Shown here: one piece after another, positions 1 to 64,000 of the stretch
How positions within the stretch are numbered: position 1 is the stretch's first letter
Layout of the letters: every line of letters begins with the position of its first letter
Source of the DNA: Methanolobus sp. ZRKC5
GTDB taxonomy: Archaea > Halobacteriota > Methanosarcinia > Methanosarcinales > Methanosarcinaceae
NCBI RefSeq assembly: GCF_038446525.1
Contig: NZ_CP151792.1
Location: forward strand, 2,914,001 to 2,978,000
Direction: 5' to 3'
Length of the DNA stretch: 64,000 nt
Notes under the pieces: model-generated
Database searches by the model: none
What the model saw: the letters and a program-made list of their open reading frames with translations, nothing else
What the model was told of the DNA's origin: nothing
Made by a program: the position numbers and the translations under genes

Positions 1-513
1 TTCTTGGGATGGAATTTCCGGAAATATAATGGTAAACTTCTAACCAAGCCCTCGAACAAATCTATTGAGAATATCACAAAAAGCATTAGCAACGTGATTA
101 AGAAAGGTAAAGCTCGGTCTCAGAGTTCTCTCATTAAGGAACTCAACCCTATTATCACTGGATGGAGCGAATATCACCGTTCAGTTGTCTCTAAAAATAC
201 GTTCAGTAAGCTTGATTCCAGATTATGGGATATGCTATGGACGTGGGCTAAAAGGCGGCATCCAGATAAATCACACCACTGGATAGTAGATAGATATTGG
301 CATAGGGTAGGGTCAAGGAAATGGGTATTCTCCACAGAAGGGCTTAAACTCAAATCTTTTGCACATACAAAGATTGTAAGACATCCACGCATAAAAATGG
401 ATAAGAACCCATATGTAGACAAAGAATACTTTAAATGGAGAATAAGCTATCTGAGAAAACAGAAACTAGTGGCGTCGAAGCAAAATATCATGGAAAGTCT
501 AACAACTGCCTGA
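1..513 (+). CDS. ltrA: Group II intron reverse transcriptase/maturase, C-terminal part
   Basis: This is the C-terminal ~170 residues of the intron-encoded protein, open to the window edge. It starts just after the RT palm and covers the thumb/maturase (X) region, with the GWSEYHR block and a conserved W/H-rich segment (KSHHWIVDRYWHRVGSRKW). No HNH endonuclease domain follows, so target cutting would not be by En. It is identical at protein level to the end of the complete copy on the other strand, which indicates recent duplication or gene conversion. The protein helps the intron RNA splice and reverse-transcribes it at new sites. Confidence 0.9.
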   Translation, partial: FLGWNFRKYNGKLLTKPSNKSIENITKSISNVIKKGKARSQSSLIKELNPIITGWSEYHRSVVSKNTFSKLDSRLWDMLWTWAKRRHPDKSHHWIVDRYWHRVGSRKWVFSTEGLKLKSFAHTKIVRHPRIKMDKNPYVDKEYFKWRISYLRKQKLVASKQNIMESLTTA

Positions 514-537
514 TACTTAAAGGGTTATAGAATGCTT

Positions 538-612
538 GAGCCGTATGAAGAGAAATTTTCACGTACGGTTCTTAGAAGAGGGAGGGCGAGTAATCGCTCT
601 TTCTTATTCGAC
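538..612 (+). ncRNA. Group II intron domains V and VI
   Basis: Domain V is the 34-nt hairpin at 538-571, beginning GAGCCGTAT and closing ACGTACGGTTC, the conserved catalytic element with its AGC triad. Domain VI follows at about 573-608, with a GGGCGAG/TCGCTC-type stem and an unpaired A suitable as the branch point, a few bases before the 3' splice site at 612. Confidence 0.8.
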
Positions 613-744
613 AGGTATTGGAATCAACTGAAAGAAGTCAAATTCAAGCTACTTGTGCATAACCTTGACAGGTATGTCAAGGTTATACTTGTTGTCAAAA
701 TGAGGATTTCTACAGAGCCGAAAGAAGGAAAATGGATAAATTAA
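613..744 (+). pseudogene. IS4/IS5-superfamily transposase, exon 2 (C-terminus)
   Basis: Directly after the intron, codons AGG TAT TGG begin a stretch reading [20 protein letters not shown], a typical C-terminus of IS5-like DDE transposases. It has no start of its own. Placed after exon 1 at 28866-29651 (ending ..SEEIRAK) it continues in frame with no base lost. The element's terminal repeat TTTCTACAGAGCC is at 707-719; the reading frame runs through it to a stop outside the element, which is common in this group. A 12-bp perfect stem (659-670 with 675-686) lies inside the exon. Confidence 0.8.
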
Positions 745-1356
745 ATCGACGAAATAACGAAATTAATGCAATATATTTATCTCTCAAATACCCAACTAAA
801 TTAATTTTTGCCCTTACCCAGTACCTTGGTCGAAAAATCCTATGTTTGAGGGATCTATTTTTCGTCAGTTTCTCCTTCTTTTTTGGTGGCGGCCCATAAC
901 GAAATACTTTTCTAACCTCTTTGTGTAGTATCAGATGAGATAGGTTCGACTGAACCTTGTAGATAAGGAACGAATGTGACTGGTATATTGGTGCGTTGGA
1001 GTGAGTGAAGTTGAGTCTGTAGTATAATTGCCTGGTTGAAATAGACGTAATAAGTATTGGATTAAAACGAAACGTGTGAGATAATATTTTAAATATAATA
1101 TTAAACTAATATTTGATTTTGAGGAAACACTCTTTAAATGGTTTGCTATTGTGGCACATGGTAACAAGGATAAAATATAAAACAAGGCAGCCGTAAATTA
1201 TATTTGTACATGTATATTTAATAGTGAGTACATAAATTAATAATTTAGACTGAATTTTAATGAATTTGTGACCATACTATTAAATTATATGCACATAATT
1301 GAGATTTTCATGACATAACAGTTTAAACGATGTACACACAGTCCTCTCATTAGATT
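745..1356. other. Intergenic region without a recognised gene
   Basis: About 600 A+T-rich bases between the IS end and the metallopeptidase. Short frames here have no family character. AT-rich stretches near 1190-1290 could hold the promoter of the downstream peptidase, but no single TATA box stands out. Confidence 0.5.
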
Positions 1357-2649
1357 GTGATGGGGCATATTCAAAAACGTCGGATACTTGTAGGAACAAT
1401 TTGTTTAATCTTGCTCCTGTTTACCATTCATACAACAGTAGCCAATAGCAATGATATTTCCACTGATATCGTATCCAGTTACAAATTACTTCCTGAAGAA
1501 GGGATTGTGAAAGTTTCCAAAGATATCACATTTTTTAATAACAACACTGATACAAAATACTGGAGAGGCTACTACTCCAACTACAATTATTATCTGCCGG
1601 AAGGGGCAATGAATATAAAAGCCCGCGACAATGAAAATCCAATTGTTTTCAAGATATCTCCTGACGGTTATTATGTGTTCAATTTCAACCAGAAGGTCTG
1701 GTATGAGGAAAATTACACATTCAATATAGATTATGAACTTGAGATAAACAGGAATACGGCTGTTTTTTCCTTAAACGAATATGGAGACAACATAGAGGTC
1801 ACACTTGAAGTGCCATCGGATTTTGATACGCAAATAGGTAGAGATGATTACAAAATAGAAGATAAAAAATATTCAAGTGTGTATATATTCGAGAAAGGGC
1901 AAAAATGGGACAAGTCCTGCATTGTCAATTCCGTAAGAGTATCGCCACGTCTGACATTAAAAGATACAGCTCATCTTACAGAAAGAGATGTGGATGTAGA
2001 AGTCAGATATTGGGAAGGCGAAGAGGAGTGGGCACAGGACATCATGCAAACAACCGTTGAGAGTTTAACGTTGCTTGAAGACAAATGGGGAATTGCATAT
2101 CCTGCAAAATACAACGTCACGATCACACAGGCAAATCTAACTGAAACCGGCGGATATGGCGGATATAACCAGGGAAGGAACGGAATATGGTTATTATATA
2201 CTTCCAACCATGGAATACTCATACATGAACTTGCACATTACTGGACACGCGCTTGCAACTTTGACCAATTGTGGATGGATGAAGGTTATGCAGACCTGTA
2301 TTCGTATTTGATCCTAAGTGAAATAGAACCAGAAGAAGCTGTCTCAAGACGTAATAGATTCCTTGACAAATACAATAATCTGAAATATCAATATGATTAC
2401 CCATTATCCGATTGGGATACACCTGAAAGTATCGATGGTTCTACGGAAGAATATGTAGATTTCGGATACAAAAAAGCATTTTCCCTTACCCTTACATTAT
2501 ATGAAACAACAGGCATTGACACATTGCAGGAAATGAACCAACTATTTGTAAATTACGGAGACGATATTGATAACTTGGATTATCTTAAAATCGTTGATTC
2601 AGTTTCAAATCAGGATACAAGCTTTATTAAAACTTTTATCTATGCCTAA
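1357..2649 (+). CDS. Secreted M1-like (gluzincin) metallopeptidase
   Basis: A protein of about 430 residues with an N-terminal hydrophobic signal segment (residues ~9-29), so it is exported or anchored by its N-terminus. The middle is a beta-rich domain as in M1 aminopeptidases. The zinc site is HELAH at residues 290-294, followed by WMDEGYA with Glu309. The gap between the second His and this Glu is 14 residues rather than the 18 usual in M1, so it is a divergent gluzincin. The start is GTG 1357 or the overlapping ATG 1360; no strong ribosome binding site decides. It likely cleaves peptides or protein N-termini outside the cell. A MITE inserted 30 bp downstream leaves the gene intact. Confidence 0.75.
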   Translation: MMGHIQKRRILVGTICLILLLFTIHTTVANSNDISTDIVSSYKLLPEEGIVKVSKDITFFNNNTDTKYWRGYYSNYNYYLPEGAMNIKARDNENPIVFKISPDGYYVFNFNQKVWYEENYTFNIDYELEINRNTAVFSLNEYGDNIEVTLEVPSDFDTQIGRDDYKIEDKKYSSVYIFEKGQKWDKSCIVNSVRVSPRLTLKDTAHLTERDVDVEVRYWEGEEEWAQDIMQTTVESLTLLEDKWGIAYPAKYNVTITQANLTETGGYGGYNQGRNGIWLLYTSNHGILIHELAHYWTRACNFDQLWMDEGYADLYSYLILSEIEPEEAVSRRNRFLDKYNNLKYQYDYPLSDWDTPESIDGSTEEYVDFGYKKAFSLTLTLYETTGIDTLQEMNQLFVNYGDDIDNLDYLKIVDSVSNQDTSFIKTFIYA

Positions 2650-2679
2650 AATACACCTAGTCTGCATCAATATGTTTTC

Positions 2680-2873
2680 GTAACTATTCAGCCTGATAAA
2701 AACGCTATCAATAACAATCTTGACAAAAAGTTGAAACGTAAATTTCATTAGGATCATTTATTTTGATTGTTGCTATTGATTGCTTTTTTGATTGTTAGAT
2801 TGTTAGTGAGCAGACATCTCTATTTCGATGAAATCAGTACCAATAGGCAAATCGTGCCAGGCTGAATAGTTAC
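2680..2873 (-). mobile_element. 194-bp MITE, IS66-type ends (copy 1)
   Basis: Terminal inverted repeats are GTAACTATTCAGCCTG and its complement, the same ends as the IS66 element at 5837-7458. An exact 8-bp target duplication, ATGTTTTC, flanks it (2672-2679 and 2874-2881). It has no transposase, and the interior carries repeated CAATC/GATTG motifs. Orientation is opposite to the copies at 29964, 42203 and 54716. Confidence 0.92.
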
Positions 2874-2986
2874 ATGTTTTCAAATGATTAAAATAGAATA
2901 CTTTTATAAAATATACTTCTGGCGAATATATTTATAACTTAACGAAGCATAAAGGAAATGAGTAGTGTAGAAGACCATGCACTATT

Positions 2987-5623
2987 GTGACTTTAAAAAA
3001 TCACATGCCGTTTATTCACTTATGGGGTAAGTGGGAAATGAATGGGTATTTTAAAAACAATGAAAACACTATGGAAAATTTAGTTGACGTACTTGATGAT
3101 ATATTAAATCAGGTATCAATTGAAGAATTATTGAAGATACTTGTAGACAGGATACCATCTTTATTTTCAGAATCTGGAAACGTATCCGCTAAAGTGTCCT
3201 GGCTGGATAAGCATTGCCAGTCCCAATCCTTCGTTGAATCTGGTGTTCTTCTTACCAGTGACATCATGATACACGGAAAAAAAGAAGGTTTTATTGAAAT
3301 CATAATCGCAGGCAAGAATACAGAAGTCGAAAATAATGCATACCATATCCCTGATTATGAAAAATTGCTACACCTTATCTCCAGAATGATTTCTATCTTT
3401 TTTGAAAAAAGGAAAGAAATTACGAAACTAGAAAAAATGGAAAAAAAGGTGAGGAACTATTACGACAAACTTGAAGATTATATATTTGTAGTTGATTTGA
3501 ATGGAAATATACTTGATTTCAACAAATGTTTCGAAAACTGCACAGGATATACTGCCAAAGAACTCCTTCAAACGAACATTAAGGACATACTCACCCAATG
3601 CACTGGTGACTTTGGAGAATCCTCTCTGATAAAAGATGCTGTCACGCAGGGAATCTCGACATTTGAGTTTGAGCATAGATGCAAGAATGGAGATTGCGTA
3701 CCTTTGAGCATCACCTGCAAACCACTTGAAAATGATGAAGATAACACCTTTATCTGTGTTGGAAAAAATATATCAGATACAAAAAAGGCTGAGTATGAAC
3801 TGCAGGAATCTGAAAGAAAGTATTCAACTATCGTCGAAAAAAGTAATGATGGGATTATTATCGTTCAGGAAGGAGCAATCAGGTTTGCAAATTCAAGAAT
3901 GTTAGATATTACCGGATATGCATATGAAGAGATCATTGATGAAAATTACCTGAAACTTATTCCTATAAGTGAACATAAAAATTTTAGTGAGTGGCTCCAC
4001 CAATATAACAGCAAAGTGGATAATAAAATAATATCCCATATCAACCTGCTTACAAAAAACAACGAAGAGATACCTGTTGAGATCACCAGCTCGGAAATTA
4101 ATTATGAAGGGAAAGAAGCAAAACTTCTTATTATAAGGGATATCAGCAAAAGGAAAAATATCGAAGTACTTCTTAAAAATGAAAGGGATAAAATTGAGAA
4201 TTATCTGGATGTTGCCGGTTCTATAATAGGAATAGTTGGCACAGATACAAATATCATGTTTGTTAACAAAAAAGGAGCAGAAGTTCTTGGTTACGATAAA
4301 GATGAGATTATAGGCAAGAACTGGTTTGATAATTTCCTTCCTGAAAGCGTAAGGGAAATGACCCGGGATAATTTTATTAAAGTAATTAACGGTGAAATCG
4401 ATCCACCTCAATATTTCGAAAATTTGGTTCTTACAAAAAATGGTGAAGAGAGACTAATATTCTGGCACGATGTACCCTTTGAAGACGAAAATGGTCAGCG
4501 TATTGGAGTGATCAGTTCAGGAGAAGATATTACCGAGAGCAGAAAAATGGAAGCAATGCTCATAGAATCGAAAAAGAATCTTCAAACAATATTTGACCAT
4601 ATTGATGATCTGATATCTATTCATGAACCCCATGGAAAATTTATAGATGTCAACAGGGCTGTACTCTCTTCCACCGGATATACAAAGGATGAAATGCTTG
4701 AAATGCGTCCAAAAGACATGGTATGGGTGGGAATGAAACCTCTTATGGATGGATATACCGAACGCATATTAAGAGAAAAAAATGTTATTTTTGAGATATA
4801 TAACGTTCACAAGGACGGAACCTTACTGCCTCATGAAGTAAATTCGAGGCTAATTGAATACAAAGGGGAAAAGGCAATAATCTCAGTCGCAAGAGACATA
4901 ACTGAGAGGAAGAAAGCTGAAGAGAGGCTTAAAAGATATGCAGGCGAACTCAAGCAGTCAAACGAACTAAAAGATCTTTTCACAGACATCATCAGACATG
5001 ATCTCCTAACGCCTGCCAGTGTTGTCAAGGGTTATACAGAAGAATTAATCCTTAGCATTACTGATGAGGAATCACTCAAACTTGCAGAAAAAGTAAGGGA
5101 GAATAACAACAGACTCATCGAGCTTCTTGAAACTGCTACTAAACTGGCTAAACTACAAAATAAAGAAGACATTACTTTTGAAAATATGGATATTCTTCCT
5201 GTTTTCAAAATGGTATTGGACAGTTTCAAAGCCCAGATAGAAATGAAAGAGCATGAAATTATCTTTACAGGAAACGGACCTTACCCGTCAATGGTCAATA
5301 CGGTTATTGAAGAGGTTTTTGCAAACCTCCTTTCCAATGCTATTAAGTACAGTCCTCCAAAAAGTGCGATAGAAATAGCTTTTACCGATGAAGAGGACAT
5401 GTGGAAGATAAGTGTTGCTGACTTTGGAATTGGCATTCCCAATCAAGATAAACCGCTTCTTTTCACCCGTTTCCACCGCGCTGACAAAAAAGGAATAAAG
5501 GGAACAGGACTTGGCCTTGCTATAGTTAAAAGGATAATAGAACTACATAGTGGCAAATATGGAGTGGAAGATAATCCAAAAGGAAAAGGCAGTGTTTTCT
5601 GGGTAATGTTGAAGAAAGGATAA
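2987..5623 (+). CDS. Soluble multi-PAS sensor histidine kinase
   Basis: 878 residues, no membrane segment. An N-terminal ~150-residue sensory region (GAF-like, uncertain) is followed by four PAS domains (roughly 155-275, 280-395, 400-520, 525-645), each ending in the usual DIS/DITxRK signature. The dimerisation domain is of the divergent archaeal type, with phospho-acceptor His671 in IIRHDLLTP. The ATPase domain has the N box (NLLSNAIKYSP), DFGIGIP and [12 protein letters not shown]. The start is uncertain: GTG 2987 gives the longest form; ATG at 3005, 3038 and 3071 are possible. A TATA-like TATTTATAAC near 2927-2936 precedes it. No response regulator adjoins; the ligand is unknown. Confidence 0.85.
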   Translation: MTLKNHMPFIHLWGKWEMNGYFKNNENTMENLVDVLDDILNQVSIEELLKILVDRIPSLFSESGNVSAKVSWLDKHCQSQSFVESGVLLTSDIMIHGKKEGFIEIIIAGKNTEVENNAYHIPDYEKLLHLISRMISIFFEKRKEITKLEKMEKKVRNYYDKLEDYIFVVDLNGNILDFNKCFENCTGYTAKELLQTNIKDILTQCTGDFGESSLIKDAVTQGISTFEFEHRCKNGDCVPLSITCKPLENDEDNTFICVGKNISDTKKAEYELQESERKYSTIVEKSNDGIIIVQEGAIRFANSRMLDITGYAYEEIIDENYLKLIPISEHKNFSEWLHQYNSKVDNKIISHINLLTKNNEEIPVEITSSEINYEGKEAKLLIIRDISKRKNIEVLLKNERDKIENYLDVAGSIIGIVGTDTNIMFVNKKGAEVLGYDKDEIIGKNWFDNFLPESVREMTRDNFIKVINGEIDPPQYFENLVLTKNGEERLIFWHDVPFEDENGQRIGVISSGEDITESRKMEAMLIESKKNLQTIFDHIDDLISIHEPHGKFIDVNRAVLSSTGYTKDEMLEMRPKDMVWVGMKPLMDGYTERILREKNVIFEIYNVHKDGTLLPHEVNSRLIEYKGEKAIISVARDITERKKAEERLKRYAGELKQSNELKDLFTDIIRHDLLTPASVVKGYTEELILSITDEESLKLAEKVRENNNRLIELLETATKLAKLQNKEDITFENMDILPVFKMVLDSFKAQIEMKEHEIIFTGNGPYPSMVNTVIEEVFANLLSNAIKYSPPKSAIEIAFTDEEDMWKISVADFGIGIPNQDKPLLFTRFHRADKKGIKGTGLGLAIVKRIIELHSGKYGVEDNPKGKGSVFWVMLKKG

Positions 5624-5836
5624 CATTATAATAATGAATCTTTACGGCATGAAAACTCGGCGATTATAGGATCGATCTTTGTCATAATCATTCTTTAATT
5701 CTCCCGAATCCTCACAAAGCTTGTTTCCCTGGTAAGTTATAGTAGCACTTTGAAACGACATTCTTTATCTCCGGCAAGAATTGTTTTCTCCATTAAAACA
5801 TTTACATCCCTGCCCAGACCAATTTTAAATTTCTTT

Positions 5837-7458
5837 GTAACTATTCAGCCTGACTGTTTTAATGATGCAAAAAACAATATACTATGGCTTCATTCTATGT
5901 GTTAAAAAATATTCAGTAAAATATCATAAAAAACGTCTATCAATCTGAGGGGATTTGTATAGACCGCGAAGAAATACTTGCAGTTTATGAAGCTGGTCCA
6001 GAAGCAGTAGTAGAACTTGTAACTCGATTACTTGGGATAATTGAACATCAATCTCTCCAAATTGCACAACTTGAAGAGCGTGTCAGGCATTTGGAAGAAA
6101 TGCTTGAAAAGAATAGTCGCAACAGTAGCAAACCACCTTCTACTGATTCTTATGCACGGAATAAACCAACCGTTAAAAGTCAAAGAAAAAAGACCAATAA
6201 GCATGTAGGTGGTCAAAACGGTCATCCTGGTACTACATTAAGAATAAATGATGATCCGGATGAAGTTATTGTTCATCCTGTTAATCAATGCGTCAATTGT
6301 GGGAGATCGTTAGCTTCTGTTCCCTCTGACTATGAAAGAAGACAGGTCTTTGACATTCCTCCTATAACTATCAATTGCATTGAACATCGTTGCGAGATTA
6401 AAACATGTCCCAAATGTTCTCATGTAAACAAAGCTCTTTTTCCAGATGGTGTAACTCAGCCGACTCAATACGGTCATCGAGTTAAGTCATTTGCAGTTTA
6501 TTTGCACACTTACCAATTACTTCCTTATCAGCGTGTTACCAAGTTGTTCTCTGATATTTTGGGATGCAAGATAAGTCCTGCTACTTTGGTGAACACGGAA
6601 CGTAGTTGTTTTGAGAAGCTTGGAGCTTTTGAAAATACAGTGAAACATCTCCTGAAAGAATCTCCTGTCATCAATCTGGATGAAACAGGAATGAGAATAA
6701 ATGCAGTTCGTAATTGGCTTCATGTGGCAGGTACAGACAAACTGACCTATTATTTTGCACATCGCAAAAGGGGCTCAGAAGCAATGGATGCTATGGGCAT
6801 ATTACCAGGTTACACTGGTGTTGCAACACATGATTTTTGGAAACCGTACAACAAATATGAATGTCAACATTCATTATGTAATGCACATTTATTACGAGAG
6901 TTAACTGGAGCTTCCGAAAACAGGGATCAACAGTGGCCAAAGATAATGAGTGATCTCTTGATATGCATTAAACATCATGTTGATAATGATCTTTTAGATA
7001 CTGAGCTAATTCAAAGGTTCAGTGAGGATTATGATCACATAACTTGTTTAGGAGTGAATGAAAATCCTCCTGATCCGGAATCAAATGTGCGGTCTAAAAA
7101 ACGAGGACGTAAGAAGCAGACCACGGTAAAGAATTTGCTGGATAGGTTTATTGGCCATAAAGAGGATATCTTACGATTTATGTACGACCAAAACGTTCCG
7201 TTTGATAACAATCAGGCTGAAAGAGATATCAGAATGACGAAAGTACAGCAGAAGATATCAGGTACTTTCCGCAGTGAACAGGGTGCAAAAAATTTCTGCC
7301 GTATAAGAGGATACGTGTCTACTGTTAATAAGAATTCTGAATCTGTTATCGATGCAATTAGTGCAATATTTTATGGCAATTCATTTGTTCCAAAGTTGCA
7401 GAATTGATCGTGGATGAAGAAATCAGCTTGGTGGAAGTGAGCTAGGCTGAATAGTTAC
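5837..7458 (+). mobile_element. IS66-family insertion sequence (copy 1, 1622 bp)
   Basis: Terminal repeats GTAACTATTCAGCCT/AGGCTGAATAGTTAC enclose one large transposase gene. The length equals that of copy 2 at 50286-51907. IS66 elements make 8-bp target duplications; copy 2 shows one exactly. No tnpA or tnpB accessory gene is present, so this is the single-ORF form. Confidence 0.92.
6091..7407 (+). CDS. IS66-family transposase (TnpC-type)
   Basis: A DDE transposase with the IS66 layout: N-terminal coiled coil and NSSKPPSTD motif, a zinc-binding region (CVNCG, CPKC), then the catalytic domain (VINLDETGMRI, then NNQAERDIRM). The first standard start in frame is TTG 6091 (MEEMLEK), but the frame stays open and protein-like for ~44 codons upstream (DREEILAVYEAGPEAVVELV), and an SD-like GAGGGG lies six bases before an in-frame ATA at 5959. 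The real protein is therefore probably ~482 residues with an unusual start. It differs from copy 2 at two residues (RKRGSE versus RKGGSE; ASENRD versus ASENSD). It moves this IS and, by inference, the 194-bp MITEs. Confidence 0.88.
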   Translation: MEEMLEKNSRNSSKPPSTDSYARNKPTVKSQRKKTNKHVGGQNGHPGTTLRINDDPDEVIVHPVNQCVNCGRSLASVPSDYERRQVFDIPPITINCIEHRCEIKTCPKCSHVNKALFPDGVTQPTQYGHRVKSFAVYLHTYQLLPYQRVTKLFSDILGCKISPATLVNTERSCFEKLGAFENTVKHLLKESPVINLDETGMRINAVRNWLHVAGTDKLTYYFAHRKRGSEAMDAMGILPGYTGVATHDFWKPYNKYECQHSLCNAHLLRELTGASENRDQQWPKIMSDLLICIKHHVDNDLLDTELIQRFSEDYDHITCLGVNENPPDPESNVRSKKRGRKKQTTVKNLLDRFIGHKEDILRFMYDQNVPFDNNQAERDIRMTKVQQKISGTFRSEQGAKNFCRIRGYVSTVNKNSESVIDAISAIFYGNSFVPKLQN

Positions 7459-7666
7459 CATCGAAATAGAGATGTCTGCTCACTAACAATCTAACAATCA
7501 AAAAAGCAATCAATAGCAACAATCAAAATAAATGATTCTAATGAAATTTACGTTTCAACTTTTTGTCAAGATTGTTATTGATAGCGTTTTTATCAGGCTG
7601 AATAGTTACTTTCGATGAAATCAGTACCAATAGGCAAATCGTGCCAGGCTGAATAGTTACATATCT

Positions 7667-9075
7667 TTTATGTCAACAAGGCTGCCTGTTCCCATCTTGG
7701 ATATTCAGAGAAAGAGCTCTTGAACATGAGGGTGATGGATATTGATCATGCTTTCACGGATGAATTATGGGATGAGCATTGGAATAAACTGAAGCAGAGA
7801 AAAAAAGTCATTTTCCAGTCCATTAATATCTCCAAAGAAGGAAAAGTCTGTCCTGTAGAAGTCACAGCTAACTATATGAATTACGAAGGAAAGGAATACA
7901 ATTGTGCCTTCATAAAGGACATATCCGAACGCAAAATGAGCGAAAAAACTCTGGACGAAGAGGTTCAATGGCGTCGCAGCCTCATGGACCAATCGAGAGA
8001 TGGGATTGTAATTCTTGGTATAGATGGTGAAGTATTCGAAGCAAACCCTGCCTATGCCCAAATGCTTGGTTACTCTCAGGAGGAAATACAGACATTACAT
8101 GTATGGGATTGGGATAGTTACTATACAAAAGAACAACTGCTGGAAATGATTCAGAGAAATGATAGTAAAGGAATTCATTTAGAGACACGACAGCGTCGTA
8201 AGGATGCTAGCTTCATTGATGTAGAGATCAATTCAAATGCTGTCACATTTAATGACAGAAAATTGATTATTTGTATATGCAGAGACATAACTGAACATAA
8301 ACAAGATGAAGAGGAGTTACTTAGAGCTAAATTGACTGCAGAGGAAGCCAGCATGATCAAGAATGAATTCCTTGCCACAATGAGCCACGAGTTGAGGACT
8401 CCATTAAATTCAATAATTGGTTTTTCAGATATTCTACTTGATGAATCTTTCGGAAAATTGAACAAATTACAATCTGAGTACATTTATTATATTTTAAAGA
8501 GTGGTAAGCATCTTCTAGCTATAATCAATGATATTCTTGACCTATCAAAAGTTGAAGCCGGAAAAATGGAACTCTATTACGAACAATTCCAGGCCTCACT
8601 TATCATTGATGAAATTAAGATGATGCTAGCTCCGCTTGCAATTAAGAAAAATGTCCATATGGGTGTGAAAATCAATTCCGATATTGGTACGATCACTGCA
8701 GATAAAACCAAATTAAAACAGATACTCTATAACCTTGCGAGTAATGCAATTAAGTTTACACCTGAAAATGGTTTTGTGACTATTGAAGCAAAGAATTCGG
8801 GCAATTTTATCCATTTCACCATACAGGATACAGGAATAGGAATTGACAAAAAAGATATGGATAAACTGTTCCAGCCGTTCAAACAACTGAAAACATGTAT
8901 AAATCGCGAATACGAAGGAACCGGACTTGGCCTTGCCATTGCTAAAAAATTCATCGAAATGCATGGTGGAAATATCCGGGTTATGAGTGTAGTTGGAGAG
9001 GGCAGTAGTTTTATTTTTATGATACCTGTTGAACCAATGGACAAAAAAGATAGTAATTTTTATCAGCTAACATAA
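7667..9075 (+). pseudogene. Sensor histidine kinase, 5'-truncated by the MITE/IS66 block
   Basis: Immediately after the MITE end the frame reads FYVNKAACSHLGYSEKELL, the middle of a PAS domain, so the N-terminus has been lost; nothing upstream of 5837 matches it. A TTG at 7720 could restart translation of 451 residues. The remainder holds the end of one PAS, a complete PAS, HisKA with His223 (counted from 7720; ATMSHELRTP) and an ATPase domain ([30 protein letters not shown]). It is closely related to the C-terminal part of the kinase at 16565-19633, including the HVWDWD PAS block. The catalytic part is intact but the sensor is incomplete. Confidence 0.8.
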
Positions 9076-9084
9076 AGGTAATTG

Positions 9085-9340
9085 TTTTGATTAAACATGG
9101 AGCTTACCCGATATTGCATTTGTAAAGAAGTTTACAGAAATTCATGATGGGAATGAGCTGGTCAAGAGGATACGCGATATAACCAACCTGTTGGAGACAT
9201 ACAAAGTGACACCTCTATTGCCGGGAATGAAAGTGAACAAAAATCCGCTGATCAAACCAAAAGCACTCCCGGATTTAGTGTTGGATTGATTGCAACAATT
9301 GTGTCGTTTACAGCTTTGGTTTTGAGGAAAAGGAATTGAA
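9085..9340 (+). pseudogene. Remnant of a PGF-CTERM surface protein
   Basis: The sequence ends in a good PGF-CTERM sorting tail: TPGF, a hydrophobic stretch (VGLIATIVSFTALVL), RKRN and stop at about 9340, the signal recognised by archaeosortase in this lineage. Upstream, protein-like sequence (FVKKFTEIHDGNELVKRIRD) is in a different frame, so the gene is frameshifted and has no start. It is debris of a cell-surface protein. Confidence 0.5.
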
Positions 9341-9434
9341 GTTTCAATTCCCTGTTCTTTATTTCAAGCTTTTAAGAGCAGTTGCGTAGCATTTTATGAT
9401 CAGCCATAAACGCATAAAACAACCGCTTTTATGC

Positions 9435-10541
9435 TTAATACCGTTTCCTGAAGAACACAAAGAACGCCATGAAGATGGAAATTGGTGTTAATATGTGGCC
9501 CAATGGTGCTGATGGCTCAGTTTCTTCTTCAAAGGGTTCAAGGGTAGCATCTTCCGGAAGGTAAAGTTCGGTTTCAGGGTGGAAGGCATACCATGCAAAC
9601 CAGAAATCTCGCTCCTTCACTATTTCCTCACCAGTATCCATGTTTGTGATGGTAACAATTCCGGCTTCATCTCTTTTGATCATGATATTCATGCCGGCAA
9701 CAGTATCTTCTATTTCACCCATTTCAATAAGATCATCTTCACGGTAAGCTTTGAAAATGGCATTCACCTCTACACCAAATATCACTGTTTTGGGGTGCAC
9801 ACTCCTGTCTATATCCTCAACCGGGAAGAATACGAAAGTGTTCTCGTAATAATTTCCATAGGGATCATTTCCATAGGGCCTGTCAAATCCTGTATCCTGG
9901 CTCAATACCTCTGAGTCCGGATGCACTGCTTTCCATCCCCTCCAGGGCACGGTATCTATGGAAATGGAAATGAGCTCCATCCCTGTAAGTTCTCCCACGA
10001 TGGCCTGTCCTCCTATTTGGGTCCAGTAGGAGTTTGTTTTCCTGTCATACATCACAAGATTTGAATTGTAGAGTTTTCCGGATGTGCCAAACTCTACTGT
10101 TTCCCCATTTATCGTACGTTTGTATGCTATCCCCGAACCACAAAGAGGACAGTAGCTTATGAGGATCGGCTCACCTTGAATATCTTCATTGACAATCTCA
10201 TGCCAGGTCATTATCTGTAGAGGATATACTCTCTTTGTGCCGTTATATATGAGTCCCAGAACCAGTTCATTATCAGCTATCCACTGGTCTGCTTCCTCAA
10301 CTGTGACAAATTTAGGATCATCTATGGATGGTATACCGTCCATTGGTGGTCCTCCTGAAACTATATCTTCGGGATCAACTATGTATCTTACACCCATTTC
10401 CGTGAGCATTATGCCCTGTTCTTTTTCCATCTCTGTAAGCTCAGGCAGCTTTTCTAAAAGATCTTCTTCCTGTGCAGACCCGCTTATAGCAAACATGCAG
10501 ACCACTAACAAAAAAACTGCAATTATACGTAGGATTCTCAT
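9435..10541 (-). CDS. DUF3179 domain protein, exported
   Basis: 368 residues with an N-terminal signal peptide (ILRIIAVFLLVVCMFAISGSA) and a C-terminal hydrophobic anchor (ILTPISIFMAFFVFFRKRY). The body is a DUF3179 domain, recognisable by ISYCPLCGSGIAY and FGTSGKLYNSNLVMYDR; the CPLC pair could bind metal or form a redox disulfide. Biochemical function is unknown for the family. Its ATG overlaps the stop of the CcdA-like gene by 4 bases, so it is the last gene of a translationally coupled operon of thioredoxin, CcdA and DUF3179, which suggests that its cysteines are kept reduced by those partners (inference). Confidence 0.85.
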   Translation of the reverse strand: MRILRIIAVFLLVVCMFAISGSAQEEDLLEKLPELTEMEKEQGIMLTEMGVRYIVDPEDIVSGGPPMDGIPSIDDPKFVTVEEADQWIADNELVLGLIYNGTKRVYPLQIMTWHEIVNEDIQGEPILISYCPLCGSGIAYKRTINGETVEFGTSGKLYNSNLVMYDRKTNSYWTQIGGQAIVGELTGMELISISIDTVPWRGWKAVHPDSEVLSQDTGFDRPYGNDPYGNYYENTFVFFPVEDIDRSVHPKTVIFGVEVNAIFKAYREDDLIEMGEIEDTVAGMNIMIKRDEAGIVTITNMDTGEEIVKERDFWFAWYAFHPETELYLPEDATLEPFEEETEPSAPLGHILTPISIFMAFFVFFRKRY

Positions 10542-11227
10542 ATTATTATCTCCTGTACCCTGAACACGAATATAAGATAATATAACGAAATTACCAACAT
10601 GAATAAACCTGCAAAAAGATTGATCTTCCTTTTATACTGAACAAGGAAACTTATAATCTTCATGCTTTTTGTCAGTGAAAGCAATGAGAAAACTATCAGA
10701 GGGAAACTTATCCCCAGTCCAAATGCAATGAAATTGAGCATATTCCCCACAAAGTCTATCGTTGTCAGGGTTTTGGCAAAAAGGGCAGCAATAAACCCGG
10801 GATTGCAGGGAACTACTACAGCCCCAAAGAAGAAGCCATAAAGAAAAGCAGTTATCAGAGGATTTCTTCCATCTGAAACGTTTTTCTGCGGAAAGAATTT
10901 GCCCAGATCATAATCCATTATCAGCAGTATGCTGAGAACAAAGAGTATTCCAAATGCTATAGGTGATACTATCCCCACAACCTTTGTCAGGGAAACCTGA
11001 AGTATTGTTGTGAAAATAAGTCCCAGCAAGGTCATAAAAACAATTACACCAGCACTGATGAGAATTCCAAAAAACACTGGAAGCTTTCTGTTCTCTTCAT
11101 TTCCTGACATCTGGTCGGAAAGATATGCAAGAAATGCAGGGTACAGTGGCAGTACGCAGATTGCTGTAAGCGGAGTTAGTAAACCCAGGAAAAAAGAAGT
11201 GAAAAGATTAGCAAAGAAGCTTATCAT
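10538..11227 (-). CDS. ccdA: CcdA/DsbD-type thiol-disulfide transmembrane protein
   Basis: 229 residues with about six membrane helices. Conserved features are the N-terminal TPLTAICVLPLYPAFLAYL segment, with one of the two redox cysteines, and VVPCNPGF in the fourth helix, with the other. CcdA moves electrons from cytoplasmic thioredoxin across the membrane to extracytoplasmic thioredoxin-like proteins. The gene follows the TlpA-like gene with no spacer and overlaps the DUF3179 start, fitting a three-gene export-side redox pathway. Confidence 0.85.
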   Translation of the reverse strand: MISFFANLFTSFFLGLLTPLTAICVLPLYPAFLAYLSDQMSGNEENRKLPVFFGILISAGVIVFMTLLGLIFTTILQVSLTKVVGIVSPIAFGILFVLSILLIMDYDLGKFFPQKNVSDGRNPLITAFLYGFFFGAVVVPCNPGFIAALFAKTLTTIDFVGNMLNFIAFGLGISFPLIVFSLLSLTKSMKIISFLVQYKRKINLFAGLFMLVISLYYLIFVFRVQEIII

Positions 11228-11228
11228 T

Positions 11229-11762
11229 TCAACACCCTTGGTCTAGCTCTTCCTGCAAGTCCTCCGGTGATTTCACACCTCTTGCCATGAGTCTTGCAGA
11301 CTGGTCCTCACATATCAGCACTACAGGAGCACTGGGAGCCACTACAACCTGTGGACCTAACTCATCTATCATGGAACGTGTCATTTCAGGCGGAGCAATG
11401 GCAAAGTACCAATCAAAACCATTATTTTCAAAATACTCCCTCACCTGCTCTTCATCTTCATTCGGATCGGTGTCTAGGGAAATATGTACCACATTATTAC
11501 TGGTATTACCCTCAGTTAACCGGAAAGTTTGAACCTCTTTTTGTTGCTTCAAACAGGTAGGACACCAGACAGCAAAACTCTCAAGCATCACAGGACTCCC
11601 TTTAAAATCACTGATCCTGAAAGTCTCACCAGTTGCTATATCCGTAAGTTCCGTGTCCCGCCAATCAACTAAGGTATCTTCTGTAGTCTGTTCAACGCAT
11701 CCCACAACCAATATTACTGAAATTATGAAAGAAAAAACAAAAATATTCTTTAAAATATGCAT
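11229..11762 (-). CDS. TlpA-like thioredoxin lipoprotein
   Basis: 177 residues. A lipoprotein signal ends in VVGC (Cys22), so the protein is probably lipid-anchored outside the membrane. A thioredoxin/redoxin fold follows: NFKG-type loop (ISDFKGSPVMLESF), active site WCPTC, and a cis-Pro region near VAPSAPV. It is first in the operon with the CcdA-like gene, which would keep its CPTC pair reduced; the likely client is the DUF3179 protein or c-type cytochrome thiols (inference). Confidence 0.85.
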   Translation of the reverse strand: MHILKNIFVFSFIISVILVVGCVEQTTEDTLVDWRDTELTDIATGETFRISDFKGSPVMLESFAVWCPTCLKQQKEVQTFRLTEGNTSNNVVHISLDTDPNEDEEQVREYFENNGFDWYFAIAPPEMTRSMIDELGPQVVVAPSAPVVLICEDQSARLMARGVKSPEDLQEELDQGC

Positions 11763-11983
11763 GTATGACCCCCATTAAATCTAGGATGCGATTTCAAATA
11801 AAGATTGTGTTGTCAAATTTTCAAAATGTTATTACTGCAATTTATACTCATCAACAAAAGCAATATTGGATTATTACTGAGCAAGTGGCATTTCCATAGC
11901 CTTGTTTATATAATACTGCATATATTAGTTAAGTGATACTATTTGCCTTATTGTTCAAAGTATAACATATCTAGTTGCAAAAA

Positions 11984-11990
11984 GAGGTGA
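11984..11990 (+). promoter_or_regulatory. Ribosome binding site fixing a TTG start
   Basis: GAGGTGA sits four bases before TTG 11995. No ATG lies near in frame and the signal segment follows at once, so this decides the start of the channel protein. Confidence 0.7.
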
Positions 11991-11994
11991 CGAA

Positions 11995-14130
11995 TTGCCC
12001 ACCCATAGTAATAATTATAAAAAATTAATATCAACAGTAGCATTGATAACATTGATCGTAAGCTTTTTTGCGGTCGTTGGTTTTGGACACAACCTTGTTT
12101 ATTCTACAGATAAGATGTTGGAAACATCAATCGATTCCGCCAGGCTTGAAGCACAGAGCTCCGCAGAACAGGTTTCATTAAACCTGATGGTTCTTTCAGA
12201 TGTATCCCAATCAATTGCTTCTGATCTGAGTTCCGGGGAATTGAAAGAAGAACAGGTAGAAGAAAGACTCTATGAAGCTATCGATTCCGAATCAGATATC
12301 TTTGGAGTGGGCGTAGCATACGAAAAAGATGCAGCCCTAATATATGGAAACGATTCACTATCAAAACATCCCTATGCTCCAACATATTCCAGAAAAAATG
12401 GTGAACCACAATTTATCCAATTAGCCTACGATTATACTGTTATACCCGATGAAACTGGTGAAGGTCAAAATACAGAATGGTATCATCGAGCTTTAGCCCA
12501 GGGTAGCGGATGGAATGAGCCATATTTTGAATTACAGAGTGACAAGTTCATTCTTGAATATTCAATTCCTTTTACATCTGAATATGCCGATCAGAAAAAA
12601 ATAGACCCTGCAGGAGTTGTCTATGCAAGTTATTCCCTTGAAGAATTGAGGAATACTATAAGTTCACTGGAACTGGGAAAAACAGGATACGGGTTTATAG
12701 TCTCAAAGGACGGAGATGTCATATCCCATCCCATAAAAAATTATGTCTGCAATAATATTGTCAATATTTCAAAAACTGATGATGTGTTCAGACAGATAAC
12801 CAGCGATATAGCCCCAGGCAGTATCAATACTGTTTATGAAGTTGAAAGTGGAAATAAGCTATGGGTATTCTATGAAGAGATTCCCTCAACAGATTGGGTC
12901 CTTGGTATCGTCCTAAAAGATGAAGAAGTCCTGTATCAAATGAATCAGGATCAATATTATCAGAAGATATATTTTTCATTGGCAATTACAGCATTTTTAG
13001 TATCCATTTTCATTCTGAGTTTTATAAGAAATCCAATCAGCACACGCTCCTTGTGGAAAATTGCGATAATATTCTCCATCCTATGTTTTATTGAGACAGG
13101 TTTCATTTGGAATCTTGCCCTGAACAACACGGTTTCTGAAAATATAGATGACATTATCATCTATGACAAAACCAGCCTTGACAGTTCTTTGGAGAAAATA
13201 TACCTCACCGAACTGGACAACATGGATGAGGATTACGCTGATTCAATAATCAAGATCCCAACTGGAATATTCATCCAATCTCTTGAATTCTCAACGGGAA
13301 GTAATGTGATAGTTACTGGTTATGTCTGGCAGAAGCATACAGAAGGTGTTAACGATGATTACGTTTCGGGAGTTATTTTTCCAGAGTCGGACCATACTGT
13401 AATCAATAAAACCTATGAAAAGGATGATGTTACAGGATGGCATTTCAGAACAACACTGCGTGAACAATTTGATTATATAACTTATCCTTTTGATATGGAA
13501 ACTGTCTGGATCAGATTATGGAGTGACAGTTTTGAAAGCAACGTAATCCTGGTTCCGGACTTGGAGTCATATGACCTGATAGTTCCGGAAGCAAAACCTG
13601 GCATTGAAAAGGACTTTGTCCTTGAGGGCTGGGAAGCTGAGAAAAGTTATTTTTCTTATAGGATTAACGAATATGATACAAATTTTGGAATCGACGGCTA
13701 CAAGCATCAGGGAAACCCAGATCTCTATTTCAATATAGAGCTGAAAAGGGATATTGTGATGCCGTTCATCACATACATGGTTCCTTTACTATTAATAGCG
13801 CTATTGATATTTATTGCCCTCTTCACAGAAGTGAAAGCAGATTCTGATCCCTCGGAGATACTAAAATACAGCGCTTCATTGATGCTAGTATTGATGGTAG
13901 CACATGTTTCTCTACGAGACAACCTTACAGCTTCCGGTATTATTTACCTTGAGTACTTCTATATCATCATGTATTTGGTGGTGCTGGGTGTTTCTTTAAA
14001 TGCTCTCCTATTTGCATCAGACAAACAAATACCTGTGATAGATTATAAGGACAATATCTTTGCAAAACTGATCTACTGGCCTGCCGTTATGACATTGGTC
14101 CTGTTAGTGACAATTAGAACATTTTGCTAA
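11995..14130 (+). CDS. dCache sensor fused to a pentameric ligand-gated ion channel
   Basis: 711 residues. An N-terminal helix (~10-32) leads to an extracellular double-Cache domain (~35-315) with typical WYHRAL and GYGFIVSKDGDVISHP motifs. Two helices follow (~322-342, ~350-375), then a ~200-residue beta-rich extracellular domain with the Pro-loop-type YPFD motif (Y497-D500) and WIRLW. Four C-terminal helices are arranged as M1 to M4: M1 ~585-608 with the PLLLIALL run, M2 ~618-640 containing MVAH (His637), then M3 and M4. The M2-M3 region resembles that of the bacterial channel GLIC (..LIAHIAF..NL..). The predicted role is a cation or anion channel gated by a small extracellular ligand, with Cache as an extra ligand sensor. 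No conserved operon partner adjoins. Confidence 0.78.
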   Translation: MPTHSNNYKKLISTVALITLIVSFFAVVGFGHNLVYSTDKMLETSIDSARLEAQSSAEQVSLNLMVLSDVSQSIASDLSSGELKEEQVEERLYEAIDSESDIFGVGVAYEKDAALIYGNDSLSKHPYAPTYSRKNGEPQFIQLAYDYTVIPDETGEGQNTEWYHRALAQGSGWNEPYFELQSDKFILEYSIPFTSEYADQKKIDPAGVVYASYSLEELRNTISSLELGKTGYGFIVSKDGDVISHPIKNYVCNNIVNISKTDDVFRQITSDIAPGSINTVYEVESGNKLWVFYEEIPSTDWVLGIVLKDEEVLYQMNQDQYYQKIYFSLAITAFLVSIFILSFIRNPISTRSLWKIAIIFSILCFIETGFIWNLALNNTVSENIDDIIIYDKTSLDSSLEKIYLTELDNMDEDYADSIIKIPTGIFIQSLEFSTGSNVIVTGYVWQKHTEGVNDDYVSGVIFPESDHTVINKTYEKDDVTGWHFRTTLREQFDYITYPFDMETVWIRLWSDSFESNVILVPDLESYDLIVPEAKPGIEKDFVLEGWEAEKSYFSYRINEYDTNFGIDGYKHQGNPDLYFNIELKRDIVMPFITYMVPLLLIALLIFIALFTEVKADSDPSEILKYSASLMLVLMVAHVSLRDNLTASGIIYLEYFYIIMYLVVLGVSLNALLFASDKQIPVIDYKDNIFAKLIYWPAVMTLVLLVTIRTFC

Positions 14131-14142
14131 GTCAACATGTGA

Positions 14143-14185
14143 GAACAGGACCAGTGTATAACCACTGCTCCTTTCTGTTTTTATT
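14143..14185. terminator. Hairpin terminator between convergent genes
   Basis: GGACCAGTG and CACTGCTCC form an interrupted stem around TATAAC, followed by TTTCTGTTTTTATT. It lies between the end of the channel gene and the end of the convergent kinase gene and may serve the plus strand. Confidence 0.5.
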
Positions 14186-14215
14186 CTAATAAAAAAAAAC
14201 TGTAACAGATTTACT

Positions 14216-15625
14216 TTAGTGATCGTATAAAGATATCAGACTTTGGTCCGGACAACGCAAAGGAATACTAAAACCAAAAATACTGTAGTTACCATACTCA
14301 CTTCTGACCCAAACTTTGCCTCCGTGAAGTTCAACTAATTCTTTTACAAGCGAAAGACCCAACCCAGTCCCCCTATATCCTTTGTTGGAAGAAAGGTCAA
14401 CTTGTGAAAATGGTTTGAATAATTTATCAATATCCTGTTCTTTTATTCCTATACCATTATCTTCAACTTCAAATTGCATCATATCTTCAACTATTACACA
14501 CCGTATAGTTATGTTTCCACCATCATTGACAAACTTAATCGCATTCCCCACAAGATTGTACAGTATTTGTTTCAATTTACCTGCATCAACTTCCAGCGTG
14601 GACACATCTGATCCTATATTGGTGTGGATAGATATATTTCTTGGATTAGTGGATGGTTTCATACTTTCAACTATATCACTAATAGTGGAAGTAACTAACA
14701 TGATGTCATATTGAAGATCCATTTTTCCGGCTTCTGCCTTTGATAGATCCAGTAAGTCATTGATAAGATCCAGCAGGTGATGGCCACTTTTAGATATGTT
14801 CTGAGCATACCGTCTTTGCGGTTCACTTAACTTTTCAGATTCATCATCTGTAAGAATATCAGAAAATCCTATAATAGAATTAAGAGGTGTTCGAATCTCG
14901 TGACTCATGCTTGCCAAGAATTTGCTCTTGGCGTTGTTTGAAGCCACAGCAAGTTCTTTTGCCACCTTGAGATCCCTGTCCATTCTTTTTCTTTCTGTCA
15001 GGTCAATCTCCATAGAAAATATATCCAGCTGATTCTCGGCTATCGGGACTGTAGAATAACTGGAAAATACAGGGATCTTGGTGCCATCTTTAGCCAGGAA
15101 AGTTGTTTCAAACGCATTGGTATAATTGTTTTCATTCTGTGTAGAAGCTATTATCTCTTCAAACTCATCTTTACTTTCAGCCGAAACTATTAATTCAGTC
15201 ATTTTTTTCCCAACGGCTTCCTTTTTAGAGTAACCATACATTTTTTCACTTGCAAGATTCCAATAATTTACTGTACTATCAGGAGCAAAACCCTGAACAG
15301 CAACATCAGGTACATTATCAATAAAATTCTGGAATTTCATTTCGTACAAGTTGAGTTTGGTTTCCTGATCCTGCACGGTTCTTGAAAGAGCTACTTGTCT
15401 GCTAAGAACCATATGTATTATATTTGCAGTCAGAAGGATCAGGATAAATGTGAGAGCCTTGATGAAGGTCACATCCCCCGGAACAAGACCGTTGGCAAGA
15501 ACATTCTCAAGCCAGTTAGCAATATAGAGCCAGGCACGATAAAGTACCAGAACAAATATCAAAAGAGTAGTGACTGTAACCGAGTACGGTCTTTTGAACC
15601 ATTCTTTGATCCGAAACGGATCCAT
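14216..15625 (-). CDS. Membrane-bound PAS histidine kinase
   Basis: 469 residues. Two N-terminal membrane helices (~15-37 and ~52-76) with only a short loop are followed by one PAS domain (~95-215, ending IDLTERKR), HisKA with His242 in [17 protein letters not shown], and HATPase (NLVGNAIKFV, DNGIGIK, GTGLGLSLVKEL). The start ATG at 15625 is preceded by GAGGGAT at good spacing. It is convergent with the channel gene. No response regulator is adjacent. Confidence 0.85.
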   Translation of the reverse strand: MDPFRIKEWFKRPYSVTVTTLLIFVLVLYRAWLYIANWLENVLANGLVPGDVTFIKALTFILILLTANIIHMVLSRQVALSRTVQDQETKLNLYEMKFQNFIDNVPDVAVQGFAPDSTVNYWNLASEKMYGYSKKEAVGKKMTELIVSAESKDEFEEIIASTQNENNYTNAFETTFLAKDGTKIPVFSSYSTVPIAENQLDIFSMEIDLTERKRMDRDLKVAKELAVASNNAKSKFLASMSHEIRTPLNSIIGFSDILTDDESEKLSEPQRRYAQNISKSGHHLLDLINDLLDLSKAEAGKMDLQYDIMLVTSTISDIVESMKPSTNPRNISIHTNIGSDVSTLEVDAGKLKQILYNLVGNAIKFVNDGGNITIRCVIVEDMMQFEVEDNGIGIKEQDIDKLFKPFSQVDLSSNKGYRGTGLGLSLVKELVELHGGKVWVRSEYGNYSIFGFSIPLRCPDQSLISLYDH

Positions 15626-15854
15626 ATCCCTCTGATCACTTTTAATATTGTGCCTCCTTTACCTGAAATCCAATATTTCTGAAACAGCAACAACTGACAT
15701 AAATATGCAGAATGGTTTATCGCCCCATAACTATATTAGATAAGAAAGTATTGTATAAAAAAAGTGCTATATATATATAGATATAAGTTCATGACTACAC
15801 TCCTCTAAGGACTAAAATCAGCACATTATCCCCCCAATAAAACGAGAAAACATC

Positions 15855-16436
15855 ATGCTTGATATAGATTCATTTTCTAGATACTTGAATATTTTCCTGT
15901 TCCTTGTACTAGTTAATTCACTCTTATCAAGATTTGCACTGATCAATTCCCCAATATCACCTGCACCGGGAGTTTCCAGCATGTATTTTGCTGTTGCATT
16001 CATGATAATATTTGCCCTATGGTATGGAATATGGGGTGCTTTTTCTGCATATCTTGGATGCATGATAGGAGCTGGTATCCTTGCAGATATGCCTTTTTCG
16101 GTGAATGTGATATGGTCACTTGCTGACCTGTGGCAGGTACTCATACCTCTGGCTGCTTTTGCATATTTCAAAGTGAACATCAGAATGCGAACAAAAAAAG
16201 ATATTGCTGTTTTTGTCATTTTTGCCTGCCTGCTAAACAATCTGGTTGGCGCTCTATGGGGCGCATTTATGCTGGCATTCAATGGCATTATCCAATGGAC
16301 AGAGTTTTTTGTGACATTTGAAGGATGGTTTATAGGTAATTTGGTAACTACCCTGATAATCGTACCTTTGTTACTCCGATTTGTAACCCCATATGTCCAA
16401 CAAACGAAGTCTTATGTACGCGGATACTGGATTTGA
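15855..16436 (+). CDS. Integral membrane protein, MASE1-like
   Basis: 193 residues with five or six hydrophobic helices and a glycine-rich middle (YGIWGAFSAYLGCMIGAG). It resembles the MASE1-type membrane sensor module or a small transporter subunit, but it lacks an attached output domain. It could act with the kinase encoded 129 bp downstream (inference). The first ATG is used; no clear ribosome binding site is visible. It cannot be assigned a function. Confidence 0.5.
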   Translation: MLDIDSFSRYLNIFLFLVLVNSLLSRFALINSPISPAPGVSSMYFAVAFMIIFALWYGIWGAFSAYLGCMIGAGILADMPFSVNVIWSLADLWQVLIPLAAFAYFKVNIRMRTKKDIAVFVIFACLLNNLVGALWGAFMLAFNGIIQWTEFFVTFEGWFIGNLVTTLIIVPLLLRFVTPYVQQTKSYVRGYWI

Positions 16437-16564
16437 ATTCCCATAATCCATATATTACTGCAAAATGCCTGCAATTTTAAACATTTCTAAGACATCATGC
16501 AGTCAACATATACTATAAATATTAGTACTATAATAATAAAAATATAAATTCAGCAGGACATACC

Positions 16565-19500
16565 ATGTCTTCAAAAAACAATAATCCTTATGCTTTTAAC
16601 CTTGAAACGGATTCAATGGACCTTTGGGAAGATGGTATCATTGTATTATCACCAGATGAAACCATTTCTTATACAAATAAAAGCTGGAAAGACTTTGTAC
16701 ACAATAATGATCTTAATTCCTTTAAACGCACTGATAAAGCTAATTATCTTCCATTTTTAGATGAAATTACAGCTGAAAGACCGGATAATGCAATTAATCC
16801 AGCAACAGGAATAAGAGATATCATTAATGGCAAAATGAATATATTCAAGCTCGAATATCCCCTCCAGGCTCCTGATGGAAAACACTGGTATTTGATAAAA
16901 GTTCAGCCACTTTCTATAAATTATCCCACTGCTGTCATTTTGCAACATATCGATATAAGTAAAAGAAAAAATGTAGAATTCGATCTGCTTGAATCTAAAA
17001 AACAGATTCGTAACGTCCTTAATAACACACAACTTGTCGAGATAATGCTAGACCCAAAGGGAAATATCATTTACTGCAATGATTTTTTACTTGAACTAAC
17101 CGGATGGGATAAAGAACATGTGTTTAACAAAAACTGGTTTGACATGTTCCTACCTTCAGAGATTGTCCCTGAGATCAAGGCAGTTTTTTCAAAGACCATC
17201 AAAGAAGGCAGTCTGCCTTCATATAACAAGAATGAAATTGTTACAAAAGACGGAATCGAAAGAGCAATTGTCTGGAACAATACTGTCATTAAGGACATAG
17301 AGGGCAAGATCAGAAGTATAGTTTGCATTGGTGAAGACATAACAGATCATCAACTTACAGAGAAGTCACTGCTTAATAGCAGAGGACAATTACGCACATT
17401 AGTAAATACAATTCCAGATCTGGTCTGGCTAAAAGATGTTAATGGTACTTACCTGAGATGTAATACTAAATTCGAGCGCTTCTTTGGCGCAAAGGAAGAA
17501 GAAATTGCCGGGAAGACGGACTATGACTTTGTGGACAAAGAACTGGCAGACCTTTTCACACAGAAAGACAAAGAAGCAATGCAAGCAGGTAAACCCTCCA
17601 TAAATGAAGAGGAAATCACTTATGCTGATGATGGGCACAAGGAATATCTTGAAACTATCAAATGTCCGATGTATAATTCGAATGGACAATTGATAGGAAT
17701 ACTGGGTGTTGGTAGGGATATAACTCAGCGCAAGTATGCAGATGAAGAATTGAAAAGAAGAGAATTGCAACTACAGACAGCACAGGAAATTGGGCGCTTT
17801 GGAAGTTGGGAGTTTGATTTCACTTCAGGGAAGATGGATATTTCAGAGGAAGCCGCCAAGATATATGGTCTGGTAAGTAAACATTGCACTATCAGAGAAA
17901 TACAAGAAATAGCTTTACCGGAATACCGACCGATCTTGGATAAAGCACTAAAAGCTCTACTGGAAAAAAAATTGCCATATGATGTACAGTTCAGGATTAA
18001 CAGGCAAAATGATGATGATATTCGGGATATACATTCAGTGGCAGAATTCTTCGCTGAACGAAATGTAGTTATTGGAACGATCCAGGATATTACCGAACGA
18101 AAACAAGCAGAGGAAAAACTGCGCGAAAACGATGCTCTTCTGAATGAAGTTGGCAGTATTGCAAAGGTTGGTGGTTGGGAGTTTTATGTACCATCCGGCG
18201 AGGGTACATGGACATCCGAAGTTGCAAGAATCCATGAAGTAGATCCCAATGATCCTACAAGTATTGATCTTGGGTTGAGCTTTTATCTTCCCGGCTCAAG
18301 AGAGCTTGTTGAAAAAGCTGTCCAGAATGCTGTGGAAAAGGCTGAACCATATGATCTTGAATTGGAATTAATCTCGGCGAAAGGAAAGCATAAATGGATT
18401 CGGACAATTGGTCATCCTATAATAAAAAATGATAAAGTTGTAAAAGTAGTTGGTTCATTTCAGGACATTACAGAACGTAAGCAGACTGAACTGAAAATGG
18501 CTGAAGAAGCCATTAGAAGACGTATCTTTATTGAGCAATCCAGCGATGGGATAGTTGTCCTTGACCAAAATTGCAAGGTTTACGAGGTGAACCAGAAATA
18601 TGCGGATATGCTTGGTTATTCACATGAGGAAGCTCTTCAGTTACACCTTTGGGATTGGGACACTCAATGGACACGTGACGACTTAATTGAAATGTTCAAT
18701 AATGTTGATAACACAGGTGACCATTTTGAAACGCTCCACCGTCGCAAGGACGGCACTTTCATTGATGTTGAAGTTAGTTCAAATGGAGCTATGTTTGGGG
18801 AGCAGAAACTGGTTTTTTGCGTGTGCAGAGATATTACCGAAAGAAAACATGCTGAAGATACACTACTACATGCTAAAATAATAGCTGAAGCAGCTAACAG
18901 AACAAAATCAGAATTCCTTGCTAATATGAGCCATGAACTACGTACACCACTTAATTCAATTTACGGTTTTTCACAATTATTGAACGAGAAAATTCCAGGT
19001 GAATTGAACGAGAAACAAAACAATTATGTATCCAATGTTCTCAAAAGCAGTAAACATCTAATAGAGCTTATTAACGATATTCTTGACCTTTCAAAGGTTG
19101 AAGCCGGGAAGATGGAACTTGAATGTGAATATTTTAAAATCGCAAACATACTAGATGAAATTGTGACATCCATGCAACCGATTGCAAGAAAGAAATACAT
19201 CACCATCAGAACTATAATTGAAATTGATGACATGGAAATATATGCTGATAAGAAGAAAATAAAAGATGTTATGTACAATCTACTGTCCAATGCTGTCAAA
19301 TTTACATCGGAAAATGGAAAAATCCATGTCAATGCAAGTTGTCACGATGATAAATTACAGATTTTCGTTGCAGATGATGGCATTGGTATTTCAAAAGATG
19401 AAATACAAGAAATATTCAAACCCTTTAAACAGGTTGATAGCTTCTTAACTCGCGAATTCGAAGGAACTGGCCTGGGTCTTGCAATTACAAAGAAATATGT

Positions 19501-19633
19501 GGAAATGCACGGAGGCAATATCTATGTTGAAAGCAAACCTAAGCAGGGCAGTACTTTTACTTTTATGATACCTGTTGAAATGAAAGGTCAGATTATGCAA
19601 ACATCAAGACAAAACACACTAAAATCATTCTAA
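16565..19633 (+). CDS. Multi-PAS sensor histidine kinase (1022 aa)
   Basis: A soluble kinase with about six PAS domains (roughly 30-140, 145-265, 275-395, 400-515, 520-645, 655-770), several with DITERK ends, then HisKA with His790 (MSHELRTPLNSIYGFSQ) and HATPase ([30 protein letters not shown]). The fifth PAS (NEVGSIAKVGGWEF) matches one in the disrupted kinase at 42125-45874, and the sixth plus kinase core matches the truncated kinase at 7667-9075. A run of AT-rich TATA-like sequence (about 16505-16550) precedes the ATG. Several PAS have the GWEF/GSWEF type, possibly redox or small-molecule sensing. Confidence 0.85.
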   Translation: MSSKNNNPYAFNLETDSMDLWEDGIIVLSPDETISYTNKSWKDFVHNNDLNSFKRTDKANYLPFLDEITAERPDNAINPATGIRDIINGKMNIFKLEYPLQAPDGKHWYLIKVQPLSINYPTAVILQHIDISKRKNVEFDLLESKKQIRNVLNNTQLVEIMLDPKGNIIYCNDFLLELTGWDKEHVFNKNWFDMFLPSEIVPEIKAVFSKTIKEGSLPSYNKNEIVTKDGIERAIVWNNTVIKDIEGKIRSIVCIGEDITDHQLTEKSLLNSRGQLRTLVNTIPDLVWLKDVNGTYLRCNTKFERFFGAKEEEIAGKTDYDFVDKELADLFTQKDKEAMQAGKPSINEEEITYADDGHKEYLETIKCPMYNSNGQLIGILGVGRDITQRKYADEELKRRELQLQTAQEIGRFGSWEFDFTSGKMDISEEAAKIYGLVSKHCTIREIQEIALPEYRPILDKALKALLEKKLPYDVQFRINRQNDDDIRDIHSVAEFFAERNVVIGTIQDITERKQAEEKLRENDALLNEVGSIAKVGGWEFYVPSGEGTWTSEVARIHEVDPNDPTSIDLGLSFYLPGSRELVEKAVQNAVEKAEPYDLELELISAKGKHKWIRTIGHPIIKNDKVVKVVGSFQDITERKQTELKMAEEAIRRRIFIEQSSDGIVVLDQNCKVYEVNQKYADMLGYSHEEALQLHLWDWDTQWTRDDLIEMFNNVDNTGDHFETLHRRKDGTFIDVEVSSNGAMFGEQKLVFCVCRDITERKHAEDTLLHAKIIAEAANRTKSEFLANMSHELRTPLNSIYGFSQLLNEKIPGELNEKQNNYVSNVLKSSKHLIELINDILDLSKVEAGKMELECEYFKIANILDEIVTSMQPIARKKYITIRTIIEIDDMEIYADKKKIKDVMYNLLSNAVKFTSENGKIHVNASCHDDKLQIFVADDGIGISKDEIQEIFKPFKQVDSFLTREFEGTGLGLAITKKYVEMHGGNIYVESKPKQGSTFTFMIPVEMKGQIMQTSRQNTLKSF

Positions 19634-19709
19634 TGAAATCGCCACCAAGTGTTTATATTTAATCTGATCTTGCAAATTATTTAATTCATACAGTACTTAA
19701 GAGGAGGGA

Positions 19710-20529
19710 TTAAACCCTCCTTCTCAAAGATACGAATACTGCACCAAACATGCATATAATTGCAAGCAGAACCTCAAATCCCGGCACACTGGAATCCGAA
19801 CCTTTTTCTTCTATTCCAGACTGAGATTGGACCGCAGCATTGGACCTTATCTGTTCTGCCATTTCTTTGAGTTCAGCTTCATCCTTGAGCATCTCATAGA
19901 AGCCATGCCACTGGACAAAATCCGGACCTAACATGAATGCACCCATTCTTGCACGCCTGCCCTCATGATGCCATACCTCATATATTTTGAATTCTATGGG
20001 CTCATCAAAGTTCTGCTTGGTCAATAATCCATCTTCTCTAAGTTGGTCAACTATCAATTTTGAATCTGTATATTTCTGGTTGTATAATGCGACAGTATTG
20101 TCTGCATTTACGTAGTAGTTTCTGATCCAGTCATCTGAGTGGCACTGGGCACACACTGAATACATCCTTTCACGCTTTTCCTGCCATGTAAAACCATCAC
20201 TTATGGGAGTTACAAATACGTTTGCCGTGTTGTCAGTACGTCTGGATATCGGTGGTTCAAGTTCCCATGAAAGACGTAAACTTACATCGTGCGTAGGTTC
20301 CAGCTCATCCGTCCCAGACATGTGACATACAGTACAGGTCGGCGTCCTGTAGTCCTCTCCTGCTACCCATTCATCAGAACTCCAGTTCCATTGATCTCCT
20401 TCAGTATTATAGATGCTTCCGTGCTTTGATTCAGAGAATATCTCGGTCTGAGGATGATCCGGTCCAAGTTTGAAGCGCAAGAGCTAGAAATACAATCAAT
20501 GTCCACACTGATAAGTATGCAATCTTCAT
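19710..20529 (-). pseudogene. HAO-like multiheme cytochrome c, internal deletion
   Basis: The 3' part reads KLGPDHPQTEIFSESKHG and carries two heme-binding motifs (CTVCH, CAQCH) and a C-terminal PGF-type anchor (VPGFEVLLAIICMFG..RRRV), as in hydroxylamine-oxidoreductase-like octaheme cytochromes. A good signal peptide (MKIAYLSVWTLIVFLALALQ) starts at 20529 but is joined directly to the C-terminal domain in a different frame. The N-terminal region with the other hemes is missing, so an internal deletion has destroyed the gene. A 256-residue frame from TTG 20480 remains open but would lack a signal. Confidence 0.7.
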
Positions 20530-20654
20530 GTTCCACCCCATGTTTACAATAATTCTGTAAAATTATATGATTGTCTCCCCTATAAAATAATAGACTGAGC
20601 TTTGATAAAAAGGTCTGCTGGGTAAAGAAATAACGTAGCAACTATCCAAGAGCG

Positions 20655-21983
20655 TTATCTCGATGATTCAAAGCATGAAGAATTCTCAGTACACATATCC
20701 AGACAATCCCTTTTAACGCCCATTTCTTTTAATGATTCTTCCATGTTATATATCTCATCCATATTCTCGGCTAAGATTATAACAGCAAAATCACCGGACG
20801 ATGGTAATGTATCACAACTAAAAGGAAATACAGAATTTAATTTTTTGCCGTCATAAAGTACTGGTTCAATACGTTCAGTGAGCTCAAGAAATGAACATGC
20901 TGCGGTCTTTATCTTTATCAATTTCCAGTATGGAATGGAGGGGATAAATTCTTCAATGTTATCTACGATCATGCCCGCATAAGAGGAAATATTAAAACGA
21001 GCGTTATTTTCAACAGGAAATATACCATCATCAGATACAATATAATCAATGCCGACTACACCCCGATACCCGAATTCAGCCATATTATTGACAATTTTTG
21101 CAGATGATTTTGCAATGTAATTTAAAATGTCTGGTGAGGGATTTTCTCCTTTGAGTGTACCAATGTGTACCATGCCTCTTTCGCATATTTGATCCCGCAT
21201 CCCAAGAGAGTTTATATTACCATCTCTGCTGATTGCCCACTGATCATTCGGAGAAGACGAGACATTCAGAAAAGGCTCAATGATAACATGTTTTTCGCCG
21301 CTAATTGCAATTTCGTGATATATTTCAGAAATATCAGTGCCTTTGGTTTTATATAACGACATACCAGTTTCACCCAGAGTACCGCGAATAATAACAGTTT
21401 CGCAGGTTGACAGATATCCGTTAATAATGTTTTTCATATCTATACAATTTGCATTGTCTTCAGGATGCATTTCAAATAAACTGCCTTCAACGACAGACAC
21501 GCCTAATTCTTGACATACAGTCTTGAAAGCTGACTTATCATTATATTTTAATGTTGCAGTTTCAGTTGCTCCGAAAAGATCAGCTCCAAGGGCTTTTGCA
21601 GCTTCAGTTTCCATATGCCCTGAAAACCATGGCACATATACAGGTTTTTTTCCTATCTGCCTGATAATTTTTTTAACTGTTTCCGGATCATTAACAATAA
21701 GTTCCGAGAGAGTCATCTCTCTTGAATGAACATTATATTCAACAATATGATCCGACCCAAGACCATGAGAGCGAAGCCATTTATGGTACTCAAAATCCAG
21801 CTTTCCACGTAGAACTACCAGATCATCCCGGCGTGCTACCGGAAGCGCTCTGTCACATTTTGAATTGACAGATACATCACGGTTTGGGAACTGAGAGAAA
21901 GAATCAGCCCCGTAAATTATTAACTCATTGTCATTGTTTGAGATACATTTCCTTAGCGGTTGGTAATCGTACATATACTGCAC
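20655..21983 (-). CDS. ATP-grasp ligase-like protein
   Basis: 442 residues without membrane segments. The central and C-terminal parts have an ATP-grasp look: NDKSAFKTVCQELGV as the usual start of the fold, ETVIIRGTLGETG in the glycine-rich loop position, VIIEPFL as hinge, and GVVGIDYIVSDDGIFPVENNARFN with the Mg-binding Glu/Asn. Such enzymes join a carboxylate to an amine or thiol through an acyl phosphate. It lies last in a minus-strand run with CDP-alcohol phosphotransferase, PLP enzyme and nucleotidyltransferase, so it may add an amino acid or acyl group to their product. The substrate is unknown. Confidence 0.7.
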   Translation of the reverse strand: MQYMYDYQPLRKCISNNDNELIIYGADSFSQFPNRDVSVNSKCDRALPVARRDDLVVLRGKLDFEYHKWLRSHGLGSDHIVEYNVHSREMTLSELIVNDPETVKKIIRQIGKKPVYVPWFSGHMETEAAKALGADLFGATETATLKYNDKSAFKTVCQELGVSVVEGSLFEMHPEDNANCIDMKNIINGYLSTCETVIIRGTLGETGMSLYKTKGTDISEIYHEIAISGEKHVIIEPFLNVSSSPNDQWAISRDGNINSLGMRDQICERGMVHIGTLKGENPSPDILNYIAKSSAKIVNNMAEFGYRGVVGIDYIVSDDGIFPVENNARFNISSYAGMIVDNIEEFIPSIPYWKLIKIKTAACSFLELTERIEPVLYDGKKLNSVFPFSCDTLPSSGDFAVIILAENMDEIYNMEESLKEMGVKRDCLDMCTENSSCFESSR

Positions 21984-22037
21984 CTCCTTTTTTCAATTAT
22001 GTTCAATTGAAATTTGTTGGTATTTGTTCCAGAATAT

Positions 22038-22670
22038 TCATATATAAATAGCTGTCAATACCATGGCGTAAATCAGGAGACTATAAAACCACCTGCTGGA
22101 AAACTTAGGGGTTCGGATTGGTGCTACATTAAAGGCAGCTATGATCATTAACAGTGCATATATAGCAATTGCAAAGGTCGGCTGGCTGAAATAACTGTTA
22201 AATAGAAAGAGAAAGGCAAGAATAAGGACATTGTTGTCAAGTGCTAATCCCATATATGTCGAATCATCAACAAGACCGAAAACATTGAAGTAACTCAATC
22301 TTATTACACCAACAGCAACAATTACGAAAGCGCCGGGCAGGAACCATGGACTGAATTCTCCATAGCTCAAAAGAAATACAGCGGGACAAATGCCAAAACT
22401 TACTATATCTATCAATGAGTCAAGTTGCCCACCAAAAGCTCGATATTCATCAGTTCGCCCTTTCATCCGACGAGCAATGATTCCGTCCCCCCAGTCAAAA
22501 ACAACAGCCCAAAGCATCCCAATGATCGCAAGTGACAAATCGCCTAATATACCATAGTATATACTAAGGACTGCACACAACAGTCCTGCAAGCGAACAGA
22601 TATTTGGGAGATCACGGGCGAAAGCAAGCATTCCTGTCTGATGTGATCGTTGATGGTCTTGATCACTCAT
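22038..22670 (-). CDS. CDP-alcohol phosphatidyltransferase family enzyme
   Basis: 210 residues with several membrane helices. The family signature D-G-x2-A-R-x(n)-G-x3-D-x3-D is visible as DGIIARRMKGRTDEYRAFGG and QLDSLID. These enzymes transfer a phospho-alcohol between a CDP-activated partner and a second alcohol, for example in phospholipid synthesis. Its start overlaps the stop of the PLP enzyme by 4 bases. With a LicC-like cytidylyltransferase in the same operon, the CDP-activated molecule is probably the headgroup made by that enzyme (inference), rather than CDP-archaeol. Confidence 0.8.
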   Translation of the reverse strand: MSDQDHQRSHQTGMLAFARDLPNICSLAGLLCAVLSIYYGILGDLSLAIIGMLWAVVFDWGDGIIARRMKGRTDEYRAFGGQLDSLIDIVSFGICPAVFLLSYGEFSPWFLPGAFVIVAVGVIRLSYFNVFGLVDDSTYMGLALDNNVLILAFLFLFNSYFSQPTFAIAIYALLMIIAAFNVAPIRTPKFSSRWFYSLLIYAMVLTAIYI

Positions 22671-23785
22671 CGGGATCCCTCCACTTTATTTGAGTCAATA
22701 ACATCTATCAACGCTTCAACTAATTTGCAATTTTCTGTTTCAGTACGACTGGCGATACGAACATAACGGCTAGAGTCAGGTAGAGTTTTGTCCTGACAGT
22801 GTTTTATGTACATGTTATGCTCAATGAACAATCGCCGTGTGACTTCAGGACCACTTTGTGTGTGATCTGGCAGGCGGCAGAAAATAAAGTTTGCATCCGG
22901 TTTATAAGCAGTCATTCCCGGGATAGCGCACAAGCTTTTATACAGATTATCCCGGTCAATCCGTACCTGGTTGCAACTTTCGACAAATTCCTGTCTATAA
23001 TCAGGCAGTATCCGCAGAAACTCTTCGGCAAATCCGTTAATATTCCAGATATGTACGCCTTTCCTTACAGATTCAGCAAATGCTAAATTTGCAGTTAGCA
23101 TATAACCGATCCTAAGGCCGCAGATACCATAGGCTTTACTCATGCTTTTAAGGATCGCCATATTTGGATACTGTTCTAGTTCATGTTCCAGAGTTGTCTT
23201 ATCAGGATCATGCACAAAATCCATGAAGGATTCATCGATAATCAGCATACAGTCATGGTTTGCAAGTTTTTGTGCAAGAGATATCAGATCGGACTTGGGA
23301 ACCATTAGGGATGTTGGATTATTAGGTGTTACCACAACAGCAACATCTGCTTTAACCTTGATCGCTTCAGCAGCAAATTTGTCTACATCCAGTTGAAATG
23401 ATGGAAATTCAAGAGGAAATTCAACTACCTGACCTGCAGGCGCTGCATTCGCATATTCATTAAAAGATGGCACTGGAACGATTAACTTACCAGATATGTG
23501 ACCGGAGATTATTTTGATAAGTTCAGCAGCACCATTTCCTACAACAATTCTTTCAGCAGGTTGATGGATCAGATCACCTATAAGACCGGCAAGAGCATCC
23601 TGTGCAATTGGATAGTTAAGGACAATGTCGTGAATTTGATCTTTAAAGTTTGTAAAAACTGCTTCTGGCGGAAAATATAGATTGTAAAGATAAGCATGAT
23701 CAATAAATTCATGGCGATAGTAACCACCATGCTGCCTGGAAATGAAATCATATTTTTCAGTTTGAGTCTTGTAATTGTGTTGCAT
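22667..23785 (-). CDS. PLP enzyme, HisC/CobD-like (fold type I)
   Basis: 372 residues of the class I/II aminotransferase fold, nearest in style to histidinol-phosphate aminotransferase and the related threonine-phosphate decarboxylase CobD. Visible landmarks are VVGNGAAELI (phosphate cup), VVTPNNPTS, the Asp in LIIDESFMDF and the Schiff-base lysine in SMSKAYGICGLRIGY, plus the C-terminal Arg in RYVRIASR. It could be a transaminase or decarboxylase. The neighbours resemble the pairing of nucleotidyltransferase and PLP decarboxylase in FrbH of FR-900098 synthesis. It overlaps the upstream gene by 29 bases. Confidence 0.75.
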   Translation of the reverse strand: MQHNYKTQTEKYDFISRQHGGYYRHEFIDHAYLYNLYFPPEAVFTNFKDQIHDIVLNYPIAQDALAGLIGDLIHQPAERIVVGNGAAELIKIISGHISGKLIVPVPSFNEYANAAPAGQVVEFPLEFPSFQLDVDKFAAEAIKVKADVAVVVTPNNPTSLMVPKSDLISLAQKLANHDCMLIIDESFMDFVHDPDKTTLEHELEQYPNMAILKSMSKAYGICGLRIGYMLTANLAFAESVRKGVHIWNINGFAEEFLRILPDYRQEFVESCNQVRIDRDNLYKSLCAIPGMTAYKPDANFIFCRLPDHTQSGPEVTRRLFIEHNMYIKHCQDKTLPDSSRYVRIASRTETENCKLVEALIDVIDSNKVEGSR

Positions 23786-24767
23786 CAGGTATTATTTCTC
23801 TTAAATGATGTTGATGTGGCACTTCATTTTTTAAAGTCTTAGCTTGATAAATTGACTTTAATTTCAAAGGATTAGACTGGGTCAATGGCCTTAAGCCAGA
23901 AAGTGAACGAGTAACCACTTTTTCTCCCTGTTTTTTGCTTGTTAAAAAAAATGGCTTTAGTATTCCAGAAATCTTTGATGTGGTATTGTAAGGAATGATT
24001 GTCTCATATTTGTCTTCTGAAAATAATCTCTTAGCCTTTTCAAGATCTGAGACTGTATCTATTTCGTACCATCGCTTGCTGTCAAATGAGACTGTTTCAA
24101 GAGAGAGACTGCCATCAGACACCATTTCCGCAAAGACAGTTTCATAATAGTCATTTACTTTGCCAGCTGAAATGTACTGACCCAGCCTTTCTTTAATGCT
24201 ATTCCACGAAGGAAGTGAAAAACTGTAAATATTGACAGTCTTGTACCTTATCTCATCAAGAGGTCCGGCAATACCGCTTTGGAATTTCTTAACATGATGG
24301 GAGCCACTGGCTGTAACAGTGGAACCATTCATCCATGGTTGCATGCATCCAACGGCAATTCGGTCAGGAGAGCACATGCCATCCAGAAGAGCTACGTCAA
24401 AAATGAGATCACTTTCAATAAGCAAGAAAGGCTCATTAATAATATCCCGCGCCATCCAGAGTGAATAGATGTTATTGGTGGTCGCGTAAAGAGGACTGGA
24501 AATATAATCAATTGTCATACCACATGAACGCGTTTCTAAAAAATCACGAATACATTTTTCCTGGTATCCCGTGACAACGACAAGACGTTTGAAGCCTTGC
24601 TTTTTCAAATTGATGACAAGTCGCTCAAGTATAGAAGCCTCATGAACCATTGTAAGGCACTTAGGTGTGTCGCGTGTTAGAGGGTACAGACGACTGCCCT
24701 TACCAGCTGCCAATAATAATGCGGTGGTTATATTTCCATTATCACTATTGCTGTGGTCCAAACTCAT
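23757..24767 (-). CDS. LicC-like nucleotidyltransferase (CTP:phospho-alcohol type)
   Basis: 336 residues. The N-terminal NTP-transferase domain has LLLAAGKGSRLYPLTRDTPKCL and a downstream TNNIYSLWMARDI block plus LLIESDLIFD, typical of the LicC/PntC group of phosphocholine or phosphonate cytidylyltransferases. About 90 C-terminal residues look unstructured or are a separate region. It would activate a phosphorylated or phosphonylated alcohol or amino acid with CTP for the CDP-alcohol phosphotransferase two genes downstream. It is first gene of the operon; start ATG 24767 has no strong ribosome binding site, so the mRNA may be nearly leaderless. Confidence 0.78.
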   Translation of the reverse strand: MSLDHSNSDNGNITTALLLAAGKGSRLYPLTRDTPKCLTMVHEASILERLVINLKKQGFKRLVVVTGYQEKCIRDFLETRSCGMTIDYISSPLYATTNNIYSLWMARDIINEPFLLIESDLIFDVALLDGMCSPDRIAVGCMQPWMNGSTVTASGSHHVKKFQSGIAGPLDEIRYKTVNIYSFSLPSWNSIKERLGQYISAGKVNDYYETVFAEMVSDGSLSLETVSFDSKRWYEIDTVSDLEKAKRLFSEDKYETIIPYNTTSKISGILKPFFLTSKKQGEKVVTRSLSGLRPLTQSNPLKLKSIYQAKTLKNEVPHQHHLREIIPDATQLQDSN

Positions 24768-24859
24768 TGTAAATCCAATTGTTTGGTATTCATCGCATAT
24801 ATAAAGGGTGTCAACTGTGTTAAAGGAACTTGTAAAAGAATTATTACTAAAATTCTCTC

Positions 24860-25530
24860 CTAAAAGACTGTTTCCTGTTTGAAATGTACCTTCCCCATCT
24901 CTAAAAAGATCCGTATCAGATGCAGATGCATATCTTTACTGCCCACATTTTCATAATACAAGAACATGTTGTCATCGTTTGGATAATTGCTAGATGATAA
25001 ACTGCCACACATAGACTGAGTAAAGGAATAATCTTGATATAAATCATTGACTCGCATAATTTCCAGTTCGTGAGTATAGCCACAAAAAACGTATTCTATT
25101 TTATATTTTTGTATAAAATCAATTAATGCTGCAGAATTTTTTAGAGGTAGCTCATCAGTACCCAAAACAGAATAATGAGTAATCAACAAAGGCATGTCAT
25201 ATTCTATCTGTTCAATTTCTTTCGAAACTGCATTTAGAATCTCTTTTTCAACATACTCATCATCACTATATAGTTCAGTTGTGTCTATGCTGAGAATTAA
25301 TACTTTTTTTCCATTTATCGAAATGGATTTGATGAAATTCAGATCGGTAAAATTCTCATTAACTCTGGTGATTTCCCGGTTTAAAAAAAGGTTTTTCTTT
25401 CTTGTTTTCGTTGCTTCGGAGATGGTGATTATCTCGGAATTATCAATATATTTCCGAAATAGTTCATGGGAGCGCGAATAGAGGTGCAGAGCTACGCTCA
25501 GCGCCACAATAATAACAAGAAAACATAAAT
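24860..25530 (-). pseudogene. Calcineurin-like phosphoesterase, N-terminal part lost
   Basis: The C-terminal half resembles a metallophosphoesterase: LLITHYSVLG and YVFCGYTHELE, where the family has GHTH. The N-terminal metal motifs (DxH, GDxxD, GNHD) are absent, and upstream the frame runs into a tRNA fragment, so the open frame to 25639 is not a real N-terminus. Best read as a gene truncated by the rearrangement at its 5' side. Confidence 0.5.
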
Positions 25531-25535
25531 GTGAA

Positions 25536-25580
25536 TGGTGGGCTCGATGAAATTCGAACTCATGACCCTCGCCGTGTAAA
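25536..25580 (-). pseudogene. 3' half of a tRNA, probably tRNA-Val(UAC)
   Basis: On the minus strand the sequence runs from the anticodon loop (TTTACAC) through the 3' anticodon strand (GGCGA), a variable loop, a T arm (ATGAG-TTCGAAT-TTCAT) and the acceptor strand CGAGCCCA plus CCA. The 5' acceptor, D arm and 5' anticodon strand are missing. Breaks at the anticodon loop are typical of integrase attachment sites, so this may be an att remnant. It is not a working tRNA. Confidence 0.55.
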
Positions 25581-25713
25581 TGAGTGGCATGATAGTGTTT
25601 TAGGGGTACGTACCATCGAATACCACGGAAACATTGCAAACGGTTCTACAAAACAACTTCAGTAGTTCTCTAATTTTAACCACTTAAATTTAGGAAGGTC
25701 ATACGATAGCTTT

Positions 25714-25738
25714 ATATGCGGCGTGAACGCCGCCATAT
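25714..25738. other. Palindrome at the transposase start
   Basis: ATATG-CGGCG-TGAA-CGCCG-CCATAT forms a strong hairpin just before the likely ATG at 25737. In insertion sequences such stems can block translation started from outside transcripts. Confidence 0.5.
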
Positions 25739-26701
25739 GTCATTTATAGCGTTCAATTCGAGCACCTATTCCAAAGTTGAATTAAGACCAAAACAATGTA
25801 TTGATGCTGTTCTAAAACCTCTTACTGATAATATCACCATTAATATCAATGGTTCACTTACCTGTAAAGACCAGTTTTATGCTGCCATATGCATGGCAGT
25901 AGAGAATAGTTCAGTCCACTCCATGTCAAAACACTATCAAAAGATTCCTTGTGAAACATCTACAAGATATCATCTCAAGAAACTTGATCTTGAAGAACTT
26001 ATCAGATTAAATACAAAAATTCTACTTCAAGGTCCTATTAATGCTCTGAAATCTAAGAAAAAGTATGAGTTTGCTATCGATTTCACAAATGATCCATATT
26101 ATGGAGGAACGAATTCGTCCAATGAAAACTATGTGATACGTAGCCTAGCTAAGAAGTCAACAAACTCTTTTTATTCATACGTTTCATTATCTATCATAAA
26201 CAAGAACGAGAGATTCACTATCTCCGTTCTTCCTGTAGAGAAAAATAAAACAAAGGTCTATTACCTCACCTATTTTATAGATCTGATCAATAAACTAAAC
26301 ATCAAAATCAAAGTCCTTTGTTTAGATAGGGAGTTCTATTCGGTAGACGTGTTTGAGTTCTTACAAAATGAAGATATTCCCCATATTACTCCAGTAGTAA
26401 AAAGAGGAAAAAAGATTAAGCAACTACTTATTGGGAGAAAGGCTAGGTATGCGGAATATGTTATGAAGAATCCTCAGAAAAAGGAGATTCGGTTGAATAT
26501 TGTCATTGACGTGAAGTATCTGAAAGGCAAAAGGAACAAAAATGGATGTGAAAACCTTGGGTTTGTAGTTTATGGAATAAACTTGTCTCCCCGAAAAGTT
26601 AGTACTGTATATCGAAGACGATTTGCAATTGAATCAACATACAGAATGAGAAATATAGTTAAACCCAAAACATCGACAAGAGACGTTACATTCAGATACT
26701 T
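25716..26701 (+). pseudogene. ISH3-family transposase, 3' end missing
   Basis: The DDE catalytic frame is visible: FAIDFTNDPYYGG, VLCLDREFY and [13 protein letters not shown]. The likely start is ATG 25737 (MSFIAFNSS) rather than 25716, which lies in the hairpin. After ..VTFRY the sequence changes at 26702 into the 3' end of a group II intron on the other strand, so the last part of the gene is absent. What lies beyond the intron is a different transposase, so the 3' end has been moved elsewhere, probably to the left of the window start. Confidence 0.8.
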
Positions 26702-28865
26702 GTCGAATAAGAAAGAGCGATTACTCGCCCTCCCTCTTCTAAGAACCGTACGTGAAAATTTCTCTTCATACGGCTCAAGCATTCTATAACCCTTTAAGTA
26801 TCAGGCAGTTGTTAGACTTTCCATGATATTTTGCTTCGACGCCACTAGTTTCTGTTTTCTCAGATAGCTTATTCTCCATTTAAAGTATTCTTTGTCTACA
26901 TATGGGTTCTTATCCATTTTTATGCGTGGATGTCTTACAATCTTTGTATGTGCAAAAGATTTGAGTTTAAGCCCTTCTGTGGAGAATACCCATTTCCTTG
27001 ACCCTACCCTATGCCAATATCTATCTACTATCCAGTGGTGTGATTTATCTGGATGCCGCCTTTTAGCCCACGTCCATAGCATATCCCATAATCTGGAATC
27101 AAGCTTACTGAACGTATTTTTAGAGACAACTGAACGGTGATATTCGCTCCATCCAGTGATAATAGGGTTGAGTTCCTTAATGAGAGAACTCTGAGACCGA
27201 GCTTTACCTTTCTTAATCACGTTGCTAATGCTTTTTGTGATATTCTCAATAGATTTGTTCGAGGGCTTGGTTAGAAGTTTACCATTATATTTCCGGAAAT
27301 TCCATCCCAAGAAGTCAAATCCATCGTCTATGTGTGAAACAAGAGTTTTCTCACGAGATAGTTCTAAACCCCTATCTTTCAAGAATAGTCTGATAACCTC
27401 AGCAATATCTTTAGCCACTTCCTCTGAATCAGCAGTGACGATAAAGTCATCTGCGTATCTCACAAAATTGACTTTATGGGAATTATAACTTTTTTTGTTA
27501 ATAGTTCCCTTCCTGTTTGTATGATATTTGCATGCTATTGCATTTTTCATACCGTCCAATGTGATGTTTGCCAGTACTGGAGATATTATTCCACCTTGAG
27601 CAGTACCTGCTTTGGTGGGATTCAGATGTCTATTATACACAAAACCAGCTTTAAGGAATTGCTTTAGTATTGACCGGTCCATAGGAATATTGTTCAAGAG
27701 CCATTCGTGATTTATATGATCAAAGCATCCTTTTATGTCGCCTTCCAAAATCCATTGAGCAGAGTTTCTTTTACTCAGACATGCGAACAATTGAGCTTCT
27801 GCATCTTTTGAACTTCGATATTTACGGAATCCAAATGATGTTCTGTCTGCTGTGGTTTCTGCTATTGGGCTTAAAGCAAAAGCATATAATGCCTGCATTG
27901 CTCTATCGTACATTGTAGGAATGCTTAATGGTCGTTTTTTCTTCTTTCCTTGTTTCTCAATATAGATTCTTCTCAATGGTTTAGCTTTGTAGCTCTTACC
28001 AGACAGTTCTAGAACGGCTTTCATCTTAGATTTGGATGTTGTCCATTTTTCTCCATCGATTCCAGCTGTTCTTTTACCTTTGTTCTGTGTTACTTTCTTT
28101 ACTGCCAATAATTTGGCATGAAAAGAATTGGTAAGCAGGTATTGTAGTCGTTTAACTAAATGCCACTTCTTTTGTCTAACCGCTTTTACAATTCGGGCTT
28201 GCAGCTCATTAACGTTCCCTTCGACTGTTTTCCAGTCGATGTCCTCCCACTTGAATGGGATTGAATTGTCTGCAAGCCTCTCACCTGATGGTGTAGTCGA
28301 GTATCTTGCATTCATAAGTTTGCCTCCTTTCATGTAATAGAACACCTACGGTAAGTCTGCTCCCTTTCGGGACAAGGCAAATTTTGAACCTCTATGCACT
28401 CCATTACAGACTGCCATTTGCTTTCTACCGTTTCCTTTATCCCCTGTGCTATTGTTCATTCTCACGAATTAACTACCTTTTTTTTTTTTTTACAGGAGCA
28501 CATGGGACTTACCAAGTTCTATAATATGAATAATCACGGAAACCTTAGAAGCCATCTATAGGCCGGGAATCTGTGTCCATTCTCCATAATGTGCAAAAAA
28601 CCATTATGGCCTGATTCCATACCTTTTGGTCTAAGCGTATCATTCCATTTCGCTTATCAATCATAACGACCCTTACGATGATTTGCATTATACTCTTCAT
28701 AGTTTCCTTATCCTAGCAGATAGTCAAGGATTGGAATTCCTTGCTTTCCACATTGTCCTGTGAGCTTAACACAATGATGTTACCATTCTATGCATCCCAC
28801 AGTAGGATTATCCCGAATGGAAGGAATAGCTGTTAAGCAATTCATATTGTAACTTCTTGTCACAC
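26702..28865 (-). mobile_element. Complete group II intron (copy 2, 2164 bp)
   Basis: The 5' end is GTGTGACAAGAAGTT (28865 downwards), the standard GUGYG start, and the 3' end is ..TTCGAC at 26702. Domain V is the hairpin complementary to 26743-26776. The open reading frame lies before it in the domain IV position. The 5' flank is an IS4/IS5-superfamily transposase in sense; the 3' flank is an ISH3 transposase in antisense. Both boundaries are supported by comparison with copy 1 and by exon joining. Confidence 0.92.
26801..28315 (-). CDS. ltrA: Group II intron reverse transcriptase/maturase
   Basis: 504 residues from ATG 28315, chosen because GGAGG stands 7 bases upstream; an upstream in-frame start at 28345 is less likely. 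Domains: N-terminal RT0 region, RT with IPTMYDRAMQALY, EGDIKGCFDHI and the catalytic YADD, QGGIISPVL, then the thumb/maturase domain with GWSEYHR. No HNH endonuclease. All catalytic residues seen are intact, so this copy may still splice and retrotranspose. Confidence 0.93.
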   Translation of the reverse strand: MNARYSTTPSGERLADNSIPFKWEDIDWKTVEGNVNELQARIVKAVRQKKWHLVKRLQYLLTNSFHAKLLAVKKVTQNKGKRTAGIDGEKWTTSKSKMKAVLELSGKSYKAKPLRRIYIEKQGKKKKRPLSIPTMYDRAMQALYAFALSPIAETTADRTSFGFRKYRSSKDAEAQLFACLSKRNSAQWILEGDIKGCFDHINHEWLLNNIPMDRSILKQFLKAGFVYNRHLNPTKAGTAQGGIISPVLANITLDGMKNAIACKYHTNRKGTINKKSYNSHKVNFVRYADDFIVTADSEEVAKDIAEVIRLFLKDRGLELSREKTLVSHIDDGFDFLGWNFRKYNGKLLTKPSNKSIENITKSISNVIKKGKARSQSSLIKELNPIITGWSEYHRSVVSKNTFSKLDSRLWDMLWTWAKRRHPDKSHHWIVDRYWHRVGSRKWVFSTEGLKLKSFAHTKIVRHPRIKMDKNPYVDKEYFKWRISYLRKQKLVASKQNIMESLTTA

Positions 28866-29651
28866 TTTTGCCCTTATTTCTTCACTATATTTCCTTTTCA
28901 GAACAGAGAACATCGTTTCAACCAGTTTTCTGTTATGGTATAATTCTCTGTTAAATTCCTGTTCCATTTTTCTACGGTACTTTCCTTTGATCCTTTTTCT
29001 TTTTCTTAGTCTCAAAGGGATCATAGCTATAGCTTTAAATTGTTCTCTTGTTATCGAATGTATTTCTTCTGAATCGTAGCCTTTGTCCATGATATAATAC
29101 TTGGATCTACGATTCTTATGGCATTGTTTCAGTAATGCCAATGCATGCTTTGCATCATGAACAGGTTTACCTGATATCTTGAAACCAGGAATTATGAACT
29201 TTCCAGTGTCAACAGAGATACTTGTTTTCAGGAAAGATCTTCGTTTCTTTCCTGTCCTCCACGAATAATAGTAGCTACAATGGCCACTAGTAAACCCACT
29301 TGAATCAATAGCAGTAATCTCTATCCTCTCTCCACGAGAATAAAACAGTTTTAGTGTTTGCTGCAACAATCCACTAAAATAGATTGAATTCAATCTTGTA
29401 ATGAATTTATGAAGAGTAGTAAAATGTGGAACCTGTTTTAGTCCAATTCTTTGTTTGACTTTATCCATTAATTCTACTATTTCAACTATATCTCGACAAT
29501 CCTCATTGAGGTATTCTTTCAGTAAAACAAGTGTCAGTAACTGGTGCTGGGTGTATTTTCTTTTAGAATATTTACAGCTATATATCTGAAGGTGTGAGTT
29601 TCCTGATACAGCTAACGCTGTATCAACAAACTTTAAGTACTTATTAGACAA
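28866..29651 (-). pseudogene. IS4/IS5-superfamily transposase, exon 1
   Basis: 262 residues of a DDE_Tnp_1-type transposase: [21 protein letters not shown] and [13 protein letters not shown] supply the catalytic triad. The frame is cut after ..SEEIRAK by the intron 5' end at 28865. The missing C-terminus is the exon at 613-744. Upstream, at 29747-29759, lies the element's terminal repeat TTTCTACAGAGCC. If the intron splices in its original context the transposase would be whole; here the 3' exon is a foreign antisense sequence. Confidence 0.85.
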
Positions 29652-29746
29652 AACACAATCATCCCCTATGTGTTTTCGGTAGCAGATAATGCTAAGGGGA
29701 TTTATTCTTTTTAAATTAATAGGTAAAAATAAAATTTAAAGTAGGT

Positions 29747-29759
29747 TTTCTACAGAGCC
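29747..29759 (-). repeat. Terminal repeat of the IS4/IS5-type element
   Basis: TTTCTACAGAGCC, with the same end at 707-719 in matching position after the other exon. Related ends occur at 31651-31663, 46561-46574 and 46681-46694. Confidence 0.75.
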
Positions 29760-29963
29760 GTTATTTCATCTTATTTATAACTTGTTTTATTTCTGTTCTG
29801 TTTGCTTTCATAGCATGTCTGCTAATGGTTTGAGCTTTGTATGTGTTTAGTATTGAATGAAGAAAAAATTGTAACATTGGCATACACTATCAATATAAAT
29901 CAAAATATATAAATAGTGTAAATGGGTTGTATTATCAACAGGTGATTATATTATAAAAAAAAC
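29760..29963 (+). promoter_or_regulatory. Promoter and 5' end of the substrate-binding protein gene
   Basis: AT-rich DNA with a TATA-like AATATATAAATAG near 29906-29918. A strong ribosome binding site, GGTGAT (29941-29946), is followed six bases later by ATA AAA AAA AC, which continues in frame with KKTTGILIT beyond the MITE if the MITE is removed. The expected ATG therefore appears as ATA. Confidence 0.5.
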
Positions 29964-30157
29964 GTAACTATTCAGCCTGGCACGATTTGCCTATTGGTAC
30001 TGATTTCATCGAAATAGAGATGTCTGCTCACTAACAATCTAACAATCAAAAAAGCAATCAATAGCAACAATCAAAATAAATGATTCTAATGAAATTTACG
30101 TTTCAACTTTTTGTCAAGATTGTTATTGATAGCGTTTTTATCAGGCTGAATAGTTAC
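29964..30157 (+). mobile_element. 194-bp MITE (copy 3) in the 5' end of a gene
   Basis: Ends GTAACTATTCAGCCTG / CAGGCTGAATAGTTAC, with exact 8-bp duplication AAAAAAAC on both sides (29956-29963 and 30158-30165). It separates the ribosome binding site and first codons of the substrate-binding protein from the rest. Confidence 0.93.
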
Positions 30158-31402
30158 AAAAAAACAACCGGCATTTTAATTACTATTATACTTATGGCAA
30201 TTCTTGGAATAGGATGCGTTGAATCGACTAAAGAAACATTAGTTGAATCTGATGATATTACTATCGGGGCTCTTTTGCCACTTACGGGTAACCTTGACTC
30301 TATCGGTGAATCAAGCCAGACTGCACTGGAATTATCAAGCGAGGATATTAATGACTATTTAGCAGGACTTGGTTCTGAAAAAAATATAAAACTAATAATA
30401 AAGGACACTGAGAGTAATCCGGAAAAAGCTCTGGAACAACTCAAGAACCTTGATGAACTAGGAATAAAGATTGTTATTGGTCCGCAAGCAAGCAATGAAG
30501 CAGAAGCTGTACTGCAATATGCAACTGAAAATGGTATTACTCTCATGAGTACTGCATCAACTGCATCTTCTTTAGCAATTCCTGATGACAATCTATTCAG
30601 GTTTGTACCAGATGATACAAATCAGGGAAAGGTACTGGCTACGCTCATGAATAAAGAGGAAATCAATGCTGTAGTTCCTATATACAGGAATGATGTATGG
30701 GGCAATGGACTCTCAGATGAAGCAAAAAAGAGTTTTGAAATTCTCGGTGGTACAGTATTGGAAGGTGTTACATATGAAACTAATAATGAAGACCTTTTCA
30801 CAGAAGTAGAATTACTTAATGAAAAAGTAATTGCAGCCACTTCTGAATACGATGAAAGCTCTGTAGCTGTGCTTCTTTGTTCTTATGGAGAAGCGAAACA
30901 GGTATTAACTTTAGCCCAAACATATCCTGCACTGACAACGATTAACTGGTATGGAAGTGATGGCATAGCACTAAACAAGGAACTTGTTAACGATAATGAT
31001 GTAGCTAGTTTTGCTGCAGCAGTTAACATCAAGTCACCAATATATGGATATGAGGAAGAGAATGACGAATATCAAGTGATTGAATCCAGAATTGAAGAAC
31101 AGCTTGGAAGAGTGCCTGAAACCTATGCATTATCTGCATATGATGCTCTTTGGATAGCTACATTTGTAGATACTGATGCCGTAACAGATAATGATGAGAG
31201 TATAAAGATGGCAATTAGTGCGCTTACGAATAAGTACTTCGGTATCACAGGATGGGCAAAACTTGATGAAAATGGTGACAGGGTACATTGGGATTATGAT
31301 GTATGGACCATCAACAAGGTGAATGAAGATTACCAATGGAAACTTGTTGCAAGATACCAAGTTGATCCGGGAGATGATGGTAAATTAATATTTGTTGAAT
31401 AA
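30080..31402 (+). CDS. Leu/Ile/Val-type ABC substrate-binding lipoprotein, MITE-altered start
   Basis: A type I periplasmic binding protein of the branched-chain amino acid family: lipoprotein signal ending GIGC, then ITIGALLPLTGNLDSIGESSQ, IVIGPQASNEAEAV and YALSAYDALWIATF. The native start region lies upstream of the MITE. The MITE provides an in-frame ATG at 30080, adding 26 residues before KKTTG, so a protein with a long N-terminal tail ahead of the lipid signal could still be made. No permease or ATPase gene adjoins, so it may serve as a sensory binding protein for the MCP at 32934 (inference) or belong to a scattered transporter. Confidence 0.75.
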   Translation: MILMKFTFQLFVKIVIDSVFIRLNSYKKTTGILITIILMAILGIGCVESTKETLVESDDITIGALLPLTGNLDSIGESSQTALELSSEDINDYLAGLGSEKNIKLIIKDTESNPEKALEQLKNLDELGIKIVIGPQASNEAEAVLQYATENGITLMSTASTASSLAIPDDNLFRFVPDDTNQGKVLATLMNKEEINAVVPIYRNDVWGNGLSDEAKKSFEILGGTVLEGVTYETNNEDLFTEVELLNEKVIAATSEYDESSVAVLLCSYGEAKQVLTLAQTYPALTTINWYGSDGIALNKELVNDNDVASFAAAVNIKSPIYGYEEENDEYQVIESRIEEQLGRVPETYALSAYDALWIATFVDTDAVTDNDESIKMAISALTNKYFGITGWAKLDENGDRVHWDYDVWTINKVNEDYQWKLVARYQVDPGDDGKLIFVE

Positions 31403-31403
31403 A

Positions 31404-31440
31404 TAGTGGTGAATCTCACACCACAATTTATTTTTTTATT
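31404..31440 (+). terminator. Hairpin plus T-run after the binding protein gene
   Basis: GTGGTG and CACCAC pair around AATCTCA, followed by a T-rich stretch ATTTATTTTTTTATTTT. Typical end of transcript. Confidence 0.55.
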
Positions 31441-31997
31441 TTCAATTGTCTTGCTAGTCTCTTGGAGTCATATTATAATTTTTGTATTTGTTTATCTCCT
31501 ACTCTGCAAAAATCATATTATTAACTAATTGTGAACCACAGATGTACGAAGATATTATGTTATTTGTGTTATCTACTAAACGAATATTTGGCAGGTACTT
31601 ACCCCGGTACAGGAGATGAATTTATCTGTAATTTATTTGGATGAAGGGAATTTCTACAGAGCCAAATATCAATTGATGCTGACATATCCAGATTGTTGTT
31701 CTTTGCACGACCCCCACAATCTCTTCAACCTGTAAGTTTGAAGATATCCCCTTGCTTTTTTATCAATTACTTGCGATTTTTGTTGTGGGATACCTGATGT
31801 GTGCAACAGCACAGTTACCATGCAATGTTCTAGCTCTTTATTTACTTGTTATCTTTTTGTGTAACAGTATTATTTTTTCATATAACTAAAAATATTATTA
31901 TATGTATATGTGACTATGGATTGTCACAGAACTACCAAATAAACTAACTTTATTAGATCTTCTTAGTTGGTGGTACCTATAATTTTTTTAGGCATTG
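31441..31997. other. Intergenic region with a lone IS end
   Basis: No gene is recognisable. At 31651-31663 stands TTTCTACAGAGCC, the terminal repeat of the IS4/IS5-type element, without a partner nearby: a relic of an insertion. The rest is AT-rich and featureless. Confidence 0.5.
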
Positions 31998-32679
31998 TTA
32001 ATTAAACATAGCTAGTTCTTTATTCCTATATTTCATCAAGAGCAAAACGGAGATTTTTAGCATTTCAAGACTTTTAGTATAACACTTTGACTTTTTCCTT
32101 AGTCTTGCCAGGAAATGCCTAAATATGCTGTTGTATCCTTCAACAGTATATGTTTCTGCTTTTGATCGAGTATGGATGTTTCTGGGACAAACTTGGCATA
32201 TGCTCTCCAATAATCCGTCATTACTTCTCCAATCTCTTTTGTCTTTAATTTTTTCCAGAGTTTTTGTCCTGTTTTTGTTCCTCTGCTGCCAAAAGAGCAA
32301 TCGATGAATTTATTCCCATATCTATCAACAGCAATCCATATCCAGCAGTAGTTTTTTTATTCCCAATATAAGTATGCATCTCGTCCAATTCCACAACAGA
32401 AATCTCATTTTCACTTTTTAGATCCTCTAATTCACTACCAAATTTTCGAATCCATTTTTGAACAGAAACATGACTAACGCCCAAAAAACGTCCAATTGAA
32501 CGAAATCCCAACCCCTCCAGATAGAGTTGTAAAGCCTGTCGCTTAACAGATACGGGGCTAGCGGTGGATTTTATATCTACTGAATAGTTGTATCCACAAT
32601 CATGGCATTTGTAGCGTTGTCGACCATCAATCCTACCGTTCTTCTTATGACTGGAACTCTTACACTTTGGACAATTCAT
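31998..32679 (-). pseudogene. IS1-family transposase (InsA/InsB), decayed
   Basis: The first frame (from 32679) has a zinc-ribbon (CPKC..CHDCGYNYS) and helix-turn-helix (GFRSIGRFLGVSHVSVQKW), as InsA. After NKK the canonical continuation (CWIWIAVDRYGNKF) is found one frame back, at an A7C run (about 32355-32362), matching the programmed -1 slip of IS1. Further on, a second shift near 32177 (PETSI to IHTRSKAETYT) breaks the catalytic part; it fits a 4-base deletion and is not programmed. The end (SKAETYTVEGYNSIFRHFLAR) is typical InsB. Probably inactive. Confidence 0.8.
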
Positions 32680-32779
32680 ATATAAAAAGAGGCCATCATA
32701 TTATATAACGATGTTTAATTACCAAAGCCTTTTTTTATTCCATATTAGAAAATGTGGGGCTCAATACGAAATGATACTA

Positions 32780-32933
32780 TGACAAAATACCCACATATTT
32801 ATATATAGTATATTTTTATATATTAACTGCTTATATTATCAACAAATGAATAGTTGCTAATAGAATTATTAAATAATTGTGTTAAATTAATTGAAAATCA
32901 AAATAATAATTTGTTACCTGGAGTGTTCAAGGT
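32780..32933 (+). promoter_or_regulatory. Promoter region of the MCP-cheW operon
   Basis: Two TATA-like stretches (TTTATATATAGT and TTTTTATATATT, about 32799-32824) precede a ~110-base leader. GGAGTG at about 32920 serves ATG 32934. The motif ATTATCAACA occurs here and also upstream of the substrate-binding protein gene. Confidence 0.45.
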
Positions 32934-35048
32934 ATGTTTGAAGATGTAAAAATTAAAAATTTACTAATAGGAAGTTTTGCAATAATATTGCTACTCACTG
33001 CTATTGTGGGATATAGCGGTTACGATGGAATGAAAAATATTGATGACAGGGTAGTTAAGGCAGACGACATGAACCGTCTGGTCAAATACATGAAAGATGC
33101 AAATAATGCACAGGCAGAGTATCAATTAAATAAGGATGCAAGTTCTGTTGCAGAGGTTGAAGATTCTGTGGATAAATTGATAGCTCAGGCAGAGTCATCA
33201 AAAGAGATATTTGAAGACCCTGTAAATGATAAACAGATGGATGATGTTCTATCAGCTGTCAATTCCTTTGATGCTAGTTTTAATAACTATGTAAGTCTTG
33301 AAGCTAATAAGGAAGAAGCTGAACAATCAATGATACAAAATGGTTTAATGTTCAGTGACTCAATTACTGAGATTTTAGTTAAACAGGAAAATGATTATAA
33401 GACTGCGCTTGTACAAAATGCTGACAAAAGTATTCTTGAAGAGGAAGTAGAAAATGTAAAGAATGCGAATCTGCTTCTTCAGTTGGTTTTAGATTGTCGT
33501 GGTGAAAGACTTCGTTTTATGATGCACGGTGAGCAAAAATATGCAGATAACGTAAACGAGCTTACAAATAATATTATTGAAATCGCAACGCAGATGGAGA
33601 GTAGTTTCCATGATCAAAATGACAAAACGACTGCTCGAAATGTAATTGTGGGAGCAAATGCATACCTGACTGATTTCAATCAGTATGCTTCATATGTACA
33701 ACAACAGCAAGTTGCACATGAAGATATTCTCCTATCCGTTGCAAGCGTGGAATCTATTACTGAAGATGCTCGTGCTGATCAGAAAGAAAAGATGGAGCAG
33801 GAAATGGCTAGTTCTATCCAGACAATGATTATCATGGTTGTTCTGGCTTTGATCGCAGGTGCTATAATGGCTTTCTTCATCTCAAATATGATATCAAAGC
33901 CTGTTAATGAAATGCTAGATGCAGCAAATAAAGTTGCTGCCGGTGATCTTACAGTCGAACTGGATAACAAGTCTTCCAATGAACTCGGACAACTTTCCGG
34001 TGCCCTAAAAATAATGGTGGGAAACTTGTGTGGTCTTATTTCAGACGTTCAGATGGGTTCTTCTAAAGTAGCTTCAACTTCACAGGAAATTTCAGCATCG
34101 TCTGAAGAAATGACAGCGGCTTCTAGTCAGGTCTCTGCAACAGTAACTCAGATTTCAAGTGGCGCACACTCACAATCATCAAAAGCACAGGAGGTTTCCC
34201 GGGCAATGAGTGATATGACTCAAAGTGTTCAGGAAATTGCAACAAATGCACAAAATGCTGCTCAAAATTCAACCTTAGCAAGTGAGACTATTAGAGATAT
34301 TGGCAAAGGGTCTGAAGAGCTTCTTGTTCAGATGGATGAAATACAGGATGCTGTATCAGAATCCGCCGGTGTCATTCGTGATCTTGACGAAAAATCCAAA
34401 CAGATAGGGGAGATCGTTAATCTCATAACAAGTATCGCTGACCAGACCAACCTTCTTGCACTCAATGCTGCAATTGAGGCAGCCCGTGCTGGGGAGCATG
34501 GCAGAGGTTTTGCAGTTGTTGCTGATGAGGTCAGGCAACTTGCAGAAAATTCAAGCAGTGCAGCTAAAGAAATAGCTGTGCTTATTCAGGATGTGCAAAA
34601 CGGTAGTCATGAAGCCGTAGATGCTATGGAGATAGGTACAAATAAAGTTTTAACTGGTTCAGAAACCCTCAGGAAAACGGTCGATTCTGTAGTATCTACT
34701 GTTCAAAGTAGCGAGGAAATTGCAAAGATGGCGCAGGATATTGCTGCTGCAGCTGAGGAACAAGCTGCCAGTATTGAGGAAATTACTTCTTCCATTGAGG
34801 AAGTATCCGCAATTTCTGAACAGTCTGCTGCCGGTACAGAACAGGCAGCTGCATCGGTGCAGGAACAGACAGCTTCCATGGAGGAACTCTCATCATCTGC
34901 CCAGGAGCTTGCAGATCTTGCCAATGTCCTATTGCAGGGAGCTGCGAAATTCACGATCAATGAGGACAATAGTGGAACAAGAAATATGACCAATAACAAA
35001 AAAGAAGAGTTACAATTAGCTAAAGTAGAGCAACAAGTACTTGTCTAA
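32934..35048 (+). CDS. Methyl-accepting chemotaxis protein
   Basis: 704 residues. Helix TM1 (~10-32), a long all-helical extracellular sensor of HBM/four-helix type (~35-295), TM2 (~297-319), HAMP (~320-372) and a long signalling coiled coil with the canonical hairpin tip ([20 protein letters not shown], ~501-520). Q/E-rich methylation segments flank the tip. It controls a CheA kinase and hence archaellum rotation or another output. The CheW gene follows after 17 bases, so the two are co-transcribed; cheA is not in the window. Confidence 0.92.
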
Positions 35049-35065
35049 TTGAACGAGGTTTCTAA

Positions 35066-35578
35066 ATGTCAGAATCAACAATAAATAATAGTAGCTCTGC
35101 AAAAGAGCTACTTCAACTTGTCATTTGCCAGCTTTCAAATGAAGAGTATGGCGTACAGATATCGAGTGTAAAGGAAATTATTCGAATACCTGATATTACT
35201 AAAATTCCTCATGTACCAGATTATGTAGAAGGTATCATAAACCTTCGAAATAAGATAATTCCGGTAATAAATCTTGCAACCAAATTCAACCTTTCTAATG
35301 AAGGACTCAATGATCAATCTCGAATAGTGATTGTGGAAATTGGTAATATTGTTGCCGGGATGGTAGTGGATGCTGTGACAGAAGTGCTAAGAGTTTCTGC
35401 AGAGGATATTGAACGTGCACCAGACATGATAACTTCAAATATCAGTGAAAAATACATAGATGGTGTTGGCAAACTTGATGATAGATTGCTAATTTTGCTT
35501 GACATTGATCAAATATTCACTGAAGAGCAAAAAGTGCAAATCCATCATTTGGAAAATGCGGGATCTATTCCTGCATAA
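35066..35578 (+). CDS. cheW: CheW coupling protein
   Basis: 170 residues, SH3-like fold: LLQLVICQLSNEEYGVQIS, IPHVPDYVEGIINLRNKIIP and the VDAVTEVLRV segment are diagnostic. It links MCP tips to CheA. GAGGT seven bases before ATG 35066 supports the start. Gene order MCP-cheW suggests a dedicated adaptor for this receptor. Confidence 0.93.
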   Translation: MSESTINNSSSAKELLQLVICQLSNEEYGVQISSVKEIIRIPDITKIPHVPDYVEGIINLRNKIIPVINLATKFNLSNEGLNDQSRIVIVEIGNIVAGMVVDAVTEVLRVSAEDIERAPDMITSNISEKYIDGVGKLDDRLLILLDIDQIFTEEQKVQIHHLENAGSIPA

Positions 35579-35746
35579 TTTTATTTTTTAATTATTAATT
35601 GTTTTTACAAACCAAAGCAATTTCTTTTTTAATTTGGAAAGGACCTCATCATGCAAAAGTACATTCTTAAACAAAATTCAATGAACAAAATGTAAAACGA
35701 TTCTATTTTATAAGCAAAACAGAACATAGTTATCAATAGAGGGCAA

Positions 35747-38700
35747 ATGATGTACAATAACGAGGAAGAACAGTCCGAAAATAATAAAAAGACAGGAGAT
35801 TTAAATTTAAAGAATACAGGAACCTCCTCTTTTGAAATTGATATTTTTCAGAATCTTCCTATGGGAGCCATCATTGTTGACCCATCAACACATGTTATAG
35901 AAAGAGCTAATGAATACGCAGCAAATATGCTTGGAGCTGCTGAAAATGAGATTGTAGGGCATACATGCCACTCATTCCTATGCCCCGCGTGTGAAGGCTC
36001 CTGTCCGATATATGATTTAGGGCAGGTAGTTGATAATTCTGAGACGATTATGTTGCGTGCTGATGGTAGTGCTGCAACTGTAATGATATCTATAAAAAAG
36101 ATCATCTTAAATGGCCAGGAAAAATTACTTGAATGTTTTGTGGATGTATCTGTTCTCAAGAAGCTTGACGAAACTTTGAAAGAGAGTGAAGCAAGATACA
36201 AATCATTATTTAATGATAGTTATTCTGTAATGTTGTTAATTGATCCTAAAAGTTTGGATATTGTTGATGCTAATAATGCTGCCTGCAAATACTACGGTTG
36301 GACACACGATGACATTACCAACAAAAATATCGGTGAAATAAATATTTTGCCAAAAAAAGAACTAATTGGTGATATAAAAAAGGCAAATTATGAAGACGCA
36401 AAACATTTTATCTTTAAACATCAATTGGCAAATGGTGAAATTCGTGACGTTGAAGTACATAGTGGACCCATTTCAATTGAAGGACAAAATTTGCTATATT
36501 CTATTATTCATGATATCACAGCAGAAAAAAATATTGAAGCTGAATTGCATCTAAATGAAGCTAGATTAAAGAGTATCATTGCTATTCTACAATCAAAACA
36601 TGCTTCCATTCAGGAGTTACTTGATTTTGCACTTAATGAAGCTATTAAACTCACAGGAAGCAAAATAGGTTACATATACTATTATAGTGAGAAAAAAAAG
36701 GAATTCACTCTGAATACATGGTCCAAAGATGTAATGAAGGATTGTGAAATTGTCGAACCTCAGACTATTTACAATCTAGAGGACACAGGAATCTGGGGAG
36801 ATGCAGTTAGACAGCGTAAAACTATAATCCTGAATTATTTCAATACTTCAAATGCATTGAAGAAAGGTTACCCTGAAGGACACGTTATACTTGATAACTT
36901 TATGACTGTACCGATTTTCAGGAACAATAAAATTGTTGCTGTTGTAGGGGTTGCAAATAAAGAATCAAATTATGTGGAGAATGATAAGCTCCAACTTACT
37001 TTACTCATGGATTCTGTATGGGGTATTATAGGACAAATTGGCGCTGAAAAAGCATTGAAAGATAGTGAAAGCAAGTATCGCGGTCTGTTTGAAAATTCCG
37101 TAAGTGGTGTGGCTATCCATCAGATTATTCGGGATGAGCAAGGCAATCCAGTAGACTACGTATTCCTTGAAGCAAATGATACATTTGAAGAGCAGACCGG
37201 ATTGAAAGTAGAGGAAGTTCTGGGAAGGCGCGCAACTGAAGTTCTTCCCGGTATTGAAAATTCATCCTTGATAGAAACATATGGAAATGTGGTACTTATT
37301 GGTATTCCTGTTAATTTTGAAGAGTTCTCAGAACCATTGCAGCGACACTATAGCATCAGTGCTTATCAGGTAGATAAGGATATCTTTGCTACTGTGTTCC
37401 GTGACATCACAGAACGCAAGAATGCAGAAAAGAAACTAACTGAAAGCGAGCAACGCTTCAGAAGATTAGCTGAAAATGCTGATGATCTGATATATCGCTA
37501 TGAATTTGCACCTAAAAGAGGATTCACGTACGTTAGTCCTGCAGCCACTAAGATCACAGGTTACACGCCAGAGGAACATTATGAAGATCCAGACCTGGGT
37601 TTTAAACTTGTGCACCCCGATGATCGCTACTTGCTAGAAGATATGTCAAAAGGAGAACACAAAGATCGACATATTATAACGCTTCGCTGGGTACAAAAAG
37701 ATGGTACAATTATCTGGATCGAGCAAAAAAACATTTGTATTTATGATGAAAATAATAATCTGGTTGCACTGGAAGGAATAGCCAGAGACATCACGCAGCA
37801 CAAACTAATGGAACAAGCATTGCTTAAAAGTCAGGAAAAGTACCGTTTGCTCTCAGATGTGACCTTTGAGGGTATCGTTGTTCATGATAATGGTATGATT
37901 CTGGAAGTTAATGAAGCTCTAAGCCGAATTACCGGTTACCCTAAGGATGAACTTTTGGGCAAGAACATCCTGGAATTACTTGTTCATCCAGAGGATATTA
38001 ATTGCGTAAGGCATCAGATGTCTAAAAGCAATGCAAAACCCTATGAAATTCGTGCTGTGAAAAAAGACGGAACTGTATTTCCAGTTGAAATAGAAGCCTA
38101 TGATATCGCATATTCTGGCTCAAAGGTTCGCGTGGCAGCATTCAGGGATATAACTGATCGAAAGCTGGCAGAAGATAAACTTGAAAAAAAAAGGTCTTTG
38201 CTAACAGGTCTTCTTGATTCGATACCCGATATGATATTTTTCAAAGATCGTCATGGAGTATATCTTGGCTGCAATCCCGAATTTTCAAAATTTGTTGGTA
38301 GGAACAGGGACCAGATAATTGGTAGTACAGATTATGATCTGTTTAATAAAGAAGTTGCTGATATTTTCAGAATGAACGATAAACTAATGCTGGAAGAAGG
38401 TAAAGCCAGACACAACGAAGAATGGGTAACATATCCAGATGGTAAAAGAATATTGCTTGACACGATAAAATCACTTTTGTATAATTCTACAGGTAAAACT
38501 ATAGGATTGGTGGGTGTAGGTCGCGATATCACTGATAACTGGTATGCAGAGCAAACCATTAAAGAATTAAACACTTTGAACCAATCCACATTGGATTCCT
38601 TAGAGGCGAATATTTGCGTGTTGGATGAGAACGGCAATATCATAAAAACGAATAAATCATGGAATGATTTTGCCATTGCTAATTCAGCAGATACTGAAAA

Positions 38701-41700
38701 AGTGAGTGAAGGAACAAATTATATTACAATTGCAAAAAGTTCAAAGGGTAAAGACTCAGACCTCGGATTACAATTTGCTAAAGGTATTGAAGATGTGATG
38801 ACGGGAACGAAGGAGTATTTTGAGCTTGAGTATTCATGTCATTCTCCGGAAAAAGAAAGATGGTTCATAGGTAAGGTCCGACCTTTTGAAAGCTCTGATA
38901 CTTTTCCATGTAAAGTTGTTATTTCTCATATAAATATTACTGAACGTAAACTTGCAGAACAAAAACTGCAGATGTACGCAGATGAGCTTGAAGAAAGCCA
39001 GGAACAATTCTTGCTGGCAGTGAATGGTTCACAGGATGGCATATGGGATTGGGATCTGCGTGATAACGCTTTATACCTATCTCCCAGGTGGAAAGAGATG
39101 ATTGGTTATAAAGATTCAGAGCTACCTAATGAATATTCAACATTTGAGGGAGGAATTCACCCTGATGACAGACCTGGGGTGATGGAATATTTAGAACAAT
39201 ATCTGAAAGGTGATATCTCTGAATTTCATATTGAATTCCGCTTAAAGCACAAAGATGGCAGCCACATATGGATTCTATCAAGAGGAGAAGCATTGAAGGA
39301 TGAAAATGGAATACCTTACAGGATGGCAGGTTCCCACACTGATATAACACCACGCAAACAGGCAGATTTGAACTTGAGACGGTCATTGACCAACTCACTG
39401 CAAAAAGAAACAGAGATTGCCGAACTTTTGAATGCAACTCAGGCCATCCTTGAAACAAATGATTTTAACGCAGTATCAAGGCATATATTTGATGCGTGTG
39501 CACGGGTCATCGGGGCAAAAGCCGGGTATGTAGCACTTTTATCAGGATCTGGGCAGGAGAATGAATTACTGTTTTTAGAAGATGGAGGTATGCCATGTTC
39601 CGTGAATCCTGATCTTCCTATGCCTTTAAGAGGACTGCGTGCTGAAGCGTACGCTACCGGGCAGGTAGTGTATAACAATGATTTCATGAAGAGCAAATGG
39701 GTGGAATATATGCCAAAAGGACACATGGTCCTACCTAATGTCCTGTTTTCTCCTTTGAACATAGAAGGCGAAACAAAAGGAATAATGGGTTTTTCCCATA
39801 AAGATGGTGATTTCAACGAAAACGATGCCAAACTTGCTAAAACATTTGGTGAATACGCTGCCATATCTCTGAAGAACAGCAGAAACTATAGTGCTTTGGA
39901 GAAAAGCAAAATTTCAGCAGAGGCTGCAAACAAAGCAAAGTCTGAGTTTCTGGCCAATATGTCCCATGAGATCCGTACACCAATGAATGGCATCATTGGT
40001 ATGACTGGTCTCCTTCTGGATACTGAACTAAATGAAGAACAAAGGCATTATACTGATACTGTACAGACCAGTAGTGAGACGTTGCTTGAACTTATCAACG
40101 ATATATTGGATTTCTCTAAAATAGAGGCTGGTAGATTGGAACTTGAAGATATTGAGTTCGATCTGCAAAATCTCCTTGATGAATTAGCTACCATGCTATC
40201 TGTAAAAGCTCACGATAAAGGACTGGAGTTCATATATGAGGCTGATCCGGATGTACCTTTGTACATCAAAGGCGATTCAACTCGCCTAAAACAGGTAATG
40301 ACAAATCTGATCAGTAATGCAGTTAAGTTCACAAAACAGGGTGAGGTAGTTGTACGAGTAACTCTTGATTCTGAGACAGACTCAAAATCCAGGTTGCGTT
40401 TCTCGGTAAGGGACACAGGAATTGGTATACCTTATAATAAAAAGAACCTTCTTTTTGATAAGTTCAGCCAGGTGGATACATCCATAACACGTCAGTATGG
40501 TGGCACAGGACTTGGTCTTGCTATTTCCAAACAGCTTGTGGAGATGATGGGGGGTGAGATTGGTGTTCAGAGTACGGAAGGAAAGGGTTCTGAGTTTTGG
40601 TTCACTGCCAGTTTTATGAGGCAAACAGGAAGTGGATGCAAGAATAATTTATTTTCTGATATAGGGGGAGCGCATGTACTTGTTGTCGATGATAATGCTA
40701 CCAATCGTGAATTACTCGTTACAAAACTCTCTTCATGGGGCATAAAAGCAGAGATGGTGGAAGATGGTCCTATGGCTCTCCAGGCCCTTTATAAAGCACA
40801 TGATTCAGGTGAACCTTTCCAGATAGCACTATTAGATATGCAGATGCCAGGAATGGATGGCGAATCCCTTGCACGTGTCATTAAATCTGACAAGAAACTC
40901 AAAGATATCAGCCTAATAATGCTAAGTTCTCTGGGATGTGATTCAAGTTTTCACTCACAGGACAAAACAAATTTCAGAGCTTATCTCACCAAACCAGTAA
41001 GACCATCTGAGCTGCACAAAATATTATGTGATGTACTTAGCATGAGCAGACCGGTTCATAATCCACAGCCCTACGTAAAATCTCATGACAGTAACGAAAT
41101 GCATAGTAGTGATTTGAAGATTTTGCTGGTGGAAGATAACATAGTGAACCAGAATGTAGCCCAAAGCATGCTACAAAAAATAGGTTTTAGCGCAGACATT
41201 GCAACGAACGGTGCAGAAGCAATAAAGGTTCTTGAAATAATTTCATACGACCTGGTGTTAATGGATGTGCAGATGCCCCTAATGGATGGGCTTGAAGCTA
41301 CCCGGCACATAAGAGACCCTCTATCAGCAGTACTTGATCATGATATTCCTATCATAGCAATGACTGCACATGCCATGGCAGATGATAAAAAACGTTGCTT
41401 TGAAGCTGGCATGGATGATTATGTCTCAAAACCGTTTTCATTGCAATCGTTGATTGACCTGATAAAAAAATGGTCAAAGGCAGTGCAGGAAAATGAGCAT
41501 GTGGACCATACTATGGGGGCAATTAAGAATCCGGCAGACCCACTGATATTCAATAAACATGCTTTTATGGAAAGAATGTCGGATGACATTGATCTGGCCA
41601 GACGTTTAATAGGGATTTTCCTGAAAGATGCGCCGAAGCAGATGAATGAATTAAAAAAAGTAATGGAGAAAAAAGAAATAAGTGAGATTATCCAGTGTGC

Positions 41701-41869
41701 TCATAAGATTAGGGGTTCCTCTGGAAACATGGGTGGTGAAGTTCTAAGCAAAATTACAGCAGATATGGAGAAATTTGCCTATGCAAATGAAATCAATGAA
41801 GTTGTGATTTTGGTGCCTGAACTGGAAATACAATTGGAATTGCTAGTCACACGTTTAAAGGAGTTTTAA
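35747..41869 (+). CDS. Giant hybrid histidine kinase (multi-PAS, 2 GAF, 2 REC, Hpt)
   Basis: 2040 residues, no membrane segment. Approximate order: Cys-rich PAS (30-145), PAS, GAF (~275-435), six further PAS (~440-1200), GAF (~1215-1380), HisKA with His1407 ([15 protein letters not shown]), HATPase ([22 protein letters not shown]), REC1 with Asp1697 ([11 protein letters not shown]), REC2 with Asp1840 ([11 protein letters not shown]) and Hpt with His1986 ([12 protein letters not shown]). This is a complete intramolecular phosphorelay of the BarA/TorS type, rare in archaea and probably of bacterial origin (inference). GAGGG before ATG 35747 supports the start. PAS1 carries Cys74, 79, 82 and 86. 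No separate output regulator adjoins, so the target is unknown. Confidence 0.92.
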
Positions 41870-42124
41870 AATGAAAAAAGGACAGATTCAGATGTTCACT
41901 TCTCATAAGCAATGTTAAATGTTTTGTTTTAAAATGGAGCATGTAAATCAGTTAGCTAACTGATAAGCATGATTTCATTTAAGAGCATATATATATTATG
42001 CTGATGGATGTATAAAAGTGAATTCATTTTCAAATATCCTCATTTTTAGTATGTTATAGTAATAATTTCGTCATTCAAAAGAATGCTACACAATAATTAA
42101 ATCTATTGGGGTTATGAAAAGTTA

Positions 42125-45100
42125 TGACAAATAATTCAGTATGCACACAAGAGGAACTTTACAGAACCATCATTGAAAATGCTATTGATGGTTACTTGTA
42201 TCGTAACTATTCAGCCTGGCACGATTTGCCTATTGGTACTGATTTCATCGAAATAGAGATGTCTGCTCACTAACAATCTAACAATCAAAAAAGCAATCAA
42301 TAGCAACAATCAAAATAAATGATCCTAATGAAATTTACGTTTCAACTTTTTGTCAAGATTGTTATTGATAGCGTTTTTATCAGGCTGAATAGTTACCTTG
42401 TATCTTAATAAAGATGGGAAAATCTTTGAAGTGAACAAGGCATACTGCACCCTCAGTGGTTATACACGCGAAGAACTACTTGATAAAAGATTATCTGATC
42501 TGGAAGCTAGCAAGAGTTCAGGGCAGACTACAATCTACCTTCTTAAAGTGATGGAAAAAGGAAATGATTGTTTCGAGACAAAACACCGCATAAAAGATGG
42601 CAGCATACTGGATATAAAAATCAGTATGACATACTCGGAAAAAGCAGGTTCGGGTTTTATTTGTTTCCTGAAAGATATCAGCAAAGAGAAACTTGCAGAA
42701 GCCGAACGTGAGATAACTACTGATCTGCTCAGTCTTTTAAAGTATGCCAACGACCAGGATAAACTCATTCCATCCACGATCGAGCTGTTGCAGAAGTGGT
42801 CAGGCTGTGAAGCTGTCGGTATCAGATTAAAGGAAGGAGAAGACTACCCTTACTATCAGACAAAAGGCTTCCCTGAGAGCTTTGTGCTTCTGGAGAATTC
42901 ACTTTGTTCCAAATATCGCAATGGGAACATCATCAGGGATGAGATCGGAAACCCTATACTTGAATGCATGTGCGGGAATGTCATTCACGGTCGCTTCAAC
43001 CCTGACATGCCTTTTTTCACTGCTCATGGAAGCTTCTGGACTAATTCCAGCACTGAGCTTCTGGCCAGCACAGATGAATCGGACAGGCTGACACGTACGC
43101 GCAACCGTTGCAATGGAGAAGGATATGAATCGGTTGCATTGATACCGCTTCGTAGCCAGGGGGAAGCTCTGGGATTGATCCAGTTGAACGACTCATGTAA
43201 AGAAATGTTCACGGCTGAGATGATAGCTCTGTTCGAACGCCTTGCCGACAGAATTGCTCTTGCGATATCGAAACAAAAAGCACAGAACTTGATACAACAA
43301 AATGAAGAACGATTGGATAGTATCTTCAAAGCCGCACCAGTTGGGATCGGTGTTGTTATTGATCGTGTTATTGTAGATATTAACCCACGTATGTCTGCAA
43401 TTGTAGGTTATACTCCTGATGAGCTTCTTGGTTGCCCTGCAAGTATGTTGTATCCTACTCAGGAAGATTTTGATTATGTAGGTAATGAAAAGTACAGACA
43501 GATCAAAAAAAAAGGAACAGGGACAGTGGAGACTCGATTAAAAAGAAAAGACGGTACTATTATTGATGTTATTTTGTCCTCAACACCTATAGATAGTTCT
43601 GATATGACAAAGGGTGTTACTTTTACTGTATTGGATATCACTAAACACAAAGAAACTGAAATTGAACTCAGGGAAAGCGAGGAACGGTTCAAAGTACTGC
43701 ATAACGCATCTTTCGGCGGAATTTCCATCCACGACAAGGGAATGATCCTTGATTGCAACCGAGGTCTTTCTGAAATAACCGGCTACTCATATGAAGAAAT
43801 GGTAGGAATGGATGGACTGCTGCTCATTGCAGAATCATTCAGAAGCACTGTAATGGACAATATCTTCCAGGGTTATGAAAAGCCATATGAAGTAATGGGA
43901 CTTCGCAAAGATGGTAGTGTATATCCTCTCCGACTGGAAGCAAAGAGTATCCCTCATAAAGGGAAACAGGTAAGGGTTGTTGAGTTCAGGAACATTACCG
44001 AACAAAAGAAGACAGAAAAAGCTCTTAAAGATAGTGAAGAAAAGCAGAGCGCAATGATTGCTAACATATCTGATGTGATAGCAATCGTTGATAAAGATGG
44101 TATCAATAAGTACAAAAGTCCAAATATAGAGAAATGGTTCGGATGGCTGCCAGAAGAAGTTGTAGGTGTTTCAACATGGGAAAATATACATCCTGATGAC
44201 CTAGACCATACGCAGGAAGTCTTCGCAACTGTTATTAGTAGGCCATATACCACAGTAAATACAGAATCCCGGTACCGTTGCAAAGATGGCAGTTACAAAT
44301 GGATTGAATTCACAGCCATTAATCTCTTGCATGAACCAATCATCAATGGAATACTGTTGAATTACCATGACATCACTGAACGTAAAGAAGTTGAAGAAAA
44401 ACTAAGAGAAAGTGAAGCACTCCTGAATGAAGTAGGAAGGATTGGAAAAATTGGTGGATGGGAGCTAGACCTGATAACCGGTGAGGCTACATGGACACCG
44501 GAAACCGCTAGAATTCATGAACTCGACAACGATGCAGCTATCGGTGTTGAAAATGGTTTGTCCTTCTTCCCACTCGAATCAAGGGAGATCATTGAAAATG
44601 CAATCAATAACGCTATTGAAAAAGGTGAACCATATGACCATGAACTGGAATTCATCACTGCAAAAGGAAATCATAAATGGGTCAGGACAAGTGGCCGTCC
44701 TAAAATTACAGATGGTAAACTCGTAAAAGTAACTGGTGTACTGCAAGACATAACAGAGCGTAAAAAAGCAGAAGACGAATTGAAATTTAGGGAAGAAAAA
44801 TACAGATCACTTTTCGAACAGGCCAGTGATAGCATAATAATCCATGATTTCGATGGAAAGATAGTTGATGTTAACAAAACGGTTTGTGAAATGTTTGGGT
44901 ATACTGAAGAAGAGCTAAAACAAAAATCAATTCTTGAATTGATCGTTTCAGATGAAAGAGAAGAAATGATCGAAAAAGTGATCGAACTTCGATTGAAAGG
45001 CTCTTTACGTAACGAAACAAGAATGTTAAGATCAGATGGGGATATTTTTTACATAGATGTAAGTGCTTCAGTAGTACATACACAAAAGAATCTCATTCAG

Positions 45101-45874
45101 GCTGTGGGAAGAGACATAAGTGATAGGATAAAAGCTGAAGCTGCCATGCTCAATGCGAAGATTGAGGCTGAAACCGCAAGTCGTACTAAGAGCGAGTTCA
45201 TTGCCAATATAAGTCATGAACTGCGTACGCCACTTAATTCAATAATCGGTTTTTCAGATATTATGCTTGATGGAATAGCAGGTGAACTTGTACCCCAACA
45301 GGAAGGTTTTATGCACCATATTTCCAACAGTGGACATCATCTGCTAACTCTCATCAACGATATCCTTGACGTTTCAAAAATAGAAGCGGGAAAAATGAAT
45401 CTACGTTTTGATATGGTAGATGTAAAAACAATTATTGATGAAATTGTAACTATGACGCAGACTCTTACGTCAGAGAAGAAAATAACTGTAGGTATAGAGT
45501 TACCTGAGAATATGCCAAAAATACTGGCAGACAAATCAAAGCTTAAACAGATATTGTACAATCTGATTGGTAATGCAATAAAATTTACAGATAATTGTGG
45601 TAAGATTATCATCCGTACAGAAGTAGATGACGGGATAATCCGTATCTCTGTAATAGATACCGGAATCGGAATTTCTAGGAATGATCTGAAAAAGCTTTTC
45701 AAACCCTTTATCCAGATCGATTCATCCATCTCACGAAAATATGAAGGTACCGGACTTGGACTTGCCCTTGTAAAGGAGCTTGTAGAGCTGCATAGCGGGA
45801 AGATATGGGTTGAAAGTGAACTTGGAAATGGCAGTACTTTTATATTTGAAATTCCAGTTAAAGATGGAAAGTGA
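42125..45874 (+). pseudogene. Multi-PAS/GAF histidine kinase disrupted by a MITE
   Basis: The gene starts at ATG 42125 (MTNNSVCTQEELYRTIIEN) and is interrupted after 25 codons by a MITE with duplication CTTGTATC. Removing MITE and one duplicate joins DGYLY to LNKDGKIFEVNKAY in one PAS domain. The insert is 202 bases, which shifts the frame, so the full protein is lost. The rest (1158 residues from TTG 42398) is open: partial PAS, GAF (~115-295), five PAS, HisKA with His940 (ISHELRTPLNSIIGFSD) and HATPase (NLIGNAIKFTD, GTGLGLALVKEL). Restart at TTG 42398 would give a kinase lacking part of PAS1. Confidence 0.88.
42203..42396 (+). mobile_element. 194-bp MITE (copy 4) inside a kinase gene
   Basis: Exact 8-bp duplication CTTGTATC at 42195-42202 and 42397-42404; ends GTAACTATTCAGCCTG and complement. 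Same orientation and nearly the same sequence as copies 3 and 5. Confidence 0.95.
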
Positions 45875-45880
45875 AGTACT

Positions 45881-46243
45881 ATAAGTCATGTTTTAATCGC
45901 AGATGATGATATTTTAACTTCTAAATTACTTATGCACGTAGTTGAGTCTAAAGGTCATAATGTAGTTCACGTGAAAACGGTTTAATTGCATTAGAAACCA
46001 CAGAAAAGTTTCACTTTGATCTTATATTTATGGACATATAAATGCTAGGAATGGACGGTCTTGATGCACTACGGAGATTAAAAAAACTCATCAACTTCAG
46101 ACATACCAGTGATAGCAATTACTGCTTCAATTATGGGAAAGAATGACGAGGAGTTTTACTTGAACTCTGGTTTTTCAGAATATATATTTAAACCTGTATA
46201 TGTAGATAGTTTAAAAGAGATTATAAGACGATATTTGGAATAG
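45881..46243 (+). pseudogene. Response-regulator receiver protein, decayed
   Basis: Seven bases after the kinase stop a receiver domain is legible in pieces: HVLIADDDILTSKLLMHVVE, then after a frameshift GLIALETTEKFHFDLIFMDI, an in-frame TAA where the family has Gln, MLGMDGLDALRRLKK, then another shift to SDIPVIAITASIMGK and YIFKPVYVDSLKEIIRRYLE. At least two frameshifts and one nonsense change. This was probably the partner of the kinase just upstream, which is itself broken by a MITE. Confidence 0.8.
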
Positions 46244-46560
46244 TCAATTATTTCATTTAATGTAGTCCTGTGAATTCATAAGGAACATATGTGACTGACA
46301 TTTAATGCGGTGCGTATGTGAGGATTTTTTTAGAACTGCAAATGATAGTGTTCCCTTGGCCATGCAGCCAGTGTGAACCGGACGAAAGATGGTTTTTGGG
46401 TAAAATCGTATCAAGTCCGGGTAAATATATGAGAGGGGGAGCTTCTCAAATACCTCTTTTGTTTATAGCCTGAACATGACAGTTTATAAAAATTAATGCT
46501 AATTTCAGTAGTATTTTACTTCTTACCCACCAATGTTTGCTTGATATGCAATTAAAATAA
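46244..46560. other. Intergenic, nothing recognised
   Basis: About 320 bases after the decayed regulator with no coding or repeat character that can be supported. Confidence 0.4.
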
Positions 46561-46694
46561 GGGCTCTGTAGAAACCCTATTAAAATCAGTATCATTTGGC
46601 TTAATTAGAGTAATTGTACCAGTATTAGCAAGTACAAACTAAGTAATCGTGTACAGTTATTCGCCCCATAATTTAGAGGATTTCTACAGAGTCC
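46561..46694. mobile_element. 134-bp MITE-like element with IS4/IS5-type ends
   Basis: GGGCTCTGTAGAAA at the left and TTTCTACAGAGTCC at the right are inverted repeats matching at 13 of 14 positions, and they match the ends of the IS4/IS5-type element (707-719, 29747-29759). The interior is non-coding and unlike the IS. No target duplication is evident. Confidence 0.65.
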
Positions 46695-47284
46695 TTTTTT
46701 TATAATCTCATAGTTTCCCGATAATTTTGGTTTTTAGTATTTTTGGGATTTCTTCTTTTGCCCGAACACTTTCATGTGAAACAATAAGTTGTCGGAATTT
46801 TCGTTTTTCTTCCTCCTGTGCTATCTCTCAGGAACTTTTTGGTACTGAGATATCAGAGATATGTTACCTTTGCACGAGAGGCTTTTTTTGCTAGGAGTTG
46901 GAATGCGCTGGGTGATGGTGTGATCGATTGCGAGTAGTGGAAATTATGGATTAATTGTGACAGGATGCCGAAGGATGAAGATATTTTGTGTTCAAGTTGG
47001 ATGGAATCTGTCCTAGTGATTGCCGTGAGATTGTTCCCTTGCCCCACTCATTTTATGATTTTGAAGTGTTTGGGTGGAGGTAATTGGATTTTTTCCTTTT
47101 GCCCAGCTACTAGGGAATTAAGAAGTGTCTGGGACAAGGTGATTTTATTAATTAACCTTCACCAGTATCATTTTTTAGCTAAAAGAAATAATTCAGAAAA
47201 AAGTCTTTACCCAGACATTATGCTATTTGGAAGTGTTTGGGTAAAGGGGATGATATTTATCTTTTTGCCCAGGTACTTGGACAA
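46695..47284. repeat. Decayed region with a long imperfect direct repeat
   Basis: Two ~82-bp segments, 47058-47139 and 47223-47305, share AAGTGTTTGGGT, TTTTGCCCAG, TACT(A/T)GG and AATTAAGAAGTGT in the same order, 165 bp apart. Related fragments (TTTGCCCGAACACTTTC) appear near 46759. No gene can be supported; short frames here have no family character. Confidence 0.5.
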
Positions 47285-47482
47285 TTAAGAAGTGTTTGGG
47301 AAGGGTAGTTCCTTTCGAATGGAAAGGAAGGGCAACAGTTTCATATATTTCTTTTTCAGGAATTCTGGGTCCAGATCATCGTATGCATTTTTCACATCAC
47401 CTAATGTATGTCCCATGAAATACTCAACATAATCATACCGTGTTCCATTGTTCTTAAGGGTGGAATTGAAGAATTTACACAT
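47285..47482 (-). pseudogene. Tyrosine recombinase (integrase), C-terminal remnant
   Basis: About 60 residues resemble the end of the integrase catalytic domain: KFFNSTLKNNGTRYDYVEYF, MGH (second-last catalytic His) and AYDD with the probable nucleophile Tyr. The rest of the gene, with the first catalytic Arg, is missing; the upstream frame has stops. It marks a lost integrated element. The direct repeats just to the left may belong to the same event. Confidence 0.6.
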
Positions 47483-47935
47483 ATTGTGCTACTTGATGGT
47501 GTTGAACTCGCCTTTTTGGGGACTCGAGTCCTGTATTATCAGACAATCTATTGTATAATTTTGTAATAGCTATTGGTTTTAATCTTTGAAGTGCCTCGTC
47601 ACAGGCTTTTATGCAAAGTTTTCTATCCTCTTTGTGTTTTATCACTGACACGGTTCAATTAAACCTAAATTGATACTACTACAAGCAAATATAGCATCCT
47701 TAATATTTTTAATTTGAACTATGATTTTAGGCATCATAAGTCTATACTGACCATTATATTCATGTAGTATTCATGTCATGTTATCGCATACCTCAATGAA
47801 TAAAATCATTGTTCATAATAGTGCTATCTTGGTGTCTAATTTGCGTCATTTATTTGACGAAAAAATATGTATTTACAAAAAGGGTTAAACACTTAAAGAT
47901 GTACTCATATGAGAGGTGTTTGCGGAGATATTCTC
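47483..47935 (+). other. Intergenic; upstream region of the PaaK-like gene
   Basis: No gene is supported. GGAG at 47924-47927 lies nine bases before ATG 47936 and is the likely ribosome binding site. Confidence 0.4.
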
Positions 47936-49237
47936 ATGAATTACTGGCAGCCAAAATACGAGACGATGAAAAAGGAAGAACTTGCCGAACTACAACTGAA
48001 ACGTTTAAAAAAAACGGTTGCTGCAGTCTATAATAATGTTCCTTTTTACAAAGAGAAGTTCAAGCAGCTTGGAATAAGCCCTGATGATATCAACTCACTG
48101 GATGATATCAGCAAGTTGCCAACTACAAAAAAAACAGATCTTCGGGATAATTACCCCTTTGGGCTTTTTGCAGTTCCAAGGAAAGATATTGTGAGAATTC
48201 ACGCATCTTCAGGTACTACTGGAAAACCAACGGTTGTTGGCTATACCAAAAATGATATTGAAACATGGTCAGACCTCATGGCAAGAAATCTCACCATGGT
48301 TGGTCTTGATAATAATGATATTTTCCAGAACGCTGTGAACTATGGACTGTTCACAGGGGGTCTTGGTTTCCATTACGGTGTGGAAAGAATGGGTGCCATG
48401 ACAGTTCCAAGTGGCACAGGCAACACGGGCAGGCAGCTTGAAATGATGATTGATTTCGGTGTCACTGCAGTACATTGTACTCCATCTTATGCTCTTTATC
48501 TTGCAGAAACTGCAAAGGAAATGGACATCGTGGACAAGCTTTCCCTAAAAGTTGGATGTTTTGGCGCTGAGCCATGGTCCTCCAACACCAGAAAAAAGCT
48601 TGAAAGTGCTTTGAATATCAAGGCATATGATTCCTATGGTCTTTCAGAAATCATGGGTCCGGGAGTTGCTTTTGAATGTAAGGAACAGGACGGTCTTCAC
48701 GTATGGGGCGACCATTTCTTTGTCGAAGTGCTTGATGAGAATGGTGAGCAGGTAGCAGAAGGAGAAAAAGGAGAACTTGTACTCACATCCCTCACAAAGG
48801 AAGCGCTACCAATTATTAGATACAGGACCGGTGACATCACCAGGCTGCTTGAGAGTGAGTGTTCATGCGGTCGTACAACCCCTCGTATATCGAGGCTTCT
48901 TGGAAGGGCTGACGACATGCTTATCGTCAGGGGCATAAATGTATTCCCTTCGCAGATAGAAGATGTCATTGTCAACATTCCTGAGATCACAGAACATTTC
49001 CAGGTCATTCTTGACAGGAATATAAAGATGCTTGATGAGATTACCGTAAAGGTGGAACTTGAGGAAAATGCTTTCACAGGTGAGTTGAAAGATCTTGCTG
49101 CTGTACGCAAGCACGTTGAAAATGAATTGAAAAGCGTGCTTAATATCAGGACCAATGTAGAACTGGCTGAAAAGGGGTCTATTCCGCGCACTGCGGGTAA
49201 ATCTCAAAAGGTTATAGACAGAAGGAACGCTCTTTGA
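47936..49237 (+). CDS. paaK: Phenylacetate-CoA ligase-like adenylate-forming enzyme
   Basis: 433 residues from ATG 47936 (MNYWQPKYETM), preferred over 47909 because of the GGAG upstream and the family N-terminus. PaaK signature: YNNVPFYKEKF, P-loop HASSGTTGKPTVVGYT, YGLSEIMGPGVA, RTGD and a C-terminal lid with Lys in TAGKSQKV. It activates an aryl or other carboxylic acid to the acyl-AMP and then the CoA thioester. In methanogens it may work with indolepyruvate-type ferredoxin oxidoreductases to recycle aryl acids for aromatic amino acid synthesis. A PaaI-like thioesterase gene is convergent just downstream. Confidence 0.9.
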   Translation: MNYWQPKYETMKKEELAELQLKRLKKTVAAVYNNVPFYKEKFKQLGISPDDINSLDDISKLPTTKKTDLRDNYPFGLFAVPRKDIVRIHASSGTTGKPTVVGYTKNDIETWSDLMARNLTMVGLDNNDIFQNAVNYGLFTGGLGFHYGVERMGAMTVPSGTGNTGRQLEMMIDFGVTAVHCTPSYALYLAETAKEMDIVDKLSLKVGCFGAEPWSSNTRKKLESALNIKAYDSYGLSEIMGPGVAFECKEQDGLHVWGDHFFVEVLDENGEQVAEGEKGELVLTSLTKEALPIIRYRTGDITRLLESECSCGRTTPRISRLLGRADDMLIVRGINVFPSQIEDVIVNIPEITEHFQVILDRNIKMLDEITVKVELEENAFTGELKDLAAVRKHVENELKSVLNIRTNVELAEKGSIPRTAGKSQKVIDRRNAL

Positions 49238-49249
49238 GCAGGTAACCAA

Positions 49250-49285
49250 AAGAGCTGGTTTGATAATCCAGCTTTTTTAATTATT
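49250..49285 (+). terminator. Terminator of the PaaK-like gene
   Basis: AGCTGG and CCAGCT form a stem around TTTGATAAT, followed by TTTTTTAATTATTTTTT. The A-rich left side lets it act for the convergent gene too. Confidence 0.65.
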
Positions 49286-49333
49286 TTTTATCATTTTTTA
49301 TCATTCTTACCGTAATTAATTAGAAAATTACTT

Positions 49334-49759
49334 TTATTCTTCAGGAATCTCAAGTTTATTCTTCTTCCTGTAAGCCATTCCGTTGAATATGGCAACAGTG
49401 TCTCCTTCTTCATCAGTTACATTTACTACATACGTTGATATTTTTGGGTTTATTGATGTTTCTTTAGCTTCAGCAAAAAGGGTGCCTTTGATTGCAGCTT
49501 TTACGTAGGCTATATCTACATTAATAGCAACTGCTACATTTCCGTGGGAATTGGATGCTGCTGCAAACACCATATCTGCTAATGTGAAAATAGCTCCTCC
49601 GTGGACACTGCCCAGGATATTAAGGTGTTTTTTTTCAATTTTCATCTCTGCTTTTGCATATCCTTTTGAGACAAAGGTCAGATCCATGCCTGAATTTGAT
49701 GCAAAGCATTCCTGCGAAAAATATCTCTTTATATCATTCATGTTTTCTTGAGTTTCCAT
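49334..49759 (-). CDS. PaaI-like hotdog thioesterase
   Basis: About 141 residues from ATG 49759 (METQENMND), chosen because GAGGG stands five bases upstream; longer frames to 49852 are less likely. Single hotdog domain with LGSVHGGAIFTLADMVFAAASN, the PaaI motif in which HGG and Asp form the active site. It hydrolyses aryl- or acyl-CoA thioesters. Its position next to the PaaK-like ligase suggests it releases CoA trapped in dead-end products. Confidence 0.85.
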   Translation of the reverse strand: METQENMNDIKRYFSQECFASNSGMDLTFVSKGYAKAEMKIEKKHLNILGSVHGGAIFTLADMVFAAASNSHGNVAVAINVDIAYVKAAIKGTLFAEAKETSINPKISTYVVNVTDEEGDTVAIFNGMAYRKKNKLEIPEE

Positions 49760-49841
49760 ATTTTCCCTCATCTGAAGAAAATCTAATCTCCTCTGTTTTT
49801 CTTGTACGTATTTATTGTTAACCTTAATTATATGGATTGTT

Positions 49842-49932
49842 CGTAGTGTCACAAATAAAATGATTAATCATGACAAATAAAAGAAAACTTTATATAGAAT
49901 TGAACTAATCACTATCATGATAAATCATGACA
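49842..49932 (+). promoter_or_regulatory. Shared divergent control region with repeats
   Basis: Direct repeats CACAAATAAAA / GACAAATAAAA about 22 bases apart and TGATTAATCATGACA (49861-49875) repeated as ATAAATCATGACA (49920-49932). A TATA box TTTATATA is at 49889-49896. The arrangement suggests a regulator-binding site between the PaaI-like gene and the small plus-strand gene. Confidence 0.4.
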
Positions 49933-50040
49933 GAATACAACGTTAGCTATAATTCGTACAGTTTTGGAACACTGTTTGTTTCACTTATGATCGCACTGCT
50001 GACATACTACTCATTCCTCAGCTACCATGGTGTAGTCTGA
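49927..50040 (+). CDS. Possible 37-residue single-helix membrane protein
   Basis: An ATG-to-TGA frame encoding a polar N-terminus (MTEYNVSYNSYS) and one hydrophobic helix (FGTLFVSLMIALLTYYSFL). A TATA box 31 bases before the ATG implies an almost leaderless mRNA. No family is recognised. The composition and promoter make it better than chance, but coding is unproven. Confidence 0.4.
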   Translation: MTEYNVSYNSYSFGTLFVSLMIALLTYYSFLSYHGVV

Positions 50041-50285
50041 GATTTTAATTTGTACCACACAAAAAAGAAGTCTATATCGGGGTTTAATGTAGAAAAGAGC
50101 AAATGGGTAGATTCTATCTATTTGTGATCTTTTCATTGAGCGATGAGTTCTATTGTGATATCGATGTGTTAACATTTTTGGAATAAGTTTGGCATCCATT
50201 CTTATCTTTTATCATAGTTAAGTTCTAAATGGATAGAGAAACGCATAGTTCTGAAACTTTATGTTGAAAATGAGTTAGTTAAAAC

Positions 50286-51907
50286 GTAACTATTCAGCCT
50301 AGCTCACTTCCACCAAGCTGATTTCTTCATCCACGATCAATTCTGCAACTTTGGAACAAATGAATTGCCATAAAATATTGCACTAATTGCATCGATAACA
50401 GATTCAGAATTCTTATTAACAGTAGACACGTATCCTCTTATACGGCAGAAATTTTTTGCACCCTGTTCACTGCGGAAAGTACCTGATATCTTCTGCTGTA
50501 CTTTCGTCATTCTGATATCTCTTTCAGCCTGATTGTTATCAAACGGAACGTTTTGGTCGTACATAAATCGCAAGATATCCTCTTTATGGCCAATAAACCT
50601 ATCCAGCAAATTCTTTACCGTGGTCTGCTTCTTACGTCCTCGTTTTTTAGACCGCACATTTGATTCCGGATCAGGAGGATTTTCATTCACTCCTAAACAA
50701 GTTATGTGATCATAATCCTCACTGAACCTTTGAATTAGCTCAGTATCTAAAAGATCATTATCAACATGATGTTTAATGCATATCAAGAGATCACTCATTA
50801 TCTTTGGCCACTGTTGATCACTGTTTTCGGAAGCTCCAGTTAACTCTCGTAATAAATGTGCATTACATAATGAATGTTGACATTCATATTTGTTGTACGG
50901 TTTCCAAAAATCATGTGTTGCAACACCAGTGTAACCTGGTAATATGCCCATAGCATCCATTGCTTCTGAGCCCCCTTTACGATGTGCAAAATAATAGGTC
51001 AGTTTGTCTGTACCTGCCACATGAAGCCAATTACGAACTGCATTTATTCTCATTCCTGTTTCATCCAGATTGATGACAGGAGATTCTTTCAGGAGATGTT
51101 TCACTGTATTTTCAAAAGCTCCAAGCTTCTCAAAACAACTACGTTCCGTGTTCACCAAAGTAGCAGGACTTATCTTGCATCCCAAAATATCAGAGAACAA
51201 CTTGGTAACACGCTGATAAGGAAGTAATTGGTAAGTGTGCAAATAAACTGCAAATGACTTAACTCGATGACCGTATTGAGTCGGCTGAGTTACACCATCT
51301 GGAAAAAGAGCTTTGTTTACATGAGAACATTTGGGACATGTTTTAATCTCGCAACGATGTTCAATGCAATTGATAGTTATAGGAGGAATGTCAAAGACCT
51401 GTCTTCTTTCATAGTCAGAGGGAACAGAAGCTAACGATCTCCCACAATTGACGCATTGATTAACAGGATGAACAATAACTTCATCCGGATCATCATTTAT
51501 TCTTAATGTAGTACCAGGATGACCGTTTTGACCACCTACATGCTTATTGGTCTTTTTTCTTTGACTTTTAACGGTTGGTTTATTCCGTGCATAAGAATCA
51601 GTAGAAGGTGGTTTGCTACTGTTGCGACTATTCTTTTCAAGCATTTCTTCCAAATGCCTGACACGCTCTTCAAGTTGTGCAATTTGGAGAGATTGATGTT
51701 CAATTATCCCAAGTAATCGAGTTACAAGTTCTACTACTGCTTCTGGACCAGCTTCATAAACTGCAAGTATTTCTTCGCGGTCTATACAAATCCCCTCAGA
51801 TTGATAGACGTTTTTTATGATATTTTACTGAATATTTTTTAACACATAGAATGAAGCCATAGTATATTGTTTTTTGCATCATTAAAACAGTCAGGCTGAA
51901 TAGTTAC
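50286..51907 (-). mobile_element. IS66-family insertion sequence (copy 2, 1622 bp)
   Basis: Ends GTAACTATTCAGCCT and complement, with exact 8-bp duplication GTTAAAAC at 50278-50285 and 51908-51915. Same length and nearly the same sequence as copy 1, in opposite orientation; both are thus potential sites for inversion of the 43 kb between them. Confidence 0.95.
50337..51653 (-). CDS. IS66-family transposase (TnpC-type), copy 2
   Basis: 438 residues from TTG 51653, with the same coiled-coil, zinc and DDE motifs as copy 1; only two residue differences were found (Gly for Arg in HRKGGSE, Ser for Arg in ENSDQQ). The same upstream in-frame extension with GAGGGG and ATA is present. Intact, so probably active. 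Confidence 0.88.
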   Translation of the reverse strand: MEEMLEKNSRNSSKPPSTDSYARNKPTVKSQRKKTNKHVGGQNGHPGTTLRINDDPDEVIVHPVNQCVNCGRSLASVPSDYERRQVFDIPPITINCIEHRCEIKTCPKCSHVNKALFPDGVTQPTQYGHRVKSFAVYLHTYQLLPYQRVTKLFSDILGCKISPATLVNTERSCFEKLGAFENTVKHLLKESPVINLDETGMRINAVRNWLHVAGTDKLTYYFAHRKGGSEAMDAMGILPGYTGVATHDFWKPYNKYECQHSLCNAHLLRELTGASENSDQQWPKIMSDLLICIKHHVDNDLLDTELIQRFSEDYDHITCLGVNENPPDPESNVRSKKRGRKKQTTVKNLLDRFIGHKEDILRFMYDQNVPFDNNQAERDIRMTKVQQKISGTFRSEQGAKNFCRIRGYVSTVNKNSESVIDAISAIFYGNSFVPKLQN

Positions 51908-52285
51908 GTTAAAACAAACATAATTTCCTGAATCTGATTTTAATTTCCTGCTTACAATGAATTGAACGCTGATGTAAAAGTAGTTTATAAGTTCGTACAA
52001 TCTATGGGATTGTATCTTTTCTATGATTTTTACAGTTGTTTCGGTGACGTAAGTTTCATATACTTGCCTATTATATAAATATTAATATATAAAATTGCTT
52101 CATTATTTCTGATTATAATATTTTACCATAATGTATAGGAGAGAACTTTTTGAAAAAAGTGTCACATTTTAATCAGTTGCACGAGAAATTAATGCTACTT
52201 ATCAGTTTCAGTGTTGCTTTATACCCAGATGTATCGCAGTTAACCACATCAGAAGCTATAAAAAGTATCGGCAGGGTGATATGAA
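51908..52285 (+). promoter_or_regulatory. Upstream region of the PKD surface protein gene
   Basis: TATA-like TATTATATAAATATTAATATATAAA near 52068-52092 is a candidate promoter core. The ribosome binding site is GGGTGAT at 52274-52280, six bases before ATG 52286; an overlapping ATG at 52281 opens only a very short frame. Confidence 0.45.
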
Positions 52286-54676
52286 ATGAAATATATCATT
52301 CTTGTAATTGTTATTCTTGCTATATTTGTATCCCCTGCCTGCGCTACGTACTATGCTGAAGGGATACATGTGTCGTCTCTGGATAGTGTGGATGATAGAG
52401 CTTCCGAAACCTTGAATATAAGTTTTGAATTTCCATATTACAATATAAACCATACACAATTTAACGTAACTAGTAACGGTGTTGTCAGTTTTACTGGTAA
52501 ATCTAGTACTTTCGGTAATATGAATCTGCCAACAACAAACTATAATTGTCCTGCCGTTTTCCCATTCTGGGACGATTTAATTTCATCTGATGGATATATC
52601 CTGTATGAATCAATTGCATCAGGAGATAAGGGTAACCCCTATGGAACTGATGCATTGGTAGTACAATGGACAAATTATGGATTTTTTAGCTCAGAACTCG
52701 TAATGGGTACTTTCCAAGTCCATTTGGTATCAGATGGGAATATCACATTCAATTACAATGATCTTATATCCCCTACCCGTTCTTATGGGCAGAGTGCAAC
52801 CATTGGTATTCAGGAGAATGGCACTGGTAATTATGTACAGCATTCCATCAATGCGGATGCCGGGATAAGAAGCGGCTATGCAATAACTTTTGCATATGAC
52901 GATGGGGTCAATTATACTAAGTCTGGAGCAAGTACAGATGATTTCTGGGACATTTTGCTCTACAAGAACGGTAGTGTCCAGCCACCAACAAAACCGTATG
53001 CTCCAAATCCGTCTGTTGGTGCTACAACATCTACAAGTCCTACTCTGAGTTGGAGTTCTGAAAATGCTACTAATTACACCGTCAGGGTTTCAGTAAACTC
53101 TGATTTGAGTAGCCCAATATACTCTAATTCCACATTTACTGAATCACCATTATCTCTTTCAAGTCTATCTGCAAATACAACTTACTACTGGCATATAATA
53201 GCCCAAAATAATGGAGGAGAAGCTCACTCAGACCTGTGGAATTTCACAACAAGCTCTGTTCCTGTTGCCAGCTTCACATCTAATGTTACTAATGGAGCTG
53301 TTCCTCTGACTATAAATTTCACCGATATTTCCATCAATACACCCATTTCATGGTCTTGGGATTTCGGTGACGGTAATACTTCGACTGACCAGAATGCGAC
53401 ACATACCTATGTAGCTGCAGGTACGTATAATGTCAGCCTTAATGCAACAAATGCTGATGGGAGTAACATTAAAACTCAGATCAACTACATTACAGCGGCC
53501 GTAGCACCTGTTGCCAGCTTCACATCTAATGTCACATCAGGCGCAATTCCATTTTCTGTTAACTTCACCGATCTCTCTACCAATGCTCCTAATTCATGGT
53601 CCTGGGATTTCGGTGACGGTAATACTTCAACTGCCCAGAACCCTACGCATAGCTATGTGTCTACTGGTACCTATAATGTCAGCCTGAATGCAACAAATGT
53701 TGGTGGCAGCAATGTCAGCACTCAGTTATCATACATCAGCGTTGCTGCAACTCCTGTTGCCAATTTTACGGCTGATGTTACATCAGGAACGGCACCGCTG
53801 GCAGTTTCATTTACCGATTTCTCCAACAATACTCCTACTTCATGGGCATGGAACTTTGGTGACGGAGTTACATCGACTGATAAGAATGCGACACATACCT
53901 ATACAACTGCAGGAACCTATACTGTTGTTCTGAATGCAACAAACGTGGGTGGCAGCAACACCAGTATTCAGACAGGTTACATCACTGTAACTGCCGTCAG
54001 TTCAAGCAGTAGCTCCGATTCCAGCTATCGTGCATCTGTCGGCCCAAGTCAGCCACCTGAGACTGTAACATTCACCGATACATCTGTTCAGCATGTAATG
54101 GGTGGTACAGCTGTAGATTTTGACTTGTCTGAGGGGGATGATCCTGTTCTTGGAATCAGCTTTGATGCAAAGGACAATGAGGGTCTTGTTGTCACTAAAG
54201 TTCAGGTTCTCAAAGGTGAACCTTCTGATATTCCTGCTCCAGCCGGCAATTCTTATTCAGTAATGAGTATCGATGTTGGAAGTGAGGGAACTATTTCGGA
54301 ACATAATGCTGACAACATAATGATTCGTTTCAAGGTTAGCTGGGAATGGATTAACGAGAACAGCATTGATACTGAAACAATCCGCATGACGCGTTTCCAT
54401 GGTGAGCAGTGGGAAGATCTTCCAAGTAATAAGATCAGTGATGATGGTGAATTCCTTTATTTCGATGCTCAGACACCTGGATTTTCCATATTCTCTGTCA
54501 TAGGTGATAGCGTAGGTGCTGAGGTTGTTGAAAGTGAACCAGAATCGATTATCTCTGAAGAGGAAGAATTGAGTGAGCCAGACATTGAAGAACCAAAAGA
54601 CACACCTGGGTTTACAGGAATGTTGTCATTGGTCTTTGTAACTCTTGCATTCCTTTTATTCAGAAAGAATGAGTAA
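52286..54676 (+). CDS. Cell-surface protein with PKD repeats and PGF-CTERM tail
   Basis: 796 residues. Signal peptide (IILVIVILAIFVSPACA), a nidogen-like beta domain (~20-215), a fibronectin-III-like domain (~235-325), three PKD domains (~326-405, 410-490, 495-575; each with WxWDFGDG or WAWNFGDG), a Ser-rich linker, a PGF-pre-PGF domain (~590-735), an acidic linker and the PGF-CTERM anchor (DTPGFTGMLSLVFVTLAFLL). PGF-CTERM is cut by archaeosortase and lipid-linked in related archaea. Role: adhesion or S-layer-associated surface structure. Many N-glycosylation sites (NxT/S). Confidence 0.9.
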   Translation: MKYIILVIVILAIFVSPACATYYAEGIHVSSLDSVDDRASETLNISFEFPYYNINHTQFNVTSNGVVSFTGKSSTFGNMNLPTTNYNCPAVFPFWDDLISSDGYILYESIASGDKGNPYGTDALVVQWTNYGFFSSELVMGTFQVHLVSDGNITFNYNDLISPTRSYGQSATIGIQENGTGNYVQHSINADAGIRSGYAITFAYDDGVNYTKSGASTDDFWDILLYKNGSVQPPTKPYAPNPSVGATTSTSPTLSWSSENATNYTVRVSVNSDLSSPIYSNSTFTESPLSLSSLSANTTYYWHIIAQNNGGEAHSDLWNFTTSSVPVASFTSNVTNGAVPLTINFTDISINTPISWSWDFGDGNTSTDQNATHTYVAAGTYNVSLNATNADGSNIKTQINYITAAVAPVASFTSNVTSGAIPFSVNFTDLSTNAPNSWSWDFGDGNTSTAQNPTHSYVSTGTYNVSLNATNVGGSNVSTQLSYISVAATPVANFTADVTSGTAPLAVSFTDFSNNTPTSWAWNFGDGVTSTDKNATHTYTTAGTYTVVLNATNVGGSNTSIQTGYITVTAVSSSSSSDSSYRASVGPSQPPETVTFTDTSVQHVMGGTAVDFDLSEGDDPVLGISFDAKDNEGLVVTKVQVLKGEPSDIPAPAGNSYSVMSIDVGSEGTISEHNADNIMIRFKVSWEWINENSIDTETIRMTRFHGEQWEDLPSNKISDDGEFLYFDAQTPGFSIFSVIGDSVGAEVVESEPESIISEEEELSEPDIEEPKDTPGFTGMLSLVFVTLAFLLFRKNE

Positions 54677-54712
54677 TGACAGGATACGTGTCCTGTCATC
54701 ATTTTTTATTTT
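54676..54712 (+). terminator. Terminator of the PKD protein gene
   Basis: TGACAGGA and TCCTGTCA form a perfect stem around TACGTG-type loop bases, followed by ATTTTTTATTTTATT. It ends directly at the following MITE. Confidence 0.75.
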
Positions 54713-54715
54713 ATT

Positions 54716-54909
54716 GTAACTATTCAGCCTGGCACGATTTGCCTATTGGTACTGATTTCATCGAAATAGAGATGTCTGCTCACTAACAATCTAACAATCA
54801 AAAAATCAATCAATAGCAACAATCAAAATAAATGATCCTAATGAAATTTACGTTTCAACTTTTTGTCAAGATTGTTATTGATAGCGTTTTTATCAGGCTG
54901 AATAGTTAC
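54716..54909 (+). mobile_element. 194-bp MITE (copy 5)
   Basis: Ends GTAACTATTCAGCCTG and complement with exact 8-bp duplication ATTTTATT (54708-54715 and 54910-54917). It sits in the T-rich tail of the terminator, between two genes. Confidence 0.93.
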
Positions 54910-55002
54910 ATTTTATTTTTGATAATTCCGGTCTTTCATTGAGTTGAAAAAAGAATGAGTATTGGCTCAACTCGTTGTGATGCTCATACAATAATAGAAC
55001 TT

Positions 55003-55458
55003 TTAATAGCTAACCATATCCCTGTAACCAAGTCCTTTGGTGTAGTCCAGGTAGTAAGCTGTTGCCGGTTCCACTTTAACCAGTATCTCATCATTAGCCA
55101 CAGGCATGTCGGCAACAAAGGGGAACTTTTCGAGCATTAACTGGAATGCTTTTCCCGCTTCTGCTTCATCAGTAACAATAGATGCCTTTCCTTCCATCTG
55201 GATGCCTGTAATTTCCATTAACTGCAATTCATCATCATCTACTGTGTAGGCCACATTACTGTTGTTAAGCATATTAACAGCTTTACGCGTGTCCTTTCCG
55301 GTCCCAAAATAAACCACTGCACCATCAGACACATACATCATGGTATGAACTATCGGATTTCCATTTTTATCCACAGTTCCAAGGTTCAGCCAATTATGGC
55401 TAGCTAAGTAATCAATTATTTTCTGTTTGATTTCATCTGACAATTTCTCACACTCCAT
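55003..55458 (-). CDS. Pyridoxamine 5'-phosphate oxidase-family flavoprotein
   Basis: 151 residues of the split-barrel FMN-binding fold: LNLGTVDKNGNPIVHTMMYV, VVYFGTGKDTRKAVNML and an MEGKASIV strand. Members bind FMN, F420 or heme and act as oxidases or reductases; which cofactor is used here cannot be told. Monocistronic, minus strand, ATG 55458. Confidence 0.8.
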   Translation of the reverse strand: MECEKLSDEIKQKIIDYLASHNWLNLGTVDKNGNPIVHTMMYVSDGAVVYFGTGKDTRKAVNMLNNSNVAYTVDDDELQLMEITGIQMEGKASIVTDEAEAGKAFQLMLEKFPFVADMPVANDEILVKVEPATAYYLDYTKGLGYRDMVSY

Positions 55459-55666
55459 ATATTTGCATTAAATATGAGTTGGTCTGTAAGTTAAAAAGAT
55501 GTTGTTAGTTATTGACATTCACTAACATTTTTGCTCTTTAGAAAACCTACTTTGGATTTTATTTTGGCATAACAACTCAACTGAGGAATCTTATAATTAT
55601 TGCTTGGCATAGAAATTATAAAGAGGATGGCAGGACAGTTTTAAGAATGATCTGTAAGAATCCATA

Positions 55667-56068
55667 TCAAAGAATTTCATCATCTTCTATCTCGACATCC
55701 AATACATCCAGTATGATCTCTTCACCGCTCCCATTAAAGCATTTCCAGTTTTCAGGGCCAAATGGATGACCAACTATAATATGGTGGTTGCCGGTTTTGC
55801 TGAAAAGTCTCAGGTCTGCCTTTGAAGGTCTGATTACAGAGCTTGGGTGGCTGTGTACCGAGCCGACTGCTGAGATATTTGGCATCATAAAAAGCTTGAG
55901 AACTGCGTTGATCTCACTTGATTCAGTACCAGGGAGAAATAAAATATCGGTTATGATACCATCCTTTACCTGCAAGAGACCTGCAAATTCATTCGGGTAT
56001 GTGGATTTGCTGACCTCAAGTGCGAAGTTTAGTGTTTCTTTTGCAATGCCCTTTATTTCTGTACTCAT
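55667..56068 (-). CDS. JAB1/MPN-type metalloprotease
   Basis: 133 residues. The JAMM zinc motif is complete: Glu in PNEFAGLL, HSHPS, then PSKADLRLF with the zinc Asp. In archaea such small JAMM proteases remove ubiquitin-like SAMP modifiers or release thiocarboxylated sulfur carriers. No SAMP gene adjoins. It diverges from the malic enzyme gene. Confidence 0.85.
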   Translation of the reverse strand: MSTEIKGIAKETLNFALEVSKSTYPNEFAGLLQVKDGIITDILFLPGTESSEINAVLKLFMMPNISAVGSVHSHPSSVIRPSKADLRLFSKTGNHHIIVGHPFGPENWKCFNGSGEEIILDVLDVEIEDDEIL

Positions 56069-56166
56069 TCTATATTCCTAGGATATGGGAACATATAACT
56101 TTTTTGAAGACATCTATAATTCAGAATATTAAAACGAATTTATGTACTGTTTGGGAAGTAATAAAA

Positions 56167-57399
56167 ATGGATGAACATTTTAAGTTTTTCACGTGCAAGG
56201 AAGGTGACAATAGTCTGGGGGAGCGGTCTTTGGAAATACATGAAAATGCAGGTGGAGTTATTGGTATTAGTGGCAAGGTTCCTCTCAATAATATGGAGGA
56301 TCTCAGTCTTGCCTATACTCCCGGAGTTGCCGAACCATGCAAAAAAATAGCAGAAAACGTAGATAACGTTTATAGATACACCACGAAAAAGAACTCGGTA
56401 GCAATAATTACAGATGGTTCTGCTGTCCTTGGTCTTGGAAACATTGGTCCGTATGCTGCTTTACCTGTAATGGAGGGTAAAGCTCTGATATTCAAAGAAC
56501 TTGCAGACATCGATGCGTTTCCTGTTTGTCTGGACACGACCGATACTGAGGAGATAATCCGCACAGTTAAACATATAGCACCTGCTTTTGGTGGTATTAA
56601 CCTGGAAGATATCAGTGCTCCCCGGTGTTTTGAGATAGAGGAACGATTGCGTAATGAACTTTCTATACCCGTGTTCCATGATGATCAGCATGGAACAGCA
56701 GTTGTGGTCATTGCTGGTTTGATCAATGCCTTGAGGGTCATTGGTAAAGAAATACCAAACATTAAAGTGGTCATATCGGGAGCCGGGGCTGCAGGAAAAG
56801 CGATAGCTTTCAAATTGCTACACGCTGGTATCAATCCTGAAAGGCTTATTGTATGTGATAGTCGTGGATCTATTTACAAAGGACGCATAGAAGGTATGAA
56901 TCCTGAAAAAGAGGAAATTGCCATGGCGACAAACAAACAAAATATAAAAGGGACACTTGCAAACGTGCTGGTTAATGCTGACGTTTTTATCGGTGTTTCA
57001 GCACCCGGGATAGTAAACAGTGAAATGGTTTCATCCATGGCATCGGATGCAATTGTTTTTGCAATGGCCAATCCTGTTCCTGAGATAATGCCGAACATTG
57101 CAAAAGAAGCAGGTGCCAGAGTCATTGCAACGGGTCGATCTGATTGTCCTAACCAGATAAACAATTGTCTTGGTTTTCCAGGTATATTCCGTGGTGCTCT
57201 GGACACGCGTGCCAGTGATATAACCCCGGAAATGGAGCTGGCGGCAGTGTATGCACTTGCAGGTATCGTTACAGATGATAAGCTCAGCGAGAATTACATA
57301 ATCCCCGGTTCGCTTGATAAAAAAGTTGTGGAAACTGTAGCATCAGCTGTTGCAGAAGCGGCTGTTAGAAGTGGCGTTTCAAAGATTAACGCTCTTTAG
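56167..57399 (+). CDS. Malic enzyme (oxaloacetate-decarboxylating malate dehydrogenase)
   Basis: 410 residues from ATG 56167 (MDEHFKFFTCKEG), with GGGAAG upstream; the open frame extends further but without family sequence. Conserved: LAYTPGVAEPC, AIITDGSAVLGLGNIGP, VFHDDQHGTAVV and the NAD(P) loop VISGAGAAGKAIAFKLL. It converts malate to pyruvate and CO2 with NAD(P), linking the incomplete TCA pathway to pyruvate. Confidence 0.9.
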   Translation: MDEHFKFFTCKEGDNSLGERSLEIHENAGGVIGISGKVPLNNMEDLSLAYTPGVAEPCKKIAENVDNVYRYTTKKNSVAIITDGSAVLGLGNIGPYAALPVMEGKALIFKELADIDAFPVCLDTTDTEEIIRTVKHIAPAFGGINLEDISAPRCFEIEERLRNELSIPVFHDDQHGTAVVVIAGLINALRVIGKEIPNIKVVISGAGAAGKAIAFKLLHAGINPERLIVCDSRGSIYKGRIEGMNPEKEEIAMATNKQNIKGTLANVLVNADVFIGVSAPGIVNSEMVSSMASDAIVFAMANPVPEIMPNIAKEAGARVIATGRSDCPNQINNCLGFPGIFRGALDTRASDITPEMELAAVYALAGIVTDDKLSENYIIPGSLDKKVVETVASAVAEAAVRSGVSKINAL

Positions 57400-57421
57400 G
57401 ACCCATTATGTTGGTTTTTTC

Positions 57422-57452
57422 CCTTGGAGCAGTCTTATATGCTCCTTTATAC
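57422..57452 (+). terminator. Hairpin after the malic enzyme gene
   Basis: GGAGCA and TGCTCC pair around GTCTTATA, followed by TTTAT. Modest terminator. Confidence 0.45.
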
Positions 57453-57513
57453 AGGAGAATTACTAAAAGCATTAAAAACACTAAAAATGGTTGTAAGTTG
57501 TTAAAAACAGCTA

Positions 57514-58944
57514 TTATACCAGCAAAAGATAGAGTGCTCCTGATATAATGGCACCTGCAAAGGTAGCTACAAAATTGACACCACTGTTTGAGAGTATTCC
57601 CTGTTTCTGGAGAGTTGCACCAAGAAGACTATCTACATTCGTTCCCAAAAACCCACCTGCAGTTGTAACAGTTATGGCAAGGAACGTATCATCCACTCTT
57701 CCAAAGAGGACCGGAAGCAAGCCTATGACCATTGAGCCCAGGAGTGCTGCTATTTCTCCAAGTATTGTTACTGCACCATCAACTCCCGCATGCGTGCGTT
57801 TTAGGGTGGTTATCATTATTGGTTGTGACTGGGCTGTCGTTCCAATCTCACTTGCAAGTGTATCACCTGTTGCTGTTGCGACAGTGCCAAGATAAGCAAA
57901 GATTATCAGGTCTGCATGTTGCGGATATATCCCGTAGCATATGGCAAGTACAAGAGCTGCTGTGCTGTTACTGAAAACATTTTCATAACTGCGCATTCCA
58001 CCCTTTGATTGTGCAAGACCGATTGATTCCTTGTACTTATACTTGAATTTGGTGAAAGCTCCTCCCAGAATAAAGAATGTTAGCAGGAGTATGAACCAGA
58101 AGAGTTCAGTGAAAACAATGATTAGCACCCCAAGCAGGGCCGCACTGAAAAGTGCTGAAAGATCAGCTATTTTTGTCCTATAGGCCAGATAACCCAGGAC
58201 CAATGAAAAAACAAGTGCAACGAACATCTGTTGAGGTGGTACTGAGTATCCGAAAGAGCTGAACAGCCACATCGACATCCCAGAACCAAGAGGAACAGAG
58301 AGATTGTTATCTATACGTGAAGGAATTGATTCAAAAAGAGCACCTGTTGTAGAACCAATGACAACCAGGAAAAATAGCATATTCGGGTTGACATCTATTT
58401 TATGCCAGTGCATGAGCCATGTTCCGGCAATGTATGCTGTTATTATTCCCACACCAAGGAGTACGATACTTGAGGGTAACAGATGAGATTCGCGGCCATC
58501 AATATTTTTCGGATCATAGCGAAGAGATTGCAGCTTTTTTCTGTGCCGTATGAAATTCGCAGCACTGGTACCAAAAGTGGATATTGCTATTGCGCCTGCA
58601 ATAACATATAGTGGAAGCTGATACGATGTGAATTCTAATAATGAGCTTATTAGCATCAGGATAAATACTGCAATGGCTAGGTTCTTTGCACTTTTCAATC
58701 CCTCATTGATGCTATCAGTGAGCATTTCCCTTGAGCCTGGAAGTGGTTTTTTGTATAGGTATCTGTTTATTGCTGAATCTTCTGGAAGAAAAGTCATTCC
58801 AATTATAACCAAAAAACTCAATAGCAGCAGTACCTCGGGTCCGATAAATGGGAAAAGCAGTATCAAAAGACCGAAGGCAGCATGAAGTAATTGCCTTCTG
58901 TATTCATGCTCCATTTTTTCAAACAATCCCCAAATGCCGTCCAT
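57514..58944 (-). CDS. DUF92/TIGR00297 membrane protein with kinase-like N-terminus
   Basis: 476 residues, about 12 helices. The N-terminal half resembles dolichol/phytol-kinase-type membrane proteins (EYRRQLLHAAFGLLILLFP). The C-terminal half is the DUF92 family, related to plant VTE6 phytyl-phosphate kinase: GTVATATGDTLASEIGTT, KRTHAGVDGAVTILGE, GFLGTNVDSLLGATLQ. It likely phosphorylates an isoprenoid alcohol or phosphate in membrane lipid salvage; this is inferred from VTE6. Confidence 0.75.
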   Translation of the reverse strand: MDGIWGLFEKMEHEYRRQLLHAAFGLLILLFPFIGPEVLLLLSFLVIIGMTFLPEDSAINRYLYKKPLPGSREMLTDSINEGLKSAKNLAIAVFILMLISSLLEFTSYQLPLYVIAGAIAISTFGTSAANFIRHRKKLQSLRYDPKNIDGRESHLLPSSIVLLGVGIITAYIAGTWLMHWHKIDVNPNMLFFLVVIGSTTGALFESIPSRIDNNLSVPLGSGMSMWLFSSFGYSVPPQQMFVALVFSLVLGYLAYRTKIADLSALFSAALLGVLIIVFTELFWFILLLTFFILGGAFTKFKYKYKESIGLAQSKGGMRSYENVFSNSTAALVLAICYGIYPQHADLIIFAYLGTVATATGDTLASEIGTTAQSQPIMITTLKRTHAGVDGAVTILGEIAALLGSMVIGLLPVLFGRVDDTFLAITVTTAGGFLGTNVDSLLGATLQKQGILSNSGVNFVATFAGAIISGALYLLLV

Positions 58945-59249
58945 GTTAATCGATTGTGTTTTAGTAATATGATAGATACCACTAAAGTATATATTGATAA
59001 TGATAAATTCCTTATTATTTTATTAATATATTTCCTTCAATAAGATCAAATCTGTTCTTTTTTCATTTTCTCAAAAATCAGCATATAAATCCATGTCATG
59101 TCTAAGCATAGCATTATTTGAACAAATATATTAAAATAATAGTAACCCTTAAAATCACGAACCAATCTGGAGGAATCAGGGTAAAAGAACCCATTTTGAC
59201 ACACATTTCTCTTATTGTATCCACATGATGATTTTGTGAAGGTATTTCT
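58945..59249. other. Divergent intergenic region
   Basis: About 300 bases between the DUF92 gene (minus) and the XRE-cupin gene (plus). AT-rich TATA-like sequence lies near 59020-59035 and 59125-59140. GAAGGT seven bases before ATG 59250 is the ribosome binding site of the regulator. No gene is seen. Confidence 0.4.
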
Positions 59250-59804
59250 ATGCAGGAAAAGATCAAAGAAATTGCAGCTCGTGTAAAGGAATTACGTGAT
59301 ATTTCGGATATTTCCGTTGAGGAGATGGCTGAAAAGCTAACATTGCCTGTTGAAACATACGCCAGGTATGAGAATGCAGAAGAGGACGTTCCGGCAAGCA
59401 TTTTATTTGAGATTGCCCAGAACCTCGATGTTGATCTATCTGTGCTGCTTACAGGTGAAGTTCCAAGGATGCATGTGTTCTCTGTAACCCGAAAGGACAA
59501 AGGAGTCAGTGCCGAGCGTCGTAAAGATTACAAGTACCAGAACATTGCTGCTAATTTTTCTCACAAGAAAGCTGAACCTTTTGTTGTCAAGGTAGTCCCG
59601 AAACCGGAAGGAACACCTGTATCAACTAACTTTCATCCCGGACAGGAATTCGATTACGTCCTTGAAGGTACCCTGAAAGTAACTATTCATCATAACGAGA
59701 TAGTTCTTGAAGAAGGAGATTCCATTTTTTTTGATTCCAATTATGCACACGGAATGCAGGCAATGGGTGGAAAACCTGCAAAATTCCTGGCTGTTATTTT
59801 ATGA
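59250..59804 (+). CDS. XRE-family regulator with cupin domain
   Basis: 184 residues: N-terminal helix-turn-helix (~8-65; [21 protein letters not shown]) and C-terminal cupin_2 barrel (~110-182; [18 protein letters not shown]). The cupin binds a small effector. The gene is only 9 bases before the acyl-CoA synthetase gene, so it probably controls its own operon in response to an acid or acyl-CoA (inference). Confidence 0.88.
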
Positions 59805-59813
59805 GGAGGCAGT

Positions 59814-61490
59814 ATGACTTCATTACTTGACAGATATATTTCACGTGTTGAATATGATTCCTATGAAGATTTTAAGGAAAACTTCAAAATAAACGTTCCT
59901 GATAATTTTAACTTTGCCTACGATGTAGTTGATGTTTATGCTGTGCAAGAGCCTGATAAAAAAGCTCTCGTCTGGTGCGATGACAACGACAACGAAAAGA
60001 TACTCACTTTCAAGGATCTTGAGTATTATAGTAACAAGACTGCCAGTATGCTTAATGATCTTGGCGTCAAAAAAGGCGATAGCGTAATGCTCATGCTAAA
60101 GAGCAGGTATGAGTTCTGGTTCTGTCTGCTTGCACTTCACAGAATAGGTGCCACTGCAGTTCCTGCCACACATATGCTTACAAGGAAGGATATCGTCTAC
60201 AGGGTAGAGCGTGCAGTTATCAACACTGTCATCTGCGCACCTGATGAAGGTGTCCTCAGTTATGTGGATGAGGCTTACGAAGAGATAAGCAGCATACTGA
60301 AAAATCGTCTGGTCATTGGAATTGAAAAGGAAGGCTGGCTTGATTTCACAGCAGAAATGGAAAAGGCATCTGAGGATTTTGTCCGTCCAACCGGTGAGGA
60401 TGCAACTTCAAACAATGATATTTTGCTGAATTACTTCTCATCAGGTACAACAGGTTTCCCTAAGATGGTGCAACATAATTTTGTTTATCCTCTTGCACAT
60501 ATTATAACTGCAAAATACTGGCAGAATGTCACAGATGAAGGTCTCCACTACACTGTTGCCGACTCAGGTTGGGCAAAATGCGTATGGGGTAAGATTTATG
60601 GCCAGTGGCTCTCTGGCAGTTCTGTTTTTGTCTATGATTATGAAAAATTCAGTGCAGACAGGATGCTTGAGAACGCCATTAAGTATGGTGTAACTACATT
60701 CTGCGCTCCGCCAACCATATACAGGTTCCTAATCAGGGAAGACCTTAGTAACTATGATTTCAGCAGTCTCAAGTACTGTGTAACAGCAGGAGAACCGTTG
60801 AATCCTGAAGTCTATGAACAGTTCTACCGCATAACAGGCATGAAGCTCATGGAAGGATTCGGACAGACAGAAACCGTTGTTTCCGTTGCAACTTACCCAT
60901 GGCTAGAACCAAAACCAGGTTCTATGGGCAAACCTTCTCCTGAATATGATATCATTCTCCTTAACAGCGAAGGCAAACCATGTGAGGTTGGTGAGGAAGG
61001 CGAGATCGTCATCGACACAAGTTTCGGAAACCCACCTGGCATATTCGCTGGATACCGCTCTGATGAGCAAATGACTTCCAGGGTCTGGCATGATGGATAT
61101 TACCACACAGGTGATATGGCATGGAAGGACGAAGATGGTTACTATTGGTTTGTTGGCAGAGCCGATGATATCATTAAGACATCCGGTTACCGTGTAGGTC
61201 CTTTTGAAGTAGAGAGTGCTCTTATAGAACACCCTGCTGTTCTTGAGTGTGCCATCACAGGTGTGCCTGATCCTGTAAGGGGGCAGGTCATCAAAGCAAC
61301 TATTGTTCTTACAAAGGATTACACTGCAGGCGATGAACTGAAAAAAGAGCTTCAGAATCATGTAAAGAAGGTCACTGCACCTTATAAGTACCCACGTGTG
61401 GTCGAGTTCGTACCTGAACTTCCAAAGACCATCAGCGGAAAGATAAGACGTGTAGAAATACGCGACCACGACAAGGAAAGTGATAAGTAA
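59814..61490 (+). CDS. Acyl-CoA synthetase (AMP-forming)
   Basis: 558 residues, ANL superfamily: P-loop [43 protein letters not shown] and catalytic Lys in KTISGKIRR. It is of the acetyl/medium-chain type, turning a carboxylic acid, CoA and ATP into acyl-CoA. GAGGAGG stands just before ATG 59814. It is in one operon with the XRE-cupin regulator and upstream of a 2-oxoacid:ferredoxin oxidoreductase, which could interconvert the acyl-CoA with a 2-oxoacid. Confidence 0.9.
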
Positions 61491-61551
61491 CTTTTCCGGT
61501 TATGCTAAACATCCCGGACCATAAAGTAAATAGATGTTTATTGTGTCTATG

Positions 61552-61584
61552 GATTATTCCCGGTTCCGGGATATTATTTTTATA
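61552..61584 (+). terminator. Hairpin between the synthetase and korD
   Basis: TCCCGG-TT-CCGGGA is a perfect stem followed by TATTATTTTTAT. It probably ends most transcripts of the upstream operon, making the kor genes a separate or attenuated unit. Confidence 0.65.
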
Positions 61585-61606
61585 GATTAAAATGAGGAAT
61601 TGTATT

Positions 61607-61837
61607 ATGTCAGGCAAGAAAGAACCTTACCCGGTTATTAATATCATTGAGTGTAAAGCCTGCGGACGTTGTATTGTTGCATGTCCTAAAAGTGTCCTGA
61701 AAATGAGTGAGAAGCTCAACGAGAGGGGATACTACTATGTAGAGTATGCAGGTGAGGGCTGTACAGGTTGTGCCAATTGCTACTATACCTGTCCTGAGCC
61801 GCTTGCTATAGAGATACACATTCCGCTTAAAGATTAA
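61607..61837 (+). CDS. korD: 2-oxoacid:ferredoxin oxidoreductase, ferredoxin (delta) subunit
   Basis: 76 residues with two 4Fe-4S sites: [14 protein letters not shown] and [14 protein letters not shown]. It carries electrons from the catalytic subunits to ferredoxin. Start ATG 61607 (MSGKKEP) fits the family; the in-frame ATG 61592 lies in the leader. The next gene starts 20 bases after its stop. Confidence 0.88.
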
Positions 61838-61857
61838 TGAGCTAAAGGTGAGAATAC

Positions 61858-62919
61858 ATGGCAACACAATTAGTAAAAGGTAACACAGCAGCTGTCATTG
61901 GCGCATTATACGCTGGCTGTGACTGTTATTTTGGTTATCCTATTACCCCTGCAAGTGAGATATTGCAGGAGGCTTCAAAATATTTCCCCATGATGGGAAG
62001 GAAATTCGTACAGGCTGAATCAGAAGAGGCTGCCATTAATATGGTCTATGGTGCAGCATCCACCGGTCACAGGGTCATGACCGCATCTTCAGGTCCAGGT
62101 ATAAGTCTGAAGCAGGAAGGAGTTTCCTATCTTGCTGGTGCTGAACTTCCCTGTGTCATAGTTGATATTATGAGAGCAGGTCCAGGGCTTGGTAATATAG
62201 GTCCTGAACAGGGTGATTACAGTCAGGTTGTAAAGGGCGGCGGACACGGTAATTACAAGAGTATAGTATTGGCTCCCAACTCCGTACAGGAAATGTGCGA
62301 CATGGTCATCAAAGGCTTTGAACTTGCTTTCAAGTACCGTACCCCTGTCTATGTGCTGGCTGACGGAGTACTTGGCCAGATGGTTGAGTCCCTGCAGTTC
62401 CCGGAGGTTTCTGTCAGATCGGAAATTGACACATCATGGGCTGTAAGCGGAACAGCTGATACCAAAGAGAATCTTGTTACATCTATATTCCTTGATTTCA
62501 ACCAGTTGGAAGAGTTCAACTATGAGATCCAGGAGAAATACGACACCATAAAAGAACAAGAGGCCGATTTCGAAGATTACATGGCAACGGATGCATCCAT
62601 AATCCTTGTTTCCTATGGAATCAGCAGTCGTATATGCAGGTCAGCAGTCGACCTGGCAAGAAAGGAAGGTATCAAAGTCGGTCTTTTCAGACCAAAGACA
62701 CTCTTCCCGTTCCCTGAAAAAGAATTAAAGGAAATTGCAGATTCAAGGGAATGCACATTTGTCTCCGTTGAAATGAGTAACGGACAAATGCTTGAGGATA
62801 TCAAACTTGCTATTGAGTGCAGCAGACCCACAGAACTTGTATATCGCATGGGTGGAAACCTGATAACAATGGACCAGGTGCTGGAAAGTATCAGGAAAAT
62901 AGCTGCAAAGGAGGAATAA
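61858..62919 (+). CDS. korA: 2-oxoacid:ferredoxin oxidoreductase, alpha subunit
   Basis: 353 residues: [43 protein letters not shown] and [12 protein letters not shown] are typical of KorA/VorB. It binds the 2-oxoacid and part of TPP. GGTGA before ATG 61858 supports the start. Subunit order D-A-B is the usual Kor/Vor order; the specific substrate (2-oxoglutarate, branched or aryl 2-oxoacid) cannot be told. Confidence 0.9.
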
Positions 62920-62921
62920 AG

Positions 62922-64000
62922 ATGGCAGAAAAAGTTATCAAAAGCGCAGGTTTGTATCCTGAATTCTCCCGTAAGGGTGGTGCAGCACCGACTGCAACTC
63001 ACTATTGTCCAGGATGTGGTCACGGTATTATTCACAAGCTCATTGGTGAAGCAATGTTCGATCTGGAGATACAGGACCGCAGTGTCATGATAAGTCCTGT
63101 AGGCTGTGCTGTTTTCGCTTATTATTACTTTGATTGTGGAAATCTCCAGGTAGCTCATGGTCGTGCACCAGCTGTTGGAACCGGTGTTTCAAGAGCGCAG
63201 GATAATGCGGTGGTTGTCGCTTACCAGGGTGATGGTGACCTTGCATCTATAGGTTTGAATGAGACTCTGCAGGCAGCTAACCGTGGTGAGAAGATAGCAG
63301 TATTCTTTGTCAATAACACGGTTTATGGTATGACGGGAGGTCAGATGGCACCAACCACTCTTATTGGGGAGAAGACCGTTACCTGTCCTGATGGAAGAGA
63401 CCCACGGTTTGCAGGTTATCCTCTGCACATGTGTGAGCTTCTCGACAATCTGAAAGCCCCTGTATTTATTGAAAGGGTCTCGATCTCAGATATATCCCAT
63501 ATCCGCAAGGCACGCAAGGCTATCCGCAAAGCTCTTGAGATACAGCGTGATGGCAAAGGATATGCATTTGTTGAGATACTTTCAAATTGTCCTACAAATC
63601 TGAGGCAGAACTCTGAACAGAGCACTAAGTTTGTGAACGAGCAAATGGAACAGGAGTTCCCATTGGGCAATTTAAGGGACCTGTCAGCTGAGACGGAACC
63701 ACTTCTCAGGGAAAATAGTGTTTTTGATAAAGAGGCAATTGATGCCCTCTTCAATCTTGAGACTGAGTCATCTGCTGATGCAATCCTGAATCCTTCGCTC
63801 CCGGAAGTCCAGATAAAGGCAGCAGGATTTGGAGGTCAGGGTGTACTTAGTATGGGATTGACCCTTGCACACGCAGGTTGTGATGGGCAGCGTTTCGTTT
63901 CATGGTATCCGTCATACGGTCCTGAACAAAGAGGTGGCACATCCAACTGTTCAGTGGTTGTTTCAGGTGAATCTATTGGTTCTCCTGTGGTCTACACTCC
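62922..64000 (+). CDS. korB: 2-oxoacid:ferredoxin oxidoreductase, fused beta-gamma subunit (3' end outside)
   Basis: Open from ATG 62922, with AAGGAGG just upstream, to the window edge (359 codons). Residues ~1-250 are the TPP-binding beta subunit: [27 protein letters not shown] and [21 protein letters not shown] with [14 protein letters not shown]. After a ~45-residue linker, a gamma subunit begins at ~295: [22 protein letters not shown] and [22 protein letters not shown]. The two are normally separate genes in many archaea. The C-terminus lies beyond the window. Confidence 0.9.

Follow-up and report, generated by a model that had tools for sequence, protein, structure and literature searches.

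A single gene of Methanolobus sp. ZRKC5 raises the question of whether one archaeal polypeptide can couple a chemoreceptor-like sensor to a ligand-gated pore. The gene lies at positions 11995..14130 of the window, i.e., the whole 64,000-nucleotide stretch of DNA that was analyzed, in a genome assembled as a single contig of 3.05 Mb; it and all of its features described below are on the plus strand. The sequence-only reading of this locus had proposed that an archaeal protein combines a dCache sensor and two extra helices with a Pro-loop pLGIC module, and Pfam, profile searches, Foldseek, and VIA agree on this composition. We consider it probable that the predicted product is an archaeal Cache-sensor ligand-gated ion channel.

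The gene and its domain order

The 711-codon coding sequence is supported by full-length relatives. Two relatives within the genus share its layout (67 and 44% identity), and the closer one is also 711 amino acids long and also starts with TTG. A Shine-Dalgarno-like GAGGTGA (11984..11990) 4 nt 5' of the TTG and a possible archaeal TATA box, TTTATATAA (11905..11913), are putative assignments read from the sequence. The gene stands alone, with minus-strand neighbors on both sides. On the left, a DUF3179 protein, a DsbD-like membrane protein, and a redoxin are encoded in a row (9435-11762, minus strand), likely as a redox or maturation operon, and on the right is a PAS histidine kinase. Farther on come a MASE1-like membrane protein (15855-16436, plus strand) and, after it, a multi-PAS histidine kinase of 1022 aa (16565-19633, plus strand), and three PAS kinases lie inside 12 kb of the window. 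We sought an operon partner conserved among the relatives and found none, the flanking genes being common to only three family members in the neighborhood comparison.

The gene is under purifying selection, with a dN/dS of about 0.15 in comparisons with two relatives (0.17/1.17 and 0.21/1.36), values that are rough because dS exceeds 1 in both pairs. Constraint is stronger on the channel, in which dN is about 0.11 and 0.16; the corresponding values for the dCache are 0.21 and 0.24. A chance fusion, an assembly error, or a decaying gene might be suspected from the patchy distribution, as the channel domain occurs in 15 of the 112 genomes of the family Methanosarcinaceae; this idea is refuted for practical purposes by the occurrence of full-length relatives with this layout in several phyla, by the lack of stops, and by the low dN/dS.

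The protein begins with one N-terminal membrane anchor, TM0 (residues 8-36; 12016..12102), placed by hydropathy, followed by the dCache and by two extra membrane helices, TM1 (residues 322-345; 12958..13029) and, after a short basic turn, TM2 (residues 349-378; 13039..13128). A Pro-loop pLGIC ligand-binding domain comes next, and then four helices, M1 (residues 588-614; 13756..13836), M2, M3 (residues 650-674; 13942..14016), and M4 (residues 688-710; 14056..14124). TM1 rests on hydropathy in the Cache-type relatives and on an AF2 helix at residues 314-345, TM2 on an AF2 helix spanning exactly its residues and on hydropathy, and M1, M3, and M4 on the AF2 model and hydropathy. Seven hydropathy peaks, of which the first precedes the sensor, the next two separate it from the channel, and the last four belong to the channel, are shared by the Cache-type relatives, and from them we derive a topology with the N terminus inside, the dCache outside, the short basic turn inside, and the ligand-binding domain outside. 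Only short loops are thus left in the cytoplasm, with no cytoplasmic signaling domain. The common layout was found in 31 dCache- or Cache-type relatives, and nearly all relatives have seven helices; one Cache-type relative shows just one helix of the TM1-TM2 pair by hydropathy. The conserved TM1-TM2 hairpin could carry a signal. We found no mention of this hairpin in the accessible texts, which is a weak negative. The AF2 models are of moderate confidence (pTM of 0.52-0.59 over the full-length and channel-only models), with a mean pLDDT of 68 for the full-length model, in which most dCache blocks exceed 70, and of 65 for the channel alone.

The pLGIC-like module and its predicted pore helix

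The sequence-only reading depended on the placement of residues ~380-711 in the pLGIC fold, and both profile and structure searches retrieve pLGICs for this part throughout the matches listed, GLIC foremost. Pfam and NCBIfam gave no convincing match to about residues 380-711, and a PF02931 search is uninformative, as it returned nothing in the protein's own genome and nothing in any control genome either. A profile of seven relatives, two of which are standalone 319-aa proteins of a different archaeal family within the phylum, had its best PDB match in a GLIC-GABA-A chimera (E value of 1.9e-15), with GLIC itself at about 1e-12, and all 60 of the matches listed were GLIC or GLIC chimeras. When the profile was built from dCache-type members only, with the standalone proteins left out, the E value to GLIC was 8e-4, and a profile of the ligand-binding domain alone, from which the membrane helices had been removed, gave about 1e-3, with GLIC again accounting for all 60 matches listed. 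The sequence link to GLIC that is left once the standalone archaeal relatives are removed is modest (1e-3).

Since dCache-type matches filled the list for the full-length model to the exclusion of any other domain, the channel was modeled alone. In this model, a helix at the N terminus leads into a beta-sandwich, which is followed by four helices, and the pLGIC ligand-binding domain with its N-terminal helix corresponds to residues 392-585 (13168..13749). Foldseek gave a best E value of 2.5e-12 to a GABA-A subunit, and the matches listed were all Cys-loop receptors. The comparison with GLIC that the sequence-only reading had called for, made with VIA on this channel-only model, gave a Z score of 14.7 and an rmsd of 5.4 A over 265 residues. 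Profiles, Foldseek, and VIA thus point to a ligand-binding beta-sandwich with four membrane helices after it, and by profile and predicted fold residues of about 390-711 are pLGIC-like. The aPaD motif is given as a signature of the pLGIC family by Tasneem et al. (PMC549065). The Pro-loop motif YPFD was correctly located at residues 497-500 (13483..13494) by the sequence-only reading, and together with the basic residues before M1 (KR, 584-585) it is widely kept in the relatives, most of which have Y/F-P-F/L/I-D, with N for D in several.

The predicted pore helix M2 (residues 619-647; 13849..13935) was numbered in a register of 31 rows anchored on R19', because Arg641 is Arg in 29 of them and aligns with the Arg of the GABA-A alpha1 chimera; in this respect the end of M2 resembles that of GABA-A receptors. 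The numbering places E621 at -1', K624 at 2', S628 at 6', L631 at 9', V635 at 13', H637 at 15', and R641 at 19'. The standalone relatives, anchored on Pro 23', yield the same register, with Ser at 6' and Leu at 9'. Across the 31 rows, 6' is Ser, Gly, or Ala only, 9' is Phe (28 rows) or Leu (3 rows), 13' is hydrophobic, and 15' is His or Gln. The expected pattern of small residues at 2' and 6' and a hydrophobic residue at 9' holds throughout, except that three sequences, including the window protein, have Lys2'; Leu9', Lys2', and Glu-1' are common to the window protein and two close relatives. Two features are unusual for a pLGIC, the Lys at 2' and the absence of the P23' that is normally present, and we found no description of a Lys2'/Leu9' pore such as that of this clade in the accessible literature. 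As far as can be judged from these residues, the cues to selectivity conflict, in that Glu at -1' would favor cations and Lys at 2' would not.

The claim of a GLIC-like His637 in M2 arose from a wrong register. The M2 His of GLIC is at 11', whereas His637 is at 15', and the 11' residue of the window protein (633) is Leu. His637 can be equated with GLIC H11' only if four residues are lost from the end of M2. Anchoring on Arg19', or on P23' in the standalone relatives, gives a canonical 6' and 9' instead, and the equation was rejected.

The pore might also be no pore at all, the pLGIC fold serving as a scaffold for a nonconducting receptor that signals by another route. The hydrophobic lining, in which Phe forms a ring at 9' in most relatives, would suit such a receptor, as would the Lys at 2' in the clade of the window protein; the conservation of small 2'/6' and hydrophobic 9'/13' residues in 31 sequences and the absence of a cytoplasmic signaling domain speak against it, and we regard it as quite unlikely.

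The dCache sensor and the suggested ligands

The predicted extracellular sensor (residues 37-321; 12103..12957) belongs to dCache_1. Pfam dCache_1 matches residues 145-305 with an E value of 1.5e-12 and 48 bits, above the cutoff of 45, and a phmmer search of PDB sequences retrieved the dCache domains of the chemoreceptors PctB and PctA (E values of 3e-8 and 7e-8). Furthermore, modeled residues 39-322 have the dCache fold, superposing on the dCache of PctD (7prq) with a Z score of 23.5 and an rmsd of 3.0 A over 270 aligned residues. The dCache_1 receptors and kinases PctA, PctD, and mmHK1S share this sensor fold and have membrane helices on either side, although their output is cytoplasmic and their known ligand motifs are not found in the window dCache.

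An amino acid or a methylamine had been suggested as the ligand. Methanogens of the Methanosarcinaceae live on methylamines. Trp162, Tyr163, and Tyr177 match conserved aromatic residues of dCache_1AA, the first two being general to dCache_1 and retained here. The charged residues that bind the ligand in both known motifs are absent. In the alignment, R126 of PctA, which functions in amino acid binding, is replaced by T160. D173 of PctA, which also has a role in the amino acid motif, is replaced by S212 (PMC10104139, PMC11245519). The amine motif of dCache_1AM includes D235 of PctD (PMC10104139, PMC11245519), and this residue, the one position of that motif that was mapped, likewise corresponds to S212. 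Position 212 is S, N, E, D, or T among the relatives, and since it varies, ligands probably differ within the family. A Methanosarcina mazei kinase does carry a dCache_1AM domain (PMC10104139), which lends the suggestion some weight; with T160 and S212 in place of the charges and position 212 so variable, sensing of amino acids or methylamines by the window protein nevertheless appears unlikely.

Relatives and a proposed mechanism

Proteins of the same layout also occur outside the Methanosarcinaceae, in cyanobacteria, an armatimonadote, and Vibrio, where replicons encode a relative at 24% identity over 99% of the length. Within the family, relatives include a 696-aa protein and, at L039:2948-6751 of a metagenome-assembled genome (G271), a 1267-aa protein whose extracellular part is greatly enlarged and contains two PDC-like stretches. 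The 696-aa relative, encoded at locus L085, is probably the protein already published by Tasneem et al. (2004). In a channel-domain tree of 35 rows, rooted by midpoint only, all 16 Cache-type rows from archaea group in a single clade (99/98) that is nested among bacterial ones, which is consistent with a single transfer from bacteria to archaea. The cyanobacterium Argonema has two adjacent Cache-type pLGIC genes (L135:4622-9410; 704 and 706 aa), possibly for a heteromeric channel. Shorter cyanobacterial relatives (L128-L132; 576-633 aa) have the membrane hairpin and a Pfam-poor sensor reduced to about 150 aa. Two further cyanobacterial proteins (L133:769-3108 and L134:491-2911) combine a pLGIC-like part with a periplasmic-binding-protein domain (Peripla_BP_6), which is the other fusion theme of Tasneem et al. 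(PMC549065).

The implied novelty of a Cache-pLGIC fusion was overstated. According to the 2004 paper by Tasneem et al., the fusion theme was predicted from genomes as a third architecture among bacterial ART-LGICs, in which MCP-N and Cache are fused to the receptor module, with Methanosarcina, Cytophaga, and Microbulbifer as hosts and a suggested role in chemotaxis (PMC549065). The window protein belongs to this MCP-N/Cache fusion kind, as it shares the theme, the Methanosarcina group, and the predicted chemoreceptor-like role, although that paper puts the extra domains between a signal peptide and the ligand-binding domain, and its accessible text makes no mention of two extra membrane helices (PMC549065). 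Beyond Tasneem et al., our search yielded no paper on Cache-pLGIC fusions, most subscription journals being beyond reach, and no experimental test of the pairing was found in the accessible literature.

Among solved channels, GLIC, the proton-gated channel of Gloeobacter violaceus, is the best relative by sequence and VIA and shares the Pro-loop ligand-binding domain and M1-M4, but it has no N-terminal domain, whereas the window protein has a dCache. DeCLIC, the Desulfofustis pLGIC, does have an added extracellular N-terminal domain and, according to a 2025 paper, is the sole pLGIC in which such a domain is partly characterized (PMC12664993). That domain consists of two jelly-roll lobes lying against the ligand-binding domain (PMC9897478), whereas the dCache of the window protein stands on its own membrane helices.

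For the predicted Cache-sensor channel, we propose that five identical subunits would assemble and that a small molecule outside the cell would bind the distal Cache lobe. The resulting movement would pass through TM0 and TM1, placed on either side of the dCache like the corresponding helices of chemoreceptors and histidine kinases, and would then travel through the hairpin into TM2 and on to the helix at the N terminus of the pLGIC domain. This movement might open the M2 pore by itself, or a second ligand, bound in the pLGIC domain, might contribute as well. Because the protein has no cytoplasmic signaling domain, its evident output would be ion flux, i.e., a change in membrane potential or ion content. 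We advance only tentatively the specific proposal of a class of pLGICs with seven helices, whose dCache would gate the pore via the TM1-TM2 hairpin and the N-terminal helix to which it leads in the ligand-binding domain. The turning of chemoreceptor-style helix signaling into gating was not found described for any pLGIC in the accessible literature.

It is also possible, if not very likely, that the pLGIC domain does both the sensing and the gating, as it does in GLIC, ELIC, and DeCLIC, and that the dCache only tunes, localizes, or assembles the channel. The extra N-terminal domain of DeCLIC is reported to influence gating kinetics (PMC9897478; PMC12664993), and the slower evolution of the channel part than of the dCache would fit such a division of labor. 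The same holds for a member on the Acaryochloris plasmid pREC1 (L139:2318-3778), which has lost the dCache and TM1, keeps one N-terminal helix and the channel, and has a C-terminal extension. Against this reading, almost all of the long relatives, from four separate phyla, retain the dCache.

If the protein is a Cache-sensor channel as predicted, a methane-making archaeon joins a sensor of the chemotaxis receptor type to a relative of the neurotransmitter channels of nerve cells. The point of interest is how a sensor on its own membrane helices would gate a pore, and this bears on the coupling of sensors common to chemoreceptors and calcium-channel subunits with neurotransmitter-receptor-like pores. 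The family offers many natural sensor-channel pairs, in which the soluble dCache could be used to identify a ligand before its effect on gating is studied.

Follow-up and report, generated by a model that had tools for sequence, protein, structure and literature searches.

A compact set of four minus-strand genes was found in a 64,000-nucleotide stretch of Methanolobus sp. ZRKC5 DNA (the window). We propose that the set is a horizontally transferred cassette of Kennedy/Lic-type logic, by which phosphoethanolamine would be moved to a hydroxyl acceptor. We regard this reading as plausible, if somewhat short of probable. The set encodes a nucleotidyltransferase (NT) of the LicC/PntC type, a PLP enzyme resembling CobD, a CDP-alcohol phosphotransferase (CPT) and a ligase of the ATP-grasp kind. 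No paper describing the four together was found in the literature searched.

Table 1. Features of the cassette and its flank, in window coordinates
Feature	Position	Strand	Supporting match
NT, LicC/PntC type, 336 aa	23757..24767	-	PF00483, 44.6 bits
PLP enzyme, fold type I, CobD/SMUL_1544-like, 372 aa	22667..23785	-	PF00155, 113 bits
CPT, phosphatidylserine-synthase-like membrane enzyme, 210 aa	22038..22670	-	PF01066, 48.8 bits
ATP-grasp amino-acid/peptide ligase-like protein, ~439 aa from conserved ATG	20655..21974	-	structure match
Calcineurin-like phosphoesterase remnant	24863..25474	-	tblastn with L073 homologue

All four ORFs were confirmed. The NT and PLP genes overlap by 29 nt, the PLP and CPT genes by 4 nt, and the ATP-grasp gene follows CPT after a gap of 54 nt. 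The ATP-grasp ORF (20655-21983) encodes 442 residues from a GTG at 21983; its homologues start at codon 4 (MYDYQ/MYGYQ), so translation probably begins at the ATG near 21974. The window also carries a phosphoesterase remnant, to which only residues 78-281 of the homologue align (83% identity). The remnant lacks residues 1-77, with the first metal-binding motifs, and has GYTH in place of GHTH. An intact phosphoesterase adjoins the cassette at four other loci (L073, L075, L090 and L128), and the copy at L088 has a differing end.

Among the 21 Methanosarcinales genomes in which the ligase match is a true one, 14 show the same gene order, and six of the seven others are cut by contig ends. The order recurs in 17 of 28 bacterial loci, with eight of the remainder likewise cut. 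This recurrence in both domains indicates a linkage beyond chance and rules out fortuitous neighbours. It bears out the earlier note, which had treated the genes as one functional set, called for a search of other methanogens and named a lack of joint conservation as refuting its scheme; the wide bacterial distribution gives no support to a pathway peculiar to a methanogen. The archaeal genes group as a single clade that is nested within marine bacterial sequences, which implies that the cassette has crossed between domains; the nearest sister group contains a Desulfosarcina-like sulfate reducer. Plasmid or phage carriage was considered and rejected, as the ATP-grasp protein had a single weak plasmid match (Streptomyces, 23.5% identity) and no phage match.

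NT, PLP enzyme and CPT are the core of the cassette, and the ligase is dispensable. No carrier of the core lacks NT, whereas the ligase is absent beside the core in at least five further genomes (G080, G081, G133, G1157 and G1159). At locus L076, an ATP-grasp gene occurs without the other three. A variant at L091 retains CPT and ATP-grasp alongside a different NT and a PhnW-like aminotransferase that scores 298.7 bits, below the PhnW-AepZ cut-off of 360.8. This combination suggests that CPT and the ligase act on a C2-amine unit. No PEP mutase was detected in the incomplete 1.7-Mb L091 genome, and a search of 398 genomes of its phylum for similar variants returned only L091 itself. In genome G157, NT and PLP enzyme form one fused protein adjoining a CDP-glycerol-type glycerophosphotransferase, an arrangement consistent with NT and PLP enzyme supplying a CDP-alcohol donor. 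The earlier note had compared the pair with the fused FrbH, a comparison that this protein supports.

NT belongs to the PF00483/PF12804 families, with a catalytic domain at approximately residues 14-250 and a poorly conserved C-terminal tail. Its best solved relatives are LicC (1jyk) and then PntC (6pd1), in agreement with the LicC-like assignment made earlier. The features of LicC/PntC cytidylyltransferases, the GxGxRxxPxTxxxPK motif and the metal-site acids, are present, and the motif, E118, D120 and E235 are identical in all 22 rows of alignment A8 (5 of 16 archaeal and 17 bacterial rows; the split NT of L087 was left out). The amine-contact position is given as Glu104 in Tde-PntC and as Asp in LicC by PMC6697681, and E118 falls by alignment on this position as a Glu of the PntC kind (22/22). 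The equivalent of LicC D192 was not mapped securely and forms no part of the argument. From its sequence, NT is predicted to be a CTP-dependent activator of a phospho-amino-alcohol.

The PLP enzyme is predicted to decarboxylate O-phosphoserine or CDP-serine. Its best solved relative is 6oux, which we take to be SMUL_1544, followed by CobD; the decarboxylation that the earlier note offered beside transamination accords with these phospho-amino-acid decarboxylase relatives. The hallmarks of SMUL_1544/Cj1436-type enzymes were found, namely fold type I, 6oux as the nearest structure and the PLP lysine K217, which together with R225, R347 and H19-G20-G21 is identical in 24/24 rows of alignment A7 (5 of 16 archaeal and 19 bacterial rows, without the N-terminally short L070 protein). 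Enzymes of the SMUL_1544 type have been proposed to produce ethanolamine phosphate (PMC4585668), and Cj1436 decarboxylates L-serine phosphate (PMC11800397). The enzyme scores 177.4 bits on TIGR01140 (CobD threonine-phosphate decarboxylase), below the cut-off of 290.55, which another host gene passes at 294.1 bits, and the cassette enzyme could instead be a transaminase. A role as the cobamide CobD is ruled out by two CobD-like genes that lie in a cobamide operon elsewhere in the host genome, leaving the cassette enzyme spare for another task.

As an aminotransferase, the PLP enzyme would supply NT with some other amino-alcohol phosphate to activate; serinol phosphate, made from dihydroxyacetone phosphate, is one example. 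The enzyme also lies near the HisC-type aminotransferases, and Cj1437, encoded beside Cj1436 in Campylobacter, carries out this conversion (PMC11800397). The nearest solved relatives are nevertheless decarboxylase-like, and an HGG segment near the N-terminus is common to the PLP enzyme and host CobD, as read by eye, since a MAFFT alignment of the two failed to align the segments. We consider this reading improbable.

CPT, an integral membrane protein, has the phosphatidylserine synthase (PSS) fold, and its PF01066 score lies above the gathering cut-off of 22 bits. The best PDB match, by sequence and by fold, is MjPSS (7b1k; Z 20.7, rmsd 2.2, 176 residues aligned); CPT1 and CEPT1, the CDP-choline/CDP-ethanolamine transferases, match much worse (Z 7-10). 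In alignment A5 (7 of 18 archaeal and 21 bacterial rows), D59, D62, G63, A66, R67, G80, D84, S85, D88, R124 and F128 are identical in 28/28 rows. All residues of the MjPSS-form motif DxxDGxxAR(x8)GxxxDxxxD are kept in all 28, with an AR-to-G spacing of 12 instead of 8. The source paper for the motif also writes this spacing as variable. The MjPSS serine contacts D62, S63, D66, F105 and R101 correspond to D84, S85, D88, F128 and R124, and R104 is replaced by Tyr in every row. On the strength of this kinship and of the retained contacts, a serine-like acceptor is proposed, which is our boldest guess. CPT lies under the curated PSS cut-offs (NF038087, 96.8 against 240 bits; TIGR00473, 72.9 against 107; TIGR04217, 69.9 against 200). 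The reading of CPT as the host's only archaetidylserine synthase is rejected, since a better candidate scores 244 bits on TIGR04217 and adjoins an archaetidylserine-decarboxylase-like gene.

The ATP-grasp protein matched no Pfam model. Its AlphaFold model (mean pLDDT 81) has the fold of amide-bond-forming ATP-grasp ligases (Z 27-33), with 3wvq, presumably PGM1, at Z 33, 8ynd at 30.8, BesA (8yi6) at 29.8 and 7r8p at 27.7, 7r8p/7r8q being LdmS by our assignment; the next group follows at Z 22. The catalytic Asp, Glu, Asn and Arg are present, and E236, D313, E325, N327 and R329 are identical in 30/30 rows of alignment A6 (6 of 18 archaeal and 24 bacterial rows; the full-length L094 ligase was omitted by mistake). 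The ligase probably forms an amide on the CPT product. Partial genes at contig ends were left out of alignments A5-A8, and the archaeal-only alignments A1-A4 gave the same invariant residues.

Taken together, the assignments outline a pathway. The PLP enzyme would decarboxylate O-phospho-L-serine to phosphoethanolamine, and NT, judged by family and residues, would join CTP to this phospho-amino-alcohol to give CDP-ethanolamine and pyrophosphate. Alternatively, decarboxylation might follow activation and act on CDP-serine in the manner of FrbH, which performs such a decarboxylation on a CMP-phosphonate. The membrane-bound CPT would then use CDP-ethanolamine as the donor of phosphoethanolamine to a hydroxyl acceptor, releasing CMP; serine, or a small alcohol like it, is suggested by the PSS-like acceptor pocket. 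In an optional last step, the ligase would couple an amino-acid carboxylate to the free amine. Of the activation, decarboxylation, transfer and capping scheme in the earlier note, the conserved gene set and the NT and PLP affinities stand, whereas the phosphonate branch and the methanogen-only framing find no support. Several observations sit uneasily with the phosphoethanolamine pathway: CPT is closest to an enzyme whose donor is a CDP-lipid and whose acceptor is serine, and far from CPT1 and CEPT1; the PLP enzyme and the L091 aminotransferase fall below their cut-offs, the latter in an incomplete genome where no PEP mutase was detected; and the L076 ATP-grasp gene stands alone.

CDP-ethanolamine might instead be used for a lipid head group, with CPT transferring to archaeol or diacylglycerol in a prokaryotic Kennedy route and the ligase aminoacylating the lipid amine. 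The membrane location and PSS fold of CPT and the NT-CPT pairing fit such a route, which we think unlikely, though worth keeping in view. The host already holds an archaetidylserine synthase and a decarboxylase-like gene for the same lipid, the CEPT1/CPT1 structures match CPT poorly, and the bare alcohols of archaea (archaeol) and bacteria (diacylglycerol) have opposite glycerol stereochemistry. Somewhat less likely still, CPT would be a diverged phosphatidylserine or archaetidylserine synthase joining a CDP-lipid to serine, modified or not, with NT, PLP enzyme and ligase tailoring the head group or some related compound. The MjPSS match and all five kept contacts argue for this form; the sub-threshold scores, the R104 replacement and the altered spacing argue against it, and it gives no clear task to NT, a constant core member.

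Activation of 2-aminoethylphosphonate or another aminoalkylphosphonate as a CMP ester would agree with PntC as the second-best PDB relative of NT and with the PhnW-like enzyme of L091. The host genome, however, has no PF13714 (PEP mutase) match, which answers the earlier suggestion to look for pepM outside the window, and the TIGR02320 PEP mutase cut-off is exceeded in only 2 of 43 cassette genomes. These searches rule out a phosphonate as the main account, and we give the pathway very little credence.

A bolder form of the phosphoethanolamine pathway, for which we hold out only slim hope, is a cross-domain mobile cassette that gives marine anaerobes a new family of small phosphodiesters and makes CDP-ethanolamine from phosphoserine without an ethanolamine kinase. 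With CDP-ethanolamine as its soluble donor and serine as acceptor, the PSS-fold enzyme would form a serine ethanolamine phosphodiester, a compound class known from animals, with an optional amino-acid cap; the product could perhaps be an osmolyte or signal common to methanogens, ANME archaea and sulfate reducers. More generally, the cassette points to an undescribed metabolite whose genes have passed between the bacteria and the archaea that inhabit marine sediments. Its proposed pathway would provide prokaryotes with a CDP-aminoalcohol route starting from phosphoserine and would alter the donor or acceptor range known for the PSS fold. Methanococcoides vulcani, Methanococcoides seepicolus and Desulfogranum marinum are cultured hosts in which the product can be looked for directly.

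A comparison with known systems reveals partial likenesses throughout. The ligase shares overall fold and catalytic residues with 3wvq, 8ynd, BesA and 7r8p/7r8q, at ~15% identity and as an optional member of its cassette. CPT resembles MjPSS in fold, metal-site Asp residues and serine contacts, but differs in its curated scores, the Tyr at R104, a longer loop and its NT/PLP neighbours. FrbH, a single protein that unites NT and PLP decarboxylase for FR-900098 synthesis, offers the same enzyme pairing, matched in fused form in G157; the cassette genes are usually separate, lack phosphonate genes and are followed by CPT and ligase. The Pnt pathway of Treponema denticola likewise places NT beside a PLP enzyme, with Glu at the amine contact, and L091 adds a PhnW-like enzyme; here, by contrast, the PLP enzyme is CobD-like of fold type I, not class V, and PEP mutase is absent from the host and rare in carriers. 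With the Lic pathway, the cassette shares the NT fold, CTP-site motif, metal-site residues and CDP-aminoalcohol logic, but it usually has no choline kinase or LicD, a PLP enzyme and CPT follow NT, and Glu replaces the LicC Asp at the amine contact. The IPCT-DIPPS system, in which CDP-inositol and inositol phosphate lead to di-myo-inositol phosphate, also combines an NT with a CPT to build a phosphodiester from a soluble CDP-alcohol; the cassette CPT is far closer to PSS (Z 20.7) than to DIPPS (4mnd, Z 11.8), and its pathway would add an amine-type substrate and a PLP step.

The cassette is real, conserved and mobile. The centre genome is a single contig of 3,053,834 bases, in which the window spans positions 2914001–2978000. 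The ORF coordinates bear out the earlier note's description of four minus-strand genes, three of them overlapping: the overlaps join the genes of the LicC/PntC-type nucleotidyltransferase (NT), the CobD-like PLP enzyme (PLP) and the CDP-alcohol phosphotransferase (CPT), and a gap of 54 nt precedes the ATP-grasp gene. Because its homologues start there, the latter gene probably begins at the ATG near 21974. A multihaem cytochrome-like gene (PF13447; 19710–20480) lies directly downstream of the cassette.

Genes of the cassette in the window
Gene	Position	Strand
NT	23757–24767	minus
PLP	22667–23785	minus
CPT	22038–22670	minus
ATP-grasp ligase	20655–21983	minus

An ATP-grasp match was found in 22 of 185 genomes of the order Methanosarcinales; that of genome G114 is weak (E 4e-4) and was left out, leaving 21. 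All four genes occur in order in 14 of these, centre genome included, and one of the 14 (locus L043) has an additional gene separating CPT from the ligase. The genes are conserved together, a point that the earlier note had proposed to check. Six loci are cut by contig ends, and one genome, G170, has two NT-PLP-CPT copies and the ligase as a fragment only. In this genome (L057, 3829–10151) the core is a tandem duplicate with identical PLP proteins, the ligase fragment lying between the copies. The flanking genes vary from genus to genus among the archaeal loci; the cassette therefore stands alone as a unit. A wider scan yielded 43 loci (15 archaeal, 28 bacterial). The bacterial carriers belong to Thermodesulfobacteriota, Myxococcota-labelled Deltaproteobacteria, Kiritimatiellota, Chloroflexota, Bacteroidota, Chlorobiota and Pseudomonadota, and their ligases share 55–75% identity with the archaeal one. 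The four genes are adjacent and in order in 17 of the 28 bacterial loci (L087 with a split NT), and eight loci are cut by contig ends; L076 has the ligase alone, L091 is a variant, and L070 has all four genes with three others inserted. The L070 insert, between PLP and CPT (2373–5326), encodes a class III aminotransferase, a 2-hydroxyacid dehydrogenase and a LicD-family protein.

The core occurs without the ligase in G080, G081, G133, G1157 and G1159, and the PLP tree requires at least five changes to the state without an intact ligase. In a sample of 395 genomes from the phylum of the centre genome, only G1157 and G1159 carry the cassette besides the centre genome itself; the ligase's place is taken by a radical-SAM gene in G1157 and by a methyltransferase gene overlapping the CPT gene in G1159. 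An intact metallophosphoesterase gene adjoins the cassette in G125, G133, L075 and L090, and the L088 copy has a differing end. The window copy is a remnant whose N-terminus has been replaced. After it come genes for a DDE transposase and a group II intron reverse transcriptase, and this segment (24860–28345) is a disturbed edge of the cassette.

In the 42-row ligase tree, the 18 archaeal rows are monophyletic (100/100) and lie within the bacterial rows; their sister group is L070–L072, a Desulfosarcina among them (97/93). The tree is midpoint-rooted, so the direction of transfer is only inferred. The PLP tree agrees less firmly, with the archaea as one clade at 67/80 and the bacterial row L137 beside it. 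The window's ligase branches beside Methanococcoides and not with the Methanolobus row L044 (92/67), and the cassette is present in only a few genomes of that ligase's genus, which together suggests further transfer within the family.

A Pfam search of the four proteins matched NT to NTP_transferase, PLP to Aminotran_1_2 and CPT to CDP-OH_P_transf, and gave zero matches for the ATP-grasp protein. By sequence search, NT is closest among solved structures to LicC and PntC, PLP to the threonine-phosphate-decarboxylase-like 6oux and then CobD, CPT to phosphatidylserine synthase, and the ligase to BesA. The AlphaFold models of ligase and CPT have mean pLDDT values of 81 and 83. For the ligase model, the best structural matches are 3wvq, 8ynd, BesA and the 7r8p/7r8q ligase, with Z 27–33 (next group, Z 22); the CPT model matches the phosphatidylserine synthase MjPSS with Z 20.7 and an rmsd of 2.2 over 176 residues (next match, Z 13).

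The NT nucleotide-binding motif and metal-site acids are kept in all 22 aligned rows. In the alignment, NT E118 corresponds to Glu104 of Tde-PntC, a residue described as contacting the amine of 2-aminoethylphosphonate (PMC6697681); LicC has Asp at this position. PLP K217, R225 and R347 are kept in 24 of 24 rows, and an HGG segment near the PLP N-terminus is also present in the centre genome's own CobD. In all 28 CPT rows the metal-site residues are intact, as are the positions equivalent to MjPSS D62, S63, D66, F105 and R101; in MjPSS, the first four are described as contacting serine and R101 as essential. Compared with MjPSS, CPT has Tyr in place of R104 and a loop four residues longer.

Codon 250 is TAG in all eight Methanococcoides-type (g7) NT genes examined (L040, L042, L043, L050, L051, L052, L053 and L129) and Ser in the others. 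Past the TAG, the reading frame continues without a stop for tens of codons, and dN is below dS in this part in 12 of 15 pairs among six TAG-bearing rows. All 14 archaeal genomes searched contain PylS, so pyrrolysine may be incorporated at codon 250 of this NT.

The centre genome has separate CobD genes in its cobamide operon, and an archaetidylserine synthase gene of its own next to one resembling a decarboxylase; the cassette therefore has a role other than that of the cobamide CobD or archaetidylserine synthesis. The second CobD-like gene of the operon (L038, 4416–5930) has Asn at the position of the catalytic PLP lysine (RSVSNIVG versus RSLTKAFA) and possibly encodes a non-catalytic paralogue. 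No PEP mutase was found in the centre genome, and a specific PEP mutase model passes in two of the 43 carriers. In the simplest chain, phosphoserine would be converted to phosphoethanolamine, then to CDP-ethanolamine and a phosphodiester, with optional capping to an amide. The alphaproteobacterial variant L091 (4084–8063), in which CPT and ligase are kept and the order is PhnW-like aminotransferase, CPT, ATP-grasp and a different, distant NT, fits this chain as if one C2-amine unit were swapped for another. A fused NT-PLP protein of 617 aa in G157 (L130, 7595–10647) is another archaeal use of the pair; its position beside a CDP-glycerol:poly(glycerophosphate) glycerophosphotransferase also fits the chain. 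An ornithine-cyclodeaminase-like gene likewise adjoins it, and glycan genes are nearby.

The acceptor is the weakest point of the proposed chain. The CPT may use a lipid as acceptor, or a CDP-lipid as donor. Glycerolipids differ between archaea and bacteria, and intact cassettes occur in both domains; for this reason, and because the CPT pocket resembles that of phosphatidylserine synthase, our preferred guess is a small alcohol, for example serine. No description of this gene set was found in the literature collection searched. The cassette represents a predicted new variety of CDP-aminoalcohol pathway.
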